Assembly: GCA_027482245.1 (NCBI GenBank)
Contig: JAIXWG010000029.1
Coordinates: 1-64,000 of the forward strand
DNA from: Acetobacteraceae bacterium
Lineage (GTDB): Bacteria; Pseudomonadota; Alphaproteobacteria; Acetobacterales; Acetobacteraceae
Length of the DNA: 64,000 nt
Direction of reading: 5' to 3'
The notes below the pieces were generated by a model, which was not told where the DNA came from, did not search any database, and saw nothing but the letters and a program-made list of their open reading frames with translations. Numbering within the stretch: position 1 is the stretch's first letter; each line of letters starts with the position of its first letter. The position numbers and the translations under genes were made by a program. Of the stretch, positions 1 through 64,000 are shown in pieces.

Positions 1-1
1 G

Positions 2-124
2 CGGGCCGCCGGAAAGCCGCCCAAGGTCGCCCTCGGCGCCGTCATGCGCAAACTCGTCGTCACGCTGAACGCCATGATGCGCAACCGACAGCCCTGGTCC
101 GCCTGCAAACACCAGACCGACTGA
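2..124 (+). CDS. IS110-family transposase, C-terminal fragment (cut by window edge)
   Basis: The open frame from the window edge ends at TGA 122-124 and encodes 40 residues. It contains AGKPPKVALGAVMRKL followed by VTLNAMMRN and a Trp, which is the usual tail of IS110/IS116/IS902 transposases. This is the part after the catalytic Ser region, so activity cannot be judged because the rest lies outside the window. IS110 elements normally lack terminal inverted repeats, so the element's end cannot be read from the sequence. It must fall soon after 124, because a composite hairpin element begins abruptly at about 156. Identity is well supported; completeness is unknown. Confidence 0.8.
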   Translation, partial: RAAGKPPKVALGAVMRKLVVTLNAMMRNRQPWSACKHQTD

Positions 125-155
125 CCCCGCCACGCTCTCCGCAAGACGGTTGCTC

Positions 156-318
156 GGAACCCATGAGATTGGTCGATGGAGGGAGGGGCACCGCACGACC
201 GCTTGTTCGCCGCGCGCTCCGTGCCCCTCCCTCCATCGACCAATGACCTCGCGGTCCAGGGTCCCGCTGGACCCTGGCGGGGAAGGGGTCCGGGGAAGGG
301 GCGGAGCCCTTTCCCCGG
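156..318. repeat. Composite hairpin element, copy 1 (left part missing)
   Basis: Three parts are visible. A 14-nt flank GGAACCCATGAGAT (156-169) leads into a perfect 23-bp inverted repeat, arms 169-191 and 221-243, with a 29-nt loop. Next is a hairpin with arms CCAGGGTCC (256-264) and GGACCCTGG (269-277), then a 13-bp stem with one G-T pair (arms 290-302 and 306-318). The same flank and the 29 nt around the second hairpin recur exactly at 24177-24270. The two hairpins found left of the flank in that copy are absent here, where IS110-like sequence ends instead. The element lies just past the stop of the minus-strand gene at 333 and could act as its terminator. Confidence 0.75.
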
Positions 319-332
319 CGGCGTCCCGCGCC

Positions 333-1919
333 TCACCCCCGTCGCACGTTCCACGGGTAGGGCGAGGACCCCGGCAGGATGCCCGTGATGTCGCGGCGGA
401 AGGCGGTGCGGATGACGAATTGGCCGAGGGGCACGAAGGCCGCTTCGTCGAGGGCGTGGCGGCCGAGTTCGGAGGCGAGCGCGCGTTGGCGGGCCTCGTC
501 CGGGGCGTTGAGCCAGGCTTCGGCGAGGTCTTCCGCGCGGTCCGACTTCCACCAGCCGAACCAGCCATTCGCGCCCTGGCCGCGGACGAGGAAGGAGGTG
601 GCGGGGTTGGCCCAGGCGGAGGCGCCGCCGGTGGTGTGCAGGATGGACCAGCCGCCGCGGTCCGTGCCTTCCCGGTTGGCGCGGCGTTGCACGACGGTGC
701 CCCAGTCGCTCTCGGAGAGTTCGACATTCATGCCCGCGCGCTTCAGGCGGTCGGCCGTGACCTGGCCGAGCGGGCCGATATCGGGGAAGTCCGTCGGGTT
801 GATGACGACGACCTTCTGGTTGGCGTAGCCGGCTTCGCGAAGGGCGGCGCGGGCGCGGTCGAGGTCGCCGGGCATGACCTCCGCGCCGAGGTCCTCGAAA
901 TACGGGGTGTGGCGGGGCCAGAGGCTGCGGCCGACCGACCAGTCGCGCGTGTCGTCGCCGCGGGAGGCGCGCATGTATTCATCCTGCGCGACGGAGAGGC
1001 GGACGGCGCGGCGGATGCGGACGTCGTCGAAGGGCGCCTGCAGGTTGTTCATCCGCAGCACGGCCATGCGGCCGGTGGGGTCGGTGACCTCGCGGCGCAC
1101 GTCGCGGGACCGGGCGAGGAGCTGCTGCAGGTCGGGGTGCGGGCGTTCCCACCAGTCGATCTCGCCGGCCTGGAGGGCGGCGGCGGCGGTCGCGGGGTCG
1201 GGCAGGATGTGCCACTCGATCCGGCGGAAATGGGCGACCTTGGCGCCGGAGGTCCAGGTGGGCGTTTCCTGCCGGGGGATGTAGGCGTCGAACTTCTCAT
1301 AGACGACGCGGCTGCCCGAATTGAATTCGTTGGCGATGAAGCGGTAGGGGCCGGAGCCGATCATTTCCGTCACCGCGCGGGCGGGGTCGGTGGCGGCCAG
1401 GCGGGCCGGCATGATGAAGGGGCTGGCGGCGTCGGGCTTAGCCAGCGCGTCCAGCATCAGCGGGAAGGGGTGGCGGAGCCGGATGACCATGGTGCGGTCA
1501 TCGGCGGCGATCCATTCCTCCGCCTGGCGGGCGAGGAGCTGGCCGAAGGGTTCGCGCGCGCACCAGCGGCGGATGGAGGCGATGCAGTCCACGGCGCGGA
1601 CGGGTTCGCCATCGTGGAAGCGCAGCCCCTCACGCAGCTTGATGCGCCAGGTGAGGCCATCGGCCGAGACCTCGTGCCCTTCGGCCATCTGCGGCTTGGG
1701 GCGGAGCTGTTCGTCCACGCCGTAGAGCGTATCGAAGACGTAGAAGCCGTGGTTGCCGGTGACGGTCGCGGTGGTGAAGACGGGGTCGAGCACGCTGAGA
1801 TTGGCCTGGGGCACCATGCGCAGCGTCGTGGCGCGGCTGTTCTGCGCGACGGCGGGGGCGGCCACGGCCAGGCCTGCCATGCCTGCTCCCGCGGCGAAGA
1901 GGTCTCGACGACGGATCAT
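333..1919 (-). CDS. ABC transporter substrate-binding protein, family 5 (peptide/nickel type)
   Basis: This 528-residue protein is the periplasmic receptor of a dipeptide/oligopeptide-type ABC importer. It starts MIRRRDLFAAGAGMAGLAV, a twin-arginine-like signal with probable cleavage after AVA near residue 25. The mature part follows the SBP_bac_5 pattern: an early 'LRMVPQANLSVLDPVFTTA' segment, then a region on TWRIKLREGLRFHDGEPV, and a C-terminal lobe. No permease or ATPase gene is adjacent; mutS diverges on the other side, so partner components must be encoded elsewhere. The ligand cannot be told from sequence; peptides, opines or glutathione are all handled by this family. The start at ATG 1919 fits the signal peptide. 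Confidence 0.88.
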   Translation of the reverse strand: MIRRRDLFAAGAGMAGLAVAAPAVAQNSRATTLRMVPQANLSVLDPVFTTATVTGNHGFYVFDTLYGVDEQLRPKPQMAEGHEVSADGLTWRIKLREGLRFHDGEPVRAVDCIASIRRWCAREPFGQLLARQAEEWIAADDRTMVIRLRHPFPLMLDALAKPDAASPFIMPARLAATDPARAVTEMIGSGPYRFIANEFNSGSRVVYEKFDAYIPRQETPTWTSGAKVAHFRRIEWHILPDPATAAAALQAGEIDWWERPHPDLQQLLARSRDVRREVTDPTGRMAVLRMNNLQAPFDDVRIRRAVRLSVAQDEYMRASRGDDTRDWSVGRSLWPRHTPYFEDLGAEVMPGDLDRARAALREAGYANQKVVVINPTDFPDIGPLGQVTADRLKRAGMNVELSESDWGTVVQRRANREGTDRGGWSILHTTGGASAWANPATSFLVRGQGANGWFGWWKSDRAEDLAEAWLNAPDEARQRALASELGRHALDEAAFVPLGQFVIRTAFRRDITGILPGSSPYPWNVRRG

Positions 1920-2024
1920 GGTGGTACGGCCTTCCCTGCGGTGGCGGTGCCTGGTGCCCGCCTCTTGCGCATGACGCTACGGCGGGGCGTCGCGCCCCGG
2001 CAAGCCATGCGGTAGAAGCGGCGG

Positions 2025-4727
2025 GTGACGGACAGCATTCCCCCCGCGGAGGGCGCGACCCCCGCCCTCGCCCAGTGGTTCGCCGCCAAGGCCCAGCACC
2101 CGGATGCGCTGGTGTTCTTCCGGATGGGCGATTTCTTCGAGTTATTCTTCAACGATGCCGAACGCGCCGCACCGGTGCTGGACATCGCGGTGGCGCATCG
2201 CGGCGAGCATCGCGGCCAGCCCGTGCCCATGGCGGGCGTGCCCGTGCATGCGTGGGAGGCCTATCTGGCGCGGCTGATCCGCGCCGGCTTCCGCGTTGCC
2301 GTCTGCGACCAGATGGAGACGCCGGAACAGGCCAAGGCCCGCAAGGCCAGCACCATCCGGCGCGAGGTGGTGCGGGTGGTCACGCCCTCCACCGTGACGG
2401 AGGACGGGCTGCTGGAGGCGACGCGGCCGGCCTGGCTGCTGGCCCTGGCGGAAGCCGGCGACGGGTTCGCCTGCGCCTGGCTCGATGTCTCGACCGGCGG
2501 GTTCGAGACGATGGCCCTGCCCAAGGGGGATCTCGGCGCGCTGCTCGCCAGGCTGGAGCCGGTGGAGGCGGTGGCGGACCGGGAGCTGGCGGAGCTGCCG
2601 GACCTGATGCATCGCCTGCCCGGCCGCATCGCCCACCGCGTGAAGCCCCGCGACCCCGCGCGGCTGCTGCGGGAGGCGTTTGGCGTCGCGACGCTGGAGG
2701 GCTTCGGCGTCTTCACCGAGGCCGAGCTGGCTGCGGCCGCGCAGGCGCTGTCCTATGTGCGGGAGACGCAGGCCGGCGCGCTGCCGCGCCTCGACCCGCC
2801 CCGGCCGCAGGCGGGGGCGGCGGGGACGCTGGCGCTGGATGCGGCCACCCGGCGCAGCCTCGAGATCCTGCGCGACCAGCGCGGTGGCGACCAGGCGACG
2901 CTGTTCGGCGCGGTGAACGCGACACTCACCGCCGCCGGGGCGCGGGAGTTGGCGGGGCGGCTTTCGGCGCCGCTGGCGGAGGCGGAGGCGGTGTCCGCGC
3001 GCCACGATGCCGTGTCCTTCCTGCTGGGGGCGCAGGCCACGCGCGGCGCGCTGCGCAATGCGCTGAAGGGCGCGCCGGACATGGCGCGCGCGCTGGCGCG
3101 GATGGCGCTGGACCGCTTCGCGCCGCGCGACCTGGCGGCGCTGCTGGCGGGGCTGCGCATCGCGGCATCCGTGCGGGCGGCGATCGCGGCCGCGGTGCTG
3201 CCGGCGCCGGCGCTGATGGCGGAAGCCGCCGTGGCGCTGGCCGTGGATCCGGCCCTGGAACAGGAGCTTTCACGGGCGCTGAACCTGCAGAAACTGCCGG
3301 CGCGGCTGGAGGATGGGGGCGTCATCGCCCCCGGCTATGACGGCGAACTGGATGCGCTGCGCCGGTTGCGGGATGGGGGGCGGGAGGCGATTGCGGCGCT
3401 GCAGCAGGATCTGGCGCAGGCCTGGGGCATCGCCAGCGTGAAGATCCGCCACCACCAGCAATTCGGCTTCCTGGCCGAAGTGCCCGCCGCACCCGCCGAG
3501 AAGCTGCTCCGTGCCTCCCCCGTGCCGGCCGGGCAGCCGCTGGCGCCGATCCACCGGCAGACCATGGCGAATGCCGTGCGCTTCACCTGCGCCGCGCTCG
3601 CCGACCTCGACCGCAAGGTCGCGGAGGCCGGGGACCGGGCGGCGGCGCGGGAGCGCGCCTGCATCGCCCACCTCAAGCGGCTGATCCTGGCGCAGGGCGA
3701 TGCCATCGCGCGCGCCGCGCGGGCGCTGGCGGAGGTCGATGTCCATGCGGCCAGCGCGGCGCTGGCGGCCGAGGGCGGCTGGTGCCGGCCGGAGCTGACG
3801 GAACGGGCGGAGTTCTGCATCGTGGCCGGCCGGCACCCGGTGGTGGAGGCGATGCAGAAGCGCGCCCGCGGCGCGGCCTTCGTGCCGAATGACTGTGACC
3901 TCTCGCCCGGCCGGCGCTTGTGCCTGCTGACGGGGCCGAACATGGCGGGCAAGTCCACCTGGCTGCGGCAGAACGCGCTGATGGTGGTCCTCGCCCAGGC
4001 CGGGATGTTCGTCCCCGCGCAATCCGCGCGGATCGGGCTGGTGGACCGGCTGTTCAGCCGCGTGGGGGGTGGCGACGACATCGCCGGCGGGCGGTCCACC
4101 TTCATGGTGGAGATGGCGGAAACGGCGGCGATCCTGAACCAGGCAACAAGCCGTTCATTGGTTGTGTTGGATGAAGTGGGCCGTGGGACCGCGACCTGGG
4201 ATGGGCTGGCCATCGCCTGGGCGGTGCTGGAGGCGCTGCATGACCGCATCCGCTGCCGGGCCATCTTCGCCACGCATTTCCATGAGCTCACGGCGCTGGC
4301 CGGGCGGCTGCCGGAGGTGGCGCTCGCCTCCATGAAGGTGCGGGAATGGCGGGGCGAGGTGGTGTTCCAGCACCTGGTCGGCCCGGGCGCGTCGGAGCGC
4401 AGCTGGGGCGTGCATGTGGCCCGGCTGGCGGGCGTGCCGCGTCCCGTGCTGGCGCGGGCGAACCAGGTGCTGCAGGCGCTGGAGGCGCGGGCGCGCGGCG
4501 GCGGGCCGGATGCGCTGGCGGAGGAGCTGCCGTTGTTCGCGCAACGCGTGTCCCAGCCTGCAAAGCCGCTCTCCCCGATTGAATCGGCGCTGGCGGAGCT
4601 GGACCTGGACGCGTTGTCGCCGCGGGAGGCGCAGGAAGCGCTCTACCGGTTGAAGACGCTCTCGGCGGAAGTTGACGCAGCGCAGCACGAGAACCCTGTT
4701 GTCCCGCCAAGTGACACGGTAGTGTGA
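2025..4727 (+). CDS. mutS: DNA mismatch repair protein MutS
   Basis: MutS recognises mismatches and small loops and recruits MutL. The 900-residue length is typical. The mismatch-binding Phe-x-Glu motif is in MGDFFELF (about residues 34-41; Phe37, Glu39). The Walker A motif GPNMAGKST is at 637-645, the Walker B/signature DEVGRGTATWDG begins at 716, and ATHFHE follows near 750. The signature has Ala where the E. coli protein has Ser (GTAT for GTST). The start is GTG 2025, and a weak purine-rich stretch precedes it. The stop overlaps the glnD GTG (GTGA), so the two genes are probably translationally coupled. The gene diverges from the binding-protein gene at 1919. Confidence 0.96.
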   Translation: MTDSIPPAEGATPALAQWFAAKAQHPDALVFFRMGDFFELFFNDAERAAPVLDIAVAHRGEHRGQPVPMAGVPVHAWEAYLARLIRAGFRVAVCDQMETPEQAKARKASTIRREVVRVVTPSTVTEDGLLEATRPAWLLALAEAGDGFACAWLDVSTGGFETMALPKGDLGALLARLEPVEAVADRELAELPDLMHRLPGRIAHRVKPRDPARLLREAFGVATLEGFGVFTEAELAAAAQALSYVRETQAGALPRLDPPRPQAGAAGTLALDAATRRSLEILRDQRGGDQATLFGAVNATLTAAGARELAGRLSAPLAEAEAVSARHDAVSFLLGAQATRGALRNALKGAPDMARALARMALDRFAPRDLAALLAGLRIAASVRAAIAAAVLPAPALMAEAAVALAVDPALEQELSRALNLQKLPARLEDGGVIAPGYDGELDALRRLRDGGREAIAALQQDLAQAWGIASVKIRHHQQFGFLAEVPAAPAEKLLRASPVPAGQPLAPIHRQTMANAVRFTCAALADLDRKVAEAGDRAAARERACIAHLKRLILAQGDAIARAARALAEVDVHAASAALAAEGGWCRPELTERAEFCIVAGRHPVVEAMQKRARGAAFVPNDCDLSPGRRLCLLTGPNMAGKSTWLRQNALMVVLAQAGMFVPAQSARIGLVDRLFSRVGGGDDIAGGRSTFMVEMAETAAILNQATSRSLVVLDEVGRGTATWDGLAIAWAVLEALHDRIRCRAIFATHFHELTALAGRLPEVALASMKVREWRGEVVFQHLVGPGASERSWGVHVARLAGVPRPVLARANQVLQALEARARGGGPDALAEELPLFAQRVSQPAKPLSPIESALAELDLDALSPREAQEALYRLKTLSAEVDAAQHENPVVPPSDTVV

Positions 4728-7528
4728 CAGGGATGACAGTCAGCCTCGGCCAACCGCCCTCGTCGGCGGCCGCTTCCGCGCTGCCAACCAGCGAGTCGCC
4801 GGAGGTCCTGCCGGACCTGATCGCGGGGCTCGTCGAGGATGGCCGACCCGTCGCCCGAGACATCGCGCTCGGCCTGCTGCGCCGCCAACTCGGCCGCGTC
4901 CAGGGCCGCGTGCAGCGGGCCTTCGAGGCGCATGACCTTTCGGGGTTGGGTGCCGCGCGCTGGCTGGCGGCACTGACGGACGGCATCGTCGGCGCCATCC
5001 ACACCTACACCTTGGCGCAGGTGCCGCCGCAGGAAGCGGGTGGGGCAAAGGAAGAAACTTTCTCCCTCATCGCGACGGGCGGCTATGGCCGCGGCGTGCT
5101 GGCGCCCTATTCCGACATCGACCTGCTCTTCCTGTCGGAGGCGCCGCTCGGCCCGCAGGGGCGGCGCGCGGTCGAGTTTCTTCTCTACCTGCTCTGGGAT
5201 CTCGGCCTGAAGGTCGGGCATGCCACGCGGACCATCGATGAATGCATCGAGGATGCGCGCGGCGACGTGACCATCCAGACGGCGCTGATCGATGCGCGCT
5301 ACCTCGCCGGCAACCGCGCCGTGCATGACCGCTTCCAGGACGCCTTCCTGGCCGCGCGCAAGGCGAGCGGCCTGGCGCCCTTCCTGGCCGCCAAGCGGGC
5401 GGAGCGCACGACGCGCCATGCGCGCTATGGCGAAAGCCCCTTCCTGGTGGAGCCGCATGTCAAGGAAGGGCGCGGTGGGCTGCGCGACCTGCAGACGCTC
5501 TACTGGCTGGCGCGCCATGCCTTCGGCGTGCAGCGCATGCCGGAACTCGTCGGCCCCGACAGCCCCGGCGGCGGGCTGCTGACGCCGCAGGAGGCGCGGA
5601 GCATCCGCCGCGCCTGGAATTTCCTCTGGACCGTGCGCTTCCACCTTCACTACGTGACCGGCCGCGCGGAGGAACGCCTGACGTTCGACCTGCAGCCCGT
5701 GGTCGGCGCCCGCATGGGCTACACCCGCCACGGCGTGCAGGATGGCGTCGAGCGCTTCATGAAGCACCTGTTCCTGACGGCCAGGGACGTGGTGCGGCTG
5801 ACGCGGCTGCTGGAGCCGGCGATCGAGCGTGCGGCACTCGGCCCGCCCGCGGTGGTGCCGGCCGGCGATGCGGCGCTGTCCCATGCGGGGATGGCGCTGG
5901 CGGATGGCAAGGTGCTCTTCGCGCCGGACCGCCAGGTGGCGGAGGACCCCGCCATCATGCTGCGCCTGGTGCGCGCGGCGCGTGACCGGGGGCTCGAGAT
6001 CCATCCGCTCGCGCATCGCGCGCTGATCCGCAACGCGCGCTACGCCGTCGCCTTGCGCGACGATGCGGCGGCCAATGCGCTGTTCCTCGACCTGCTGACG
6101 GGCAAGGATTCGCCCCGCTGGATGCGCGTGCTGAACGAGGTCGGCTTCCTGTCCCGCTTCATGCCGGACTGGGCACGCATCGTCGGCCTGATGCAGTTCG
6201 ACACCTACCACGTCTTCACCGTGGAGGAGCACACGATCGAGGCGATCGGCGTGCTGTCCGCGCTGGAGCGGAACGAGCTGAACGAGATCGCGCCCGTCGC
6301 CTCCGAGCTCATCGGCCAGGTGCAGTCGCGCCGCGCGCTCTATGTCGCGGTCATGCTGCATGACATCGCCAAGGGCCGCGGCGGCGACCACAGCGAATTG
6401 GGCGCGCAGGTCGCGCTGGAATTGTGTCCGCGCCTCGGCCTGTCGCCGGAGGAGACGGAGACGGTCTCCTGGCTCGTGCTCAACCACCTGCTGATCAGCG
6501 CGACCGCCTTCAAGCGCGACATCGACGACCCCAAGACCATCCTCGACATCGCGGAGACGGTGCAGTCGCCGGAGCGGCTGCGGCTGCTGCTGGTGCTGAC
6601 GGTGGCCGACATGCGCGCGGTGGGGCCCAAGGTCTGGAACGGCTGGAAGGCGACGCTGCTGCGCGAACTCTACTGGCGCGTCGCGGAAGTGCTGGCGGGC
6701 GGGCTTTCGGTGCCGGAACGCGACACCCGCGTGGCCCGCGCCCGTGCGGCGGCGGCAAGCCTGCTGGAGACGATGGCCAAGCCGGACCTCGACCGGTTTC
6801 TCGGCCTTGGCTACCCCGGCTACTGGCTCTCCTTCGATCCCGAGACGCATGCCCGCCACGCGGAGATGATCCGCGATGCGGAGGCCGAGCAGGCGCCGCT
6901 GACGGTGCGCACCCGGGTGATCGAAGCGCGCTCGGTCACGGAAGTGACCGTCTACTGCTCCGACCATCCGGGGCTCTTCAGCCGCATCGCCGGCGCGCTG
7001 GCGGTGGCGGGCGCCAGCATCGTCGATGCGCGCATCCACACCATGACCAACGGCATGGCGCTCGACACCTTCTGGGTGCAGGACGCGGCGGGCGGGGCCT
7101 TCGACGCGCCGCATCGCCTGGCGCGGCTCGCGGTGCTGATCGAGCAGTCGCTGTCGGGCCGCCTGCGGCTGGAGCAGGAGATCGCGAAGCTCCGGCGGGA
7201 ACCCGCGCGGCTGCGTGCGGTCACCATCCCGCCGCGCGTCGTGCTCGACAACCACGCCAGCAACACGCACACGGTGATCGAGGTGAATGGCCGCGACCGG
7301 CCGGGGCTGCTGCATGCCGTCACCGCGGCGATCAGCGGCCAGGGGCTGCAGATCGCGAGCGCCCACATCACCACCTATGGCGTGCGGGCCGTCGACGTCT
7401 TCTACGTGAAGGACGTCTTCGGCCTGAAGGTGGAGAATGAGCGCAAGCTGGCCTCGCTGCGATCCGCGCTGCTGGTGGCGCTGGGCGCGCCGGATGTGCC
7501 GGTGGATACGGGCGTCAGGGTCGTCTGA
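4724..7528 (+). CDS. glnD: [Protein-PII] uridylyltransferase/uridylyl-removing enzyme GlnD
   Basis: GlnD senses glutamine and uridylylates or de-uridylylates PII proteins, controlling nitrogen assimilation. The 934 residues show the family order. A nucleotidyltransferase domain has GGYGRG near 119 and SDIDLL near 130. An HD phosphohydrolase domain has MLHDIAKGRGGDHSE near 545. Two C-terminal ACT domains start near 739 (SDHPGLFSRIAGALA) and 849 (RDRPGLLHAVTAAI). The GTG at 4724 overlaps the mutS stop; an ATG at 4733 is an alternative start. The convergent GST gene ends only 3 bp beyond the stop, leaving no room for a dedicated terminator. Confidence 0.95.
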   Translation: MTGMTVSLGQPPSSAAASALPTSESPEVLPDLIAGLVEDGRPVARDIALGLLRRQLGRVQGRVQRAFEAHDLSGLGAARWLAALTDGIVGAIHTYTLAQVPPQEAGGAKEETFSLIATGGYGRGVLAPYSDIDLLFLSEAPLGPQGRRAVEFLLYLLWDLGLKVGHATRTIDECIEDARGDVTIQTALIDARYLAGNRAVHDRFQDAFLAARKASGLAPFLAAKRAERTTRHARYGESPFLVEPHVKEGRGGLRDLQTLYWLARHAFGVQRMPELVGPDSPGGGLLTPQEARSIRRAWNFLWTVRFHLHYVTGRAEERLTFDLQPVVGARMGYTRHGVQDGVERFMKHLFLTARDVVRLTRLLEPAIERAALGPPAVVPAGDAALSHAGMALADGKVLFAPDRQVAEDPAIMLRLVRAARDRGLEIHPLAHRALIRNARYAVALRDDAAANALFLDLLTGKDSPRWMRVLNEVGFLSRFMPDWARIVGLMQFDTYHVFTVEEHTIEAIGVLSALERNELNEIAPVASELIGQVQSRRALYVAVMLHDIAKGRGGDHSELGAQVALELCPRLGLSPEETETVSWLVLNHLLISATAFKRDIDDPKTILDIAETVQSPERLRLLLVLTVADMRAVGPKVWNGWKATLLRELYWRVAEVLAGGLSVPERDTRVARARAAAASLLETMAKPDLDRFLGLGYPGYWLSFDPETHARHAEMIRDAEAEQAPLTVRTRVIEARSVTEVTVYCSDHPGLFSRIAGALAVAGASIVDARIHTMTNGMALDTFWVQDAAGGAFDAPHRLARLAVLIEQSLSGRLRLEQEIAKLRREPARLRAVTIPPRVVLDNHASNTHTVIEVNGRDRPGLLHAVTAAISGQGLQIASAHITTYGVRAVDVFYVKDVFGLKVENERKLASLRSALLVALGAPDVPVDTGVRVV

Positions 7529-7531
7529 GCC

Positions 7532-8143
7532 TCATGGCACGCCATTGGCGCCGTGGTCGCGGAAGCCGGGGCGGGCCGTCAGGCGGGTGACATAGGCGGT
7601 CACCGCGGGCAGGACAGGGCGCTCGATCGGCGTCATCAGCCAGCGGTTCACGGACAGGCCGATGACGATGTCGGCCAGGGTGAAGTCCGGGCCCGCCACA
7701 TGGGCGCCGGTGCGCGCCAGCTGGCCGTCCAGGATCTGCATCATCCCGTTCCAGGCCTGCGCACTCGCGGCGATGCGGCCGGCGTCGGCGTGGTCGGGGT
7801 GGCGGCGGACCAGGCCCATGAAGGCGCCGCGCCAGGATGCGTTGAGGTCCGTCGCCTGCCAGTCCATCCAGCGCTCCACCTCCGCCCGCGCCCGGGGCGC
7901 GGTGGGCAGCAGGTCCGTGCGTCCGTGCCTGGCCGCGAGGTAGCGGCAGATGGTGTTGCTCTCCCACAGCACGCCTTCCTCGTCCTCGATCACCGGGACC
8001 AGGCCATTGGGGTTGAGGGTGCGGAACGCCGCCTCCTCCCCCCGATCCTCCCGCGCCACGGGGATGCCGATCTCGGCGCAGGTCCAGAGGACCTTGCGGA
8101 CATTGATGGAACTGGCCTGACCGATGAGCCGAAGTGGGGGCAT
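7532..8143 (-). CDS. Glutathione S-transferase family protein
   Basis: This 203-residue protein has a thioredoxin-like N-terminal domain with SSINVRKVLWTCAEIGIP and the cis-Pro segment NPNGLVPVIED. The ESNTICRYLA glutathione gamma-glutamyl-binding motif comes before an all-helical C-terminal domain (ADIVIGLSVNRW). Ser in the SSINVRK segment is the likely thiol-activating residue. The product should conjugate glutathione to electrophiles in the cytoplasm; the substrate is unknown. ATG 8143 was chosen because family members start just before 'PLRLIGQ'; an upstream in-frame start would add 12 residues without homology. It faces glnD and diverges from the small gene at 8203. Confidence 0.88.
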   Translation of the reverse strand: MPPLRLIGQASSINVRKVLWTCAEIGIPVAREDRGEEAAFRTLNPNGLVPVIEDEEGVLWESNTICRYLAARHGRTDLLPTAPRARAEVERWMDWQATDLNASWRGAFMGLVRRHPDHADAGRIAASAQAWNGMMQILDGQLARTGAHVAGPDFTLADIVIGLSVNRWLMTPIERPVLPAVTAYVTRLTARPGFRDHGANGVP

Positions 8144-8202
8144 GGGCGATCCCTGGTGGCTTTGCCGCGTTGGTGCCACGACGATCGAGGAAGGGCCACG
8201 CC

Positions 8203-8466
8203 ATGGCGAGCGACAACGAGAAGGACCGCACGTCCTTCACCGGCAAGTACGACCTGGAGACCAAGACCGCGCGGCCGAAGAGCGTCGGCCCGCATGACGT
8301 GAAGCGGGACCAGGAGGACCCGGCCGATCCCGGCATCCAGCCCGGCACCGGCTATGCGAATGAGATCGCGGAGCTGAACGCCGCGCGCGACACCAAGGCG
8401 CGCGGCCCGGTGCAGATCAAGGTGAAGGGCGGCACCGAGGGGGAGAAGCCGGAGGGATCAGGCTGA
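8203..8466 (+). CDS. Small hydrophilic protein, hydrophilin-like, function unknown
   Basis: This 87-residue, strongly charged protein is poor in hydrophobic residues and rich in Asp, Lys, Glu and Gly. No signal peptide or membrane segment is visible, so it is probably disordered and cytoplasmic. An AGGAAGG ribosome-binding site lies 7-9 bases before ATG 8203, which supports real translation. The C-terminus ends in a Gly/Glu/Lys-rich tail. It matches no family I can name. The composition resembles the protein at 14843 and desiccation-type hydrophilins, but this is inference only. It stands alone, and the convergent AI-2E permease gene ends 6 bp downstream. Confidence 0.7.
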   Translation: MASDNEKDRTSFTGKYDLETKTARPKSVGPHDVKRDQEDPADPGIQPGTGYANEIAELNAARDTKARGPVQIKVKGGTEGEKPEGSG

Positions 8467-8472
8467 GGCCCG

Positions 8473-9552
8473 CTACCCCTTCCTGCCTTCCTCCTCCCCT
8501 GGCACCTCCGTCGGGTGGCCCAGCGTCTGGCGGACATAGAGCTTCTTCACCAGCACGAAGGCGACGACCGTGACGGGCGCCGCCAGCACCACGCCGGGCA
8601 GGCCGAACAACAGGCCGACCGCGACCACGGCGAAGAGCACCATCGCCGGCGGCAGGCTCACCATCCGCCGCTCGACGATCGGCATGATCATGTTGGATTC
8701 GACCTGCTGGATCAGGATGAACAGCAGCGCGGTCCACAGCACCGTGTTGCCGCCATCCGCCAGCGCCAGCAGCAGCGCCGGCAGCGCGCCGGCGATGGAG
8801 CCGATCAGCGGCACGAAGCCCGCCAGCCCGGCGAAGAGGCCGAGCGCGAGGGGCGAGGGAAGGCCGAGCAGCCAGGTGCCGAGCCCGGCCAGCACGCCCA
8901 CGATCAGCATCGAGATGAACTGCGCGCCGAGCCAGAGGCGCAGCGCCTCCCCGCTCGCGAGCAGCGCATCCTCCGCCCGGGCCTGCTGGTTGGCCGGCAG
9001 CAGCTTCAGCACGCCCTGGCGGTAGAGGCCCGGATCGGCGGCCAGGAAGAAGCCGCCGACGACGGCCAGCACCAGCGCGGAGACGGCGTTCACCACCATG
9101 CCGCCCAGGCTGGCGACGGACCGCGCCACGGTACCGATCCAGGAGGGTTCGACCGCCGACCCGCCCTCCCCTTGCGTCGGGATCTGGATGCCGAAGCGTT
9201 CCTGCAGGCTGCCGAGGGCGCGGGGCAGCTGCTCCGTCAGGCCGGCGACCTGGGATTGCAGCTGCCCGCCCACCAGCAGCGCGGCCACGGCGAGCAGGAT
9301 GGCGAGGCCCGCGCCGGCCGCCACCAGCGACCAGCTGCGGGACAGGCCGGTGCGGGTTTCGATCGGCCGGGCCAGCGCCAGCAGCAGCACCGCGAAGACC
9401 ACGCCGGCGAAGGCGAGGAGCAGCGCCTCCCTCACCTGCCAGACCAGCAGGCACAGGACGATGACGGCCAGCACGATCAGGACACGGCGGAGGAAGGCGA
9501 CTTCCCCCCGCCAGCCGGGCGCGATCCCTGACCCCGTCTCCGTCATGTTCAT
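8473..9552 (-). CDS. AI-2E family transporter (PerM/YdiK-like membrane protein)
   Basis: This 359-residue polytopic inner-membrane protein has about eight hydrophobic segments. The first pair is residues 20-60 and the last cluster spans the final 130 residues. It carries the family pattern GLAGFVPLIGSIAGALPALLLAL, then 'FILIQQVESNMIMPIVERRM' and GLPGVVLAAPVTVVAFVLVK, which define the AI-2E transport/PerM superfamily. Family members export autoinducer-like compounds or exchange ions such as Na+/H+; the substrate here is unknown. The start MNMTETG is at 9552, with a second possible ATG 6 bp inside. It is monocistronic between a convergent small gene and hrcA. Confidence 0.88.
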   Translation of the reverse strand: MNMTETGSGIAPGWRGEVAFLRRVLIVLAVIVLCLLVWQVREALLLAFAGVVFAVLLLALARPIETRTGLSRSWSLVAAGAGLAILLAVAALLVGGQLQSQVAGLTEQLPRALGSLQERFGIQIPTQGEGGSAVEPSWIGTVARSVASLGGMVVNAVSALVLAVVGGFFLAADPGLYRQGVLKLLPANQQARAEDALLASGEALRLWLGAQFISMLIVGVLAGLGTWLLGLPSPLALGLFAGLAGFVPLIGSIAGALPALLLALADGGNTVLWTALLFILIQQVESNMIMPIVERRMVSLPPAMVLFAVVAVGLLFGLPGVVLAAPVTVVAFVLVKKLYVRQTLGHPTEVPGEEEGRKG

Positions 9553-9616
9553 TCCGGCCTGCTCCTCTATCCGCAGGCAGAGCGAATGAGGGGCGCCGGA
9601 GTTGCGTGAGCTGCCG

Positions 9617-10666
9617 CTACCCGAGCAGGCGGCCGATGACGCGCGCGGTGTAGTCCACCACCGGGATGATGCGGCCGTAGTTGATGCGGGTCGGGCCGAT
9701 CACGCCGATGGCGCCTACGATCTTCTCCTGGCCGTTGCGGAAGGGGGCGACGACCATGGACAGGCCGGCGCTGTCGAACAGGCCGCTCTCCGCGCCGATG
9801 AAGATCTGCACGCCCTCCCCCCGCTGGGCGAGGTCGAGCAGGCGCAGCATCGTCTCCTGCGCCTCCAGCCGCTCGAACAGCGCCTGGATCTCACTGACCT
9901 TCTGCACATGATCGAGGTTCTGCAGCAGCTTGGCCTGGCCGCGGAGGATGAGGGACCCGCCGCTGCCGCCCGACCAGGTGCCGAGCCCGGCCTCGATCAC
10001 CTGGTTGGTCAGGGCATCGAGCGCGGTGCGGTTGGCCGCGATCTCCTGCGCCACCGTGCCGCGCGTCTCGTCCAGCGTGCGGCCGGAGAGGCGGGCGTTC
10101 AGGTAGTTGCTGGCCTGTTGCAGGGCGGAGGGGGGCAGGCCGGCCGGAACCTCGATGACGCGGTTCTCCACCTGGCCATCGGCGGTGACCAGCACCACCA
10201 GGGCGCGGCCCGGGCCGAGGGCCACGAATTCGATGTGGCGGACCGGCGCCTCCCGCTTCGGGGCCACGACCAGGCCCGCGGCGCCGGCGAGGCCGGAGAG
10301 CATCTGGCCGGCCTCGCCCAGCGTTTCCTGGAGGCTGCGGCCGCCGGCGGCGCAGCGGGCGGCGATGGCGTCCCGCTCCTCCTCCGCCAGCGCGCCGAAT
10401 TGCAGCAGGCCGTCCACGAACAGGCGCAGCCCGCGTTCGGTCGGCAGGCGGCCGGCGGAGGTGTGGGGGGCGAAGAGCAGGCCCGCATCCTCCAGGTCCG
10501 CCATCACGTTGCGGATGGTGGCCGGGGACAGCGCCTGGGGCAGGCGCCGGGACAGGGTGCGGGAGCCCACCGGCTCCCCGGTCTGGACGTAGATCTCCAC
10601 CAGTTCGCGCAGGATGGCGGCGCTGCGGTCGTCCAGGTTGGGCGGCAGGGGGATGGTCGGCGTCAT
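9617..10666 (-). CDS. hrcA: Heat-inducible transcription repressor HrcA
   Basis: HrcA represses heat-shock genes by binding CIRCE operators and depends on GroEL for folding. The 349-residue product has a winged-helix N-terminus (RSAAILRELVEIYVQTGEPV, then SPATIRNVMADLEDAGL), the HTSAGRLPTERGLRLFVD stretch typical of the family, and a GAF-like C-terminal part. ATG 10666 is preferred because homologues begin just before the 'LDDRSAAIL' segment. The position near rph-rdgB is the common alphaproteobacterial arrangement, although a lytic-transglycosylase-like gene intervenes. I found no CIRCE-type operator in the upstream 235 bp; a 12-bp palindrome lies at 10705-10716. Confidence 0.94.
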   Translation of the reverse strand: MTPTIPLPPNLDDRSAAILRELVEIYVQTGEPVGSRTLSRRLPQALSPATIRNVMADLEDAGLLFAPHTSAGRLPTERGLRLFVDGLLQFGALAEEERDAIAARCAAGGRSLQETLGEAGQMLSGLAGAAGLVVAPKREAPVRHIEFVALGPGRALVVLVTADGQVENRVIEVPAGLPPSALQQASNYLNARLSGRTLDETRGTVAQEIAANRTALDALTNQVIEAGLGTWSGGSGGSLILRGQAKLLQNLDHVQKVSEIQALFERLEAQETMLRLLDLAQRGEGVQIFIGAESGLFDSAGLSMVVAPFRNGQEKIVGAIGVIGPTRINYGRIIPVVDYTARVIGRLLG

Positions 10667-10704
10667 GTTCGGGGCCCCCGTCGGACGCGGCGGCCTGGTG
10701 AGTG

Positions 10705-10716
10705 GACCCATGGGTC
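10705..10716. promoter_or_regulatory. 12-bp perfect palindrome upstream of hrcA
   Basis: GACCCATGGGTC is a perfect palindrome centred 44 bp upstream of the hrcA start codon. The size and place would suit a dimeric repressor site or part of the hrcA promoter. It does not resemble the CIRCE element (TTAGCACTC with inverted partner), so HrcA autoregulation is not supported by it. A 12-bp palindrome can occur by chance in GC-rich DNA. Confidence 0.25.
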
Positions 10717-10901
10717 AGTGTCCCGGACCGTTTTCTTGAGGTGGAACGCTAGGGGGCGCGGCCGTGGCCGGTCAATCGGTGGCTTGCGCGCGGCGCCTGC
10801 CCCGCGGCCTGCCACCGGCAAGGTTTCGACACAGTCGCGCCATGCGGGGGTTACCATCCTCCCGTCATGTGGGGTCTGGACAGGGACAAGGGGAGACCCC
10901 G

Positions 10902-10973
10902 ATGCAGGCTCAAGCGGTTGCCGCGTTGTGGCAGGCGGCTCTGACCCGGTGGCTTGGCGGCAAGGGCGCATGA
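10902..10973 (+). CDS. Putative 23-residue leader peptide ORF
   Basis: A 23-codon frame starts at ATG 10902 behind a strong AAGGGGAGA ribosome-binding site (10888-10896). It ends at TGA 10971-10973, which overlaps the ATG of the next small gene (ATGA). The peptide begins MQAQAVAALWQAAL and contains two Trp residues and a Lys/Gly-rich end, so it could form a short amphipathic helix. It may be a real small protein or a leader that couples translation of the 71-residue membrane protein. It is too short for homology to decide. Confidence 0.45.
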   Translation: MQAQAVAALWQAALTRWLGGKGA

Positions 10974-11185
10974 CGGCGGTCTTCGCCGCGGCGTCGCTGA
11001 TGCTGGCGGGGGGCGCGGGGCTGATGACGTCGCTCTTCGTCTCGCCGGTACAGGGCAGCGGCCGGCTGCTGGCGCTGCTGATGGTCTCCGCCATCGCGGT
11101 GGGGGTCGGGCTGCTGCTGATCGCGGGGCCGCCGGAGGAGGACAGCCTGTTGCTGACCCTGGTGGCGGAGGCGCTGGCCGGTTGA
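10970..11185 (+). CDS. Small membrane protein, 71 residues, function unknown
   Basis: The protein has two hydrophobic segments, about residues 3-26 and 33-54, separated by a short polar loop with SPVQGSG, and an acidic tail (GPPEEDS). This is a hairpin membrane protein with both ends probably on the same side. The ATG overlaps the stop of the preceding 23-codon frame. The transglycosylase-like gene follows 32 bp downstream, so the three may form a small operon divergent from hrcA. I do not recognise the family. Confidence 0.6.
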   Translation: MTAVFAAASLMLAGGAGLMTSLFVSPVQGSGRLLALLMVSAIAVGVGLLLIAGPPEEDSLLLTLVAEALAG

Positions 11186-11217
11186 CCCGGCGGGGCGGGC
11201 GGGCGCAGGGGTGGGGC

Positions 11218-11844
11218 ATGCGGATGCTCCTGGTCCTGCTGGCCATCCTGGCCCCTGTGTCGGTGAGGGCCGAGGGGGCGTGGACCGCCTGCCGCCAGGC
11301 GATCGCGGCGGCGGAGCGCGGCAGCGGCGTGCCCCCTGGGCTGCTGCTGGCGATCGCCCAGGTGGAAAGCGGGCGGCCCGCGCCCGGCGGCGGCGTGGCG
11401 CCCTGGCCGTTTGCCATCAATGCGGAGGGGACGGGCCGCTTCCCGGAGACGCGCGACGCCGCCATCGCGATGGTGGAGGGGCTGCGGGCGCGGGGTGTCA
11501 CCAGCATCGATGTCGGCTGCATGCAGGTGAACCTGTTCCACCATCCGGATGCCTTCCCGACGCTGGAAGCGGCCTTCGATCCGGCGGTGAACGTCGCCTA
11601 TGCCGTGCGCTTCCTGCGCGACCTGCGGGCGCGGACGGGGAACTGGGCGGAGGCGGTGGCGGGTTACCACTCCGGCGAGGCCGGGCGGGGGCTGGCCTAT
11701 CATGCGCGGGTGACGGTGACGCGGGTGGCGGGGGGCGTCGCGCTGTCCGCGCCGGGGGCGCTGCGGGGGTTGTGCGCGCCGGGGCTGCGGGCGGCGATGC
11801 TGGTGGCGCCGAATGGAAGGCCGCGGGTGGCGTGCCGGCGTTGA
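11218..11844 (+). CDS. Lytic-transglycosylase-like secreted protein (SLT/lysozyme-like fold)
   Basis: The 208-residue protein has an N-terminal signal peptide (MRMLLVLLAILAPVSVRA) and then a lysozyme-like domain. 'GVPPGLLLAIAQVESG' carries the expected catalytic Glu (Glu in QVESG), and 'SIDVGCMQVNLFHH' matches the GxMQxN-type motif of family 1 transglycosylases. 'NVAYAVRFLRDL' and 'AVAGYHSGE' are the later SLT motifs. It should cleave peptidoglycan between MurNAc and GlcNAc in the periplasm. The C-terminal ~50 residues are basic and less conserved. A second ATG two codons downstream is an alternative start. Confidence 0.82.
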   Translation: MRMLLVLLAILAPVSVRAEGAWTACRQAIAAAERGSGVPPGLLLAIAQVESGRPAPGGGVAPWPFAINAEGTGRFPETRDAAIAMVEGLRARGVTSIDVGCMQVNLFHHPDAFPTLEAAFDPAVNVAYAVRFLRDLRARTGNWAEAVAGYHSGEAGRGLAYHARVTVTRVAGGVALSAPGALRGLCAPGLRAAMLVAPNGRPRVACRR

Positions 11845-11895
11845 CGCTGCCCCCATGGCGCTGGACGCGGAAGCGCCAGGGGATTACGCCGCGCC

Positions 11896-12648
11896 ATGAT
11901 CGATTTCCCCGCCGGCTTCAAAGCCCCCTTCGTCCGTCCCTCCGGCCGCGTCGCCGATACGATGCGGGAGGTCACGCTCACCCCCGGCCAGGCCCGGCAT
12001 GCGGAGGGGTCCTGCCTCATCCGCTTCGGGATCACGGAGGTGCTCTGCACCGCCAGTGTCGAGAGCAAGGTGCCGCCCTTCCTGCGCAACACGGGCCAGG
12101 GCTGGGTGACGGCGGAATACGGCATGCTGCCCCGCGCCACCCATACGCGCGGGGACCGAGAGGCCGCGCGCGGCAAGCAGTCCGGCCGGACGCAGGAGAT
12201 CCAGCGCCTGATCGGGCGCAGCCTCCGCGCGGTCACGGACCTCAAGGCGATGGGGGAGATGTCGGTCGTCGTGGACTGCGACGTGCTGACGGCCGATGGC
12301 GGCACGCGCTGCGCCAGCATCACCGGTGCCTGGGTGGCGCTGCACCTGGCCTTCCAGCACTGCATGAAGATGAACGTGCTGAAGACCAATCCCTTGAAGG
12401 ACCAGGTCGCCGCCATCTCCTGCGGCATCTGGAACGGCACGCCGGTACTGGACCTCGACTATGCCGAGGACAGCAAGGCGGAGACGGATGGCAACTTCAT
12501 CATGACGGGCTCCGGCGGGATCGTGGAGATCCAGGCGACGGCGGAGGGTGCGCCCTTCTCCGAGACCGAGCTGAATGCGCTGCTCGGCCTGGCGCGGGCG
12601 GGGACGACGAAGCTCTTCGCGCTGCAGAAGGCGGCGATCGGGGGATGA
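11896..12648 (+). CDS. rph: Ribonuclease PH
   Basis: RNase PH is a phosphorolytic 3'-5' exoribonuclease that trims tRNA precursors. The 250-residue length is close to the usual ~240. Family landmarks are [11 protein letters not shown] near the start, [17 protein letters not shown] in the middle, and the [18 protein letters not shown] phosphate-site segment. The '[14 protein letters not shown]' and [17 protein letters not shown] motifs follow in order. The start MIDFPAGFK at 11896 is unambiguous. Its TGA overlaps the rdgB ATG, so rph-rdgB are coupled, as in many alphaproteobacteria. Confidence 0.96.
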
Positions 12649-13256
12649 GCCACCGCCTCCTCACCGGGCCGAAGCTGGTCCTCGCCACGCACAACAAGGG
12701 CAAGGTGCGGGAGGTGGCGGCGCTGCTCGCCCCCTGGGGGTTCGAGGTGGTGGCTGCCGGGGAACTGGGCCTGCCTGAGCCGGCGGAGACCGAGGAGAGT
12801 TTCCTCGGCAATGCGCGGATCAAGGCGCTGGCGGCGGCCACGGCTTCCGGCCTGCCGGCGCTGGCGGATGACAGCGGCTTCTCCGTGGCCGCGCTGGATG
12901 GCGCGCCGGGGGTTCGGACTGCGGATTGGGCGGAGACGCCAGCGGGCCGCGACTACGCCATGGCCATGGGCAAGGTGGAGAAGCTGGCCCGGCATGCCGC
13001 GGATCGCGGGGCCTGGTTCTCCTGCGCCCTCGTCCTCGCCTGGCCGGACGGCCATACGGAGGGCTTCCTGGGCGAGGCGCATGGCCAGTGGGTCTGGCCG
13101 CCGCGCGGCGCCAACGGCTTCGGCTACGACCCGATGTTCGTGCCGAAGGACGGGTCCGAGACCTTCGGGGAGATGAGCCCGGAGGCAAAGCACGCCATCA
13201 GCCACCGGGCGGACGCTTTCCGGCAGCTCTCCGCCGCCTGCCTGCCGGCTCGATGA
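12645..13256 (+). CDS. rdgB: dITP/XTP pyrophosphatase (non-canonical purine NTPase)
   Basis: RdgB/HAM1 hydrolyses dITP, XTP and related nucleotides to monophosphates, keeping deaminated purines out of DNA. The 203 residues contain the substrate-binding THNKGK near residue 15 and the GNARIKA segment. [18 protein letters not shown] holds the catalytic Asp, and [12 protein letters not shown] and SHRADAF lie near the C-terminus. The ATG overlaps the rph stop (ATGA) and its own stop overlaps the next ATG in the same way, giving a tight three-gene operon. Confidence 0.95.
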
Positions 13257-13984
13257 TCCGCCGCGCGGCCCTGGTCCTGGCGCTGCTGCTGCCCTTCGCG
13301 GCGGCGGCGGGCCAGGCGGGGCCGCTGCGGCCGGAAGCGGGCGTCGTGCCGAGGGACGGCGCCGCCGCGGGGGCCATGGTCTGGCTGCACCCGCATTACA
13401 CGGAGGGCCCGCCGCCCGAGGCCCCCGCCTTCATGGCGCGGCTGGCGGCGCAGGGTTGGGATCTCTGGCGCTATGACCGCCCGCCGGGCGGGCCGGTGCC
13501 GCCGGCCTCGCCGCTGACCAGCTGGGTCGATCCGCTGGCGGAGGGCACGGCGGCGCTGCGGGCGCGGGGCTACCGCCGAGTGGTGCTGGTGGGCGAAAGC
13601 CGCGGCGCCTTCCTGGCCCTGGCGGCGCTGCGGGTGCCGGGGCTGGCGGATGCGGTGGCGCTGGCCGTGCCGGCCGCGCATGGGCGGAGGCCGAACCGGC
13701 GACCCCAGGCGCTGGCCGATTTCGCCGCGGCGCTGGACCGTGCCAGCCCGGATGCGGTGCGGCGCATCGCGCTGCTGCTGTTCGACAATGACGGCTGGGA
13801 CCCCGACCCGGCGGCGCGCGCCGCGATGTTCCGCGCGGCCATGGCCCGGCTGGGATGGGACGCCCTGCTGATCGACCGGCCCCCGGCGCCGACCGGGCAT
13901 GGCGGGCTGCAGGAGCCCGAATTCGACGCGATCTTCGGCGCCTGCCTGGCGGATTTCCTGGCGGGGCGCGGCACATGCCGGTGA
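13253..13984 (+). CDS. Secreted alpha/beta-hydrolase-like protein, function unknown
   Basis: The 243-residue protein has a signal peptide ([20 protein letters not shown]). It looks like an alpha/beta hydrolase: VWLHPHYTEG may form the oxyanion strand, VVLVGESRGAFLAL carries a G-E-S-R-G nucleophile elbow with Ser near residue 115, and a late acidic/His region (PTGHGGLQEPEFD) could supply His. Substrate and pathway are unknown. It overlaps rdgB by ATGA, so it is co-transcribed with RNA/nucleotide-quality genes, but as a secreted protein it is unlikely to share their role. Confidence 0.7.
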   Translation: MIRRAALVLALLLPFAAAAGQAGPLRPEAGVVPRDGAAAGAMVWLHPHYTEGPPPEAPAFMARLAAQGWDLWRYDRPPGGPVPPASPLTSWVDPLAEGTAALRARGYRRVVLVGESRGAFLALAALRVPGLADAVALAVPAAHGRRPNRRPQALADFAAALDRASPDAVRRIALLLFDNDGWDPDPAARAAMFRAAMARLGWDALLIDRPPAPTGHGGLQEPEFDAIFGACLADFLAGRGTCR

Positions 13985-14083
13985 TGCCGACGGTTGTGGC
14001 GGGGCGGGCGGGATCGCCTTTCGGTTGACCGCAACCTGGCGGCTCGGCAAGGCTCCGGCGGACGTCCCGGAGGCAATCGGCGG

Positions 14084-14791
14084 ATGACCCGCTTCAGCAC
14101 CACCACCACCACCGATGTCGGCGGGCATGCGCTGACGATCATGAGCCGGCCGGAGGAGGCCGGCGACCCCGCGGTGCTCCGGGCCATCGCCGCGCTGCCC
14201 GGCCTGCTGGAGGAGGCGCGCACCGCCCTGACCCTGGTCTCCGCCGTGCTGGGCGACCCGGGCCAGCATCCACGCCTGGCGCGGATCGCGCAGCAGCTGT
14301 TCCTGACCGACGCCGCCCGCATCGCGGATGAGGATCTGCAGCACATCAAGGCGACCTTCACCCTGATCCATAACGGGCTGAACAGCGACGTGACGCTGAA
14401 GATCGGCACCGTGATCGGCAAGGAGGATGTCGATCGCTCCGACGGCGCCGTGATGTTCCGCCCGGCGCACGACAAGCACGCCGCCAAGCCCTACACCACC
14501 ATCGTCCAGGCCTTCGACCCCAATCCAGGCTTGTTCCAATCCAGCACCTGGATAGCCGCGACGGGTGCCATCCGCCTGACCCGCCAGGCCGTGACCGGGA
14601 CCACGCCGATCCGCAACCTGGTGCATGAGGCGTCGCACAAATACGCCGGCACCGGGGATTACCGATACCTCTACTTCGACCCGCCCGATTTCGTGTCGCG
14701 GACCACGCCGATGACGGACAGGAAGAAGGCGCTGCGCAACGCCGACAGCTACGGCTACCTGGCGCAGTACATCCACGTGATCGCGGGCTGA
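14084..14791 (+). CDS. M35-like (aspzincin/lysine-specific) metallopeptidase domain protein
   Basis: Near the C-terminus this 235-residue protein has LVHEASHKYAGTGDYRY: an HExxH zinc motif (His181, Glu182, His185) followed by GTGD with Asp192. It ends with RNADSYGYLAQY (Asn219-Tyr223). HExxH plus GTxD and a later NADSY is the signature of deuterolysin/peptidyl-Lys metalloendopeptidases (family M35), where the Asp is the third zinc ligand. Unlike most M35 enzymes it has no signal peptide; it starts MTRFSTTTTTDVGG. It may therefore act in the cytosol, leave by a non-Sec route, or be an effector. No immunity-like partner is obvious. The neighbours are a hydrolase and a small disordered protein. 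Confidence 0.7.
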   Translation: MTRFSTTTTTDVGGHALTIMSRPEEAGDPAVLRAIAALPGLLEEARTALTLVSAVLGDPGQHPRLARIAQQLFLTDAARIADEDLQHIKATFTLIHNGLNSDVTLKIGTVIGKEDVDRSDGAVMFRPAHDKHAAKPYTTIVQAFDPNPGLFQSSTWIAATGAIRLTRQAVTGTTPIRNLVHEASHKYAGTGDYRYLYFDPPDFVSRTTPMTDRKKALRNADSYGYLAQYIHVIAG

Positions 14792-14842
14792 ACCCCGGCC
14801 CCTGGCGCCACGTTCTGCTTCTTCGGCAAGGGAGAGAACGAG

Positions 14843-15103
14843 ATGGCCAACCGCAAGCAGACCCCCGACGACACCGAAGGCGCCACGGCCTCCGACAAGC
14901 CCGGCTACCGCGGCGGCGCCCGCACCCAGACGGAGGACACCGGCGTCCGCCAGGGCAGCGGCAAGGGTCAGTCCATGGCCGGGGAGAGGGACGAACGCGG
15001 CCTGACCATCGATAGCACCATCCCCAAGGACAATGAGGCCCCAACACCGGGCGATGCCGCCAAGGGGCCCTGGGCCGTCCATCCCGAACCCAAGGGGGAC
15101 TGA
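14843..15103 (+). CDS. Small disordered hydrophilic protein, function unknown
   Basis: The 86 residues are almost entirely polar, with many Gly, Asp, Glu, Thr, Lys and Pro residues and no hydrophobic core, signal peptide or membrane helix. The start ATG 14843 has a GGGAGAGAACGAG purine-rich leader. The composition is like that of hydrophilins and of the protein at 8203. A function in osmotic or desiccation stress is a guess from composition alone. A strong GC hairpin followed by TT at 15110-15132 likely ends the transcript. Confidence 0.65.
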   Translation: MANRKQTPDDTEGATASDKPGYRGGARTQTEDTGVRQGSGKGQSMAGERDERGLTIDSTIPKDNEAPTPGDAAKGPWAVHPEPKGD

Positions 15104-15109
15104 CCGGGC

Positions 15110-15134
15110 GGGGGGCGGCGCGCCCGCCCCCCTT
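15110..15134 (+). terminator. Probable terminator after the 86-residue gene
   Basis: A 9-bp perfect stem, GGGGGGCGG (15110-15118) and CCGCCCCCC (15124-15132) with a 5-nt loop, is followed only by TT. It lies 7 bp beyond the stop codon. The short T run means termination may be partial. Confidence 0.5.
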
Positions 15135-15190
15135 CCCCGGCGCGCCGCGCCGTGCGACGGGGACGGCAACCCGTAGCGGAGTGCCGACCC

Positions 15191-16141
15191 ATGACCCGCA
15201 GCCTCAAGGTCGCGGTCCAGATGGACCCGATCTCCTCCATCAACATCGACGGCGACAGCACCTTCGCCCTGATGCTGGAAGCCCAGTCCCGCGGCCACGC
15301 GCTGTGGCACTACCATGTGCGGGACCTCGCCCTGAACGCCGGGCGCGTCGTCGCCCGCGCGCAGCCCGTGACCGTGCAGCGCGTGAAGGGGGACCATTTC
15401 ACGCTGGGGGCGGAGGAGGAGCTGGACCTCGGCCAGGTTGACGTGGTGCTGATGCGCCAGGATCCGCCCTTCGACATGGCCTACATCACGGCCACGCACA
15501 TCCTGGAACACATCCACCCGAGGACGCTGGTGGTGAACGACCCCGCTTCCGTGCGCAACGCGCCGGAGAAGCTCTTCGTCACCCACTTCCCCGAGCTCAT
15601 GCCGGAAACGCTGGTGACCGCCGATGTCCGGCAGATCCGCAAGTTCCGGGAGAAGCACGGCGACATCATCATCAAGCCGCTGTTCGGGAACGGCGGCGCC
15701 GGCGTCTTCCACCTGCGCCCCGACGATCCCAACATGAACGCGCTGGTGGAGATGTTCACGGAGCGGTCGCGGGAGCCGCTGATGATCCAGCGCTACCTCC
15801 CCGCCGTGCGGTTCGGCGACAAGCGCATCATCCTGGTGGACGGCATCGCCATGGGCGCCATCAACCGCGTGCCCGCAGCCGGCGAGGCGCGGTCCAACAT
15901 GCATGTCGGCGGCCGTCCGGAGCCCACCAAGCTGACGGACCGGGAGAAGGAAATCTGCGCCGCGATCGGCCCCGCGCTGCGGGAGCGCGGGCTGATCTTC
16001 GTCGGCATCGACGTGATCGGCGACTACCTGACGGAGATCAACGTGACCTCCCCCACCGGGCTGCAGGAACTGGCGCGCTTCGACGGGGTGTACCTGGAGC
16101 GCGCGATCTGGGACGCGATCGAGGCGAAGGTCTCGCGGTAG
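15191..16141 (+). CDS. gshB: Glutathione synthetase
   Basis: GshB is the ATP-grasp enzyme that joins gamma-glutamylcysteine and glycine. The 316-residue length is standard. Landmarks are [19 protein letters not shown] at the N-terminus, [18 protein letters not shown], '[15 protein letters not shown]' and the ATP-binding [32 protein letters not shown] and [19 protein letters not shown] with metal-binding Glu/Asn are near the C-terminus. The ATG at 15191 matches family starts. No gshA is in the window. The GST at 7532 is one potential user of glutathione. Confidence 0.96.
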
Positions 16142-16143
16142 CC

Positions 16144-16272
16144 GCAGGGGGGCGCCGCCCCCCTGCAACCCCCGCCAGGGTCCAGCCGGACCCTGGACCG
16201 GGATCAATGGACGATGGTCCAGGGGGCTCTGCCCCCTGGCGGATGGGGTGTGGGGAAGGCAGCGCCTTCCCC
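16144..16272. repeat. Composite hairpin element, copy 2 (central variable stem missing)
   Basis: Four perfect hairpins lie in series. The arms are 16144-16153/16157-16166 (GCAGGGGGGC), 16175-16183/16188-16196 (CCAGGGTCC), 16219-16227/16231-16239 (CCAGGGGGC) and 16252-16260/16264-16272 (GGGGAAGGC). The order equals hairpins A, B, D and E of copy 3, but the ~22 nt between B and D lack the long variable stem. It starts 2 bp past the gshB stop, so it can terminate gshB transcription, and the lipoprotein gene starts 84 bp later. Confidence 0.75.
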
Positions 16273-16356
16273 GCCCTGTCACCCCGGGAACAGCGAACCC
16301 CCCGCCCCCTGCGCTCCACTCCTCCTTGCCAGCCGAACCCAGCAAGGAGCCCCCCG

Positions 16357-16761
16357 ATGCGCCGTTTCCTCACCATCGCCGGCCTGACCCTCGCCGCGTC
16401 CTTCAACCTCGCCGCCTGCGGCCAGTATGTGCAGAGCGCCAATCTCGGGCGCTGCACGGCGCTGCCGGCCAGCGGCGGGTCGCTCTGCGAGGAGATCGGC
16501 GGCGACTACATCTTCGTGGACGGCATGACGCGGTCGATGCAGCGCGTCAGCGCCCCCCAGGCCCAGCTCATCACCCAGCTGAATGGCGCCTTCGCCGCGG
16601 CCCAGCCGGCGCCTGGGGGCGCCGCGGGCGGCCAGCGGAACTGCCTGGCGAACCCGAGCATCGCCTGCTCCGGCGCCCTCAACAACCGCGTCACCGGCTA
16701 CCGCTCCGGCGGCTATTCCGGCGTCTGCAGCGGCGGGCAGTGCCTGTCGATGGGGCGTTGA
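16357..16761 (+). CDS. Small putative lipoprotein, function unknown
   Basis: The 134-residue protein starts MRRFLTIAGLTLAASFNLAAC. The signal peptide ends in a lipobox LAAC, so the mature protein probably begins with a lipid-modified Cys21 and is anchored in a membrane. The mature part contains several more Cys residues (RCTAL, SLCEE, RNCLA, IACSG, GVCSG, QCLSM), which suggests disulfides in the periplasm, and it is Gly/Ser-rich near the end. No known domain is recognised. It is convergent with the opine-dehydrogenase-like gene, whose stop is 10 bp away. Confidence 0.65.
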   Translation: MRRFLTIAGLTLAASFNLAACGQYVQSANLGRCTALPASGGSLCEEIGGDYIFVDGMTRSMQRVSAPQAQLITQLNGAFAAAQPAPGGAAGGQRNCLANPSIACSGALNNRVTGYRSGGYSGVCSGGQCLSMGR

Positions 16762-16771
16762 GGCCCGCGGC

Positions 16772-17821
16772 CTACCGCGGATGCCCGTCCCGCATCAGCG
16801 CGGGCAGCTGCGCCAGGTCCAGCCCCTCCAGCAGGTCGTCGCCCGACAGTGCGCTGCCCCACAGCGCCTCCAGCACCGCGACCGCCGCGGCCGTCAGCGG
16901 CAGGGCCAGGCCCCGCGCCTCCGCCAGGCGCAGCCAGAGTGCCAGCCCGTAGGTCACGCTCTCCGCCAGGTGGGTGGCATCCAGGCCGAGCGGGCCGGGG
17001 GCCGGGCCCTGCGCGGCCAGCGTCGTGGCCAGGCGGGACAGCGGCGCTTCCTCCAGCCCCAGCGCGCGGGCGATCGCGGTGGGCAGGGGCGTGACGGCGT
17101 GGCCGAGCGCGTGGGCGAGGTGCAGGCGCTCCGCGTCCAGCCGCTCCGCCAGGCGGCAGACGGCGGGGGTCAGGCGTTCATGCACGTCCCAGGGCTCCGC
17201 GCCCTCGATCCGCGTGGCATTGGCGATGGCGAGCGCGGCCTGCAGCACGGCGTCATGGTTCGCCAGCGCCGCGCCGATGGCGTCCGGCAGGGGGCGGAAG
17301 GGAACGCCGAACAGGTCGGCGGCCAGCCGCGCCAGGCCGGGTGCCGCGGCGGCGGGGACGGCGGCGATCTCCACCCCCTCCCGCACCGCGGTGATGCGGA
17401 CCAGGTCGCCGGCTTCCCGCACCGCCGTCAGCGGCGGCGTCGCCATGGCGCCGATGGGCGCGCTGCGGCCGAGGCTCGCCAGCAGCCGGTCCAGCAGCAG
17501 GGGGGCGAGCGAATGGCTCGGCGCCAGCAGCACCGGCACGCCGTCATGCAGCATGGGCGCGACGCGCCGCAGCACGGGCCCCAGCGCATGCGGCGGGACG
17601 GAGACCAGCACCGCCTCCGCCTGCCACAGCGCGCGGGAGACATCGACGGCGACATCGACGCGGGCGGTGCCGGCGATGACGCCTTCCGCCCGCAGCGTCG
17701 CGCCGATGCCATGGGTGCCGCCGCCCCGGGGCGACCACAGCGAGACGGCATGGCCGCGGCTGACGGCCAGCACCGCCGCCGCCGGCCCCACGGCCCCCGC
17801 ACCCAGCACGGCGAGACGCAT
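16772..17821 (-). CDS. NAD/NADP octopine/nopaline dehydrogenase-like protein (paralogue 1)
   Basis: The 349-residue protein begins with a Rossmann motif, MRLAVLGAGAVGPAAAVLAV (GxGxxG variant), then 'AEAVLVSVPPHALGPVL', as in octopine/nopaline dehydrogenases. The C-terminal helical domain has 'ANHDAVLQAALAIANATRIE', which carries the catalytic-type His segment, and 'VTYGLALWLRLAE'. Such enzymes reductively couple an amino acid to a keto acid or oxidise the product. It lies 8 bp downstream of a TctC-type binding-protein gene in one operon, which suggests the imported ligand is related to its substrate. A paralogue of similar length is at 35922. Confidence 0.8.
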   Translation of the reverse strand: MRLAVLGAGAVGPAAAVLAVSRGHAVSLWSPRGGGTHGIGATLRAEGVIAGTARVDVAVDVSRALWQAEAVLVSVPPHALGPVLRRVAPMLHDGVPVLLAPSHSLAPLLLDRLLASLGRSAPIGAMATPPLTAVREAGDLVRITAVREGVEIAAVPAAAAPGLARLAADLFGVPFRPLPDAIGAALANHDAVLQAALAIANATRIEGAEPWDVHERLTPAVCRLAERLDAERLHLAHALGHAVTPLPTAIARALGLEEAPLSRLATTLAAQGPAPGPLGLDATHLAESVTYGLALWLRLAEARGLALPLTAAAVAVLEALWGSALSGDDLLEGLDLAQLPALMRDGHPR

Positions 17822-17829
17822 GAAGCGGG

Positions 17830-18813
17830 CTACTCCAGGGAGATCGCGAGCGGCGCCGCGACGCGGGTCCAGCGCGCCAGATCCTCCCGCAGCAGGGTGC
17901 CGAATTCCGCGGGTCCGCTGCCATTGGCGGTGGAGCCCAGCGCGGGCAGGCGGGTCTTCACCAGGTCGCTGTCCAGCGCCTTGGCGAATTCCGCGCGCCA
18001 GCGTTCCACGATCGGCGCGGGGGTGGCGGCGGGGGCGGCGATGCCGGTCCAGATGGAGGCCTCGAACCCCGTCAGCCCGCCCTCGATCAGCGTCGGCACA
18101 TCGGGGGTGGGGGGGAAGCGTTCGCGGGAGGAGACGCCGAGCACCTTCATCTGCGCGCCGGAGACGGCGAGGACGGAGGCCACCGAGATGAACATCAGCC
18201 CGATCCGCCCGGCGGCCAGGTCGTTGAAGGCGGCGGCCGCGCCGCGATAGGGGATGTGCTCGACGTTCAGCCCCTCCCTCGCCTTCAGGTCTTCCATGAT
18301 CAGGTGGGTGTTGGTGCCGATGCCGGTGGAGCCGTAGGGCACGGGCGTGCGGGCGGCCTTGCAGTAGGCGATGAGCTCGCGGGTGTTGTTGACCGGCAGG
18401 CTGGGCGCGGTGGCCAGCGCCACGGGGCTGTCGGAGAGGTGGATGATGGGCGCGAAGTCGGCGACCGGGTCATAGGCCAGGCGGCGGCCGACGGCCTTGG
18501 CGATGGTCAGCTGCCCGGCGGTGGCCAGCAGCAGGGTCAGCCCGTCCGGTGCCGCCCGCGCCGTCTCCTGCGCGCCGATGATGCCGCCGGCGCCGGCGCG
18601 GTTCTCGATCACCATGTTCTGGCCGACGCTCTGCGACACCGCCTGGGCGAAGAGCCGGCCGAGCACGTCCTGGCTGCCGCCCGGCGCGAAGGGGACGATA
18701 AGGCGCACGGGCCGGTCGGGGGACCAGGGGGCCTGGGCGCGGGCGGCACTCGCCAGGAAGGGCGCGGCCAGGGGCGCGGCCAGCAGCGTGCGGCGGTGCA
18801 GGCGATGCGGCAT
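17830..18813 (-). CDS. Bug/TctC-family tripartite tricarboxylate transporter binding protein
   Basis: This 327-residue periplasmic receptor has an N-terminal Tat-like signal (HRRTLLAAPLAAPFLASAARA) and the family pattern RPVRLIVPFAPGGSQDVLGR. GQNMVIENRAGAGGIIGAQ, 'YGSTGIGTNTHL' and VEHIPYRGAAAAFNDL follow. TctC proteins bind carboxylates for TctAB importers; no tctAB genes are nearby, the usual case for the large Bug family. ATG 18813 was picked because it places the arginines at the normal distance from the hydrophobic core; ATG 18843 would add 10 residues. It is the first gene of an operon with the opine-dehydrogenase-like gene. Confidence 0.88.
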   Translation of the reverse strand: MPHRLHRRTLLAAPLAAPFLASAARAQAPWSPDRPVRLIVPFAPGGSQDVLGRLFAQAVSQSVGQNMVIENRAGAGGIIGAQETARAAPDGLTLLLATAGQLTIAKAVGRRLAYDPVADFAPIIHLSDSPVALATAPSLPVNNTRELIAYCKAARTPVPYGSTGIGTNTHLIMEDLKAREGLNVEHIPYRGAAAAFNDLAAGRIGLMFISVASVLAVSGAQMKVLGVSSRERFPPTPDVPTLIEGGLTGFEASIWTGIAAPAATPAPIVERWRAEFAKALDSDLVKTRLPALGSTANGSGPAEFGTLLREDLARWTRVAAPLAISLE

Positions 18814-19004
18814 GCAAGGAGCCTTTTCGCGGGTTCGGTTCATGCCCCACCCTGCCGCGCCCGGGCGCTTCGCACAACGCGCAACCGGGGCGCGATGATT
18901 TGTGCCCTGCCAAAGGGTCGCGGCCCGGTCTTCACATGGCGCGGCTTCCCGGCATCGGTGCCTGCAACCAATCGTCACGCGATGGTCGCGCGGCTTTCAT
19001 TGCC

Positions 19005-19958
19005 ATGTCGCCGATCGCGGCGTTAATGCGATTCATGGAAGCCACCGCCCGCCTGACCGCTTCCGACGCGCTGCGGCCCCGCCGCCTGCTCCGGAAGTCC
19101 CCGATCCAGTTCTCCTCCGCGGACCCCGAGGGGTTGTGGGGCGACGTGCTGGGGTTCCGACGCCTCGGCGGGCGCTTCCGCGCCTCCCGCCGCCTGGTGA
19201 CGATCCTGGCCTGGACGCTCATCGCCATTCCCATCCAGGCGCTGCTGCTGGTGCTGCCGGGCCGGGCGAATGTGGCCTTCGGGCAGGTCTATTTCCGCGG
19301 GCTCTGCTGGCTGATCGGCATGAAGGTGCGGGTGGTGGGGGAGGCATCGCGGCAGGCGCCGGTGCTCTTCGTCTCCAACCATTCCTCCTGGCTCGATGTC
19401 CTGGCGCTGGGCACGACGCTCGATGCCTGCTTCGTGGCCAAGGCGGAGGTGGGCCAGTGGCCGCTGATCCGCACCGTCGCGCGGCTCGGCCGCACGCTCT
19501 TCGTCAGCCGGACGCGCACGGCGACGAAGGGGGAAGCGGGCGTGATTCGCGAACGCATGGGCCAGGGGGACAGCGTGATCCTGTTCCCGGAGGGCACGAC
19601 CAGCGATGGCGGCCGCGTGCTGCCCTTCCGCAGCGCCTTCCTCTCCGTCGCCGACCATGCGCGGCAGGTGCAGCCGGTGTCCGTGGTGTTCGACCGGCTC
19701 GGCGGGCTGCCGGCCTGCCGGCGGGACCGGCCGCTGTTTGCCTGGTATGGCGATACCGACATCTTCACCCATTTCTGGCGCCTCGCGCGCCACCCCGGCG
19801 GGCGGGCGACTGTCGTGCTGCACGACCCCGTGGACCCCGCGGACTACCCCGACCGCAAGGCGCTGGCGGCCGCCTGTTCGGAGGTGATCGCGCGGGCCTG
19901 TGCCACCATGCGGCAGAACCGGCCGGTGGAGCCGCTGCGCGCCCGCATTCCCGCTTGA
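19005..19958 (+). CDS. 1-acyl-sn-glycerol-3-phosphate acyltransferase-like (PlsC family)
   Basis: The protein shows the PlsC acyltransferase order: a membrane segment (LVTILAWTLIAIPIQALLLV), the catalytic VSNHSSWLDVLAL (NHxxxxD), and ILFPEGTTSDGG (FPEGT, glycerol-phosphate binding). It should transfer an acyl group to lysophosphatidic acid or a related lipid (for example ornithine lipid) at the inner membrane. The start is uncertain: ATG 19005, 19026 and 19035 are all in frame without a clear ribosome-binding site. About 320 residues is long for PlsC because of an N-terminal extension. miaB follows in the same direction after 168 bp. Confidence 0.85.
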   Translation: MSPIAALMRFMEATARLTASDALRPRRLLRKSPIQFSSADPEGLWGDVLGFRRLGGRFRASRRLVTILAWTLIAIPIQALLLVLPGRANVAFGQVYFRGLCWLIGMKVRVVGEASRQAPVLFVSNHSSWLDVLALGTTLDACFVAKAEVGQWPLIRTVARLGRTLFVSRTRTATKGEAGVIRERMGQGDSVILFPEGTTSDGGRVLPFRSAFLSVADHARQVQPVSVVFDRLGGLPACRRDRPLFAWYGDTDIFTHFWRLARHPGGRATVVLHDPVDPADYPDRKALAAACSEVIARACATMRQNRPVEPLRARIPA

Positions 19959-20126
19959 CCCGGCGCGGCGCCGTCCCGCAGCCTTCGCTCATGGCGATCA
20001 ATCCTTCGGCCGCATGCCCTTCGGGCGGTGCGGCGCTTCGGGTCGCTTGACCCGGGCGCGGCGCCTGCGCACATCCCCCGCTTCCCTCCGCCGTTTTCCC
20101 GGCGGGGCGGCGGAGTGTTTTCACCG

Positions 20127-21574
20127 GTGAACGCCCAGACTCCCTTGCCCAGTTCTGCCGGCGAGACGCCGGCGAGGCCCCTCAAGCGGCTCTTCATCCG
20201 CACCTGGGGCTGCCAGATGAATGTCTATGACAGCGCCCGCATGGCGGATGTGCTGGCGCCCCTCGGCTATGCGCCGGCGGAGGCGCCGGAAGACGCCGAC
20301 ATGGTGGTGCTGAATACCTGCCACATCCGGGAGAAGGCGTCGGAGAAGCTGTTCTCCGAACTCGGCCGGCTGCGCATCCTGAAGCAGGCGAAGGAACAGG
20401 GCGGCGATCGCATGATCCTGGCCGTCGCCGGCTGCGTTGCGCAGGCCGAGGGCGCGGAGATCACGGCGCGGGCGCCTTACGTGGACCTCGTCCTCGGCCC
20501 GCAGACCTACCACCGCCTGCCGGAGATGGTGGCCCGCGCCACGCGCGCCGCCGGCGCGGTGATCGAGACCGATTTCCCCGCCGAGGAAAAATTCGACTTC
20601 CTGCCGGACAGCACGACGCCGCAGGGCGTGACCGCCTTCCTCACCATCCAGGAAGGCTGCGACAAGTTCTGTTCCTTCTGCGTCGTCCCCTACACGCGGG
20701 GCTCCGAATACTCCCGCAGCGCCGCCACCATCATCGCGGAGGCGCGGCGCCTCGCTTCCCAGGGGAGCCGGGAGATTGCCCTTCTCGGCCAGAACGTGAA
20801 TGCCTGGCACGGCGAGGGTCTGGACGGCCGCACCTGGAACCTGGCCCGGCTGCTGCGGGAGCTGGCCGATATCGAGGGCGTGGCCCGGCTGCGCTACACG
20901 ACCAGCCACCCCCGCGACATGGATGACGAGCTGATCGCGGCGCACGGGGAGATCCCCGCCCTGATGCCCTTCCTGCACCTGCCCGTTCAGTCGGGCTCGG
21001 ACCGCATCCTCCAGGCCATGAACCGCGGCCACAAGGCGGATGAGTACCGGCGGATCGCGGAGAAGCTGCGCGCGGCGCGGCCGGATATCGCGCTGTCCTC
21101 CGACTTCATCGCGGGCCATCCCGGGGAGAGCGAGGCCGACCACCAGGCGACCATGGCGCTGATCCGCGATGTCGGCTTCGCGCTCGCCTATTCCTTCAAG
21201 TATTCGCCCCGCCCCGGCACGCCAGCCGCCGGCGCCACGATGCAGGTGCCGGAGGCGGAAAAGGATCGGCGGCTGCAGGAAATCCAGGCGCTGCTCCGGG
21301 AACAACAGGACGGTTTCAATCGTTCCTGCGTGGGGCGACGTTGCGAGGTGCTGGTGACCGGGCCCGCCCGGCATCCCGGCCAGCTCGCGGCGCGGTCGCC
21401 CTGGCTCCAGCCTGTGCACTTCGAGGGCGGGGGCCAGCAGCCTGGCGACTTGGTGGCGGTGGAGATTCTGGCCGCGCACCCCAACTCCCTTGCCGTGCGT
21501 CCCCTGGGTCTGCCCGCGGGGAACGGGCCTCCCGGGAATACCCCCCAACCCCCCTGTCAGGAGAAGGCCGCCGC

Positions 21575-21578
<4 letters not shown>
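20127..21578 (+). CDS. miaB: tRNA-2-methylthio-N6-dimethylallyladenosine synthase MiaB
   Basis: MiaB is a radical-SAM methylthiotransferase acting on A37 of tRNAs reading UNN codons. The N-terminal UPF0004 domain has its three Cys in TWGCQMN, NTCHIR and AGCVAQ. The radical-SAM cluster is [16 protein letters not shown] (CxxxCxxC). The [15 protein letters not shown] and '[11 protein letters not shown]'-like (here [11 protein letters not shown]) segments and a C-terminal TRAM domain (CEVLVTG...) follow. The start is probably GTG 20127; a GTG at 20115 is also possible. The stop overlaps the phoH TTG, so miaB heads the miaB-phoH-ybeY-corC operon. Confidence 0.94.
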
Positions 21579-22652
<1,074 letters not shown>

Positions 22653-22669
<17 letters not shown>

Positions 22670-23195
22670 ACCGCCCGGCGCGGCAGGGGATCTCCCCGGT
22701 GGCGCTGGGATCGGGAATGGGGCGGCGGAGATCACCGTCGTCCTGGCGGCGCCCGGTTGGCGCGCCGCGGTGAAGCGGCCTGAGGCACTCGCCAGGCAGG
22801 CCGCCATGGCCGCCTTGCGCGAAGCGGGGGCGGCAGGCGCCGTCACCGTGCTGCTGGCGGATGACGCCACGGTCCGGCGCCTCAACAGCGATCACCGGTC
22901 GAAAGCCAAGCCCACCAACGTGCTGTCCTTCCCCGGCGGCATGCCGGGGCACCTCGGCGACATCGCGCTGGCGCTCGGCGTGGTGCGGCGGGAAGCGCGG
23001 CAGAACGGCCGCCGCCCGGCCGACCACCTGGCGCACCTCGTCGCCCATGGCGCGCTGCACCTAGCGGGGCATGACCACCTCGATGCCGGCGAGGCCCGGC
23101 GGATGGAACAGGCGGAAGCGCGCGTGATGCGCCGCCTCGGCCGGCCCAATCCCTGGAAGGAAGGCGCCGCCGCCACGCGGAGGTCCGCGCCATGA
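22653..23195 (+). CDS. ybeY: Endoribonuclease YbeY
   Basis: YbeY is a zinc endoribonuclease used in 16S rRNA 3' maturation and ribosome quality control. The zinc motif HGALHLAGHDH is at 132-142 (His132, His136, His142), after the family stretch KPTNVLSFPGG. The ATG at 22653 has AAGGAGAAGG just before it and lies 17 bp inside the 3' end of phoH. The 180-residue protein has a longer N-terminus than the ~155-residue E. coli enzyme. The stop overlaps the next ATG (ATGA). Confidence 0.94.
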
Positions 23196-24109
23196 GCGGG
23201 GGCAACGGCAACGGCCATGACCGCCGCAACAGCTTCTTCGGGCGCCTGCAGACCCTGCTTGGCCGGCGGGAGAACGAAAGCGTCCGCGACCGGGTCGAGG
23301 AACTGCTGGAAGCGCGGGAGGAGGAGCGGGCCGACCGCGCCGCGGCCGATGACGACAGCGGGCTCGACCTGAACGAACGGCTGCTGCTCTCCAACGTCCT
23401 GCTGCTGCGGGACAAGACGGCCTATGACGTCATGGTGCCGCGCGCCGACATCCTGGCGATGCCGGAAGACCTGACCCTCGACCAGGCGATCCGGCTGATC
23501 CAGCGCGAAGGCCACAGCCGCTTCCCCGTCTATCGCCAGAACCTCGATGACATCGCGGGGATGGTGCACATCAAGGATGTCTTCGCCTCCGTCGGGCGGG
23601 ACCCGGCCAGCTTCTCGCTGAAGGCGATCCTGCGACGGCCGCTCTTCGTCGTGCCGACGGTGCCGGTGCTGGACCTGCTGCTGCAGATGCGCGCGGCACG
23701 CATCCACATGGCACTGGTGGTGGACGAATATGGCGGCATCGACGGGCTGGTGACCATCGAGGACCTGGTCGAGACCATCGTCGGCGACATCGCCGACGAA
23801 CATGACGAGATCACGCCCGTCACCATGCAGGACCGGCCCGACGGCACGGTGGAACTCGACGCCCGCACCACGGTCGAAGCCTTCGAGGCCAAGTTCGGCA
23901 CCGTGCTGACCGAGGAAGAACGGCATTCCGACATCGATACCGTCGGCGGCCTGGTCTTCACCCTTGCAGGCCGCGTGCCGGCCCGGGGCGAACTGATCTC
24001 CCACCCCTCGGGCCTCGAATTCCGTGTGCTGGACGCCGACCCGCGCCGCATTCGGCGACTGCGGGTGCGGATGCCGGGGACGGAGCCGGCGAAGCAGGCG
24101 GCGGAGTAG
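23192..24109 (+). CDS. corC: CorC/HlyC-type CBS-domain protein
   Basis: The 305-residue soluble protein lacks the membrane DUF21 domain. It has a charged N-terminus (EARE EERADRAA region) and two CBS domains: 'AYDVMVPRADILAMPED' to MVHIKDVFASV, then 'FVVPTVPVLDLLLQMRAARI' to 'MALVVDEYGGIDGLVTIEDL'. A C-terminal CorC_HlyC domain (HSDIDTVGGLVFTLAGRVP) follows. The family is linked to Mg/Co efflux and is encoded next to ybeY in most proteobacteria. The apolipoprotein N-acyltransferase gene lnt, which commonly follows, is absent; the operon ends in the composite element at 24127. Confidence 0.9.
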   Translation: MSGGNGNGHDRRNSFFGRLQTLLGRRENESVRDRVEELLEAREEERADRAAADDDSGLDLNERLLLSNVLLLRDKTAYDVMVPRADILAMPEDLTLDQAIRLIQREGHSRFPVYRQNLDDIAGMVHIKDVFASVGRDPASFSLKAILRRPLFVVPTVPVLDLLLQMRAARIHMALVVDEYGGIDGLVTIEDLVETIVGDIADEHDEITPVTMQDRPDGTVELDARTTVEAFEAKFGTVLTEEERHSDIDTVGGLVFTLAGRVPARGELISHPSGLEFRVLDADPRRIRRLRVRMPGTEPAKQAAE

Positions 24110-24126
24110 GTCGCGCGGGCGGCTCG

Positions 24127-24302
24127 CAGGGGGACGCTGTCCCCCTGCACCCCCTGCCAAGGGCCAGCGGGCCCTTGGAACCCATGAGATACAACGACGT
24201 AGGGGAGGGGGCCGAAGTCCCCTCCCCTACGTCGTTATGCCCGCGGTCCAGGGTCCCGCTGGACCCTGGCATGGGGGGTACGGGGGGAACGGCGTTCCCC
24301 CC
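24127..24302. repeat. Composite hairpin element, copy 3 (complete, five hairpins)
   Basis: Five perfect hairpins lie in series. A is 24127-24135/24139-24147 (CAGGGGGAC). B is 24157-24165/24170-24178 (CCAAGGGCC). After the flank GGAACCCATGAGAT (24177-24190) comes C, the long 18-bp stem with arms 24193-24210/24219-24236 (AACGACGTAGGGGAGGGG). D is 24248-24256/24261-24269 (CCAGGGTCC). E is 24282-24290/24294-24302 (GGGGGGAAC). It fills the whole space between the convergent corC and DUF1501 genes and is probably a bidirectional terminator; the many stems exceed what termination needs. Confidence 0.8.
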
Positions 24303-24306
24303 GGGC

Positions 24307-25503
24307 TCACCCGCGCAACAGCCCGTTCTCCGCCCCGACCGCCTCGCTCCCCGGGAATGCCGCCGCCACCGCCGCGGGTGGCAGGCGCAGGTGGTCTCGC
24401 AGCAGGCCCTTGGCGATGGCGCGCAGGTCGCGCGTTGGCTGGACGTCCCGGTTCTCGAAGAGGTTGCCTTGGCCGAGGCCCGGCCAGTCTGCCAGCACGC
24501 GGCCGCCGCGGATGGCGCCGCCGGCCAGGAAGGCGGCGCCGGCGGTGCCGTGGTCCGTGCCGGCATTGCCGTTGACGCGGGCGGTGCGGCCGAATTCGGT
24601 GATGCAGAGGATGGCGGTGCGCGCCCAGGCCGGGCCGAGTTCGACCTTCAGCGCCGCGAGGCCACCATCGAGCTGGCGCAGCGCCGGCAGCATGCGGTCG
24701 GCCTGGGCGGCATGGGTGTCCCAGCCGCCGATTTCCATGGCGGCGACGCGCGGGCCTTCGGGGGCGGCGAGCAGCCGGCCCGCGGCGCCGGCCAGGCGCA
24801 GGAAGCCGCCCTGGTTGGCGGGCAGGGGCGCGCCCATGGAGAGGGCCTCGGTCGCGAAGCCGCGGCCGCGCAGGCCTTCCGCGACGCCGGGGCCCAGCAG
24901 CGGGTCGTCATGCAGCAGCTCCGCCATCCGCAGGTAGAGCGTGGCGTCGGGCCGGGCGGGGCGGGGCGGCGCCCACATGCCGACGGGCTGGCTGCCCCGC
25001 AGGATCAGCGGCAGGTCGATGCCGAGCGCCAGGCCGCGCCTGGCCTTGCCCTCCCGCAGCGCCGCCGCGGCGAGCGCGCGGTTCAGCCAGCCGGAGGTGA
25101 GGCGCTGGTCGCTGCCGCCTTCCAGCAGGTCCTGCCCGTCGAAATGGCTGCGGGTGCGGTAGGGGCCGGCGACGGCATGCACGGGCAGCAGCGCGCCCTC
25201 CCCATACATCGCGTGCATCGCGGAGAGCGCCGGATGCAGGCCGAAGAAGCCGCCGAGGTCGAGCACGCCGCCCTCGGCCCCCGGCTGGGGCAGGGCGAGG
25301 GTGCCGCGGAGGCCGGCATAGTCGGCATCCCCATAGGGGACGAGGGCGTGCATCCCATCCATGGCGCCGCGCAGCAGGATGACGACGAGGCGCGCCTCGC
25401 CGGGCGCCGCATCGGCCAAGGCGAGGCGGGCATTGCCCAGCGTCGCGACGGCGCCGAGGCCGAGCAGCAGGCCGCGGCGGCCGAGCTTCGGGAGGTGGCT
25501 CAT
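24307..25503 (-). CDS. DUF1501 domain-containing protein (Tat-exported)
   Basis: The 398-residue protein starts with a twin-arginine signal (LGRRGLLLGLGAVATLG), so it is exported folded. It has the DUF1501 landmarks VVILLRGAMDGMHALVPYGD near the start, 'WDTHAAQADRMLPALRQLDGGL', and ITEFGRTARVNGNAGTDHG near the end. DUF1501 is a sulfatase/alkaline-phosphatase-like fold of unknown substrate. The gene overlaps the upstream DUF1800 gene (ATGA at 25500-25503); this pair is conserved in many bacteria and is thought to act together at the cell surface. Confidence 0.9.
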   Translation of the reverse strand: MSHLPKLGRRGLLLGLGAVATLGNARLALADAAPGEARLVVILLRGAMDGMHALVPYGDADYAGLRGTLALPQPGAEGGVLDLGGFFGLHPALSAMHAMYGEGALLPVHAVAGPYRTRSHFDGQDLLEGGSDQRLTSGWLNRALAAAALREGKARRGLALGIDLPLILRGSQPVGMWAPPRPARPDATLYLRMAELLHDDPLLGPGVAEGLRGRGFATEALSMGAPLPANQGGFLRLAGAAGRLLAAPEGPRVAAMEIGGWDTHAAQADRMLPALRQLDGGLAALKVELGPAWARTAILCITEFGRTARVNGNAGTDHGTAGAAFLAGGAIRGGRVLADWPGLGQGNLFENRDVQPTRDLRAIAKGLLRDHLRLPPAAVAAAFPGSEAVGAENGLLRG

Positions 25504-26801
25504 CGGCGCTGCATTTCCGGGCTGGCGAAGAGAAGGGCGATGGCGTCGCGCGCGCTGCCGGCGGTGGTGACGGCGCGGCGGGTCGCGGGGCCGGCCAGCG
25601 GGCCGAGGGCGGCGTCCAGCAGCGCGCGCGGGTCCTGGCGGGCGAAGCGGCCGGCAACGTCATAGGCGAGGTCGAGGCGCTGCATCACGCCCTCCGGCCC
25701 TGCCCAGCCGGCGGCGGTGTCGGGCCATCCGTTCGGCTGCGGCGCGTTCCAGAGGGGCTGCGCCAGCGCGGCCATGCCGCCCATGACGGGGCGCGGGTCC
25801 GTGGTGCCGCCGGCGCGGTGGATGGCCAGCACCCACTCCATGGGGCAGCGGACCTTGGTGAGCCTCGCATCGGCGGCCTGGGGCAGGCGGACCAGGGCGC
25901 GGGCGGCGGCGCCGAGGTCGCCATCGGTCTCCCGCAGCACCTGTTCGACCGCGGCCACCGCCTGCCGCGGCGGGTCGTCGGCGATGAAGTGGCGGACCAG
26001 CTTGAAGGCGAGGTGGCGGAGCGTGGCGGGATGGGTGGCCAGGAAGCGCAGCGCTTCCTCATAGGCGGCCGGCCCTTCCTCGAACCGCTTTCCCATCACC
26101 GTCTTGGAGCCGGGTTCGTGGTTGGCGGGGCGGAAGAGGGTGCCGAAGGGCTCCCTCATCCGCTCCACCCCCCAGCCCGTCATCAGCCGGGCGAATTCCG
26201 TCACGTCGGCCTGGGTGTAGCCGGAGGCCGGGGACAGGCTGTGAAGCTCCAGGATTTCCCGCGCCAGGTTCTCGTTCAGCCCGCGCCCGCTGCGGCGCCC
26301 GAAGGTGCTGTTCGGCCCGACCGAGGCGACTTGGTCGAGGTAGTAGAGCATGGCGGGCGACATCGAGACCGCAACCAGCAGGTCGGCGAAGCGGCCGGTG
26401 ATGCGGGGGCGGACCACGTCGCGCAGGAAGCCGGCATAGGCGGTGGTCACGCCGAAGCCGCCGCGCTCCGCCACCGTGAAGTGGTTCAGCCAGAACATCA
26501 CGAGGCGCTCGCGGAAGGGCTCCTCCGCGGTGAGGAGGTGTTTCGTCCAGGCCTCCTGCTCCGCCCGGAACAGCCGCGTCACGGGGCTCATCTGGCCGGG
26601 CTGGGGCGGGGTCGCGTCATGCTCCCGCCAGGCGGCGTAGCCCTCGGCGAGCGCGACGGGGGTGTCCCGGCCTTCGGGCAGGGGGATGGGCGGGCCGGCG
26701 CCGCGGGTCTGGGCGTCGAGCCAGGCGAGAGGATCGGCGGGAAGGGCCGCGCGGGGCCCGAGACCGAACCGGTGGACGGCGAGGTGGGGCGTGGTGCTCA
26801 T
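25500..26801 (-). CDS. DUF1800 domain-containing protein
   Basis: This 433-residue protein belongs to the DUF1800 family. It has the early HRFGLGPR motif, 'LVMFWLNHFTVAERGG', the NENLAREILELHSLSP stretch, and 'DVTEFARLMTGWGV' with a following 'NHEPGSKTVMGK'. The family function is not established; it is nearly always paired with DUF1501. ATG 26801 has GGAGG 12-13 bases upstream and matches family starts. It lacks an obvious signal peptide, unlike its DUF1501 partner. A strong dyad lies 36-66 bp upstream of the start, a likely control point for both genes. Confidence 0.9.
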   Translation of the reverse strand: MSTTPHLAVHRFGLGPRAALPADPLAWLDAQTRGAGPPIPLPEGRDTPVALAEGYAAWREHDATPPQPGQMSPVTRLFRAEQEAWTKHLLTAEEPFRERLVMFWLNHFTVAERGGFGVTTAYAGFLRDVVRPRITGRFADLLVAVSMSPAMLYYLDQVASVGPNSTFGRRSGRGLNENLAREILELHSLSPASGYTQADVTEFARLMTGWGVERMREPFGTLFRPANHEPGSKTVMGKRFEEGPAAYEEALRFLATHPATLRHLAFKLVRHFIADDPPRQAVAAVEQVLRETDGDLGAAARALVRLPQAADARLTKVRCPMEWVLAIHRAGGTTDPRPVMGGMAALAQPLWNAPQPNGWPDTAAGWAGPEGVMQRLDLAYDVAGRFARQDPRALLDAALGPLAGPATRRAVTTAGSARDAIALLFASPEMQRR

Positions 26802-26836
26802 GGGGGGAGCCTCCGACCCCAGCATGGCGGAATCGT

Positions 26837-26867
26837 GGGTTACGAACCATTACCGGTTTCGTAACCC
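26837..26867. promoter_or_regulatory. Perfect 10-bp dyad upstream of DUF1800-DUF1501 (candidate operator)
   Basis: GGGTTACGAA (26837-26846) and TTCGTAACCC (26858-26867) are exact inverted copies separated by 11 bp. Pairing can extend inward by CC/GG with one bulged T. The dyad is AT-richer than its surroundings and sits between the DUF1800 start and the end of the EamA gene. Size and layout fit a dimeric repressor site (TetR/GntR-like); a short RNA hairpin in the leader is the alternative. Confidence 0.55.
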
Positions 26868-26925
26868 GTTGATCCGGCGTGGCAGTACCTACACAACCAC
26901 GTGTCTTGTCGGCACGCGATGCGTG

Positions 26926-27843
26926 TCATGCCCTGATCCGCCACAACCCCATGGCCAGGGGAAGTCCGGCAAGGACGGTGGCGAGGCCGAGCCACTGCAC
27001 CGGCTCCGGCCATTCGCCGGCCACCGGGATGCCGGCCAGCACGGCGAGTGCCGGCACCATGGCGGGGAAGATCGCCGCCCGCGCCGGGCCCAGCAGCGCC
27101 GCCGCCCGGCCGAAGGCATGCACGGCCAGCAGGCCGGACAGCGCGCCCTGCACCAGCGCCTGGGTGCCGATCACGCGCCAGCCCTGGGCCAGCAGCGCCG
27201 GGCCATCGCCGAAGGCCAGCCACAGCGGCAGCGCCGCCGCGCCGCCGATCACGGCCACCGCCATGGTTGCGCGCCAGGCATCCACCCGCCAGCGGCGGGA
27301 CGCGATGGTGAAGAGCGCCCAGAGCAGCCCGGCCGCGGCGAAGATCAGGTCGCCCTTCCAGGCCTCCCCCTGCGCCATGCCGGCGCCCGAGACCAGCGCG
27401 AGACCGCCGATGACGATGCCGACGCCGACCCAGCGGCGCCCGGCGATCGGCTCCCGCAGCACCAGCATGGCGAGCGCCATGGTGCCGATGGTGACGACGG
27501 CGGGCTGCACGACGGCGCCGTGGGCCAGCGGCGCGAAGCGGTAGCCCCAGGTGCCGAGCAGGATGAAGGCCGGCCCCGCCAGCAGCGCCAGCACTGTCCC
27601 CCTCCCCCAGCCGATGCCGCCGAGGTCGCGCATCCCGATCCGCGGCAGCAGCGGCAGGACCAGCAGCGCGGCCGTGCCATGGCGCAGCAGCGCGAAGTCG
27701 AGGGGTGCCAACCCGCCCGTGATGCCGGCCCGGGCGAAGGCGAGGTAGCCGCCCCAGATCACCGCCGCCGCCAGGCCCCAGATCAGGCCGCGGAGCGCGG
27801 GCGTCAGCGCCAGGCCGCTGGCCTTCACGACCGTCGCGCTCAT
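26926..27843 (-). CDS. EamA-family (DMT) transporter
   Basis: This 305-residue, ten-helix membrane protein has two EamA repeats: 'LIWGLAAAVIWGGYLAFARAG' to 'MALAMLVLREPIAGRRWVGV', and GDLIFAAAGLLWALFTIASR to 'PVAGEWPEPVQWLGLATVLAG'. Family members export amino acids or other metabolites. Its ATG overlaps the stop of the peroxiredoxin-like gene (27840-27843), so it is the last gene of the AhpD-like/peroxiredoxin/EamA operon. The substrate is unknown. Confidence 0.88.
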   Translation of the reverse strand: MSATVVKASGLALTPALRGLIWGLAAAVIWGGYLAFARAGITGGLAPLDFALLRHGTAALLVLPLLPRIGMRDLGGIGWGRGTVLALLAGPAFILLGTWGYRFAPLAHGAVVQPAVVTIGTMALAMLVLREPIAGRRWVGVGIVIGGLALVSGAGMAQGEAWKGDLIFAAAGLLWALFTIASRRWRVDAWRATMAVAVIGGAAALPLWLAFGDGPALLAQGWRVIGTQALVQGALSGLLAVHAFGRAAALLGPARAAIFPAMVPALAVLAGIPVAGEWPEPVQWLGLATVLAGLPLAMGLWRIRA

Positions 27844-28493
27844 GCCGCCGCCTCCTCCGCCGGTTCCACCAGCGCCAGCACCGCATCGGGATCGACGCGG
27901 CGGCGGTAGTCGGCCTCGGCCCGGGCGAAGCGGATGCGGCCATCGCGCCCGACCAGGAAGGTGGCGGGCATGGGCAGGCGCCAGCCCGCCGGGCCGTTCA
28001 CCGCCGGCAAATCATGGCCGAAGCGGCGGTAGAGGGCGATCAGCTCCTCCGGCAGCGCGAAGCTGACGCCGAAGGCCTGGCCGGCGCGATCCTCGCTGTC
28101 CGACAGCACCGGGAAGGTCAGCGCATTGCGCTCGGCGGTGGAGAGCGAGGTGTCGGGCAGCTGCGGGCTGATCGCCACCAGCGCGAGGCCCCGCGCCGCG
28201 AGGTCCGGCAGGCGCTTCTGCCAGGCGCGGAGCTGGAGGCTGCAATAGGGGCACCAGCCGCCGCGGTAGAAGACGATCACCGCCGCCCCGAAATCCCGCA
28301 GCCGCCGGGGGCGGCCGCTGGTATCGGCCAGGGTGATGTCGGGGAGCATCGCGCCCGCGGGCAGGATGCGCGCCTCCGCGCCATCACCCTCCAGCGCCGC
28401 GATCTGGTCGGCGATCAGCGCCTGCGCCGCGGCGGGGGCCTTCCGCGCCCATTCGGCGCGGAAGGCATCGAGATCAGCCTGGAGCGCGCCCAT
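27840..28493 (-). CDS. Peroxiredoxin-like (AhpC/TSA, Prx-like2 type) protein
   Basis: The 217-residue thioredoxin-fold protein has FYRGGWCPYCSLQL with Cys81 and Cys84, the CxxC of the peroxiredoxin-like group. 'LPDITLADTSGRPRRL' before it and 'PATFLVGRDGRIRFA' after it match AhpC/TSA proteins. It probably reduces peroxides or thiols in the cytosol. The start at 28493 overlaps the stop of the AhpD-like gene by one base, suggesting coupled expression. AhpD-type proteins are the reductants of AhpC in some bacteria, so the pairing makes functional sense. Confidence 0.85.
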   Translation of the reverse strand: MGALQADLDAFRAEWARKAPAAAQALIADQIAALEGDGAEARILPAGAMLPDITLADTSGRPRRLRDFGAAVIVFYRGGWCPYCSLQLRAWQKRLPDLAARGLALVAISPQLPDTSLSTAERNALTFPVLSDSEDRAGQAFGVSFALPEELIALYRRFGHDLPAVNGPAGWRLPMPATFLVGRDGRIRFARAEADYRRRVDPDAVLALVEPAEEAAA

Positions 28494-29068
28494 CACGCGG
28501 CCACCTTGGCGCGGCGGGAGGGGGCGACCCAGGCGGTCTTCGCCATGAAGCCGTCGAGCTTCGTGCCGACGAGGTGGTTGGCGTAGTTGCTGATGGTCTT
28601 GGCGGCGATCACCACCAGCAATTCCAGCGCCTGGGCCTCCGTGTAGCCGGCGGCGAGGAAGGCCTCGACCTCCCCCGGCGGCACGCGGCCGCGGTTCAGG
28701 ACGAGGGAGGCGGTGAAGGCCCGCAGCGCCTGCTGCTTTGCATCGGGCAGCGCGCCACCTTCCCGCAGCCCCTCGATCGCCGCGGGCGCGACGCCCGCCT
28801 TGGCCGCCAGCATGGAATGGCCGGAGACGCAGTATTCGCATTCATGGATGGCGGAGACGGTGAGGAAGGCGACCTGCTGCTCGGCGGGGGTGAAGCTGCT
28901 GCGGCCGACCAGGTCGAACAGCGTGCCATAGGCCTCCAGCGCCACCGGGGCCTCGGCCAGGCCGGCGTGGAGGTTGGGGACGAAGCCCCAGCCGGCCTTG
29001 ATGGCGGCGAGCGTCGGGCGGGCGGCCTCCGGCGCGGTGTCGGCGGTGTGGGTGGGGAAATGGGCCAT
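28493..29068 (-). CDS. AhpD-like carboxymuconolactone decarboxylase family protein
   Basis: This 191-residue helical protein contains HECEYCVSGHS, with Cys77-x2-Cys80-x3-His84. This is the AhpD peroxidase/thiol-relay motif and not the decarboxylase active site, so alkylhydroperoxidase-type chemistry is expected. The family usually forms trimers in the cytosol. It is the first gene of a three-gene operon and diverges from a LysR regulator at 29213 across 144 bp that holds a dyad at 29161-29179. Confidence 0.86.
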   Translation of the reverse strand: MAHFPTHTADTAPEAARPTLAAIKAGWGFVPNLHAGLAEAPVALEAYGTLFDLVGRSSFTPAEQQVAFLTVSAIHECEYCVSGHSMLAAKAGVAPAAIEGLREGGALPDAKQQALRAFTASLVLNRGRVPPGEVEAFLAAGYTEAQALELLVVIAAKTISNYANHLVGTKLDGFMAKTAWVAPSRRAKVAA

Positions 29069-29160
29069 CGGGGTCTCTCCTCTCCGGTCGGCGTCGTTGC
29101 CGGTGAGGGGAGAGTGCCGGGCGGGCGACGGAGGCGGATCGCGGCGCGACCGGCTCGGGG

Positions 29161-29179
29161 CCATATGGTTTCCGTATGG
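29161..29179. promoter_or_regulatory. Candidate LysR-type binding dyad
   Basis: CCATA (29161-29165) and TATGG (29175-29179) form an interrupted inverted repeat with a 9-bp spacer. It is close to the LysR-type T-N11-A layout with dyad symmetry and lies in the divergent region between the AhpD-like operon and the regulator gene. The half-sites are short, so chance occurrence cannot be excluded. Confidence 0.4.
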
Positions 29180-29212
29180 GCGCGGCACGACGGGCTTGGC
29201 AGGATCGCGCCC

Positions 29213-30127
29213 ATGGACCTGCTGCTGCATTTCCGATCCTTCCTCCGCGTGGCGGAACTCGGCGGCTTCTCCGCCGCCGCGCGGGCGCTCAACACCTCCC
29301 AGCCCGCCGTGTCGCGGCAGGTGGCGGACCTCGAGGCGCGGCTCGGCGCCAGGCTGCTGCACCGATCCTCCACCGGTGTCGCACTGACGGAGGACGGGCT
29401 GGCGCTGCTGCCGCGCGCGCGGGCGGCGCTGGAGGCGGCGGAGGCCGCGATGGGCACCGTCGGGGACCGGCGGGGGGAGGTCGCGGGCCGCGTCAGGCTC
29501 GGCGCGGGCGTCGCCTTCGGGCGGCTGCAGGTGGTGCCGCGGCTGCCGGCCTTGCTGGCGCGGCATCCCGCGCTGTCCGTCGATCTCCAACTCGGCGACC
29601 GGGCGGCCGACCTGGTGGAGGAGGGGCTGGATGCGACGATCCGGATCGGCACCATCACCGACCCCGCCGTGGTGGCGCGGCGGATCGGCCTGACGCGCCG
29701 CGCCGTGGTGGCGACGCCCGGCTACCTGGCCCGCGTCGGCACGCCGGAGCGGCCGGAGGACCTGGCGCGGCACGAATGCCTGATCTTCACCGGCCTCGCG
29801 AGTGGCGAGGCCTGGCCCTTCCAGGGGCCGGAGGGCCTGGTGCTGGTGCCCGTGCAGGGCCGCTTCCGCGCGAATTCGAGCGAGGCGGTGCGCGCCGCCG
29901 TGCTGGCTGGCATGGGGCTCTACCTCGCGCCCCTATGGCTGCTGGCGGAGGAACTGCGGAACGGGACGGTGGTGGCGGTGATGCCGGGCTGGACGCCGAC
30001 GCTGCTGCCCATCCAGGCGGTCTTCCCGACGCGCAGGCAGGTGCCGTCCCGCGTGCGCGCGGTGGTGGACCACCTGGCCGCCGAGTTCCGGCTGGACCCG
30101 GCACTCAGCGACCATGCCGGTCTCTGA
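29213..30127 (+). CDS. LysR-family transcriptional regulator
   Basis: The 304-residue protein has an N-terminal winged helix (FRSFLRVAELGGFSAAARAL, then TSQPAVSRQVADLEARLGA) and a periplasmic-binding-like effector domain. The effector domain has VRLGAGVAFGRLQVVPRLPA and 'ANSSEAVRAAVLAGMGLYLAP', as in the LTTR/CrgA group. It is divergent from the AhpD-like/peroxiredoxin/EamA operon, the classic layout for an LTTR and its target. The effector is unknown; a redox signal or the EamA substrate is a reasonable guess. The ATG at 29213 gives the usual family N-terminus. Confidence 0.9.
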   Translation: MDLLLHFRSFLRVAELGGFSAAARALNTSQPAVSRQVADLEARLGARLLHRSSTGVALTEDGLALLPRARAALEAAEAAMGTVGDRRGEVAGRVRLGAGVAFGRLQVVPRLPALLARHPALSVDLQLGDRAADLVEEGLDATIRIGTITDPAVVARRIGLTRRAVVATPGYLARVGTPERPEDLARHECLIFTGLASGEAWPFQGPEGLVLVPVQGRFRANSSEAVRAAVLAGMGLYLAPLWLLAEELRNGTVVAVMPGWTPTLLPIQAVFPTRRQVPSRVRAVVDHLAAEFRLDPALSDHAGL

Positions 30128-30135
30128 GGAAACCG

Positions 30136-30936
30136 TCAGGCCGCCACGGCGGCGCGGCGCGGCGTCTCCGCGGCGTCGAACCGGCCGAGCAGGGCGCGGA
30201 GCGAGGTGAAGTCGCCGTGCTGGCGAAGCTCGCCGAGGATGCGGTCGAGGAAGAGCCAGCTGGCCTCGTCATGCACGAGGTGATGCGTCAGCAGGCCGAT
30301 CGGGTCCTGCCACCGCTTCTCCCGCCGCCGTTCCCGCAGCAGGCGGACCAGGCGGAGCGTGAAGCGCCATTCGCCGCGGAAGCGGGGCTGGTTCTTCCAG
30401 CGCAGCAGGTCGAGATGGACATCGATGCGCGGCAGCGGGGAGCATTCCGGCTGGTGCCGGCAATGGCCGGACAGCGCGCCGAAGCCGGCGCGCGCGACCG
30501 CGGCGGCCAGCGCCGGCGTCAGGCGGTTCCAGGCCGGCACGAAGACGGGCAGGCGGTTCGGCAGCCCGTCCATGGCGGCGGCGGCGCGGCGGATCTCCGC
30601 CGTCAGCATACCAAGCCCGATGACGCGCGGCAGTTCGGAAGGAGGCTCCCCCGGCGCCGCGAGGTTCGCGTGGGTGATGCCGTGCTGGGCGACATCGACC
30701 TGCGGCGCCTTCGCGAGCAGGGCGGCGAGGCTCAACAGATCATCCCCCGGGATGACGGCTCCCGGAATGACGGCCAGGGTCAGCGGCGCGGCGTGGCGGT
30801 GCGACAGCATCACCATCCGGCGCAGCGCCGGCGTGTCGGCGCGCGCATCATCGTCACGCCACCAGAACAGCGGGCGCTGCTGCGCGCGGCGCCATGCAGC
30901 AAGCTCAAGCCGAAGCAGCATCCGGGACAGGGGCAC
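30136..30936 (-). CDS. Polysaccharide-deacetylase-like (NodB-type) protein
   Basis: The 266-residue protein shows the deacetylase layout. FWWRDDDAR near the start carries the motif-1 Asp pair, 'VDVAQHGITHAN' carries the His-rich motif 2, 'VFVPAWN' fits motif 3, and GLLTHHLVHDE holds the late catalytic-type His. No signal peptide is visible, so it may act on a cytoplasmic, lipid-linked or nucleotide-linked glycan. GTG 30936 is the longest start and ATG 30921 is an alternative. It lies downstream of glf and the glycosyltransferase on the same strand, which suggests a shared surface-glycan pathway. Confidence 0.75.
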   Translation of the reverse strand: MPLSRMLLRLELAAWRRAQQRPLFWWRDDDARADTPALRRMVMLSHRHAAPLTLAVIPGAVIPGDDLLSLAALLAKAPQVDVAQHGITHANLAAPGEPPSELPRVIGLGMLTAEIRRAAAAMDGLPNRLPVFVPAWNRLTPALAAAVARAGFGALSGHCRHQPECSPLPRIDVHLDLLRWKNQPRFRGEWRFTLRLVRLLRERRREKRWQDPIGLLTHHLVHDEASWLFLDRILGELRQHGDFTSLRALLGRFDAAETPRRAAVAA

Positions 30937-30964
30937 GCGACACCTCGGCTGCAGAAGGGGCGGG

Positions 30965-30990
30965 AGGAAGGATGAGCGTCGATCCTTCCT
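30965..30990. terminator. Hairpin between glf and the deacetylase-like gene
   Basis: AGGAAGGAT (30965-30973) and ATCCTTCCT (30982-30990) form a perfect 9-bp stem with an 8-nt loop, 37 bp past the glf stop on the minus strand. There is no long T run in either direction, so it may be an attenuator or an RNA-stabilising hairpin and not a full terminator. Confidence 0.4.
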
Positions 30991-31026
30991 ACCGCTTCCT
31001 GCTTTCAGCCTGCTTACGCCAACCTG

Positions 31027-32196
31027 TCAGTCCGCGGTGCCGACGCGGGCAAGCCGCTGGTCGTCATTCGCGGAAGCGGGCGGAACGACCTTCTGGATTC
31101 GCTCGAAGGTTGCAAGCGCCTGCCCCACTACCTGGTCCATGTTGTAGTAGCGATAGGTGGCCAACCTGCCGACGAACCAGGTGTCCTGCTCCGCATCCGC
31201 CAGCGCCTCATACTTCTTGTAGAGCGCGGCGTTTTCCGGGCGCGGAATGGGATAGTACGGGTCGCCCTCAGCGCTTGGGAATTCATAGGTCACGCTGGTC
31301 TTCGGATGGGTCTGGCCCGTGATCCACTTGTATTCGGACACGCGGGTGAAGGGCGTTCCCTCCGCGGGGTGGTTCACCGTGCCGGTCGGCAGCGCCCATT
31401 CGCGGTCCAGCGTCTCGTGCCGGAACTTGAGGCTGCGATAAGGAAGCTTGCCGTAGCGGAAGCCGAAATACTCATCGACCGGCCCTGTCCAGATCACGCG
31501 GCGGAAGCTGAAGCGCTTGCGCGCTTCGGCGAAATCCATGCCGGTGCGCACCGTGATGCCGGGCTGGTCCAGCATGCGCGCGAACATCGCGGTGTAGCCA
31601 TCCCGCGGCATCGCCTGGAAGCGGTCGGTGAAGTAGCGGTCGTCGGTGTTGGTGCGCGTCGGCACGCGCGCGGTGACGGACTTGTCGAGTTCGCTGGGGT
31701 CGAGTGCCCATTGCTTGCGAGTGTAGCCGCGGAAGAAGAGTTCGTAGAGCTCACGCCCCACCTTGCCGACCACGACGTCCTCGCTCGTGCGGACCTGGTC
31801 CACCTTTTCCGCGCGCGCTTCCATCCAGCCCTCGACCTCGGCTTCCGTCAGCGACAGGCCGTAGAGGGTGTTGATGGTGTCGAGGTTGATCGGGATCGGC
31901 ACCTGCACGGGCTGGCCCGTGGTGGGGCTGATCACCTCCGCCAGCACACGATGTTCGTAGTTGCGCCAGGCCGTGAACTTCGACAGGTGGTTGAACACCG
32001 CCTCGCTGTTCGTGTGGAAGATGTGCGGGCCGTAGCGGTGGATCAGCAGGCCTGCCTCGTCCAGGTGGTCATAGGCATTGCCCGCGATGTGTTCGCGGCG
32101 GTCGATGACCAGCACCTTGTCGCCGCGCTGCGTGGCGAGGCGTTCCGCCAGGACCGAGCCGGCGAAGCCGGCGCCGACGATGAGCCAATCAAACAT
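31027..32196 (-). CDS. glf: UDP-galactopyranose mutase
   Basis: Glf converts UDP-galactopyranose to UDP-galactofuranose using reduced FAD, feeding galactofuranose-containing glycans. The 389 residues start with the FAD-binding DWLIVGAGFAGSVLAERLA. 'NAYDHLDEAGLLIHRYGPHIFHT' follows, then 'FRGYTRKQWALDPSELD' and 'TRTNTDDRYFTDRFQAMP', and ATYRYYNMDQVVGQAL near the end, all family hallmarks. ATG 32196 lies 8 bp inside the upstream glycosyltransferase gene, so the two are coupled. Confidence 0.96.
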   Translation of the reverse strand: MFDWLIVGAGFAGSVLAERLATQRGDKVLVIDRREHIAGNAYDHLDEAGLLIHRYGPHIFHTNSEAVFNHLSKFTAWRNYEHRVLAEVISPTTGQPVQVPIPINLDTINTLYGLSLTEAEVEGWMEARAEKVDQVRTSEDVVVGKVGRELYELFFRGYTRKQWALDPSELDKSVTARVPTRTNTDDRYFTDRFQAMPRDGYTAMFARMLDQPGITVRTGMDFAEARKRFSFRRVIWTGPVDEYFGFRYGKLPYRSLKFRHETLDREWALPTGTVNHPAEGTPFTRVSEYKWITGQTHPKTSVTYEFPSAEGDPYYPIPRPENAALYKKYEALADAEQDTWFVGRLATYRYYNMDQVVGQALATFERIQKVVPPASANDDQRLARVGTAD

Positions 32197-33388
32197 GGGC
32201 CGCCCCCGCTGCACGGATGGTCTGGAAGGCATGGCCGGCGCCGGCGCGCGCGGGTGCCTGTGGTGTCGCGGCATCACGGATCAGGCCGGCCATGCGGGCC
32301 CAGGTGATGTCCCAGGAATTGCGCGCGAGCTGCGCATCGACGCGCGCCAGCCAGGGCCCGCGGTCCCGCGCCAGCATCAGCTCCACCTTCGCGGCCATGG
32401 AGGCCGCGTCGTCGGCGATCTCGACCAGCCCGGCATCGCCGTAGTCCCGCACCACGTCGATGACGGGGGTGGAGACGACGGGCAGGCCGGCCGCCAGGAA
32501 TTCCGGCGTCTTGGTCGGGCTGATGAAGCGCGTGCTCTCATTCAGCGCGAAGGGCATGAAGCCGATGTCCCAGTGCGCGAGGTGCGCGGGCAGGTCCGCA
32601 TAGCCGCGGCCACCGAGCCAGTGGATGTTGGCGGCGCGGGGCAGTGCCGCTTCGTCGATCTTCACGACGGGGCCGACCATCACGAAGGACCAGCCCGGCC
32701 GCAGCGCGGCGAGCTTGGCGACGAGGTCGATGTCCATGCGTTCGTCGATCACGCCGAAGAAGCCGAGCCGCGGATGCTTCAGGCCGCGCATCGCCTCGGG
32801 CTCCGCCGGGCCCAGGCGCGCCTGGCCGAAATGGGCCGTGTCGATGGAGGAGGGGAAGCAGTGGACGCGCGGATGCCGGCCGCGCTTCGCCTCGTACAGG
32901 CTGCGGCCACCGGTGAAGACGAGGTCCGCGCGCGCGATCAGGCGGCGTTCCATCTCGATCATCGCGGGCGGCGCGCCACGGAAGGCGGAAAGCTCGTCCA
33001 TGCAGTCGTAGACGGTGACGTCGGGATGCAGGTGCCCCGCGAAGGCCAGCGCCATCGGCGTGTAGAACCAGGCGATGAGGGGCCGCCCCGTGCGGGCGGC
33101 GAGCAGCTGGTCGAGAAGGATGCGCTGCGCGGCGACGGCGGCATCGGGTGCCGTGCCATGCGGCAGGATCGGCTGCGCCACGGTGACGCCGCCGGTGCGG
33201 GGCGAGAGGTCGAGGCGCGGCTCGGCGACGTCCTGGTGGAGCGGCTCCTCCAGGAAGATCACCTCATGCTCCGCCGCGGCACGCGTCATCAGGTGCTGCG
33301 GGCGCTGGAAGACGAAATCCCAGCGGAGGTGCGAGAGGCAGAGCAGCACGGGACGTGCGGTCGCGGCACAAGGCGGGGCCTCGTTCAT
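32189..33388 (-). CDS. Glycosyltransferase (GT-B fold), galactofuranose-cluster associated
   Basis: This 399-residue GT-B-like protein begins with LLCLSHLRWDFVFQRPQHLM, a motif of glycosyltransferases that often travel with glf. 'VYDCMDELSAFRGAP' is mid-domain, and the C-terminal nucleotide-binding lobe has 'LGFFGVIDERMDIDLVA', IHWLGGRGYADLPAHLAHW and TKTPEFLAAGLPVVSTPV. It probably transfers a sugar onto a lipid or glycan in the cytoplasm; donor UDP-Galf is inferred from the neighbour. A strong AAGGAGA ribosome-binding site precedes ATG 33388. It is the first gene of the glycan operon. Confidence 0.85.
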   Translation of the reverse strand: MNEAPPCAATARPVLLCLSHLRWDFVFQRPQHLMTRAAAEHEVIFLEEPLHQDVAEPRLDLSPRTGGVTVAQPILPHGTAPDAAVAAQRILLDQLLAARTGRPLIAWFYTPMALAFAGHLHPDVTVYDCMDELSAFRGAPPAMIEMERRLIARADLVFTGGRSLYEAKRGRHPRVHCFPSSIDTAHFGQARLGPAEPEAMRGLKHPRLGFFGVIDERMDIDLVAKLAALRPGWSFVMVGPVVKIDEAALPRAANIHWLGGRGYADLPAHLAHWDIGFMPFALNESTRFISPTKTPEFLAAGLPVVSTPVIDVVRDYGDAGLVEIADDAASMAAKVELMLARDRGPWLARVDAQLARNSWDITWARMAGLIRDAATPQAPARAGAGHAFQTIRAAGAAHV

Positions 33389-33764
33389 CCTGATCTCCTT
33401 TGGTCAGGGGCGGATGGACGGGCATACGGCAGCCTGCCGCGCGGCGCTGTCGCCGCTGCCCTGGACCATCCGGACGTCCTGGATGCGCCCAGAACGCGGG
33501 ATGCTGCGCTGCGGTTCCGGCGAAGATTCCTAAGACGTGAGCGGCAGCGGCGGGAACGATGCCGAGCGGTGACCGGCACGGTTCAGCACCGCTGCGCGAA
33601 CGCATCGCGTGAAATCCGCGCAAGACGGGCATCCCGGCGTGGGCCGGTCGCGTTCTTCCGCCCGTCCCCGAAGCGGGCCCCGTGAGTGTGACGGGACCTG
33701 CGAAGGATGGGCCAGCCGGGCCAACCGGCGGCCCCAATCGAGAGAGAGATGGGAGAACGACATC
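33389..33764. other. Intergenic region, 376 bp, between divergent genes
   Basis: It separates the minus-strand glycosyltransferase gene from the plus-strand KGG gene and should hold both promoters. Apart from the two ribosome-binding sites (AAGGAGA near 33391-33399 for the minus gene, GGGAGAA at 33751-33757 for KGG), I see no convincing sigma-70-type promoter, dyad or RNA. A GGAAC at 33555-33559 recalls the general-stress EcfG -35 box, but no matching CGTT -10 lies at the right distance. Confidence 0.5.
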
Positions 33765-34220
33765 ATGGCCAGCAACAACAACCAGGGCAATTCCAACCCC
33801 GGCAACTTCGCCAACGACCGTGAGAAGGCGGCCGAGGCCGGCCGCACCGGCGGCCAGCACCAGGGCCGCGAGAACAACCCTGGCAATTTCGCCAACGACC
33901 CGGAGAAGGCGGCGCGCGCCGGCCATGTCGGCGGCACGCACCAGGGCAAGGAGAACAACCCGGGCAACTTCGCCAATGACCGGGAGAAGGCGGCCGAGGC
34001 GGGGCGCATGGGCGGGCAGAGCCAGGGCAAGGAGAACAACCCCGGCAACTTCGCCAATGACCGCGAGAAGGCGGCCGAGGCCGGTCGCATGGGCGGCCAG
34101 CACAGCCAGGGCGGCGGTGGATCGCAGGGCAATTCCGGCAACTTCGCCCAGGACCGGGAGAAGGCCTCCGAAGCCGGCCGCAAGGGCGGGCAGAACAGCG
34201 GCGGCGGCAACCGCCGCTGA
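33765..34220 (+). CDS. KGG-repeat general stress protein (GsiB/ConE-like hydrophilin)
   Basis: The 151-residue, highly hydrophilic protein has five copies of a motif like NPGNFANDREKAAEAGRxGG, beginning at residues 11, 38, 65 and 92 (exact 27-residue spacing) and near 123. The Gly-Gly after a basic residue and the DREKA(A/S)EAG core define KGG stress proteins (con-10/GsiB family), which are disordered and linked to desiccation or general stress. The DNA is correspondingly an 81-bp tandem repeat from about 33795 to 34193. A GGGAGAA ribosome-binding site lies before ATG 33765, and a clear terminator follows. Confidence 0.88.
   Translation: MASNNNQGNSNPGNFANDREKAAEAGRTGGQHQGRENNPGNFANDPEKAARAGHVGGTHQGKENNPGNFANDREKAAEAGRMGGQSQGKENNPGNFANDREKAAEAGRMGGQHSQGGGGSQGNSGNFAQDREKASEAGRKGGQNSGGGNRR
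33795..34193. repeat. 81-bp coding tandem repeat inside the KGG gene
   Basis: Four units follow each other at exactly 81 bp and a fifth, diverged unit follows after a Gly/Ser-rich insertion. The units are near-identical over the NFANDREKAAEAGR codons. Such repeats can expand or contract by slippage, so copy number may vary between strains. Confidence 0.75.
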
Positions 34221-34240
34221 TCGGCGAGGCTGAATGAGAG

Positions 34241-34273
34241 GGGGCCGCCAGAGCGATCCGGCGGCCCCTTTTT
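34241..34273 (+). terminator. Rho-independent terminator of the KGG gene
   Basis: GGGGCCGCC (34241-34249) pairs perfectly with GGCGGCCCC (34260-34268) and is followed directly by TTTTT (34269-34273). It is the only plus-strand terminator in the window with a full T run, and it also separates KGG from the convergent xth gene. Confidence 0.85.
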
Positions 34274-34283
34274 CATGGACGGA

Positions 34284-35153
34284 TCAGGTTGCGACCTCGA
34301 CCAGCACGGGGACGTGGTCGCTGGCCTTCTCCCAGCCCCGCGCATCCTTCAGCACGCGATGGCTGCGCAGCCCGCCGGCGAGGTCCGGCGAGACCCAGAC
34401 ATGATCCAGACGCCTTCCGCGGTCGGAGGCGCGCCAATCGGCGGCGCGGTAGGACCACCATGTGTAGAGCTTCTGGTCCACCGGCACGAAGTGGCGGAGC
34501 GCGTCATGCCACTCGCCGGCGGCCATCATCGCGGTCAGCGCCTGCGTCTCGATGGGCGTGTGGGAGACGACGTCGAGCAGCTGCTTGTGCGACCAGACAT
34601 CGTGTTCCAGCGGCGCGATGTTGAGGTCGCCCACCAGCGCGGCGCGCCTGAAGCCGCCTTCGGCCTTCCGCTTCGCGGACCAGGCGGTCGCTTCGGCCAC
34701 GAAATCCAGCTTGTGCGCGAATTTCACGTTCTTCTCGCGGTCGGGGATGTCGCCGCCGGCCGGGATGTAGAAGTCATGCAGCTCGACCGGCCCGCCGGGT
34801 GCATCGAGCTCGACCGCGAGATGCCGGCAATCGCCCTTGCCGCACCAGTCGGGATCGGCGCCGTCGCGCGTCGCGAAAGGCAGCTTCGAGAGGATGGCGA
34901 CGCCGTTGTAGCCCTTCATGCCGCGGATGGCGCGGTGCGTGAAACCGAGCGCGCCGGCGCCTTCATGCGGGAAGTGCTCGTCGGGGCACTTCGTCTCCTG
35001 CAGGCAGATCACGTCGGGGTCGAGCGCCGCGACGAGATCCGCCAGCAGGGGCAGGCGGAGGCGGACGGAATTGATGTTCCAGGTGACGATGCGCAGCGGC
35101 CTGGCCGCCTGGATCACCGCGGGCGCTTCCGCGCCCTTCTTCCGTCCTGCCAT
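34284..35153 (-). CDS. xth: Exodeoxyribonuclease III
   Basis: This AP endonuclease/3'-exonuclease acts in base-excision repair. The 289-residue EEP-fold protein has LRIVTWNINSVRLRL, 'DVICLQETKCPDEHFP' (metal-binding Glu), and 'HDFYIPAGGDIPDRE'. GDLNIAPLEHDVW (Asp/Asn pair) follows, and SDHVPVLVEV at the end carries the catalytic His. The ~18-residue Lys/Ala-rich N-terminal extension is unusual but short. It is the last gene of a minus-strand run and starts 6 bp after the FAH-family gene. Confidence 0.95.
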   Translation of the reverse strand: MAGRKKGAEAPAVIQAARPLRIVTWNINSVRLRLPLLADLVAALDPDVICLQETKCPDEHFPHEGAGALGFTHRAIRGMKGYNGVAILSKLPFATRDGADPDWCGKGDCRHLAVELDAPGGPVELHDFYIPAGGDIPDREKNVKFAHKLDFVAEATAWSAKRKAEGGFRRAALVGDLNIAPLEHDVWSHKQLLDVVSHTPIETQALTAMMAAGEWHDALRHFVPVDQKLYTWWSYRAADWRASDRGRRLDHVWVSPDLAGGLRSHRVLKDARGWEKASDHVPVLVEVAT

Positions 35154-35159
35154 GTGACC

Positions 35160-35843
35160 TCAGACGATCTTGGTCTTCACGGTGCCGACGCCCTCGACGA
35201 AGCCCTCGAGGACATCGCCGCGGACCACGGCCGCCACACCTTCCGGCGTGCCCGTCATGATCAGGTCGCCCGGCTCCAGCCGCACCAGGCCGGAGAGGTT
35301 CGCGATCACTTCCGGCACGGACCAGATGAGCTTGGAGAGGTCGGAGGTCTGCGTGACCTTGCCGTTCACCTTCAGTTCGATCTTGCCCTTGGAGGGATCG
35401 ATGCCGGCGGCCGGGACCAGCAGGCCCATCGGCGCGGACTGGTCGAAGCCCTTGCCCATGTCCCAGGGGCGGCCGGTCTTCTTCGCCTCGTTCTGGATGT
35501 CGCGGCGCGTCATGTCGAGGCCGGAGCAGTAGCCCCAGACATGCTTCAGCGCGTCCTCGATCTTGATGTCCACGCCGCCCGTGCCGATGGCGACGACCAG
35601 CTCCATCTCATGGTGCAGGGACTTGGTGACGGAGGGGTAGGGCATGTCGGCGTCGTTGATGACGACGGCGTCGGCGGGCTTGGTGAAGTAGAAGGGCGGC
35701 TCGCGCGTCGGGTCGGAGCCCATCTCGATCGCGTGCTCGGCGTAGTTGCGGCCGACGCAGAAGATGCGGCGCACCGGGAACAGGCCGCCGCCCTTGACGG
35801 GCAGGGCCGCCTGGGCGGGCGGGGGAACGACGTAGTCGGCCAT
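35160..35843 (-). CDS. Fumarylacetoacetate hydrolase family protein
   Basis: The 227-residue protein has the FAH fold. [19 protein letters not shown] is followed by '[15 protein letters not shown]', '[14 protein letters not shown]' with metal-binding Glu residues, '[14 protein letters not shown]', and '[15 protein letters not shown]' at the C-terminus. Members act as acylpyruvate hydrolases, fumarylpyruvate hydrolases (the length and the 'NYAEHA' motif fit best) or oxaloacetate decarboxylases. It lies 78 bp downstream of the opine-dehydrogenase-like gene on the same strand. Confidence 0.9.
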
Positions 35844-35921
35844 GGACGATCCTTGCGAATGGGGCGTGGCAGCCCGGGAAGACCGGGCGGGACCATAGCC
35901 GCGCCGGCCCCGCGCGCAAGA

Positions 35922-36986
35922 TCATGACGGGGCGCGGCCGATCCCGGACATGAGGGCCTGCGGCAGGGCTGCCAGGTCGATGGCCTCCAGGATCGGGTTG
36001 GCCCGCAGGTCCTGTCCCCACAGCGCCTCCAGCGCCGTGACCACGGCCGCGGTCACGGGCATCGGCACGTCGCCGGCCAAAGCGAGGTAGAAGGAGAGGC
36101 CGAAGGGCACGTCCTCCGTCACGTAGCGGGTCGCCATCGTCTTCGGGCCCAGCACGTCGGGGCGTCTTGCGGCGATGGCGGCGGCGGTTTCGGCCAGCGG
36201 CGCGGGGGGCACGCCGTTGGCGCGCTGGAGGAAGCTGGCCAGGCTGTCCAGGCGGTGGCCGAAGCGGGCGGCGAGCGCATCCCGCTCCGCGCCCATCGCC
36301 TCCATCATCCGGCAGGCGGCCGGCGTCATCATGGCGTATTGGGACCAGGCCTCGGCCCGTTCCATGCGCGTCACGTTGGTCAGCGCCATGACGGCGTGGG
36401 CGATGGGGTTCAGGTTCAGCAGGCTGGCATGCAGGGCGTCGGGCGAGGGCGGGCAGGCATGGCGGAAGAGGTCATGCGCGAGCGCCGCCATGGTCGGGCC
36501 GGCGGCGGCGGGGATGGCCGCGACCTCCACCGCGCTGCGCAGCATCGCGACCTTCACCCGATCCGGCCCCAGGCGCCGCGCGCCGCCGGGCGTGGTGGCC
36601 ATGGCGCCGATGGGCGCGCGGGCCGGGTCCGCGCCGCGGGCGGCCAGCATCGCGTCGAGCGCCAGCGGCGCCAGGCTCGCGGCAGGGGCGATCAGCAGGG
36701 GCAGGCGGGCGGGCAGCGCGGCGGCGATACGGGGCAGGACGGTGGCGAAGGCGTAGGCGGGGACGGCCAGGAAGGCGGCGTCGGCGCCGTCAAAGGCCTT
36801 CGCCAAGCTGGTGGTGGTGGGCAGGGCGAACGCGCCCTCGATCAGGCCCTCGGCGTGGAGCGTGCCGTCGATGCCCGTGATCCCGGCGCCCGAGGGCGAC
36901 CAGAGGATCGCGCTGTGCCCGCGCGACAGGGCGAGCACGGCAGCGGCAGGCCCGATGGCCCCCGCACCCAGGACGGCGAGGTGCAT
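35922..36986 (-). CDS. NAD/NADP octopine/nopaline dehydrogenase-like protein (paralogue 2)
   Basis: This 354-residue paralogue of the protein at 16772 begins MHLAVLGAGAIGPAAAVLAL and shares the order of motifs, including LWSPSGAGITGIDGTLHAEG, 'PIGAMATTPGGARRLGPDRV' and 'LNLNPIAHAVMALTNVTRME' with the His-containing helix. The C-terminal 'TAAVVTALEALWGQDLRANP' segment is also shared. It is expected to be an amino-acid/keto-acid dehydrogenase with unknown substrate. ATG 36986 fixes the Rossmann motif at the N-terminus and lies 13 bp after the stop of an EamA transporter gene, so the pair forms an operon. The first paralogue is paired with a TctC protein instead. Confidence 0.8.
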   Translation of the reverse strand: MHLAVLGAGAIGPAAAVLALSRGHSAILWSPSGAGITGIDGTLHAEGLIEGAFALPTTTSLAKAFDGADAAFLAVPAYAFATVLPRIAAALPARLPLLIAPAASLAPLALDAMLAARGADPARAPIGAMATTPGGARRLGPDRVKVAMLRSAVEVAAIPAAAGPTMAALAHDLFRHACPPSPDALHASLLNLNPIAHAVMALTNVTRMERAEAWSQYAMMTPAACRMMEAMGAERDALAARFGHRLDSLASFLQRANGVPPAPLAETAAAIAARRPDVLGPKTMATRYVTEDVPFGLSFYLALAGDVPMPVTAAVVTALEALWGQDLRANPILEAIDLAALPQALMSGIGRAPS

Positions 36987-36999
36987 TCGAAAAGATCCT

Positions 37000-37836
37000 T
37001 CAGGCGAGGCGGAGGCAGAAGGCGCCGCCGGTGATGGCGACGGCGCCAGCGAGGCGGGAGAGGCCCGGCCTTTCGCCCAGCAGCAGCGCGGCCAGCGCCA
37101 CGCCGAACAGGATGGAGGATTCGCGCAGCGCCGCCACGCTGGCAATCGGGGCCTGCGTCATGGCCCAGAGCGCCAGCGCGTAGGAGCCGAGCGTCGCCAC
37201 CCCTGCCCCGAGCCCGATCGCCCAGCGCCGCCGGAGATGGCCCGCCAGCGCCGCCGGCCGCCGCCAGGCGACCAGACCCACGAAGAAGACCGCCGTCAGC
37301 AGGAAGACCCAGAGGGTGTAGGCAACGGCATGGCCGGAGGCCCGCGCGCCGGTGCCGTCCACCAGCGTGTAGACCGCGATGACCAGCGCATTGGCGAGTG
37401 CGAAGCCGATGGTGGCCCGGTCCGGCGTCGCGCCCTTCTTCCAGGCCATGGCGAGCACGCCGCCGCAGATCAGCACGACGCCCGCCCAGCCGGCGAGGCC
37501 CAGCGCCTCACCCAGCACGGACCCGCTGAGCAGCGCCACCAGCAGCGGCGCGGTGCCGCGCATCAGCGGGTAGGCCAGGCTCATCTCCCCGCTGCCATAG
37601 GCGGCGGCGACCAGCCAGAAATAGACGAGGTGGATGACGCCGGAGGCGATGACGAAGGGCCAGGCCCCGGCGGCGGGCAGCGGCAGGAAGGGCAGCGCGA
37701 CGGCGGCGAGCGTGGCGGAGCCCAGCACCACCAGCGCCGTGTCCAGCAGCTTGTCCCCGCCCGACTTCACCAGCGCGTTCCAGGCGGCGTGCAGGGCGGC
37801 GCCCAGCAGGACCAGCAGCATCACGGAAGTCGACAA
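37000..37836 (-). CDS. EamA-family (DMT) transporter
   Basis: The 278-residue protein has about ten membrane helices in two EamA repeats. The first contains HAAWNALVKSGGDKLLDTAL and 'GEMSLAYPLMRGTAPLLVALL'; the second contains 'FALANALVIAVYTLVDGTGAR' and 'ALRESSILFGVALAALLLGERPGLSR'. It is a metabolite exporter of unknown substrate. Being the first gene before the opine-dehydrogenase-like gene suggests export or import of that enzyme's substrate or product. It starts at ATG 37836. Confidence 0.88.
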   Translation of the reverse strand: MSTSVMLLVLLGAALHAAWNALVKSGGDKLLDTALVVLGSATLAAVALPFLPLPAAGAWPFVIASGVIHLVYFWLVAAAYGSGEMSLAYPLMRGTAPLLVALLSGSVLGEALGLAGWAGVVLICGGVLAMAWKKGATPDRATIGFALANALVIAVYTLVDGTGARASGHAVAYTLWVFLLTAVFFVGLVAWRRPAALAGHLRRRWAIGLGAGVATLGSYALALWAMTQAPIASVAALRESSILFGVALAALLLGERPGLSRLAGAVAITGGAFCLRLA

Positions 37837-37893
37837 GCCCGGTCCTTCGCGCCGTCAGCGAAGTGTCATGAAAGCGCGGGGGTGGCGGGCCGT

Positions 37894-38289
37894 CTACCGG
37901 CCGGCGGCGCGGCGGAGGCGCGGTTTCTCGGACGGCGCCTCCCGGTCCAGCAGCGCGTGCATGGCGGCGACGGTCTGCGGGCTGAGGCGGTGGATGGTGT
38001 CGGATAGGCGGTTGGCCAGCGCCGTCGCCTCCGGCGAGAGACCGCCTGTTTCGAGTGTGACCTTGGGGTGGGAGAGACGGGCGAGCTCCGACAGCTCCTC
38101 CGCCTCGTCCCAGATCAGGCCGAAGAACTCGTTCACCTGGTGGACCAGGCCGGCGGAGGGGCGGCCGCGATGGCCGTGTTCCAGCGCGGAGAGATAGGCG
38201 GAGGAGACCTGCAGCGCGGCGGCCATGTCCTTCAGCGTGACGCGGCGGGCGCGGCGGAGGGCGCGGAGGCGGGCGCCGAAGGGGGTCAC
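37894..38289 (-). CDS. XRE-family helix-turn-helix regulator
   Basis: The 131-residue protein has an N-terminal HTH: 'FGARLRALRRARRVTLKDMA' then ALQVSSAYLSALEHGHRGRP. The helical C-terminus with 'EATALANRLSDTIHRLSPQT' could be an oligomerisation or sensing part. GTG 38289 gives the usual MTPFGARLRALR beginning; an in-frame ATG at 38418 would add 43 Arg/Ser-rich residues that look like non-coding translation. It lies 175 bp downstream of smr, probably as a separate transcript. The target is unknown. Confidence 0.8.
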   Translation of the reverse strand: MTPFGARLRALRRARRVTLKDMAAALQVSSAYLSALEHGHRGRPSAGLVHQVNEFFGLIWDEAEELSELARLSHPKVTLETGGLSPEATALANRLSDTIHRLSPQTVAAMHALLDREAPSEKPRLRRAAGR

Positions 38290-38464
38290 CTTTTTTGTGC
38301 CCTCAGACGTCGTGCCGGAGGCACGCCTACGGCGTGACGCGCGCGGCCTCCGGCCGCTTGCCTTCGCGCCGTGCACTCGAGGCGCTGGTGACACGGTCGG
38401 GTTGGGCGCGGGCCGCATTCGCGGCCTCGGCCCGCCGAGCGGGCCGCCTTTCGCTCGGTCTGCC

Positions 38465-39019
38465 TCACCACCCCTTCGCCCGATGCACCCGCCGCAGCAG
38501 CAGGTTCACCGCCCCGGCGTTGGTGGGATGCGGATGCGCTGCACCCAGCACCAGCGGGCGCAAATCCGGCGCGTTCAGCCAGTGCGGCAGTTCCCGCCGC
38601 AGGATGCCGCCCTCGGGCTGCGGGCCCTTGCCGGTCACGACCGTCACGGTGCGGATGCCATCCGCCGCCGCGTCATGGATGAAGGCGCGGAGCGCCGCAT
38701 GGGCCTCCTGCACCCGCCGCCCATGCAGGTCGAGCGTCCGTTCGGCGCGCAGGTCGCCGCGGCGCAGCGCCGTCCAGCGCTTGCGGTCGAGCCCGCCAGG
38801 CGCCTCCCCCACGCGGATTTCGGGGATGGGCGGGCGGCCGGCGGGCTTTGTGGGCGCCGGCTTCGCCAGGATGGGTTCCGCCGGCGGCACCGGGGGCGGG
38901 GGCGGCGCTTCCGGCGCGGCGGGGCGCTGGCGGCCGAAAAGGGGCGTGATCTCGGCCGTGTAGGCATGCCACAGCGCGAGGTCGGTGCCGCTCAACCCCT
39001 TCGGTCGCAGGCGTCGCAT
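38465..39019 (-). CDS. Smr (small MutS-related) domain protein
   Basis: The 184-residue protein has a Pro/Ala-rich linker (about residues 35-65) and a C-terminal Smr domain: 'ERTLDLHGRRVQEAHAALRAF' with the LDLHG motif, then TVTVVTGKGPQPEGGILRRE with the TGKG motif. Smr domains are nicking endonucleases acting on DNA or RNA. It starts 9 bp after the lutC stop and is likely the last gene of the lut operon, though a functional link with lactate oxidation is not known. Confidence 0.9.
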   Translation of the reverse strand: MRRLRPKGLSGTDLALWHAYTAEITPLFGRQRPAAPEAPPPPPVPPAEPILAKPAPTKPAGRPPIPEIRVGEAPGGLDRKRWTALRRGDLRAERTLDLHGRRVQEAHAALRAFIHDAAADGIRTVTVVTGKGPQPEGGILRRELPHWLNAPDLRPLVLGAAHPHPTNAGAVNLLLRRVHRAKGW

Positions 39020-39028
39020 GGGGGGCGG

Positions 39029-39796
39029 TCAGTCCCCCGGCGCGGCGGGCTGGCCGGGCTGGACGGGGGCCTCCGCCCGCGCCTCCGCCGTCGTCGCCAT
39101 GCGGGGGGCGGCCTCGTCCTCCACCAGCAGGACGTGCAGGCGGCGGGGGCCATGGGCGCCGAGTTCCAGCGTCTGCTCGATATCCGCGCTGCGGGACGGG
39201 CCGGTGACGAACATCAGGTTGCGCGGCATGAAGCCGCCCGTCGTCGCATCCTGCCGTTCCGCCCGCAGCCGGTCCCAGGCTTCCTCATAGGCGCCCACGA
39301 TGGCGGAGGCGCGGAGCACGACGATCTCCGTCTCCGGCAGCAGGTTCAGCGTGGCGGGGCGGACGGGGTCGGAGGGGAAGAGGATCGTGCCCGTCTCCGC
39401 CACCCCGGCCCAGCCATGCTGGAGGGAGACGACATCGCCATCCCGCGCGCGGCGCGCCTCCCGCTCGATCATCGGGCGGGCTGACCAGTCGATGGCGGCG
39501 AGTTCGGGATGCGGCGCCACCACCAGCCGGGCGGGCAGGTTCTGGGCGGCGAGGAAATCCGCGACGGCGGCGGGGATCGCGGCCAGGTCCGGCACGCGCT
39601 CCACCGTGCCGAACTCCTTCTCCACATTGCGGATGAAGAGGGCGATCTGGTCCGGCCGCGGCAGGCGGGACCGTGCGGGGATCAGGTGGCGCGGATGGGC
39701 GGCGATCCGCCCTTCCAGCATGGCGCGCTGGTCGGCGGGCAGCGGCCCGCGCTTCAGGCCACGGCGGATCGCGCCGAGGATGGCGTCCTTGCTCAT
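39029..39796 (-). CDS. lutC: Lactate utilisation protein C (LutC/YkgG family)
   Basis: LutC is the third component of the LutABC iron-sulfur L-lactate oxidase, a cytoplasmic complex giving pyruvate. The 255-residue protein begins MSKDAILGAIRRGLKR and has 'DVVSLQHGWAGVAETGTILF' and 'MFVTGPSRSADIEQTLELGAHGPRRLHVLLV', the LUD-domain signature. The C-terminal ~30 residues (AEARAEAPVQPGQPAAPGD region) form a disordered tail. Its start overlaps the stop of the 85-residue gene. Confidence 0.9.
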   Translation of the reverse strand: MSKDAILGAIRRGLKRGPLPADQRAMLEGRIAAHPRHLIPARSRLPRPDQIALFIRNVEKEFGTVERVPDLAAIPAAVADFLAAQNLPARLVVAPHPELAAIDWSARPMIEREARRARDGDVVSLQHGWAGVAETGTILFPSDPVRPATLNLLPETEIVVLRASAIVGAYEEAWDRLRAERQDATTGGFMPRNLMFVTGPSRSADIEQTLELGAHGPRRLHVLLVEDEAAPRMATTAEARAEAPVQPGQPAAPGD

Positions 39797-40050
39797 TCGC
39801 CCCGATCCTGGTCAGCGTCCTGCTGCGCGATGGCCTGCTCGGCCTCGAAGGCCTCCTGCACCGCCTGTTCCAGCACGGCGAGCGAGCGCTCGATCCGGTC
39901 GAGGTCGTTGTTCAGCCGCGCCGCGGGGCTGTCGGCATCGATGGCGGCGTAGATCTCCGCCAGCGTGCCGGTCGGGCGAGGCGCCACGCGGGCGGGCTGG
40001 TTCTGGGGGAAGCGCTGGCCATAGACGCGCTCGGCTTCATGGTCGCTCAT
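39793..40050 (-). CDS. 85-residue hypothetical protein embedded in the lut operon
   Basis: This small acidic protein has a disordered N-terminus (GQRFPQNQPARVAPRPTG) and a helical C-terminal half ('LNNDLDRIERSLAVLEQAVQ' onward) with heptad-like spacing of Leu/Ile, so it is probably a coiled coil. It overlaps the lutB stop and the lutC start by 4 bp on each side (ATGA), the tightest possible coupling. It could be an accessory or assembly subunit of LutABC; I recognise no family. Confidence 0.7.
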   Translation of the reverse strand: MSDHEAERVYGQRFPQNQPARVAPRPTGTLAEIYAAIDADSPAARLNNDLDRIERSLAVLEQAVQEAFEAEQAIAQQDADQDRGE

Positions 40051-41480
40051 CGGCGGGCACCCTTCTGCTGGGCCTGGTAGCGGGCCATGAAGGTGCCGCC
40101 GGGCTCCGGCGCCGGCAGGTCACGCCCCTCGGTCCATCCACCGGCGAAGGGCAGCCAGCGGAAGGCCCCCTTGCCGCGGCTCAGCGCGGAGAGCGCGCGG
40201 ATGCCGAGGCGGGTTGCCAGGCGATAGGCGGAAGGCCGGCGCGCGAACCAGGCCCAGAGCGCCAGGTTCGACCGGATGCCCTGGGGGGAGAGGTGGCGTT
40301 CGAACTCCCTCTCGCGCCAATGGCGCATCAGCTTGGGCAGCGGGATCTTCACCGGGCAGACGCTTTCGCATTTGCCGCAGAAGGTGCTGGCATTCGGCAG
40401 GTGGCCGGCCTTGTCCACGCCGACCAGCGTCGGCGTCAGCACGCTGCCCATGGGCCCCGGATAGACCCAGCCATAGGCATGCCCGCCCACCGCGCCATAG
40501 ACGGGGCAGTGGTTCATGCAGGCGGCGCAGCGGATGCAGCGCAGCATCTCCTGGAAGTCGGTCCCCATCATGTTGGACCGGCCATTGTCGATGAGCACCA
40601 CGTGATACTCCTCCGGCCCATCCAGGTCGGCGGGCCGGCGCGCGCCGGTGGAGAAGGTGGTGTAGACGGAGAAATCCTGGCCGGTGGCGGAGCGCGCGAG
40701 CAGCCGCAGCAGGCTGGTGCAATCCTCCAGCGTCGGCACGACCTTCTCGATGCTGGCGAGCACGATGTGAACCCGCGGCAGCGTCTGCGTCAGGTCGCCA
40801 TTGCCCTCGTTCGTGACGATCACGCTGCTGCCGGTCTCCGCGATCAGGAAGTTGGCGCCGGTGATGCCGACATCGGCGGCGAGGAATTTCTGCCGCAGCC
40901 GCGTGCGGGCCTCCGCCAGGATGTCGCGGCGTTCGTTGAAGACACGGTCCTTGGGAAGGTCGGTGTGGGACAGACGGAACTGCGCTTCCCAATCCTCCCG
41001 GTTCAGATGGAAGGCGGGGGCGATGATGTGGCTGGGGTGTTCGTGGCGGAGCTGGATGATGTACTCGCCGAGGTCCGTCTCGACCGGCTGGATGCCATGG
41101 GCCTCCAGGTGGTCGTTGACGCCGATCTCCTCGGAGATCATCGACTTGCCCTTGGTGACCGTCTTCGCCCCCGCCTTGCGGCAGATGTCGAGCACGGCGG
41201 CGCGGGCATCCGCCGCGGTGGAGCACCAATGCACCTGGCCGCCGGCCTTCTCGACGTTCGAAGCATAGGTCTCGAGGTAGAAGTCGAGGTTGGCCAGCGT
41301 GTGGTTCTTGATGTCGCGTCCGGTGTTCCGCAGCGTCTCGAACTCCGGCAGGGCGGCGACGGCGGCGGCACGGCGCTGCAGGAAGGCGCCCTTGGCCTTG
41401 CCGAGCGCCTTCTGCAGGCCGGGATCGTCGAGCGCCGCGGCGGCGTTGCGCTTGAAGGCGGGGGAGGTGACCTGGACCAT
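40047..41480 (-). CDS. lutB: Lactate utilisation iron-sulfur protein LutB (LldF)
   Basis: LutB carries two [4Fe-4S] clusters in the lactate oxidase complex. The 477 residues start with a LUD domain ('YIIQLRHEHPSHIIAPAFHL', VIVTNEGNGDLTQTLPRVH). Two ferredoxin-type motifs follow, CIRCAACMNHCPVYG and CGKCESVCPVKIPLPKL, and then a C-terminal helical region. The start overlaps the lutA stop by one base. The gene order lutA-lutB-lutC is conserved, here with an extra 85-residue gene before lutC. Confidence 0.94.
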   Translation of the reverse strand: MVQVTSPAFKRNAAAALDDPGLQKALGKAKGAFLQRRAAAVAALPEFETLRNTGRDIKNHTLANLDFYLETYASNVEKAGGQVHWCSTAADARAAVLDICRKAGAKTVTKGKSMISEEIGVNDHLEAHGIQPVETDLGEYIIQLRHEHPSHIIAPAFHLNREDWEAQFRLSHTDLPKDRVFNERRDILAEARTRLRQKFLAADVGITGANFLIAETGSSVIVTNEGNGDLTQTLPRVHIVLASIEKVVPTLEDCTSLLRLLARSATGQDFSVYTTFSTGARRPADLDGPEEYHVVLIDNGRSNMMGTDFQEMLRCIRCAACMNHCPVYGAVGGHAYGWVYPGPMGSVLTPTLVGVDKAGHLPNASTFCGKCESVCPVKIPLPKLMRHWREREFERHLSPQGIRSNLALWAWFARRPSAYRLATRLGIRALSALSRGKGAFRWLPFAGGWTEGRDLPAPEPGGTFMARYQAQQKGARR

Positions 41481-42247
41481 CAGCGTGACTCCCCGATCGG
41501 CGCGACATCGCCCGTGACGCCCGCCAGCACTTCCGCCACGTGCCGGACCTTCACGTTGGACCCCTCCCGCTTCAGCTTCCCCGCCATGTTCAGCAGGCAG
41601 CCGAGGTCGCCGGCGAGCAGCGTATCCGCCCCCGTGGCCGCCACGTCCTTCGTCTTGTCGCCGACCATGCGGTTGGAGATGTCGGGGTACTTCACGCAGA
41701 AGGTGCCGCCGAAGCCGCAGCAGATCTCGGGTTCCGCCATCTCCCGCACCGCGAGCCCGTCCACGCTGGCCAGCAGCGCGCGGGGCTGGGCCTTCACGCC
41801 GAGTTCGCGGAGGCCGGAGCAGCTGTCGTGGTAGGTCGCGATGCCGTCGTAGCGGGCGGTGACGGATTTCAGGCCTAGGACATCGAACAGGAACGATGTC
41901 AGCTCATGCGTCTTGGCGCCCAGCGCCTCCGCCTTCCCCCGGTAGTGCGGATCATCAGCGAAAAGGGCGGGGTAGTGGTGCGCGATCTGCCCGGCGCAGG
42001 AGCCCGACGGCGCAACGGTGTAGTCATAGGGGTAGAAGGCATCGACCACGGCGCGGGCCAGGTCGGTGGCGGTGGCGCGGTCCCCGCTGTTGTAGGCGGG
42101 CTGGCCGCAGCAGGTCTGGGTGTCCGGCACCACCACCTCGCAGCCCGCCTCCTCCAGCAGCTTCAGCGCGGCGAAGCCGACGGAAGGCCGGTACAGGTCC
42201 ACCAGGCAGGTGACGAAGAGCGCGACGCGGGGGCGGGGCGGGGTCAT
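41480..42247 (-). CDS. lutA: Lactate utilisation protein LutA (LldE, CCG-domain)
   Basis: This 255-residue protein has two Cys-rich CCG domains: LFVTCLVDLYRPSVG with TCCGQPAYNSG, and 'HDSCSGLRELGV' with EICCGFGGTFCVKYPD. They bind iron-sulfur clusters, as in heterodisulfide-reductase-like proteins. LutA works with LutB and LutC to oxidise L-lactate. ATG 42247 is preferred to the TTG at 42256. It is the first gene of the operon and is preceded by only 39 bp before the convergently oriented end of dnaQ, so its promoter may lie inside dnaQ. Confidence 0.93.
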   Translation of the reverse strand: MTPPRPRVALFVTCLVDLYRPSVGFAALKLLEEAGCEVVVPDTQTCCGQPAYNSGDRATATDLARAVVDAFYPYDYTVAPSGSCAGQIAHHYPALFADDPHYRGKAEALGAKTHELTSFLFDVLGLKSVTARYDGIATYHDSCSGLRELGVKAQPRALLASVDGLAVREMAEPEICCGFGGTFCVKYPDISNRMVGDKTKDVAATGADTLLAGDLGCLLNMAGKLKREGSNVKVRHVAEVLAGVTGDVAPIGESR

Positions 42248-42286
42248 GCCTGCCAATGTAGGGCAAGCCCCGCCGGGGTGGGAGGG

Positions 42287-43006
42287 TCAGCCTTCGGCGG
42301 GCGCCGCTTCCGCGAAGGGCGGCTTCAGCCAGAGGGGATCGCCCTTGGCGAGCCGCTTGGTGACGAAGGCGGCATGGGTGGCGATCTCGGCCTCGCTCGG
42401 CTGGATCAGCACCGGGGTGCGGGCGACCGGGGCCTCGATCACCACGCCGGGCAGCACGGGCTTGGTGGTCACGGCCGCCAGCTCGAAGCCCGGCTGCTTG
42501 CCGCCCATCAGCTCCAGATAGACTTCCGCCAGCAGCTTCACGTCCAGCAGCGCGTTGTGGCTGGTGCGCATGGAGTTATCGACGCCGAGGCGCCGGCACA
42601 GCGCGTCCAGGCTGTTGGGCAGGCCGGGGTAGCGGCGCTTGGCGATCTCCAGGCTATCCACCATCCGCGCGCGGTCCAGCTTCTTGTGGCCGGCGCGGAC
42701 CAGTTCCGCGTCGAGGAAGCCGAAGTCGAAGCGGGCGTTGTGGGCGATGACCTCGCTGTCGCCGAGGAAGTCGAGCATGGGCTGCGCGATGTCGCGGAAC
42801 AGCGGCTTGCCGCGCAGCATCTCCGCCGTGAAGCCGTGGACGCGCGTCGCCTCCTCCGGGATGTCGCGCTCCGGATCGATCAGGACGTGGAAGGTCTGTC
42901 CCGTCGGCATGAAATTGTAGATCTCGATCGCCGCGACCTCGATGACGCGGTCGCCGGTGGCGGGGTCGAGGCCGGTGGTCTCGGTGTCGAGCACGATCTG
43001 GCGCAT
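42287..43006 (-). CDS. dnaQ: DNA polymerase III subunit epsilon (3'-5' proofreading exonuclease)
   Basis: DnaQ is the proofreading subunit of the replicase. The 239 residues have ExoI VLDTETTGLDP (Asp, Glu), ExoII 'EVIAHNARFDFGFLDAEL', and ExoIII 'HNALLDVKLLAEVYLEL' with the catalytic His-Asp. The C-terminal ~60 residues bind the polymerase alpha subunit. The start is ATG 43006. It is the last gene of aroE-coaE-dnaQ, a typical alphaproteobacterial operon. Confidence 0.95.
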   Translation of the reverse strand: MRQIVLDTETTGLDPATGDRVIEVAAIEIYNFMPTGQTFHVLIDPERDIPEEATRVHGFTAEMLRGKPLFRDIAQPMLDFLGDSEVIAHNARFDFGFLDAELVRAGHKKLDRARMVDSLEIAKRRYPGLPNSLDALCRRLGVDNSMRTSHNALLDVKLLAEVYLELMGGKQPGFELAAVTTKPVLPGVVIEAPVARTPVLIQPSEAEIATHAAFVTKRLAKGDPLWLKPPFAEAAPAEG

Positions 43007-43025
43007 GGGGGCTTCCGGGGACGGG

Positions 43026-43610
43026 TCAGCGCAGGGCGCGGACGATGGACCTGATCTGGCGCTGTGCCGCATGCTTCGAAAGCCCCGTGCGCACCACGTG
43101 ATCGGCGCGGCGGCGCTTCTCGGCATCGGGCATCTGGCGGGCGAGGATGGCGGCGAGGCGCTCCGGCGTCATGCCGCCGCGGCCCAGCACGCGGGCGCGC
43201 TGCACGGAAGCGGGGGCGGAGACGACGATGACCTCATCGACCCGCCCCTCCCCCTTCGTCTCGAACAGCAGGGGCACGTCGAGCACCGCGATCCGGTCGC
43301 CCCGCCGGCGGGCGGCGGCGAGGAAGGCGCGCTCCGCCTGGCGGACCAGGGGATGGACGATGCGTTCCAGCACGCGCAGCGCGGCTGGGTCGCCGAGGAC
43401 GCGGGCGCGCAGCGCCTCCCGCTCCACGCGGCCGTCACGGGTGGTGCCGGGGAAGGCGGCCTCGATCGGGCGGACGGCGGCGCCGCCCTTCGCCTGCAGG
43501 CGATGCACGGCGGCATCGGCATCGAAGACCGGCACGCGCAGGCGGCGGAAGGCGCGGGCGGCGGTGGACTTGCCCATGCCGATGCTGCCCGTCAGGCCGA
43601 GGATTTTCAT
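43026..43610 (-). CDS. coaE: Dephospho-CoA kinase
   Basis: CoaE phosphorylates dephospho-CoA in the last step of CoA synthesis. The 194-residue P-loop kinase has ILGLTGSIGMGKSTAARAF at the start, 'VFDADAAVHRLQA' (substrate-binding Asp), HPLVRQAERAFLA and 'VPLLFETKGEGRVDEVIVV'. Its ATG overlaps the aroE stop by 4 bp. Confidence 0.95.
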   Translation of the reverse strand: MKILGLTGSIGMGKSTAARAFRRLRVPVFDADAAVHRLQAKGGAAVRPIEAAFPGTTRDGRVEREALRARVLGDPAALRVLERIVHPLVRQAERAFLAAARRRGDRIAVLDVPLLFETKGEGRVDEVIVVSAPASVQRARVLGRGGMTPERLAAILARQMPDAEKRRRADHVVRTGLSKHAAQRQIRSIVRALR

Positions 43611-44464
43611 CGGCGCGGGATGTCATGCGCGACGTAGTCCCGCAATTCCTGGTTCACCTGCGGCTCCACGCCGAACCACTCACGGAAGCCGGGCCGGGCC
43701 TGGTGCAGCAGCATGCCGAGGCCATCCACGCCGCGCAGCCCCCGCGCCCGGGCGGCGGCCAGCAGGGGCGTTTCCAGCGGCACATAGACCATGTCGGCGA
43801 CCACGGCGGTGTCCGGCAGGGCCGAGAGGTCGATCTCCAGCGGCGGCTCGCCCTGCATGCCGAGGCTGGTGCCGTTCACCAGCAGCGCGGCCGCCGCCAG
43901 CGGTGCCGTGGTTGCGACCTCCACCGGCCCGCCGAGGTCCCGCGCCAGCGCCTCCGCCCGCGCGGGCGTGCGGTTGACCAGGACCAGCCGGGGGCAGCCG
44001 GCATCGAGCAGCGCGGCCGCGACGGCCCGCACCGCGCCGCCGGCGCCGAGGATCACGGCCGGGCCGTCAGTGGCCGCCCATCCCGGCGCCTGTTCGCGGA
44101 TGGATTCGAGAAACCCGAAGCCATCGGTGCTGGTGCCGTGGATGCGGCCATCGGCATCGAAGACCAGCGTGTTCACCGACCCCGCGCGCTTCGCCACCTG
44201 ATCCACCACGTCGCACAGCGCATAGGCCGCTTCCTTGTGGGGGATGGTGACGTTGGCGCCGGCGAAGCCGAGGTCGGCGAGCGCGCGCACCGCCGCCTCG
44301 AACCGCTCCGGCCGCACGGGCAGGGGCAGGTAGGCGCCATCGATGCCGTGCTTCGCCAGCCACGAGCCATGCAGGCGGGGGGACCGGGAATGGGCGACGG
44401 GCCAGCCCAGCACGCCCGCCTTGCGGGCCTTACCAGACAGGGCGGGATGGGGAGGCGTTTCCAT
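43607..44464 (-). CDS. aroE: Shikimate dehydrogenase (NADP)
   Basis: AroE reduces 3-dehydroshikimate in aromatic amino-acid synthesis. The 285 residues contain the shikimate-binding SRSPRLHGSWL, the catalytic Lys in ANVTIPHKEAAYA, VNTLVFDADGRIHGTSTDG, and the NADP-binding VILGAGGAVRAVAAALLDAG followed by VNRTPARA. ATG 44464 fits the usual length; upstream in-frame translation is not coding. It is the first gene of the operon with coaE and dnaQ and diverges from the dehydratase gene at 44570. Confidence 0.95.
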   Translation of the reverse strand: METPPHPALSGKARKAGVLGWPVAHSRSPRLHGSWLAKHGIDGAYLPLPVRPERFEAAVRALADLGFAGANVTIPHKEAAYALCDVVDQVAKRAGSVNTLVFDADGRIHGTSTDGFGFLESIREQAPGWAATDGPAVILGAGGAVRAVAAALLDAGCPRLVLVNRTPARAEALARDLGGPVEVATTAPLAAAALLVNGTSLGMQGEPPLEIDLSALPDTAVVADMVYVPLETPLLAAARARGLRGVDGLGMLLHQARPGFREWFGVEPQVNQELRDYVAHDIPRR

Positions 44465-44569
44465 GGCGGGGAAGTGAAGCACCGGGCGGGGCGGGGTCAA
44501 TGGGCCCCCGCCCGGCTTGCCGGGTGCACGATCCGGGCGGAGCATGACCCCCCAACCGGAGGAAGCCGC

Positions 44570-45787
44570 ATGATTTGGTCCATCAAGGGCCCCCGCATCA
44601 CGGGCATCCGCACCTTCCTGATGCAGGCCGGGCCGCTCGGCGCTTCCGGCTGGGCGGCGGATGTGCGGGCTTCCATCACCAGCGGCAGCCGGAACTGGCT
44701 GTTCGTGAAGGTGGAGACGGAGGACGGCATCACGGGCATCGGGGAGGGCAGCGGCTGGCCCCGCGTGGTGGAGGCGGCGGTGCGGGACCTCGCCTCCGTC
44801 GTCATCGGGCAGGACGCCTTCGCGACGGAACTGCTCACCCAGCGCATGAATGTCGCGATGATGGGCCATGGCATGACGGGGGTGGTCGGGCAGGGCGCGA
44901 TCGGCGCCATCGACATGGCGCTGTGGGACATCAAGGGAAAGGCGCTCGGCGTGCCGGTGTGGCAGCTGCTGGGCGGGCGGCTGCGTGACCGCATCCGCGC
45001 CTATGCCCATGCCAGCACGCCCGACCAGGCCCGCGCCGCCGTCGCCAGGGGATTCCGGGCGCTGAAGACCGGGGGCGTGAAGAACCCCGTGGAGAAGGCG
45101 AGCGCGATCCGCGATGCGGTCGGCGACGACGTCGACATCATGATCGACGCGCATGGCCCGCCCTGGCTGACGGCGCCGGACGCCATCGGCCTTTGCCACG
45201 CGTTGGCACCGCTCTCGCCGTTGTTCGTGGAGGAACCGCTGGCACCGGAAGACATGGAAGGATACCGGCGGCTGCGTGCATCCACCGACGTGCCGCTGGC
45301 ACTCGGCGAACGGCATGCGGGGTTCCACGGCATCGCGCCCCTGCTGCATGAGGGGCTGGCCGATGTGGTGCAGCCCGATGCGGGCCGCTGCGGCGGCATC
45401 ACGGGGCTGCGCAAGATCGCGGTGCATGCGGAAAGCCGCTTCGCGACGGTGGCGCCGCATGCGGGGTCGCTCGGCCCCGTCGCGGAATACGCGGCGCTGC
45501 ATGTGCTGGCCGCCATCCCCAACGCGCTGATCCTGGAGAAGATGGACCCGGATTGGGAAGGCCGCGCGCGCTGCGTGACGGCGACGCCGGAACTGCGCGA
45601 CGGCCACCTGATGGTGCCGGAGGGCCCGGGCCTTGGCATCGACATCGACGAGGACTTCGTCGCGCTGCATCCGAGTGTCCGCAACGTCGGCCTGCCCGCC
45701 GGCGGCTGGCCGGAGGGGACGGAGGAGGCGACGCTCTACGCCCAGCCGCGGCATCCCCGCGCGCCGGCCTTCCGGCGGCATCGCTGA
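44570..45787 (+). CDS. Enolase-superfamily sugar-acid dehydratase (mandelate racemase/galactonate dehydratase group)
   Basis: The 405-residue protein has the enolase-superfamily capping domain and barrel. 'MIDAHGPPWLTAPDA' supplies a metal-binding Asp and adjacent His, FVEEPLAPED the second metal Glu, 'LALGERHAGFHG' the third Glu, and 'TVAPHAGSLGPVAE' the late catalytic-type His. D-x-H-G plus a late His is typical of the galactonate/mannonate dehydratase branch, so a D-sugar acid is the likely substrate. A GGAGGAAG-type ribosome-binding site precedes ATG 44570. Exact specificity cannot be read. Confidence 0.85.
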   Translation: MIWSIKGPRITGIRTFLMQAGPLGASGWAADVRASITSGSRNWLFVKVETEDGITGIGEGSGWPRVVEAAVRDLASVVIGQDAFATELLTQRMNVAMMGHGMTGVVGQGAIGAIDMALWDIKGKALGVPVWQLLGGRLRDRIRAYAHASTPDQARAAVARGFRALKTGGVKNPVEKASAIRDAVGDDVDIMIDAHGPPWLTAPDAIGLCHALAPLSPLFVEEPLAPEDMEGYRRLRASTDVPLALGERHAGFHGIAPLLHEGLADVVQPDAGRCGGITGLRKIAVHAESRFATVAPHAGSLGPVAEYAALHVLAAIPNALILEKMDPDWEGRARCVTATPELRDGHLMVPEGPGLGIDIDEDFVALHPSVRNVGLPAGGWPEGTEEATLYAQPRHPRAPAFRRHR

Positions 45788-45865
45788 TCGCTTGACCGTT
45801 CCGCCCCGCAAGGCGGAGGCTTCCCGCGGACCCGCCGCCACAGGCGGGCCGTCGGAGGAAATGTC

Positions 45866-47146
45866 ATGCGACCCATGCTTCGCCTGGTCGTCACGGCCGG
45901 GATGTTGGCCGGCCTTGCCGTGCCGGTGACCGCCGCCGAACTGCCCCGTGCCACGCGGGCGGAGGAAGTCGGGCTTTCCAGCGAACGCCTCTCCCGCCTC
46001 GGCGAATGGCTGGAAGGGGAGGTGCGGCGTGGTTTCATCCCGGGCGCCGTCATCGTCATCGGCCGCAAGGGCCGCATCGCGCAGGAGGTGACGGCCGGCT
46101 TCCGGGACCGGGAGGCGCAGGCGCCGATGCGCGCCGACAGCATCTTCCGCATCGCCTCCATGACCAAGCCGATCGTGTCGCTGGCGGTGATGATGCTGGC
46201 GGAGGAGGGGCGGCTTTCCATCGCCTACCCCATCGGCACCTACCTGCCGGAGTGGCGGGAGACGCCGCAGGTCGCGGAGGTGCGGGACGGGCAGATGACG
46301 CTGGTGCCCGCGCGGCGCGCCATCACCGTGCAGGACCTGCTGCGCCATACCTCGGGCCTGGCCGATTCATCGCCGGGCGACCATCCCGTGCTGGCGGCCT
46401 ATCGCGCTTCCGGCGCGCGGGAGCGCGGCATTTCCATGGAGGAGATGAGCCGGCGCGTGGCGGCGCTGCCGCTGATGCACCAGCCCGGCACGACCTGGGA
46501 GTATTCCTGGTCCACCGACATCCTGGGGCGCCTGGTGGAGGTCGTCAGCGGCCAGGACCTCGACAGCTTCGTGCGCAGCCGCATCACCGGGCCGCTCGGC
46601 ATGGTGGATACGGGCTTCGTGGCGCCGGAGGGTTCGGCGGAGAGGCTGGCGCAGCCGCAGGTCGAACCGGGCGCGGCGCAGCGGCCTTCCATGCCGAACC
46701 CGCTCACGCGGCCGGGCTGGTTCTCCGGCGCCGGCGGCATGGTTTCCACCGCGCAGGACTATGCGCGCTTCTCCCAGTTCCTGCTGAACAAGGGGGAACT
46801 GGATGGCACGCGGCTGGTCAGCCGGACAACGATCGACCTGATGATGTCGGACCATCTGCCGCCGGGCACGCAGACGCGGCGCGTGGTGGAGGGGCGCTTC
46901 GGGCCGCTGGCGCCGACGCCGGAGATGGGCCAGGGCTTTGGCCTCGGCTTCGCCGTGCGCAACACGGTCGGCCACAATCCGCTGCCGGGCAGCCCGGGCG
47001 ATGCGTATTGGGGTGGCGCCTACGGGACCTATTTCTGGGTCGATCCGAAGGAGGAGATGTTCGTGGTCCTGATGATGCAGAGTCCGACCGCGCGGCTGCC
47101 CTTCCGCTTCCAGCTGCGGGCCCTGGCCTACCAGGCGCTGAACTGA
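45866..47146 (+). CDS. Secreted serine hydrolase (class C beta-lactamase-like/EstB family)
   Basis: The 426-residue protein has a signal peptide (MRPMLRLVVTAGMLAGLAV, probable cut after VTA) and the beta-lactamase-like SxxK motif in FRIASMTKPIVSLA, with Ser near residue 96. 'WEYSWSTDILGRLVEVV' gives the YxN/Tyr-type motif as Y-S, and 'YWGGAYGTYFWVDP' near the end is in the position of the KTG-like motif. The family includes esterases, D-aminopeptidases and transpeptidase-like enzymes, mostly periplasmic. The start ATG 45866 has GGAGGAAA upstream. It may share a transcript with the dehydratase gene, 78 bp away. Confidence 0.88.
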   Translation: MRPMLRLVVTAGMLAGLAVPVTAAELPRATRAEEVGLSSERLSRLGEWLEGEVRRGFIPGAVIVIGRKGRIAQEVTAGFRDREAQAPMRADSIFRIASMTKPIVSLAVMMLAEEGRLSIAYPIGTYLPEWRETPQVAEVRDGQMTLVPARRAITVQDLLRHTSGLADSSPGDHPVLAAYRASGARERGISMEEMSRRVAALPLMHQPGTTWEYSWSTDILGRLVEVVSGQDLDSFVRSRITGPLGMVDTGFVAPEGSAERLAQPQVEPGAAQRPSMPNPLTRPGWFSGAGGMVSTAQDYARFSQFLLNKGELDGTRLVSRTTIDLMMSDHLPPGTQTRRVVEGRFGPLAPTPEMGQGFGLGFAVRNTVGHNPLPGSPGDAYWGGAYGTYFWVDPKEEMFVVLMMQSPTARLPFRFQLRALAYQALN

Positions 47147-47171
47147 ACAGGCCGACAGGGCGGGAACCCGC

Positions 47172-47203
47172 GCCTCTGTCGCGGCTTACGTCGCGGCAGA
47201 GGC
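47172..47203 (+). promoter_or_regulatory. Strong leader hairpin abutting the glsB-like ribosome-binding site
   Basis: GCCTCTGTCGCG (47172-47183) pairs with CGCGGCAGAGGC (47192-47203): 12 bp with a single U-G pair and an 8-nt loop. The AGGAG ribosome-binding site begins at the next base (47204). Stacking right beside the Shine-Dalgarno could affect ribosome access or protect the mRNA; it could also simply be the terminator of the preceding serine-hydrolase gene. Confidence 0.5.
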
Positions 47204-47215
47204 AGGAGCGCCCCC

Positions 47216-47485
47216 ATGGGTTTCATCTGGACCATCATCATCGGGCTGATCGCAGGCGCGATCGCCAAGTTTGTCATGCCGGGGCGTGACCCTGGCGGCA
47301 TCATCGTCACCATCCTGCTCGGCATTGTCGGCGCGCTGGTGGCGACCTGGCTCGGGCAGGCGATCGGTTGGTACCGTGCCGGCGAAGGCGCGGGCCTGAT
47401 CGGTGCCGTCGTCGGCGCGATCATCGTACTGGTCGTCTATCGCATGGTGACGGGCCGCAGCAGCAACACCGTCACCCGCGGCTGA
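47216..47485 (+). CDS. GlsB/YeaQ/YmgE-family stress-response membrane protein
   Basis: The 89-residue protein has three hydrophobic helices (residues 3-20, 29-48 and 59-78) and the family pattern GLIAGAIAKFVMPGRDPGGI ... 'TILLGIVGALVATWLG' ... 'GLIGAVVGAIIVLVVY'. These transglycosylase-associated small membrane proteins are induced by stress, but their mechanism is unknown. It starts at ATG 47216 behind AGGAG. A large hairpin is directly upstream and the hairpin-element copy 4 directly downstream. Confidence 0.9.
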   Translation: MGFIWTIIIGLIAGAIAKFVMPGRDPGGIIVTILLGIVGALVATWLGQAIGWYRAGEGAGLIGAVVGAIIVLVVYRMVTGRSSNTVTRG

Positions 47486-47492
47486 CGACAGT

Positions 47493-47546
47493 CCAGGGGC
47501 GTCTCGCCCCTGGTGGATGGGGTATGGGGAAGGCAAGGCCTTCCCC
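47493..47546. repeat. Composite hairpin element, copy 4 (only hairpins D and E)
   Basis: D is CCAGGGGCG (47493-47501) with CGCCCCTGG (47505-47513). E is GGGGAAGGC (47526-47534) with GCCTTCCCC (47538-47546). The spacer GGATGGGGTATGGGGAAGG matches the D-E spacer of copy 2 with one change. It occupies the gap between the convergent glsB-like gene and the TctC gene and probably terminates both. Confidence 0.7.
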
Positions 47547-47553
47547 ATGCACC

Positions 47554-48522
47554 TCAGAGGTTGGTGACGCCCGCCCGCTTCACCGCATCCGCCCAGAAGG
47601 CGATGTTCTCTTCCACGAAGCGCGTGGTGGCCGCCGGATCCATGATCTGCGGCTCGAACCCGATCTCCCTGAACTTCGCGACGAGTTCCGGCTGGGACAG
47701 CGCTTCCGCCATGGCGCGGCTGAGCCGTGCCGTCGCTTCCGCCGGCATGCCCGCGGGCCCGGCGATGCCGAACCAGTTCTCCACGATCACGCGCGGCAGG
47801 CCGGATTCCACGAAGGTGGGGACATCCGGCATGGTCGGCAGGCGCGTGCGGGCGGAGATGGCAAGCGCGCGCAGCGACCCCGCGCGGATATGTGGCGCGG
47901 CGCTGGGCAGGCTGTCGCACATGGCCGGCACCTCATTCGCCAGCACGGCCTGCAGCGCGGGGCCGGCACCGCGATAGGGGACGTGGACGATATCGACGCC
48001 CGCTTCCAGCTTGATGAGTTCGCCCATCAGGTGGTTGGAGGATCCGTTGCCGCTGGTCGCGTAGTTCACCTGGCCCGGCCGGCGCTTCGCTTCCGCGATG
48101 AAGCCCGCCAGGTCCCGCGCCGTGAAACTGGGATGCACGACCAGCACGGAATGGAACAGGCCGAGCATGCCGACATGGGTGAAATCGCGCAGCGCGTCGT
48201 AGCCGGGGTTGGCGACGACGGCGGGCACGATGCCATGCGATCCGACGCCGGAGACGACCAGCGAATAGCCATCCGCCGCCATCCGCGCCACGGCCTGGGA
48301 GCCGACGCCGCCGGAGGCGCCGCCGCGGTTCTCCACCACCACCGACTGCCCCAGCACGGATTGCAGCCGTTCCGCCGCCAGGCGCCCGACGACATCGGTG
48401 GAGCCACCGGGCGGAAAGGGCACGACCAGGCGGATGGTGCGGTTCGGGTAGGCGCCCTGCGCCATGGCGAGGCCGGGTGCGGCGAGAGTGGCGGCGAGGG
48501 CCGCGCGGCGGGTGATGGGCAT
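47554..48522 (-). CDS. Bug/TctC-family tripartite tricarboxylate transporter binding protein
   Basis: The 322-residue protein has a signal peptide (MPITRRAALAATLAAPGLAM) and the family motifs RTIRLVVPFPPGGSTDVVGR, 'VVVENRGGASGGVGSQAV', 'VNYATSGNGSSNHLMGEL' and 'VDIVHVPYRGAGPALQAV'. It is a periplasmic carboxylate receptor without adjacent tctAB genes. It is the second gene after an HD-domain gene, 19 bp upstream. Start ATG 48522 is well placed for the signal peptide. It is about the same length as the one at 17830, but the ligand-loop sequences differ. Confidence 0.9.
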   Translation of the reverse strand: MPITRRAALAATLAAPGLAMAQGAYPNRTIRLVVPFPPGGSTDVVGRLAAERLQSVLGQSVVVENRGGASGGVGSQAVARMAADGYSLVVSGVGSHGIVPAVVANPGYDALRDFTHVGMLGLFHSVLVVHPSFTARDLAGFIAEAKRRPGQVNYATSGNGSSNHLMGELIKLEAGVDIVHVPYRGAGPALQAVLANEVPAMCDSLPSAAPHIRAGSLRALAISARTRLPTMPDVPTFVESGLPRVIVENWFGIAGPAGMPAEATARLSRAMAEALSQPELVAKFREIGFEPQIMDPAATTRFVEENIAFWADAVKRAGVTNL

Positions 48523-48541
48523 GCGGTTCTCTCCGGGAGTG

Positions 48542-49111
48542 TCAGCGGCGACGCAGGATCTGTTCCTTGACGAACTGGTCGCCATGGATGGCGGTGACGT
48601 CGATCTCATCCGCGAGGTAGACGATGCGGCCTTCCAGCGTCTCCGGCAGTTTCGCCGCCGAGGGGCTGTGGGTGGCGATGATGTGCAGCACGGGCAGCGG
48701 CACGCCGTGATGGGCGGCGAGGCGAGCAGCCTCGAACGCATGGGGCATGGCGCGGCCGATCGCCGTCTTCTCCACGCCGCCGCCTGCTTTCGGCTGGTAC
48801 TCCACCAGCTTCGACGCATCCTGCAGCAGGCAGGCGGCGATCAGCACGTCGCGGTCGATCCGCGAGCCGTGGAAGCGCTGCAGCACATCGGCGATGGACA
48901 GCGCGAGGGCGGTGACGCTGCGGGTGTGGGGGACGTTGGGATAGGCGATCTCGCCGGATGTCGGCACCGATGCCAGATCGTCAAAGGATGATTGCGCCCA
49001 GAGGTCGCGCCACACCGCGCGCACCTTCTCCGCTAGCGAGGCATCGCTGATCTGCGCGACCTCCGGGAAATGGGCATCGAGGTCGAGCGGCGGGCGCGGC
49101 GTGGTCGTCAT
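48542..49111 (-). CDS. HD-domain protein with a substituted HD motif
   Basis: The 189-residue protein resembles HD phosphohydrolases (YfbR/5'-nucleotidase-like or 'HD domain' family). 'NVPHTRSVTALALSIADVL' supplies the first His (His62), and 'AMPHAFEAARLAAHHGVPL' and 'LHIIATHSP' supply later His residues. The HD dyad itself reads CLLQDASKL: Gln97-Asp98 instead of His-Asp. This would remove a metal ligand and may leave a binding-only or altered enzyme. It is the first gene of an operon with the TctC gene and diverges from the PEP-mutase-like gene. Confidence 0.75.
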   Translation of the reverse strand: MTTTPRPPLDLDAHFPEVAQISDASLAEKVRAVWRDLWAQSSFDDLASVPTSGEIAYPNVPHTRSVTALALSIADVLQRFHGSRIDRDVLIAACLLQDASKLVEYQPKAGGGVEKTAIGRAMPHAFEAARLAAHHGVPLPVLHIIATHSPSAAKLPETLEGRIVYLADEIDVTAIHGDQFVKEQILRRR

Positions 49112-49177
49112 GCGCGAAGGCTAGGCGCGGTTCGCGCGCATGGACAAGATGCGCGCGTGCAGAAGGACCATCGCCCC

Positions 49178-50104
49178 ATGAAGAAGACCACGCGCATGCG
49201 CCAGTTGCTGGCGGGGGAGGAGGTGGTGGTCTCCCCGGGCGTCTATGACGGCTACTCGCTCCGCCTCGCGCAGCGCGCGGGGTTCCACACGGCCAGCACG
49301 AGTGGCGCGGGCATCGCGAATGCCAGGCTTGGCGTGCAGGACACGGGGATGATGTCGCTGCACGAGAATGTCGATGCCTGCCGCGCCATGGCGGCATCGG
49401 TCGATATTCCGCTGATGGCCGATGCCGATACGGGCTACGGCAATGCCGTGACGGTCTTCGGCGTGGTGCGGCTATTCGAGGATGCGGGCGTCGTCGGCAT
49501 CAACATCGAGGACCAGGAATTCCCCAAGCGCTGCGGCCACATGAAGGGGAAGGAACTGATCCACCCGCGGGAGATGGCGAAGAAGATCGAGGCCGCGGTG
49601 AAGGGCCGCCGCGACCCCGACTTCATCATCAACGCCCGCACCGACGGCATCGCGGTGGAGGGGATCGAGGGCGCGATCGAGCGCGCGAGGATCTACGCCG
49701 CCGCCGGCGCCGACATGATCTTCCCGGACACGGTGCGCGGCGAGGATGACATCAAGCGCCTGGTCGATGCCGTCGGCATCCCCATCAGCATCAATATTGG
49801 CTTCGGCATCCGCAGCCGCCCGACCACGCCGCTGATCCCGGTGAAGCGGCTGAAGGCGCTCGGCGTGAAGCGCGTCAGCGTGCCGCGCATGCTGCCGGCG
49901 GCGGCGCTGCGCGCGATGGAGAATGCGCTGGCGCTGCTGCGCCACTCGCTGGAGACGGGGGAGGTGGTGGATCGCCCCGACCTTCTCTTCTCCATCGACG
50001 ATATCAAGCGCCTGATGGACTACGAGACGCTGGAGCGGCTGGAGGAGCTGCTGCTGCCGGAACAGCTCTTCCGCAAGTACCAGGCGGAGCGGGCGCGGAT
50101 CTGA
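49178..50104 (+). CDS. Isocitrate lyase/PEP mutase superfamily protein
   Basis: This 308-residue TIM-barrel protein has 'ADADTGYGNAVTVFGVVRLF' (metal-binding Asp residues), 'INIEDQEFPKRCGHMKGKEL' with the lyase-type K/R-C-G-H loop, and 'DFIINARTDGIAVEG'. The KRCGH segment is the catalytic Cys loop of 2-methylisocitrate lyase and oxaloacetate-hydrolase-like enzymes, so a C-C bond lyase acting on a 2-hydroxy-acid is likely. ATG 49178 fits family starts. Its TGA and the stop of the convergent ornithine-cyclodeaminase-like gene form one TGATCA with no gap. Confidence 0.85.
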   Translation: MKKTTRMRQLLAGEEVVVSPGVYDGYSLRLAQRAGFHTASTSGAGIANARLGVQDTGMMSLHENVDACRAMAASVDIPLMADADTGYGNAVTVFGVVRLFEDAGVVGINIEDQEFPKRCGHMKGKELIHPREMAKKIEAAVKGRRDPDFIINARTDGIAVEGIEGAIERARIYAAAGADMIFPDTVRGEDDIKRLVDAVGIPISINIGFGIRSRPTTPLIPVKRLKALGVKRVSVPRMLPAAALRAMENALALLRHSLETGEVVDRPDLLFSIDDIKRLMDYETLERLEELLLPEQLFRKYQAERARI

Positions 50105-51049
50105 TCAGCCCGCGCGGTAGGCGAGGATGGCGGCGGCCAGGTCCTCGCCCGCCCAGCCGACGGATTTGAACAGCGTCACCTCCTCCGCGCTGGTGCGGCC
50201 GGGATGGGTGCCGCGCGTGAGCGCCGCAAGGTCGGCGACGACCGCGGCCTCGGTGATCGCGCCCTCCGCGATGGCCTGCACCACGTCGCCGGCCTCTGCC
50301 AGCACGCCGGCGCGCGTGTCCGCCACCACCGTCGCGCGGGCCAGCAGCGCGCCGTCGCTCTCCCGCATCGTCGGGCGGAAGGCGCCGACCAGGTCCACGT
50401 GGGTGCCGGGGGAGACCTCCGCGCCGCGGACCAGGGGGGCGTCGGACAGGGTGGCGGCGGAGACGATGTCGAAGCCCGTGGGGTCCGGGCTGGCGGCGGC
50501 GCGGGCGGGCAGGCCGTGATCGGCCAGGCGGCGGGCCAGGGCGGCGGCCTGGTCGGGCTTGCGGGCCCAGATCGCCACCTCCTCGATCGGGAAGCGGTCG
50601 CACCAAGCCTCCGCCAGCGTGGTGGCGACGCGGCCGGCGCCCAGCACCAGCAGGCGCCGGCTGTCGGGCCGCGCGAGGTAGCGCCCGGCGAGCGTGCTGG
50701 CGGCGGCGGTGCGGCGGTCCGTCAACTCCCCGCCATCCAGCATGGCCAGCGGCTGGCCGGTGGTGCCATCCGACAGCAGGTAGACGGCCTGGACGGCGGG
50801 CAGGCCGCGGGCGCCATTGCCGGGCAGGACATGGACGATCTTCACGCCGGTGAATCCCTGGGCCTCCGCCGGGCCGGTCCAGGCGGGCATGAGGAGGAGC
50901 ATGCCCTCCGGCTGGCCATCGGCCTGGGGCAGGGGGTGGCGGTGGCGCAGGGGCGCGGTGCAGCCCTGGCGGAACATCGCCTCCAGCGCCTGTTCCAGCG
51001 CGCCCCAGGGGAGTGCGGCGCGAAGCTGTTCCGCGGTGACGATGCGCAT
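50105..51049 (-). CDS. Ornithine cyclodeaminase/mu-crystallin family protein
   Basis: The 314-residue protein has HRHPLPQADGQPEGMLLLMP, 'GVKIVHVLPGNGARGLPAVQ', 'LDGGELTDRRTAAASTLAGR' and the NAD(P)-binding LLVLGAGRVATTLAEAW. 'GTHVDLVGAFRPTMRESDG' with the catalytic-type Asp is near the end. Family enzymes include ornithine cyclodeaminase, ketimine reductases, alanine dehydrogenase and opine-forming enzymes; the substrate here is not determined. The leader contains two tandem palindromes (51063-51108). The aap amino-acid transporter operon is divergent, which points to amino-acid metabolism. Confidence 0.85.
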   Translation of the reverse strand: MRIVTAEQLRAALPWGALEQALEAMFRQGCTAPLRHRHPLPQADGQPEGMLLLMPAWTGPAEAQGFTGVKIVHVLPGNGARGLPAVQAVYLLSDGTTGQPLAMLDGGELTDRRTAAASTLAGRYLARPDSRRLLVLGAGRVATTLAEAWCDRFPIEEVAIWARKPDQAAALARRLADHGLPARAAASPDPTGFDIVSAATLSDAPLVRGAEVSPGTHVDLVGAFRPTMRESDGALLARATVVADTRAGVLAEAGDVVQAIAEGAITEAAVVADLAALTRGTHPGRTSAEEVTLFKSVGWAGEDLAAAILAYRAG

Positions 51050-51062
51050 CGAGGAAGACCTT

Positions 51063-51108
51063 CTGCGGGACAGCGCTGCTGTCGGCTGCGGGACAGCCCT
51101 GCTGTCGC
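51063..51108. repeat. Two tandem 23-bp units, each with an interrupted palindrome
   Basis: Units 51063-51085 and 51086-51108 both read CTGCGGGACAGC, then a 3-nt spacer, then GCTGTC plus two bases, with only two mismatches between them (GCT versus CCT in the spacer, and the last base). Each contains GACAGC/GCTGTC inverted over 3 nt (51069-51083 and 51092-51106). They start 14 bp upstream of the minus-strand ATG. They may be paired operator sites spaced about two helical turns apart, or two hairpins in the leader mRNA. Confidence 0.65.
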
Positions 51109-51162
51109 ATTCCCGGTGCCGGGCGCCAAGCCCACCCACCGCGGGCCCGGCGAAGCCCCTGT

Positions 51163-51191
51163 TTGACAGAGGCTTGCGGCATGCGTAGGGG
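51163..51191 (+). promoter_or_regulatory. Candidate sigma-70 promoter for aapJQMP
   Basis: TTGACA (51163-51168) is a consensus -35 box. At 17-bp spacing the -10 position reads TAGGGG (51186-51191), a poor match to TATAAT, as often seen in high-GC alphaproteobacteria. It points toward aapJ, leaving a leader of about 165 nt. Confidence 0.4.
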
Positions 51192-51365
51192 CGTGGATGG
51201 GGGGCACGCCGCGAGATGCGCGTTGATCCGGACAGGCGGCTGGCGCAGCATCCACGGGATGGCATGCCGGGCGGGCCTGCCGGGCCGATGGCGCGGCGCT
51301 GTGGCACCACGGGGATGAAACGGCCCGATGTCCGCAAGGACCGGGCCCATGAGGGAGATGACGGT

Positions 51366-52421
51366 ATGAAGGCGCTTCGCCTTTCTGTGACGCGTGCCCT
51401 GGGCGGCGCCGCCCTGGCGGCATCGCTGGCGGCCCCGCTGGCCGCGCAGCAGCCCGCCGCGCCGGCCGCCGGTGGTGCTGCGACGCTCGACGCGATCCGC
51501 GCCCGCGGCACGCTGATCTGCGGCGTGAACACCGGCCTGGCCGGCTTCGCCCAGCCGGACAGCCAGGGCGTCTGGCGCGGCTTCGACGTGGACTACTGCC
51601 GCGCCGTCGCCGCCGCGCTGTGGAACGACCCGAGCAAGGTCCGCTACGTGCCGACCACGGCGCAGAACCGCTTCACGGCGCTGCAGTCCGGCGAAGTGGA
51701 CATGCTGGCCCGCAACACGACCTGGACGCTGTCCCGCGACACCTCGCTGGGCTTCGACTTCACCGGCATCAACTTCTATGACGGCCAGGGCTTCATGGTG
51801 AAGGCCTCCGCCGGCGTGCGGACGGCGCGGGACCTGAACGGCGCCACTATCTGCGTGCAGCCCGGCACCACCACCGAACAGAACCTGACCGACTGGGCGC
51901 GCGCCAACCGCATCCAGTTCACCCCCGTGGTGATCGAGCAGCTGAACGACGTCGTCGGCGCCTATGTCTCCGGCCGCTGCGACGCCTATACGACGGACGT
52001 CTCCGGCCTCGCCTCCACCCGGTCGGCCCAGCCGCGGCCGCAGGAACACCTGATCCTGCCGGACGTCATCAGCAAGGAACCGCTGGGCCCGGCCGTGCGC
52101 CATGGCGACCAGCGCTTCGCGGATTTGGTGCGCTGGATCCATTTCGGCCTGATCGGTGCCGAGGAATTGGGCATCACGGCCGCCAACGTGGCGCAGGCCG
52201 CGACGGGCGACCAGCGGCCGGAAGTCCAGCGCATGCTGGGCCGCACGGGTGACCTCGGCCGGATGCTGACGGTGGACAATGCCTGGCTGGTCAACGTGAT
52301 CCGCCATGTCGGCAACTACCAGGAGATCTTCGACCGCAACCTGGCGCCGATCGGCCTGCAGCGTGGCCCGAACGCGCTGTGGACCAATGGCGGCCTGCAG
52401 TACTCGCCGCCCTTCCGGTGA
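51366..52421 (+). CDS. aapJ: General amino-acid ABC transporter substrate-binding protein AapJ
   Basis: AapJ is the periplasmic receptor for a broad range of L-amino acids. The 351-residue protein has a signal peptide (MKALRLSVTRALGGAALAA) and family motifs ARGTLICGVNTGLAGFAQPD, 'GFDVDYCRAVAAALWNDPSK', 'ALQSGEVDMLARNTTWTLSR' and 'GRCDAYTTDVSGLASTR'. It heads aapJ-Q-M-P. A perfect 12-bp hairpin at 52431-52460, just beyond the stop, may lower downstream expression relative to the receptor. Confidence 0.95.
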   Translation: MKALRLSVTRALGGAALAASLAAPLAAQQPAAPAAGGAATLDAIRARGTLICGVNTGLAGFAQPDSQGVWRGFDVDYCRAVAAALWNDPSKVRYVPTTAQNRFTALQSGEVDMLARNTTWTLSRDTSLGFDFTGINFYDGQGFMVKASAGVRTARDLNGATICVQPGTTTEQNLTDWARANRIQFTPVVIEQLNDVVGAYVSGRCDAYTTDVSGLASTRSAQPRPQEHLILPDVISKEPLGPAVRHGDQRFADLVRWIHFGLIGAEELGITAANVAQAATGDQRPEVQRMLGRTGDLGRMLTVDNAWLVNVIRHVGNYQEIFDRNLAPIGLQRGPNALWTNGGLQYSPPFR

Positions 52422-52430
52422 GGTGAGGCA

Positions 52431-52460
52431 GGGGCCGCGGGCATCGGCGCCCGCGGCCCC
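52431..52460 (+). terminator. Intra-operon hairpin between aapJ and aapQ (attenuator)
   Basis: GGGGCCGCGGGC (52431-52442) pairs perfectly with GCCCGCGGCCCC (52449-52460) over a 6-nt loop, starting 9 bp after the aapJ stop. No T run follows, so read-through is expected. Such hairpins commonly stabilise binding-protein mRNA and reduce transcription of permease genes. Confidence 0.6.
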
Positions 52461-52592
52461 GCTCTTGCATGACCCCTGGCGCGTCGCGGTCCCGCAGGCC
52501 GCGCCGCCCCTGCGATACCCGTTCCGCCTTCGCCGTGCCTGACCGCCTGAAGCGGGGCCAACCCCGCCGGGCCAATCCACCAGGGAAGCCTC

Positions 52593-53798
52593 ATGTCCTC
52601 ATCCACCGCCGATCCGCGCCTGGCCTCGGCCGGCCCGCCGCGCCGCCCGATCCGTCTGTCCTGGTCGGATGAGCGCCTGCGCGCCATCGTCTGGCAGATC
52701 CTCGTCGTGGGCATCGTCGGCGCCATCGTCTGGTGGCTGTGGTCCAACACCGTGCACAACCTGGAAGTCCGCCGCATCGCGACGGGTTTCGGCTTCCTGC
52801 AGCGGGAGGCGGGGCTGCCGATCGGCGAATCGCTGATCGAGTACGAGCCGACGCACAGCTACCTGCGCGCGCTGACGGTCGGCGTGCTGAACACGCTGAA
52901 GGTCGCGGTGGTGGGCGTGATCCTGGCCACCATCCTCGGCACGCTGGTCGGCATCGCCCGGCTGTCGAAGAACTGGCTCGTCTCCAAGCTCGCCGGCTTT
53001 TATGTGGAGGTGATCCGCGACCTGCCGCTGCTGCTGCAGCTGCTGTTCTGGTACACGATCCTGCAGGGCCTGCCCGGGCCGCGCCAGGCGCTGAACCCGG
53101 TGGATGGCGTGTTCCTGTCCAACCGCGGCATGAAGCTGCCCTGGATCGAATGGCTGCCGGCGCATAACTGGGCGCTGCTGGCCATGGTCGTCGGCATCGT
53201 GGCCACCTGGGCCTATGCCCGCGCCATGCGCGCGAAGCAGTACGCCGACGGTCAGCCGCGCAAGATCTGGCCGGCGGGCCTGGCGCTGATCGTCGGCCTG
53301 CCGCTGGCGGTCTGGGCGGCGCATGGCGCGCCCTTCACGCCGGACATCCCCGCGCTGCGCGGCTTCAACTTCCGCGGCGGCGTCACCGTTAGCCCCGAAT
53401 ACTTCGCCCTGCTGCTGGGCCTGGTCACCTACACCGCCGGCTTCATCGCGGAGATCGTCCGCGCCGGCATCCTGGCGGTGAACCAGGGGCAGTGGGAAGC
53501 GGCGGAGGCACTCGGCATGCGGCGGGGCGAGATCCTGAAGCGGATCGTGCTGCCCCAGGCGCTGCGCGTGATCGTGCCGCCGATGACGTCTCAGTACCTG
53601 AACCTGACGAAGAACAGCTCCCTTGCCGTCGCGATCGGCTACCAGGACATCGTCAGCATCGCGAACACGACGCTGAACCAGACCGGCCAGGCGATCGAGG
53701 GCATCGCCATCATCATGCTGGTCTACCTGACGATCAGCCTGTCGATCAGCCTGTTCATGAACTGGTACAACGCGCGCATCGCGCTGGTGGAGCGCTGA
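52593..53798 (+). CDS. aapQ: General amino-acid ABC transporter permease AapQ
   Basis: This 401-residue HisM-type permease has an N-terminal helix (IVWQILVVGIVGAIVWWLW), a substantial extra loop typical of AapQ, and the EAA cytoplasmic loop 'EALGMRRGEILKRIVLPQAL' near residue 305. It ends 'FMNWYNARIALVER'. Start ATG 52593 follows GGGAAG. The last nine codons plus the stop are the first copy of a sequence repeated twice more downstream (98-bp tandem duplication, 53769-53994). Confidence 0.94.
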   Translation: MSSSTADPRLASAGPPRRPIRLSWSDERLRAIVWQILVVGIVGAIVWWLWSNTVHNLEVRRIATGFGFLQREAGLPIGESLIEYEPTHSYLRALTVGVLNTLKVAVVGVILATILGTLVGIARLSKNWLVSKLAGFYVEVIRDLPLLLQLLFWYTILQGLPGPRQALNPVDGVFLSNRGMKLPWIEWLPAHNWALLAMVVGIVATWAYARAMRAKQYADGQPRKIWPAGLALIVGLPLAVWAAHGAPFTPDIPALRGFNFRGGVTVSPEYFALLLGLVTYTAGFIAEIVRAGILAVNQGQWEAAEALGMRRGEILKRIVLPQALRVIVPPMTSQYLNLTKNSSLAVAIGYQDIVSIANTTLNQTGQAIEGIAIIMLVYLTISLSISLFMNWYNARIALVER

Positions 53799-53803
53799 GC
53801 CCC

Positions 53804-53896
53804 ATGAAGCCGACAGACATGAAGCGTTGCAGCGCGTTGTTGCTTTCCCCGTGCGCCTCGCGGCGCAACGCGCGCATCGCGCTGGTGGAGCGCTGA
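53804..53896 (+). CDS. Mini-ORF 1 between aapQ and aapM (30 residues)
   Basis: It starts at ATG 53804, 5 bp after the aapQ stop, and ends at TGA 53894-53896. The peptide starts MKPTDMKRCSALLLSPC and ends RRNARIALVER, so its last nine residues equal the end of AapQ. There is no independent strong ribosome-binding site, so it could be translated by reinitiation after aapQ. It may have no function as a peptide but could link aapQ and aapM translation. Confidence 0.4.
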   Translation: MKPTDMKRCSALLLSPCASRRNARIALVER

Positions 53897-53901
53897 GCCC
53901 C

Positions 53902-53994
53902 ATGAAGCCGACAGACACCAAGGGCCGCAGCGCGTTGTCCTTTTCCCCGTGCGCCTCGCGGCGCAACGCGCGCATCGCGCTGGTGGAGCGCTGA
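53902..53994 (+). CDS. Mini-ORF 2 between aapQ and aapM (30 residues)
   Basis: This is the duplicate of mini-ORF 1. ATG 53902 lies 5 bp after its stop, and its own TGA 53992-53994 is 4 bp before the aapM ATG. The peptide starts MKPTDTKGRSALSFSPC and ends RRNARIALVER. The reading frame is kept open although the middle differs from copy 1 at several codons, which argues mildly for either recent origin or selection on the frame. Confidence 0.4.
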   Translation: MKPTDTKGRSALSFSPCASRRNARIALVER

Positions 53995-53998
53995 GACG

Positions 53999-55144
53999 AT
54001 GAGCGACATCACCGCCAACACGACCGTCCCGCACCAGTCCGGCGCCGAGCGCCGGCAGCCGCCCGTCGCCACGACGGGGCTGGTGGCCTGGGCGCGGATG
54101 AACCTCTTCTCCTCCTGGATCAACACCGCCATCACCCTGGCGCTGGGCTACCTGGTGGTGCGCTGGACCATCGGCTTCATCGATTGGGCCTTCCTGAACG
54201 CCATCTGGTCCGTGCCCGTGGTGAACGGCCAGGCCCAGACCCAGGCCTGCCGCGAGATCAAGGGCGTGGGCGCCTGCTGGGCCGTGGTGACGGAAAAGCA
54301 CCGCTTCATCCTGTTCGGCACCTACCCGTATGAACAGCACTGGCGCCCGCTGCTGGTCTGCGTGCTGTTCGTCGGCCTCTACATCGTCTCCGCCATGCGC
54401 CGCTTCTGGAACTGGCGCCTGATCCCGATCTGGGTGGCGACGCTGACCGTGATCGGCATCCTGATGTGGGGCGGCATCTTCGGCCTGACCTATGTGCCGC
54501 AGGAACGCTGGGGCGGGCTGCCCATCACGCTGATCCTGTCCACTTTCGGCCTGGCCTTCGCCTTCCCGCTGGCGGTGCTGGTGGCGCTCGGCCGGCGGTC
54601 GAAGCTGCCGGCGATCAAGACGCTCTGCGTGCTCTACGTCGAACTCATCCGCGGCGTGCCGCTGATCAGCCTGCTGTTCATGGCCAGCGTGATGTTCCCG
54701 CTGTTCCTGCCGGAGGGCATGAACATCGACAAGCTGCTGCGCGCGCAGGTCGCCATCACGCTCTTCGCCGGCGCCTACCTGGCGGAAGTCGTGCGCGCGG
54801 GCCTGCAGACGCTGCCGCGGGGGCAGTATGAGGCGGCCGATGCGCTCGGCCTCTCCTACTGGCAGAAGACGGGCTTCATTATCCTGCCGCAGGCGCTGCG
54901 CCTCGTGATCCCGCCGCTGGTGAACACCTTCATCGGCTTCTTTAAGGACACGTCGCTGGTGCTGATCATCGGCATCTTCGACCTGCTGACGGCGGGCAAG
55001 ACATCGATCGTGGAGCCTGCCTGGCAGGGCTTCGGGATCGAGGTCTACGTCACCATCGGCCTCATCTACCTGGTCTTCTGCTTCGCCATGTCGAAGTACA
55101 GCCAGGATCTGGAACGCGAACTCAACCGGCACCGGCGGCGGTAG
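53999..55144 (+). CDS. aapM: General amino-acid ABC transporter permease AapM
   Basis: The 381-residue partner permease of AapQ has N-terminal helix region [19 protein letters not shown] and a periplasmic Cys-containing loop ([15 protein letters not shown]) typical of AapM. The core includes '[20 protein letters not shown]' and the EAA loop '[20 protein letters not shown]' then [13 protein letters not shown] 53999 is 4 bp after the stop of the second mini-ORF, so expression may rely on reinitiation from upstream frames. Confidence 0.94.
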
Positions 55145-55206
55145 CGGGCCTTGCGGCCCACGCCACGCCAACCAACGCCGGATGCCGGAAGACAGGGAAA
55201 GTGACC

Positions 55207-56001
<795 letters not shown>

Positions 56002-56010
56002 CCGCGCCCC

Positions 56011-56052
56011 CCCGCGGGATGGCGGCGCGCTTGCGTGCCCCCATCCCGCGGG
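56011..56052. terminator. Hairpin between aapP and kup
   Basis: CCCGCGGGATGG (56011-56022) and CCATCCCGCGGG (56041-56052) form a perfect 12-bp stem with an 18-nt loop, 9 bp after the aapP stop. No T run is present. It is the probable 3' end of the aap transcript or a leader structure of kup. Confidence 0.55.
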
Positions 56053-56088
56053 CCTATGCCTAGAGGGGTTCCGACTTCGGAGCGTCCC

Positions 56089-57963
56089 TTGAGCCATTCC
56101 CCCGCGGCGGAGCGTCCCCTGACGCTCGCCGCCCTGATCGGTGTCCTCGGCGTCGTCTATGGCGACATCGGCACCAGCCCGCTTTACGCCCTCCGCGCCG
56201 CCCTGCTGCATTTCTCCGCCGACGGGATCGAGCGGTGGGAGATCCTGGGCATCCTCAGCCTGATATTCTGGTCCCTCGTGCTGACCGTCACGGTGAAGTA
56301 CGTCGTCTTCGTGCTGCGGGCGGACAACCGGGGGGAAGGCGGCATCCTGGCGCTGATGGCGATGGCCCAGCGCCATGCGGAAACCGCCCGCGGGCGCTCC
56401 ATCGTCGCCATCCTCGGCATCACGGGCGCCAGCCTGTTCTTCGGCGACGGCATCATCACCCCCGCCATCTCCGTCCTCTCGGCGGTCGAAGGCCTCAAGA
56501 TCATCTCGCCCCATTTCGAGGATGCGGTGGTGCCGATCGCGCTCGGCATCCTGGTTGCGCTGTTCCTGGTGCAGTGGCGGGGCACGGCGAGCATGGGCAA
56601 GGTCTTCGGCCCGGTCTGCGCCCTGTGGTTCGGCGTGCTCGGCCTGCTCGGCCTGATCGAGGTGGTGCGGGAGCCGGAGGTGCTGGTGGCGCTGTCCCCG
56701 CACCACGCCATCACCTTCTGCCTGCACTACAAGCTGGCCGCCTTCATCGCCTTCGGATCGGTCGTGCTGGCGGTGACGGGGGCGGAGGCGCTGTATGCGG
56801 ATATGGGGCATTTCGGCCGCCGCCCGATCCAGCTGGCCTGGGTCGCCTTCGTGCTGCCGGCGCTGGCGCTGAACTATTTCGGCCAGGGCGCCCTGCTGCT
56901 GTCGGACCCCGAGGCGATCGAGAACCCCTTCTTCCTGCTGGCCCCCGAATGGCTGCGCCTGCCGCTGGTGATCCTGGCGACGGCGGCGACCATCATCGCC
57001 AGCCAGGCGATGATCTCCGGCGCCTTCTCCATCGCGCGGCAATGCGTGCAGCTGGGCTTCGTGCCGCGGCTGGAGGTGCGCCACACCAGCGAGACGGAGC
57101 AGGGCCAGATCTACATGCCCCAGGTCAACATGATGCTGCTGATCGGCGTCATCATCCTGGTGCTGGAATTCAAGAACAGCGACAGCCTGGCGGCGGCCTA
57201 TGGCCTGGCCGTCACGGGCACCTTCGTCTGCACCTCGCTGCTCGCGATGCTGGTGTTCCGCCGCGCCTATGGCTGGCCGCTGGTGCTGGTGATCGCCGTC
57301 TTCGGGCCGCTGCTGCTGCTCGACCTCGCCTATTTCGTCTCCACCGCGCTGAAGATCCCCGAAGGCGGCTATGTGCCGCTGATGCTGGGCATCGCCACCT
57401 TCACCCTGATGCTGACCTGGCGGCAGGGGCGGGACCTGCTCTTCGCCCGGTTCCGGCAGGACAGCCTGCCCCTGAAATCCTTCATCGCCCGCCTGCCGCA
57501 ATCCCGCACCATCCGGGTGCCGGGGATTGCCGTGTTCATGACCGGGCAGGCGGACCTGGTGCCCGGCGCGCTGCTGCATAACCTCAAGCACAACAAGGTA
57601 CTGCACGAACGCGTCCTGTTCGTGACCGTGATCAACGAGGACATCCCCCGCGTCGAGCAGCGGCGGGAGGTGACGGCCCTGGCGCCCGACATCCACCGCG
57701 TGATCCTGCGCTACGGCTTCCAGGAAAGCCCCCACATCCCGCGGGAGCTGGAGGCGCTGCGCGACCTCGGCATCGCGTTCGAGCCGATGCAGGCCAGCTA
57801 CTTCCTGGGGCGGGAGACGGTGGTGGCGGCGGCGGTGCCGAAGATGCCACGCTGGCGGCAATGGATCTTCACGCTGCTCAGCCGCAACGCCGTGCCGGCC
57901 ACGGAATTCTTCCGCATCCCGTCGGACCGGGTGGTGGAGCTCGGCGTCCGCGTCGCGATCTGA
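56089..57963 (+). CDS. kup: Low-affinity potassium transporter Kup
   Basis: Kup is a proton-coupled K+ uptake protein of the inner membrane. The 624-residue product has the family start '[20 protein letters not shown]', about twelve membrane helices with '[20 protein letters not shown]' and '[18 protein letters not shown]', and a cytoplasmic C-terminal domain ending '[18 protein letters not shown]'. TTG 56089 is chosen because CGGAG lies 6-7 bases before it and the length matches the family; ATG 56056 would add 11 residues. Confidence 0.93.
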
Positions 57964-58033
57964 GGCCGGCGCCGAACCGGGGGGCGGGGCGCGCGTTCGG
58001 TTCGCCTCGGACACGTCCAGGGAAGGGGAAGCG

Positions 58034-58408
58034 GTGACCGCCGCCAAGCTCATCGATGTCACGCTGGTGATGGCCTGGAGCCCGGGGGCGGCGCCGGGCG
58101 AGGACCCCGCGCGCATCGTCTTCTCCATCGCGATCGACGGCCAGGGGCAGCCCGATGCCGGCGCCTGGCTGGCCGACCCCGCGCCCTGGCCCGCGCGCTA
58201 CGAGGCGCCGGGTAGGCCGCCCATGGGCGGCGACGTCACGCATGACGAGGATGGCTGGTCGCTGCGCTTCTTCGCCGACGCCACCGCGGCGCCGGATGCC
58301 CCCATGCACCGCATCCTGCACCTCGGCATGCCTCGGCCGGGGGAGGTGCTGACCATCCGCGAGCCGAGCGGCGCGGAGGCGGCGTGGCGGGTGGTGGGGA
58401 TCGGGTAG
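58034..58408 (+). CDS. Hypothetical protein, 124 residues
   Basis: The small soluble protein starts at GTG 58034 behind GGAAGGGGAAG. It has alternating hydrophobic/polar strands (KLIDVTLVMAW, RIVFSIAI, GWSLRFFAD, GEVLTIREPSG, AAWRVVGIG), which suggests a beta-rich domain. It has no signal peptide. I recognise no family. It follows kup by 70 bp on the same strand and might share its transcript. Confidence 0.6.
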   Translation: MTAAKLIDVTLVMAWSPGAAPGEDPARIVFSIAIDGQGQPDAGAWLADPAPWPARYEAPGRPPMGGDVTHDEDGWSLRFFADATAAPDAPMHRILHLGMPRPGEVLTIREPSGAEAAWRVVGIG

Positions 58409-58707
58409 CGGGCTGGAAGCCGCCTGGGCCCTGCATGCAGATGACGTGGCCGGTGCGCGCTGGGCCTGGTGCCGGTGCGAGCGAGGGTGAGGGAGGCGTG
58501 CGCCTTCCACGGTGGCCCTGAGGTCGCCGATGGCCAGGGAGGACCCCCGGCGCCCGTTGCACGCCGCCATGGCGGCAGCCTCGGGCCAACGGCCGAACCG
58601 ACCGGGGGCTGCACAAGACATGCCCTGCCCCTGGCGCCCACGCAACGAAGCATTCCGGGCCCAACACGCCGCGAGCGCCGCGTGGTTGCGCCATGATTGC
58701 AGCCAAT
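58409..58707. other. Intergenic region without recognised feature
   Basis: About 300 bp lie between the hypothetical gene and the tRNA terminator. Short open frames on both strands have no ribosome-binding sites or recognisable motifs. No strong hairpin or RNA motif was seen. Confidence 0.5.
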
Positions 58708-58744
58708 AAAAAACCGCCGGCCCGAATGATCGGAACCGGCGGTC
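58708..58744 (-). terminator. Rho-independent terminator of the tRNA-Ala gene
   Basis: Read on the minus strand, ACCGCCGG (rc of 58736-58743) and CCGGCGGT (rc of 58713-58720) form an 8-bp stem with a 15-nt loop. The run of T residues (AAAAAA at about 58708-58713 on the plus strand) follows. It starts 6 nt after the tRNA 3' end. Confidence 0.85.
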
Positions 58745-58749
58745 TGAAC

Positions 58750-58825
<76 letters not shown>

Positions 58826-58967
58826 GCAGTCTTGCGAGGCCGGCCGTATAGCGGCGGCGCGAAGGGTGCGCAAGCCTCCCTCAAGCCCCTTTCCGTACGG
58901 CCTCGCGCCGCATAGTTTCCCGGCATCACGGGCCGGCCTTCACGCCGGCCGCGGGCGGGAGAGCGCG

Positions 58968-59705
58968 ATGCGAAAGATCCATCCTGATGCGACGGCGGCG
59001 CTGGCCGGCCTGCTGAAGGACGACATGACCATCATGTCCGGCGGCTTCGGCATCTCCGGCATCCCCTCCCTGCTCATCGAGGCGATCCGCGAGAGCGGGG
59101 TGAAGGGCCTCACCGTCATTTCCAACAATGCGGGGATCGACGATGCGGGGCTCGGCCTGCTGCTGCACACCCGCCAGATCCGCAAGATGATCAGCAGCTA
59201 TGTCGGTGAGAACGCGACCTTCGCGAAGCAGTACCTGGCCGGGGAGCTGGAGATCGAGTTCAACCCGCAGGGCACGCTGGCGGAGCGCATCCGCGCCGGC
59301 GGCGCCGGCATCCCCGCCTTCTTCACCAAGACCGGCTACGGCACCGCGGTGGCCGAGGGGAAGGAGACGAGGGAATTCGACGGCGAGCACTATGTGATGG
59401 AGCGCGGGCTCTTCGCCGACCTCGCCATCATCCACGCCTACCAGGGCGACCATGAGGGCAACCTCGTCTATCGGAAGACCGCGCGGAACTTCAACCCGAT
59501 CATGGCGACCGCCGCCCGCGTGACGGTCGCGCAGGTGGAACACCTGGTGAAGCCCGGTGAGATCGACCCCGACCACATCCACACCCCCGGCATCTTCGTG
59601 AAGCGCCTGGTGCTGTGCCCGCCCGATTTCCAGAAGCGCATCGAACAGCGCACCGTCCGCAAGCGCGAAGCCGCTGCCGCCGCCGGCGCAGAATCCCAGG
59701 CCTGA
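58968..59705 (+). CDS. scoA: 3-oxoacid CoA-transferase subunit A
   Basis: SCOT subunit A transfers CoA from succinyl-CoA to acetoacetate, for ketone-body/poly-hydroxybutyrate carbon use. The 245 residues have '[20 protein letters not shown]', '[20 protein letters not shown]', '[21 protein letters not shown]' and '[20 protein letters not shown]'. ATG 58968 has a GGGAGAG ribosome-binding site. A GGCCGGC/GCCGGCC hairpin (58931-58950) precedes it. scoB follows after 14 bp. Confidence 0.94.
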
Positions 59706-59719
59706 GGAGCACCACGAAC

Positions 59720-60358
<639 letters not shown>

Positions 60359-60367
60359 AGGCGTGAA

Positions 60368-60390
60368 GGGCGGGCTTCGGCCCGCCCCCT
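60368..60390 (+). terminator. Terminator of scoAB
   Basis: GGGCGGGC (60368-60375), TTCG tetraloop, GCCCGCCC (60380-60387): a very stable 8-bp hairpin 10 bp after the scoB stop, without a T run. As it sits between convergent genes, it may serve both strands. Confidence 0.65.
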
Positions 60391-60409
60391 ATGCAGCTGC
60401 GGCTGACTT

Positions 60410-60910
60410 CTATTGCAGCTGGGGCTGCTGGCGGCGCTGGTAGCGCAGCCGGTCCTCCTCCAGGATCCGGCGCAGGCGGTCGAGCTCCCGCTCCCGCTCC
60501 GCCAGCGACCGCTCGGCATCATTGGTGGCGCTGGCCGGCACTGCGGCGGGCTGCGGTGCGGGGTCGCGGAAGACGGGTTCCTGCGCGCTGGGCGGCGCCG
60601 GTGCGCGGGTGCGGCGGACGGTGCTGGTGCCGGTGCGGCGCGGGGCCGTGCCGGTGGCTGGCACGGGCGGCGGGGGCACCCAGTCCAGGATCGGGATCGG
60701 GCCGCGGGGCGCGGCCGCGGTGGCGGGCACGCCGGGCGTGGTCGGTGTGAAGCGCGGCTGCGCCGGCATGCGCTGGCGGAAGCTGTCGAATTCCTGGGCG
60801 GTGGAACTCATGAGGTCCCGCCCCGGGCCGCTGTCGTTCCAATGCTGCGCCGAGGCCGGCAGCGCCAGCAGCAGGCCGATCGGCAGGGCGAGAAGGGTGG
60901 CGTGGCGCAT
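60410..60910 (-). CDS. Secreted hypothetical protein with C-terminal coiled coil
   Basis: The 166-residue protein has a signal peptide (MRHATLLALPIGLLLALPASA, cut before QHW). A Pro/Ala/Thr-rich disordered middle follows, and a C-terminal charged helix (ERSLAERERELDRLRRILEE) can form a coiled coil and ends in a Gln-rich tail. ATG 60910 is chosen for the signal peptide. It is probably periplasmic; no family is recognised. It is convergent with scoB and 97 bp downstream of uppP. Confidence 0.65.
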   Translation of the reverse strand: MRHATLLALPIGLLLALPASAQHWNDSGPGRDLMSSTAQEFDSFRQRMPAQPRFTPTTPGVPATAAAPRGPIPILDWVPPPPVPATGTAPRRTGTSTVRRTRAPAPPSAQEPVFRDPAPQPAAVPASATNDAERSLAERERELDRLRRILEEDRLRYQRRQQPQLQ

Positions 60911-61007
60911 CAACCAGGATTCCGGATGGAACGGTGTCTTCACCGGAAGATGAACGCGCGCGCCGCGCCGCACAAGCATCGGCGTGCGGCGCAACAATCC
61001 CTTCCTG

Positions 61008-61811
61008 TCAGCGCAGCAGAAGAAACACCAGCATGATGCTGCCGAGCGCGATGCGGTACCAGCCGAAGGGCGTGAAGCCGATGCGGCCGATCACCCCCAT
61101 CACCCAGCGCACCACGACCAGCGCGACGATGAAGGCCGTGACGAAGCCGACGCCGATCTGCGCGAGGCCCGAGAATTCCAGCTCCGCCCGAGCCTTGAAC
61201 AGGCTGTAAGCGGTGGCGGCGACCATGGTCGGGATGGCGAGGACGAAGGAGAATTCGGCCGCCACCTTCCGGTCCACCCCGATCAGCAGCGCGGTGATGA
61301 TGGTGGCGCCGGAGCGCGAGGTGCCCGGGATCATCGCCAGCGCCTGGCCGAAGCCGATGATCAGCGCGGCCAGCGGCCCGATCTGCGGCACGGAATGGAT
61401 GGTCGGCGTGTGGCGCAGCCGTTCGATGAGGATGATGGCGATGCCGCCGATGATCAGCGCGAAGCACACGACCCAGGGGCTGAACAGCAGCCGCGTGATG
61501 GTACCGTGCAGCGTCGCGCCGATGGCTGCCGCCGGCAGGAAGGCCAGCAGCAGGTTGATGGCGTAGAAGCGTTCCGGCCCGGGGCGCCAGGCCTTGGTCA
61601 CCAGGGACAGCAGCGTCGGCCAGAAGACGACGACAACGGCCAGGATGGCGCCGAGCTGGATGACGATCTCGAAGGTCTTGCCGGGCGGGCCCTGGAAGCC
61701 CAGCAGCTCCCCCAGCAGGATCAGGTGGCCGGTGGAGGAGATGGGGAGGAATTCGGTGATGCCCTCCACGATGCCCATGAGGAAGGCGGAGAACAGGGCG
61801 GCAGCATCCAT
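61008..61811 (-). CDS. uppP: Undecaprenyl-diphosphatase UppP (BacA)
   Basis: UppP recycles the C55 lipid carrier for peptidoglycan and other surface glycans and can confer bacitracin resistance. This 267-residue polytopic membrane protein has GIVEGITEFLPISSTGHLIL (catalytic Glu/Ser region) and 'AMIPGTSRSGATIITALLIG' (PGxSRSG), the two family signatures. The final helices are 'TPFGWYRIALGSIMLVFLLL'. Start ATG 61811. Confidence 0.96.
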   Translation of the reverse strand: MDAAALFSAFLMGIVEGITEFLPISSTGHLILLGELLGFQGPPGKTFEIVIQLGAILAVVVVFWPTLLSLVTKAWRPGPERFYAINLLLAFLPAAAIGATLHGTITRLLFSPWVVCFALIIGGIAIILIERLRHTPTIHSVPQIGPLAALIIGFGQALAMIPGTSRSGATIITALLIGVDRKVAAEFSFVLAIPTMVAATAYSLFKARAELEFSGLAQIGVGFVTAFIVALVVVRWVMGVIGRIGFTPFGWYRIALGSIMLVFLLLR

Positions 61812-61880
61812 GGGGGCGGGTCACTCCGGGCGCACCGGCGGGGGAATACAGGGCCGGGCGCCCGCTGGCTATTCCACTGG

Positions 61881-62441
61881 CTATTCCATCTGCAGGCGGC
61901 CCATCAGGCCGAGGCTGCCGCGTTCCGCCCGCAGCAGCAGCAATTCGCCATGCGTGACCTCGATCCCCGTGACCGCCAGGATGTTGGCACGATGGGTGAT
62001 GAGGATCACGAGGCCGGCGCCCTGGCGGCGCGCGTGTTCGAGGCTGATGACGCGCTGGCGCAGCTGCTCGCCGCGCGTGGCGTTGTCCGCCCGGTCCCAC
62101 GGGTCCAGCGCGGCATCGACCGCGACGGGGCCGAGGTCCAGCAGCACCGCCGTCTCCCAGGCCGAGCATTGATGCGAGGTGAGCAGCGTGACCGGCGGCA
62201 TCCCGGCCTCTCGCAGTGCCTTGCCCCAGCGGCGCATCTCGTCACGCCCCGTCTCGGTCAGCACCGCGCCGGGATCGCAGCCGGGAATGGGGGGCATGGT
62301 GCCGGGCGGGGCGGGGATGGCGCCGCCATGGCGCATCAGCACGACACCGCGGTCGCGCAGCAGGGCGGGTTCATGTTCCGCCATCGCCGGTCCCGCGGCG
62401 AGCAGCAGGAGCAGGGACAACAGGCGACCGACGATCCGCAT
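61881..62441 (-). CDS. Secreted histidine-phosphatase-family protein (active-site Arg missing)
   Basis: The 186-residue protein has a signal peptide (MRIVGRLLSLLLLLAAGPAM). The phosphatase motif VLMRHGGAIP (Arg37, His38, Gly39) and a late ILITHRANILAVTG with His150 are present. The segment normally S-x-x-x-x-R reads TSHQCSAWETAVLL, with Ser93 where a phosphate-binding Arg is expected. Activity may be weak or altered. It is presumably periplasmic and monocistronic; it is separated from the TRAP-type gene by an 88-bp gap with a GGGGGGATCC hairpin. Confidence 0.75.
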   Translation of the reverse strand: MRIVGRLLSLLLLLAAGPAMAEHEPALLRDRGVVLMRHGGAIPAPPGTMPPIPGCDPGAVLTETGRDEMRRWGKALREAGMPPVTLLTSHQCSAWETAVLLDLGPVAVDAALDPWDRADNATRGEQLRQRVISLEHARRQGAGLVILITHRANILAVTGIEVTHGELLLLRAERGSLGLMGRLQME

Positions 62442-62495
62442 GGGGCACCCCCCTGAAGGCGGTCCGGCCCAGGATAGTCCCGGTGGGGGCAGTCC

Positions 62496-62521
62496 GGGGG
62501 GATCCGGGCCGGGATCCCCCC
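62496..62521. terminator. Hairpin after the TRAP-type binding-protein gene
   Basis: GGGGGGATCC (62496-62505) and GGATCCCCCC (62512-62521) are perfect inverted copies with a 6-nt loop, 8 bp beyond the minus-strand stop at 62530. There is no T run. Confidence 0.5.
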
Positions 62522-62529
62522 TTCGGCCT

Positions 62530-63621
62530 TCAGCGGACCGTCTGGGCGGCGCTGAAGGCGAAGTTATCGTAGCTGTTTTCCGCGATCCGGAACCACTGGA
62601 ACTGGTCGCTGCGGAAACGATTGTAGCTTTCCATCACGCGGGCGAAGCGCGCGTTTTGGCGACCGATATCGGCCACCATCTCCTCATTCGCGCGCCAGGC
62701 GGCTTCCAGCACCGGGCGCGGCCAGAAGCGCAGCTGGGCGCCGGCGGCGACCAGGCGGCGCAGCGCCTGCGGGTTCAGGTGGTCGTAGCGCGCCACCATG
62801 TCGCTGTCGGCCTCGGCGCAGGCGACGTCGAGCGCGTGCTTGTAGAGGTCCGGCAGCGCCGCATAGGCGCGCTGGTTGGAGATGAAGTGCAGCCGCGCCC
62901 CCGGCTCCCAGAAGCCCGGCGCGTAGTAGAAGCGGGCGACGCGGACGTAGTTCGCGCGCTCATCGTCATGCGGGCCGACGAATTCGGCGGCATCGATCAC
63001 GCCACGCTCCAGCGACGGATAGATGTCAGCCGGCGCGATCAGCGTCGGCGCGGCGCCGAGGCGGGTGAAGAGCTGGCCGGCCAGGCCCGTGATGCGGAAC
63101 TTGAGGCCGCGGAGCTGCTCCACGGAGGTGATCTCGTTCCGGAACCAGCCGCCCATCTGCGCGCCGGTGTCGCCGGCCGTGATGGCGTGGATGTTGTATT
63201 CGCGGAACAGCTCCGCCGCCAGCTCATTGCCGCCGCCGTAGCGGAACCAGGCCGTCATCTGCCGGGTGTTCAGGCCGAAGCACATGGCGGTGAAGGGGGC
63301 GAAGGCGGGTTCCTTGCCGAGGTAGTAGTAGGCGGCGGTGTGCCCGGCCTCGATCGTGCCGGCCTGGACGGCGTCCAGCACCTGCAGGCCACCCACGATC
63401 TCACCGGCCGGGAAGGGCTGGATGCGGAACTTGCCTTCCGTCAGCTGCGCGACGCGGGCGCAGATGCGGTCGAAGGTGCCGTAGAGCACGTCGAAGACGC
63501 GGGGGAAGGAGGATGCGGCCCGCCAGCGGACTTCCGGCATGGCCTGGGCGAGTGCCGGCGTGGCGATGGCGGCGGCGGGAATGGCGGCGGCAGCGGCGCC
63601 CACCATGGAACGGCGGTTCAT
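62530..63621 (-). CDS. TRAP transporter substrate-binding protein (DctP/TakP type)
   Basis: The 363-residue periplasmic receptor has a signal peptide (MNRRSMVGAAAAAIPAAAI ... ALA) and typical TRAP-receptor motifs: 'IQPFPAGEIVGGLQVLDAVQ', 'GGWFRNEITSVEQLRGLKFR', 'YPSLERGVIDAAEFVGPHDD' and 'HFISNQRAYAALPDLYKHAL'. The ERGVIDA(A/T)EFVGP segment is close to alpha-keto-acid-binding TakP proteins. ATG 63621 has GGAGGAG 11 bases upstream. No dctQM genes are in the window; they may lie beyond it or elsewhere. Confidence 0.9.
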   Translation of the reverse strand: MNRRSMVGAAAAAIPAAAIATPALAQAMPEVRWRAASSFPRVFDVLYGTFDRICARVAQLTEGKFRIQPFPAGEIVGGLQVLDAVQAGTIEAGHTAAYYYLGKEPAFAPFTAMCFGLNTRQMTAWFRYGGGNELAAELFREYNIHAITAGDTGAQMGGWFRNEITSVEQLRGLKFRITGLAGQLFTRLGAAPTLIAPADIYPSLERGVIDAAEFVGPHDDERANYVRVARFYYAPGFWEPGARLHFISNQRAYAALPDLYKHALDVACAEADSDMVARYDHLNPQALRRLVAAGAQLRFWPRPVLEAAWRANEEMVADIGRQNARFARVMESYNRFRSDQFQWFRIAENSYDNFAFSAAQTVR

Positions 63622-63732
63622 CGTGATTTCTCCTCCCTCGGGCAGGACGCGGATGGCGGCCATCCGCAACTGGGCCAGACGCTTAATGCATCCCCGGTCC
63701 GGCGGAAATAGGCGGTTTTCCCGGGCGATCGT

Positions 63733-64000
63733 TCACAGGACGAATCCAGCCAGCACGACCCCCGCGACCACCATCTGCAGCAGGTTGGCGATGACGGACA
63801 GCTTGTGCGCGCGGTCGAAGGCACGGCCCGCCGCGGCATCGCCGGCCTTGGCGGCATCCGACAGCGCGTTGATCCGCGGCATCAGCACCTGGCGCAGCCA
63901 GAAGGCCAGGCCGGCGATCGCCGCCATCATTCCCGCATCCGGCTTCGACAGCGGGAACAGCGCCACGCAGGCGGCGGCCGAGGTCGCAAGGACCCAGAGA
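63733..64000 (-). CDS. DUF4149-like membrane protein, 5' end outside the window
   Basis: The frame is open across the window edge (minus strand, no stop up to 64000), so the start is missing. The visible ~88 residues have two hydrophobic segments (around the edge, and LLQMVVAGVVLAGFVL at the end) and a polar middle with 'VLMPRINALSDAAKAGDAAAG', then 'FDRAHKLSVIANL'. The MPRINxLxD plus FDxxHxLSV pattern fits DUF4149/TMEM205-like proteins. Function unknown. Confidence 0.65.
   Translation of the reverse strand, partial: LWVLATSAAACVALFPLSKPDAGMMAAIAGLAFWLRQVLMPRINALSDAAKAGDAAAGRAFDRAHKLSVIANLLQMVVAGVVLAGFVL

Follow-up and report, generated by a model that had tools for sequence, protein, structure and literature searches.

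Mini-ORF bridges at the aapQ–aapM junction of Acetobacteraceae suggest a translational relay between two permease genes

The question raised by this locus is whether the translation of two permease genes, aapQ and aapM, can remain coupled when duplicated DNA separates them. Among gene pairs with tight spacing, subunits of one complex are over-represented, and a gap of about 20 nt nearly abolishes reinitiation in reporter work (both from PMC10666635); an insert of 60–330 nt should therefore uncouple aapQ and aapM, unless ribosomes translate the insert too. The window, i.e. the whole stretch of 64,000 nucleotides that was analysed, belongs to a genome of the Falsiroseomonas group of the Acetobacteraceae, and the best named AapQ matches are from F. 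algicola, R. ponticola and F. stagni. Besides the two permeases, both BPD_transp_1 proteins, the operon codes for a family-3 solute-binding protein and an ABC ATPase. The aap gene names, taken from the first-pass annotation, fit the polar-amino-acid class, but neither permease reached the cut-off of any NCBIfam equivalog model. In the paralogous operon of the same genome, the junction gap is 1 nt.

The aapQ-like gene, the upstream partner, extends from 52593 to 53798 and ends in NARIALVER-TGA, and the aapM-like gene, the downstream partner, extends from its ATG at 53999 to 55144, both on the forward strand like all the features between them. The last 32 bp of the aapQ end (53768–53799), carrying NARIALVER, the stop and an SD-like GGTGGAG, open a first 98-bp unit (53768–53865), which is followed by a second unit (53866–53963) with 92% identity to it. 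The tail segment recurs at 53866–53897 at the head of unit 2, and again at 53964–53995 as a partial third copy, which places a stop and an SD-like motif immediately 5′ of aapM; all three copies are identical. Mini-ORF 1 (53804–53896; 30 codons, MKPTDMKRCSALLLSPCASRRNARIALVER) starts 5 nt past the aapQ stop, and mini-ORF 2 (53902–53994; 30 codons, MKPTDTKGRSALSFSPCASRRNARIALVER) starts 5 nt past the stop of mini-ORF 1 and stops 4 nt ahead of the aapM ATG. The stop–start spacings along the chain are thus +5, +5 and +4 nt. The units differ at 8 of 98 positions (53820, 53821, 53825, 53827, 53828 and 53841–53843). Every number given by the first-pass annotation for the duplication, its differences, the two serial frames and their spacings was confirmed in the sequence.

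The array has a Tandem Repeats Finder score of 400, the second highest among the 14 rows for the window, and a chance origin is ruled out. It is the sole strong match to itself in its own 6.39-Mb genome (412 bits), the next best scoring 41 bits. A core motif, GGCGCRTTGTCC, was considered as a dispersed element and rejected; it occurs at 6 genomic places and its reversed control at 2, and by eye none of the 6 contexts resembles the unit. Elsewhere in the window, an 81-bp tandem array of 3.8 copies (33794–34103, score 412) perhaps encodes, as judged by eye, repeats of the GNFANDREKAAEAG/KGGQHQG type.

A comparison of unit number among relatives, proposed in the first-pass annotation, revealed that related genomes differ. 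A pure assembly artefact is unlikely as the source of the array, because the separately assembled F. algicola PeD5 carries two units that have substitutions of their own, while Roseomonas ponticola has one and F. stagni none; unit numbers are as given by the assemblies. Among 15 Falsiroseomonas genomes, two units are present in G000 and G001 and one in G007. Six genomes (G009, G013, G005, G006, G004 and G011) have tight junctions with gaps of 1 to 4 nt, G003 has its aapM start a few nucleotides past the aapQ stop, and G008, G014, G012, G002 and G010 carry other inserts at the junction. In the paralogous operon, G005 has a single unit and G010 has three, and each is closed by a copy of the paralogue's own, different tail. 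Unit numbers therefore range from 0 to 3.

The survey was extended to the family with junctions from named genomes (80 loci), from the 210 family genomes, out of 397, in which a match was found (30 loci and 100 fetched stretches) and from earlier loci. The 253 junction matches reduced to 173 distinct ones, of which six lacked an assigned aapM start (L082 was set by hand and five were excluded), leaving 168. Gap sizes are bimodal, as tallied with L082 set aside: of the 168, 41 junctions have gaps of 63–327 nt, five have 28–31 nt and the rest fall between −4 and 16 nt. The five intermediate junctions were kept out of the 41; on reading, four of them are bridged, and L269 has no ATG-started bridge. 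The long inserts are spread over 10 genus-level groups, a count that treats L080 as the same junction as L306 (g45) and places L085, L111 and L124 by organism name, L111 having later matched G407 of g45. The first-pass annotation had known of no such arrangement in aap operons; comparable inserts in these 10 groups and in one paralogous operon overturn that statement. A literature search, with most subscription journals outside its reach, found no account of an aapQ–aapM mini-ORF junction.

A relay was scored when ATG-started ORFs, the first beginning no more than 12 nt past the aapQ stop, reached, singly or serially, a point −8 to +6 nt from the aapM start. By this rule, 40 of the 41 long inserts relay. 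The one failure is L188, whose ATG lies at +14 and which was scored as a miss because the ATG window was fixed at 12 nt; if that ATG is allowed, its frame ends in an ATGA overlap, as determined by reading. A tail copy, judged by eye, is present in 32 inserts, and 28 of the 32 bridges end exactly at its stop. In the other four the tail stop is lost (L020) or the bridge is out of frame with the tail (L026, L067 and L232), and all four bridges instead overlap the aapM start as ATGA. Between related inserts, length shifts by whole codons, as in the 36-nt palindrome repeats of L017, L084, L106 and L128 and in the 30 nt by which L291 exceeds L093. A different type of insert was seen in L016, L019, L118, L193 and L313, which contain GC-rich palindromes and a TTGAGGG-type motif ahead of aapM; one ORF bridges each of them, ending at −4 or −1.

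As a null, the middles of the inserts were shuffled with random changes in length, while their start and final 30 nt were retained. This null expects 18.1 relays in 41 against the 40 observed (P about 4e-16 with phylogeny ignored); the inserts are related by descent, and phylogeny weakens this P value. When one insert was taken per genus-level group (10 groups), the product of the null probabilities was 0.015 with the largest and 0.0013 with the mean probabilities. The null probability is already 0.44 per insert on average, because long open frames arise easily at high G+C and because two frames out of three stop close to aapM, by the tail stop or by ATGA.

Neighbouring junctions of the same operon provide a strong contrast. 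Restricted to gaps of 55–400 nt, which excluded 2 of 82 aapJ–aapQ and 45 of 65 aapM–aapP junctions, relays were found at 2 of 80 aapJ–aapQ and 4 of 20 aapM–aapP junctions. Where an ATG lies no more than 12 nt past the stop, the relay is completed in 40 of 40 aapQ–aapM inserts against 6 of 25 control junctions. A prediction recorded beforehand was borne out by three of three fresh long inserts, two of which resemble known ones (L291 resembles L093, and L313 resembles L118). The fresh sample came from groups g16, g17 and g45, searched out of four genera named beforehand, with g16 yielding no new junction. Its 44 new loci included two without an aapM match, four without an assigned start and the three new long gaps, most of the others being already known; L188 recurred there as L309, an already-known miss. 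The idea of a translational relay, put forward in the first-pass annotation for the window alone, is thus strongly supported by the comparison of 40 of 41 inserts with the neighbouring junctions and by the fresh inserts.

These observations suggest how the locus may have been built and used. The two units would be in-place duplications of the aapQ end, which pushed aapQ and aapM 200 nt apart and brought their own bridge with them. In each unit, a start codon would be followed by an open spacer and then by a tail copy bearing its SD-like motif and stop, the next start lying close behind, so that the tail copy would recreate the layout of the tight aapQ–aapM junction. A ribosome finishing aapQ would re-initiate at mini-ORF 1, then at mini-ORF 2 and then at aapM. 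We infer that ribosomes use this chain and that selection has acted for termination–reinitiation coupling. Judged from comparison of the sequences, a relay of this kind probably keeps aapQ and aapM coupled, the peptides being by-products. The first-pass annotation proposed that the relay could tune AapM:AapQ stoichiometry; that unit number lowers AapM relative to AapQ stepwise is speculation.

The main rival to coupling is protection from polarity, in which the mini-ORFs are translated so that Rho spares the transcript, and fresh ribosomes start aapM at the SD-like motif of the tail with no hand-over. Each tail copy has an SD-like motif of its own, and aapM expression could therefore be accounted for by ordinary de novo initiation without a hand-over. 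Such protection accounts for the open frames and for the tail copy ahead of aapM, and a loose SD-like four-letter motif, for which no null was computed, lies ahead of the mini-ORF and of aapM in 41 of 41 inserts; inserts without a tail copy have, by eye, another G-rich, GAGG-type stretch in that position. However, it needs neither stops placed at −8 to +6 nt from aapM nor ATGA overlaps where the bridge is out of frame, and gaps of 57–319 nt at aapJ–aapQ are seldom bridged, though other signals may sit there. We regard protection from polarity as rather unlikely, and the bridging ORFs, including the four with ATGA overlaps, appear to fit the coupling reading best.

Neutral debris, left by tandem slippage in high-G+C DNA with frames open by chance, is already disfavoured and very unlikely. 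In its favour are the variable unit number, the high null probability per insert and the at least 25 changes that the inserted state has undergone on a tree of 172 short sequences, which is a weak tree; against it stand the excess of relays over the null, the strong contrast with neighbouring junctions and the outcome in the fresh inserts.

An RNA element, with REP-like hairpins between transporter genes setting mRNA stability and the tail copy serving as a spare ribosome-binding site, would be suggested by the perfect hairpin stems of at least 7 bp in 25 of 41 inserts, against a mean of 4.6 and a maximum of 9 in shuffles. The reverse complement of the common hairpin also begins with GTAG, the tag of one REP super-family (PMC3733652). 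Such an element leaves frame continuity unexplained, and the window itself fits it poorly: its longest perfect stem is 6 bp, and an Rfam search of 52400–55300 with E up to 1 gave no match. The GCGCGTTG/CAACGCGC pairing pointed out in the first-pass annotation does appear in the predicted fold; the structural role suggested for it is not supported in the window, as the folding of the segment is no stronger than that of its dinucleotide shuffles (z = +0.82). An RNA element is rated highly improbable.

Mobile insertion of REP sequences was also considered as a general origin. The GTAG-tagged 7-bp palindrome occurs in inserts of several genera and, by eye, CGTC adjoins it in some Falsiroseomonas inserts, a likeness to the GTAG and CGTC super-families described in PMC3733652, which reports CGTC repeats to be missing from Acetobacteraceae. 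In contrast to high-copy REPs, the insert palindromes are usually confined to a single locus in the genomes searched. The exact hairpin pattern, a search that misses degenerate copies, is present in 13 of 299 family genomes, and in seven of these the aapQ–aapM junction is, on reading, its sole site; the palindrome of G008 is likewise confined to that junction, while three genomes of group g97 have the hairpin at several places each. The Y1 transposase domain (PF01797) of RAYT proteins was found in 0 of 15 Falsiroseomonas genomes, and 5 of 14 control genomes were positive. Mobile REP insertion was therefore rejected for Falsiroseomonas, though it may apply in group g97. In G209, loci L131, L142, L150 and L151 show, near position 1500, the same hairpin between G-rich and C-rich arms, which by eye resemble a larger stem, perhaps that of a terminator.

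What is conserved in the inserts seems to be continuity of the frame. Between the two units of the window, the 63-nt spacer has undergone 2 synonymous and 6 nonsynonymous changes (pS 0.13, pN 0.13), and between the unit 1 spacers of G000 and G001 the counts are 0 and 5. Spacer pN is at least as high as pS in 6 of 10 pairs, substitution counts being small, and pS exceeds pN in the other four, which include all three pairs of the paralogous three-unit array (about two-fold). This indicates little amino-acid constraint on the spacer peptides, so that continuity, not the peptide, seems to be conserved. The mini-ORFs of relatives vary in length and sequence yet nearly always form a bridge, a pattern suggesting that selection favours uninterrupted translation and not the peptides. 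A function of the peptides themselves, e.g. as small permease partners, is barely credible: GFAGPRASYA-like and ARIALVER endings recur in several genera and the four pairs just mentioned would fit it, but the remaining six pairs do not, the palindrome core is read in differing frames (in 22 inserts, one frame 23 times and another 4 times), other inserts are dissimilar in sequence and species with zero units have the same operon. The tail behaves differently from the spacer; between the window units it differs at 0 of 32 positions against 8 of 66 (Fisher P 0.05), and in 8 of 41 inserts the tail copy equals the same gene's tail at 27 of 27 positions, an indication of duplication or conversion in place.

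Mycobacterial interspersed repetitive units (MIRUs) can occur as tandem copies between operon genes. MIRUs, reportedly described by Supply et al. in 1997, are short, mobile repeats at gene starts in many mycobacteria; close stop–start spacing couples the ORF inside them to the gene that follows, an arrangement thought to soften the effects of insertion (as summarised in PMC12548453). The aap inserts resemble them in having a small-ORF stop near the downstream start, 4 nt ahead of aapM in the window and −8 to +6 nt from it across the relaying inserts. Unlike MIRUs, the aap units lie at one junction in the genomes checked for copies, copy the local gene's own tail and vary in sequence between lineages. 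Being undispersed, they are not filed as MIRUs, though they would work like them. The window chain also resembles termination–reinitiation coupled pairs, in that two subunits of one complex are involved and each step falls within the −8 to +10 nt coupling range (PMC10666635 and PMC6728339); the aap inserts differ in that they set aapQ and aapM 63–327 nt apart and would couple them via one to three intermediate mini-ORFs. Rickettsia palindromic elements, mentioned in PMC3733652, provide another instance of palindromic DNA tolerated as translated sequence; those elements are described as lying in frame within genes, whereas the aap inserts form separate ORFs between genes.

A similar layout was found away from aap. 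In L133 (G281), at about 1400–1560 on the reverse strand, two GTAG palindromes are flanked on either side by a copy of the downstream gene's start, the two copies being alike at 46 of 47 nt. A 45-codon ORF begins there 1 nt past the stop of a 469-codon frame, and its own stop overlaps the start of a 235-codon frame as ATGA; we take these flanking frames to be purF-like and dehydrogenase-like, respectively. In L147 (G209), at a gene beginning MNIHEYQ, and in L129 (G111) and L141 (G298), at a gene beginning MRSLHIAATG, a palindrome and a copied gene start occur near 1500, with truncated-start mini-ORFs upstream; the copied start and palindrome end 15–18 nt short of the true start. These genes are presumably sucC-like and flagellar-like, respectively. 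Flanking repeats were thus present at 4 of 12 non-aap palindrome places checked, the other eight having no notable repeats, and by this comparison the aap junction may be one instance of a wider process. L133, an unrelated junction in another genus, shows the same relay layout built from the start of the downstream gene, which would extend a class of self-bridging boundary insertions beyond aap. As a tentative proposal, which we hold to be possible rather than probable, local duplications of gene ends or starts around a palindrome would push two operon genes apart yet rebuild a stop–start junction, frame continuity would be selected and unit number would become an evolvable dial on the permease-subunit ratio.

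Whether ribosomes can cross long gaps or depend on tight stop–start junctions has been argued from reporters. Evolution seems to have repeated the coupling test at one junction, leaving a translatable bridge in 40 of 41 gaps of at least 63 nt, and the aapQ–aapM junction of the Acetobacteraceae offers a natural system for measuring coupling across one, two and three reinitiation steps. It further suggests that part of the small ORFs in bacterial intergenic regions are bridges for ribosomes and not genes for peptides.
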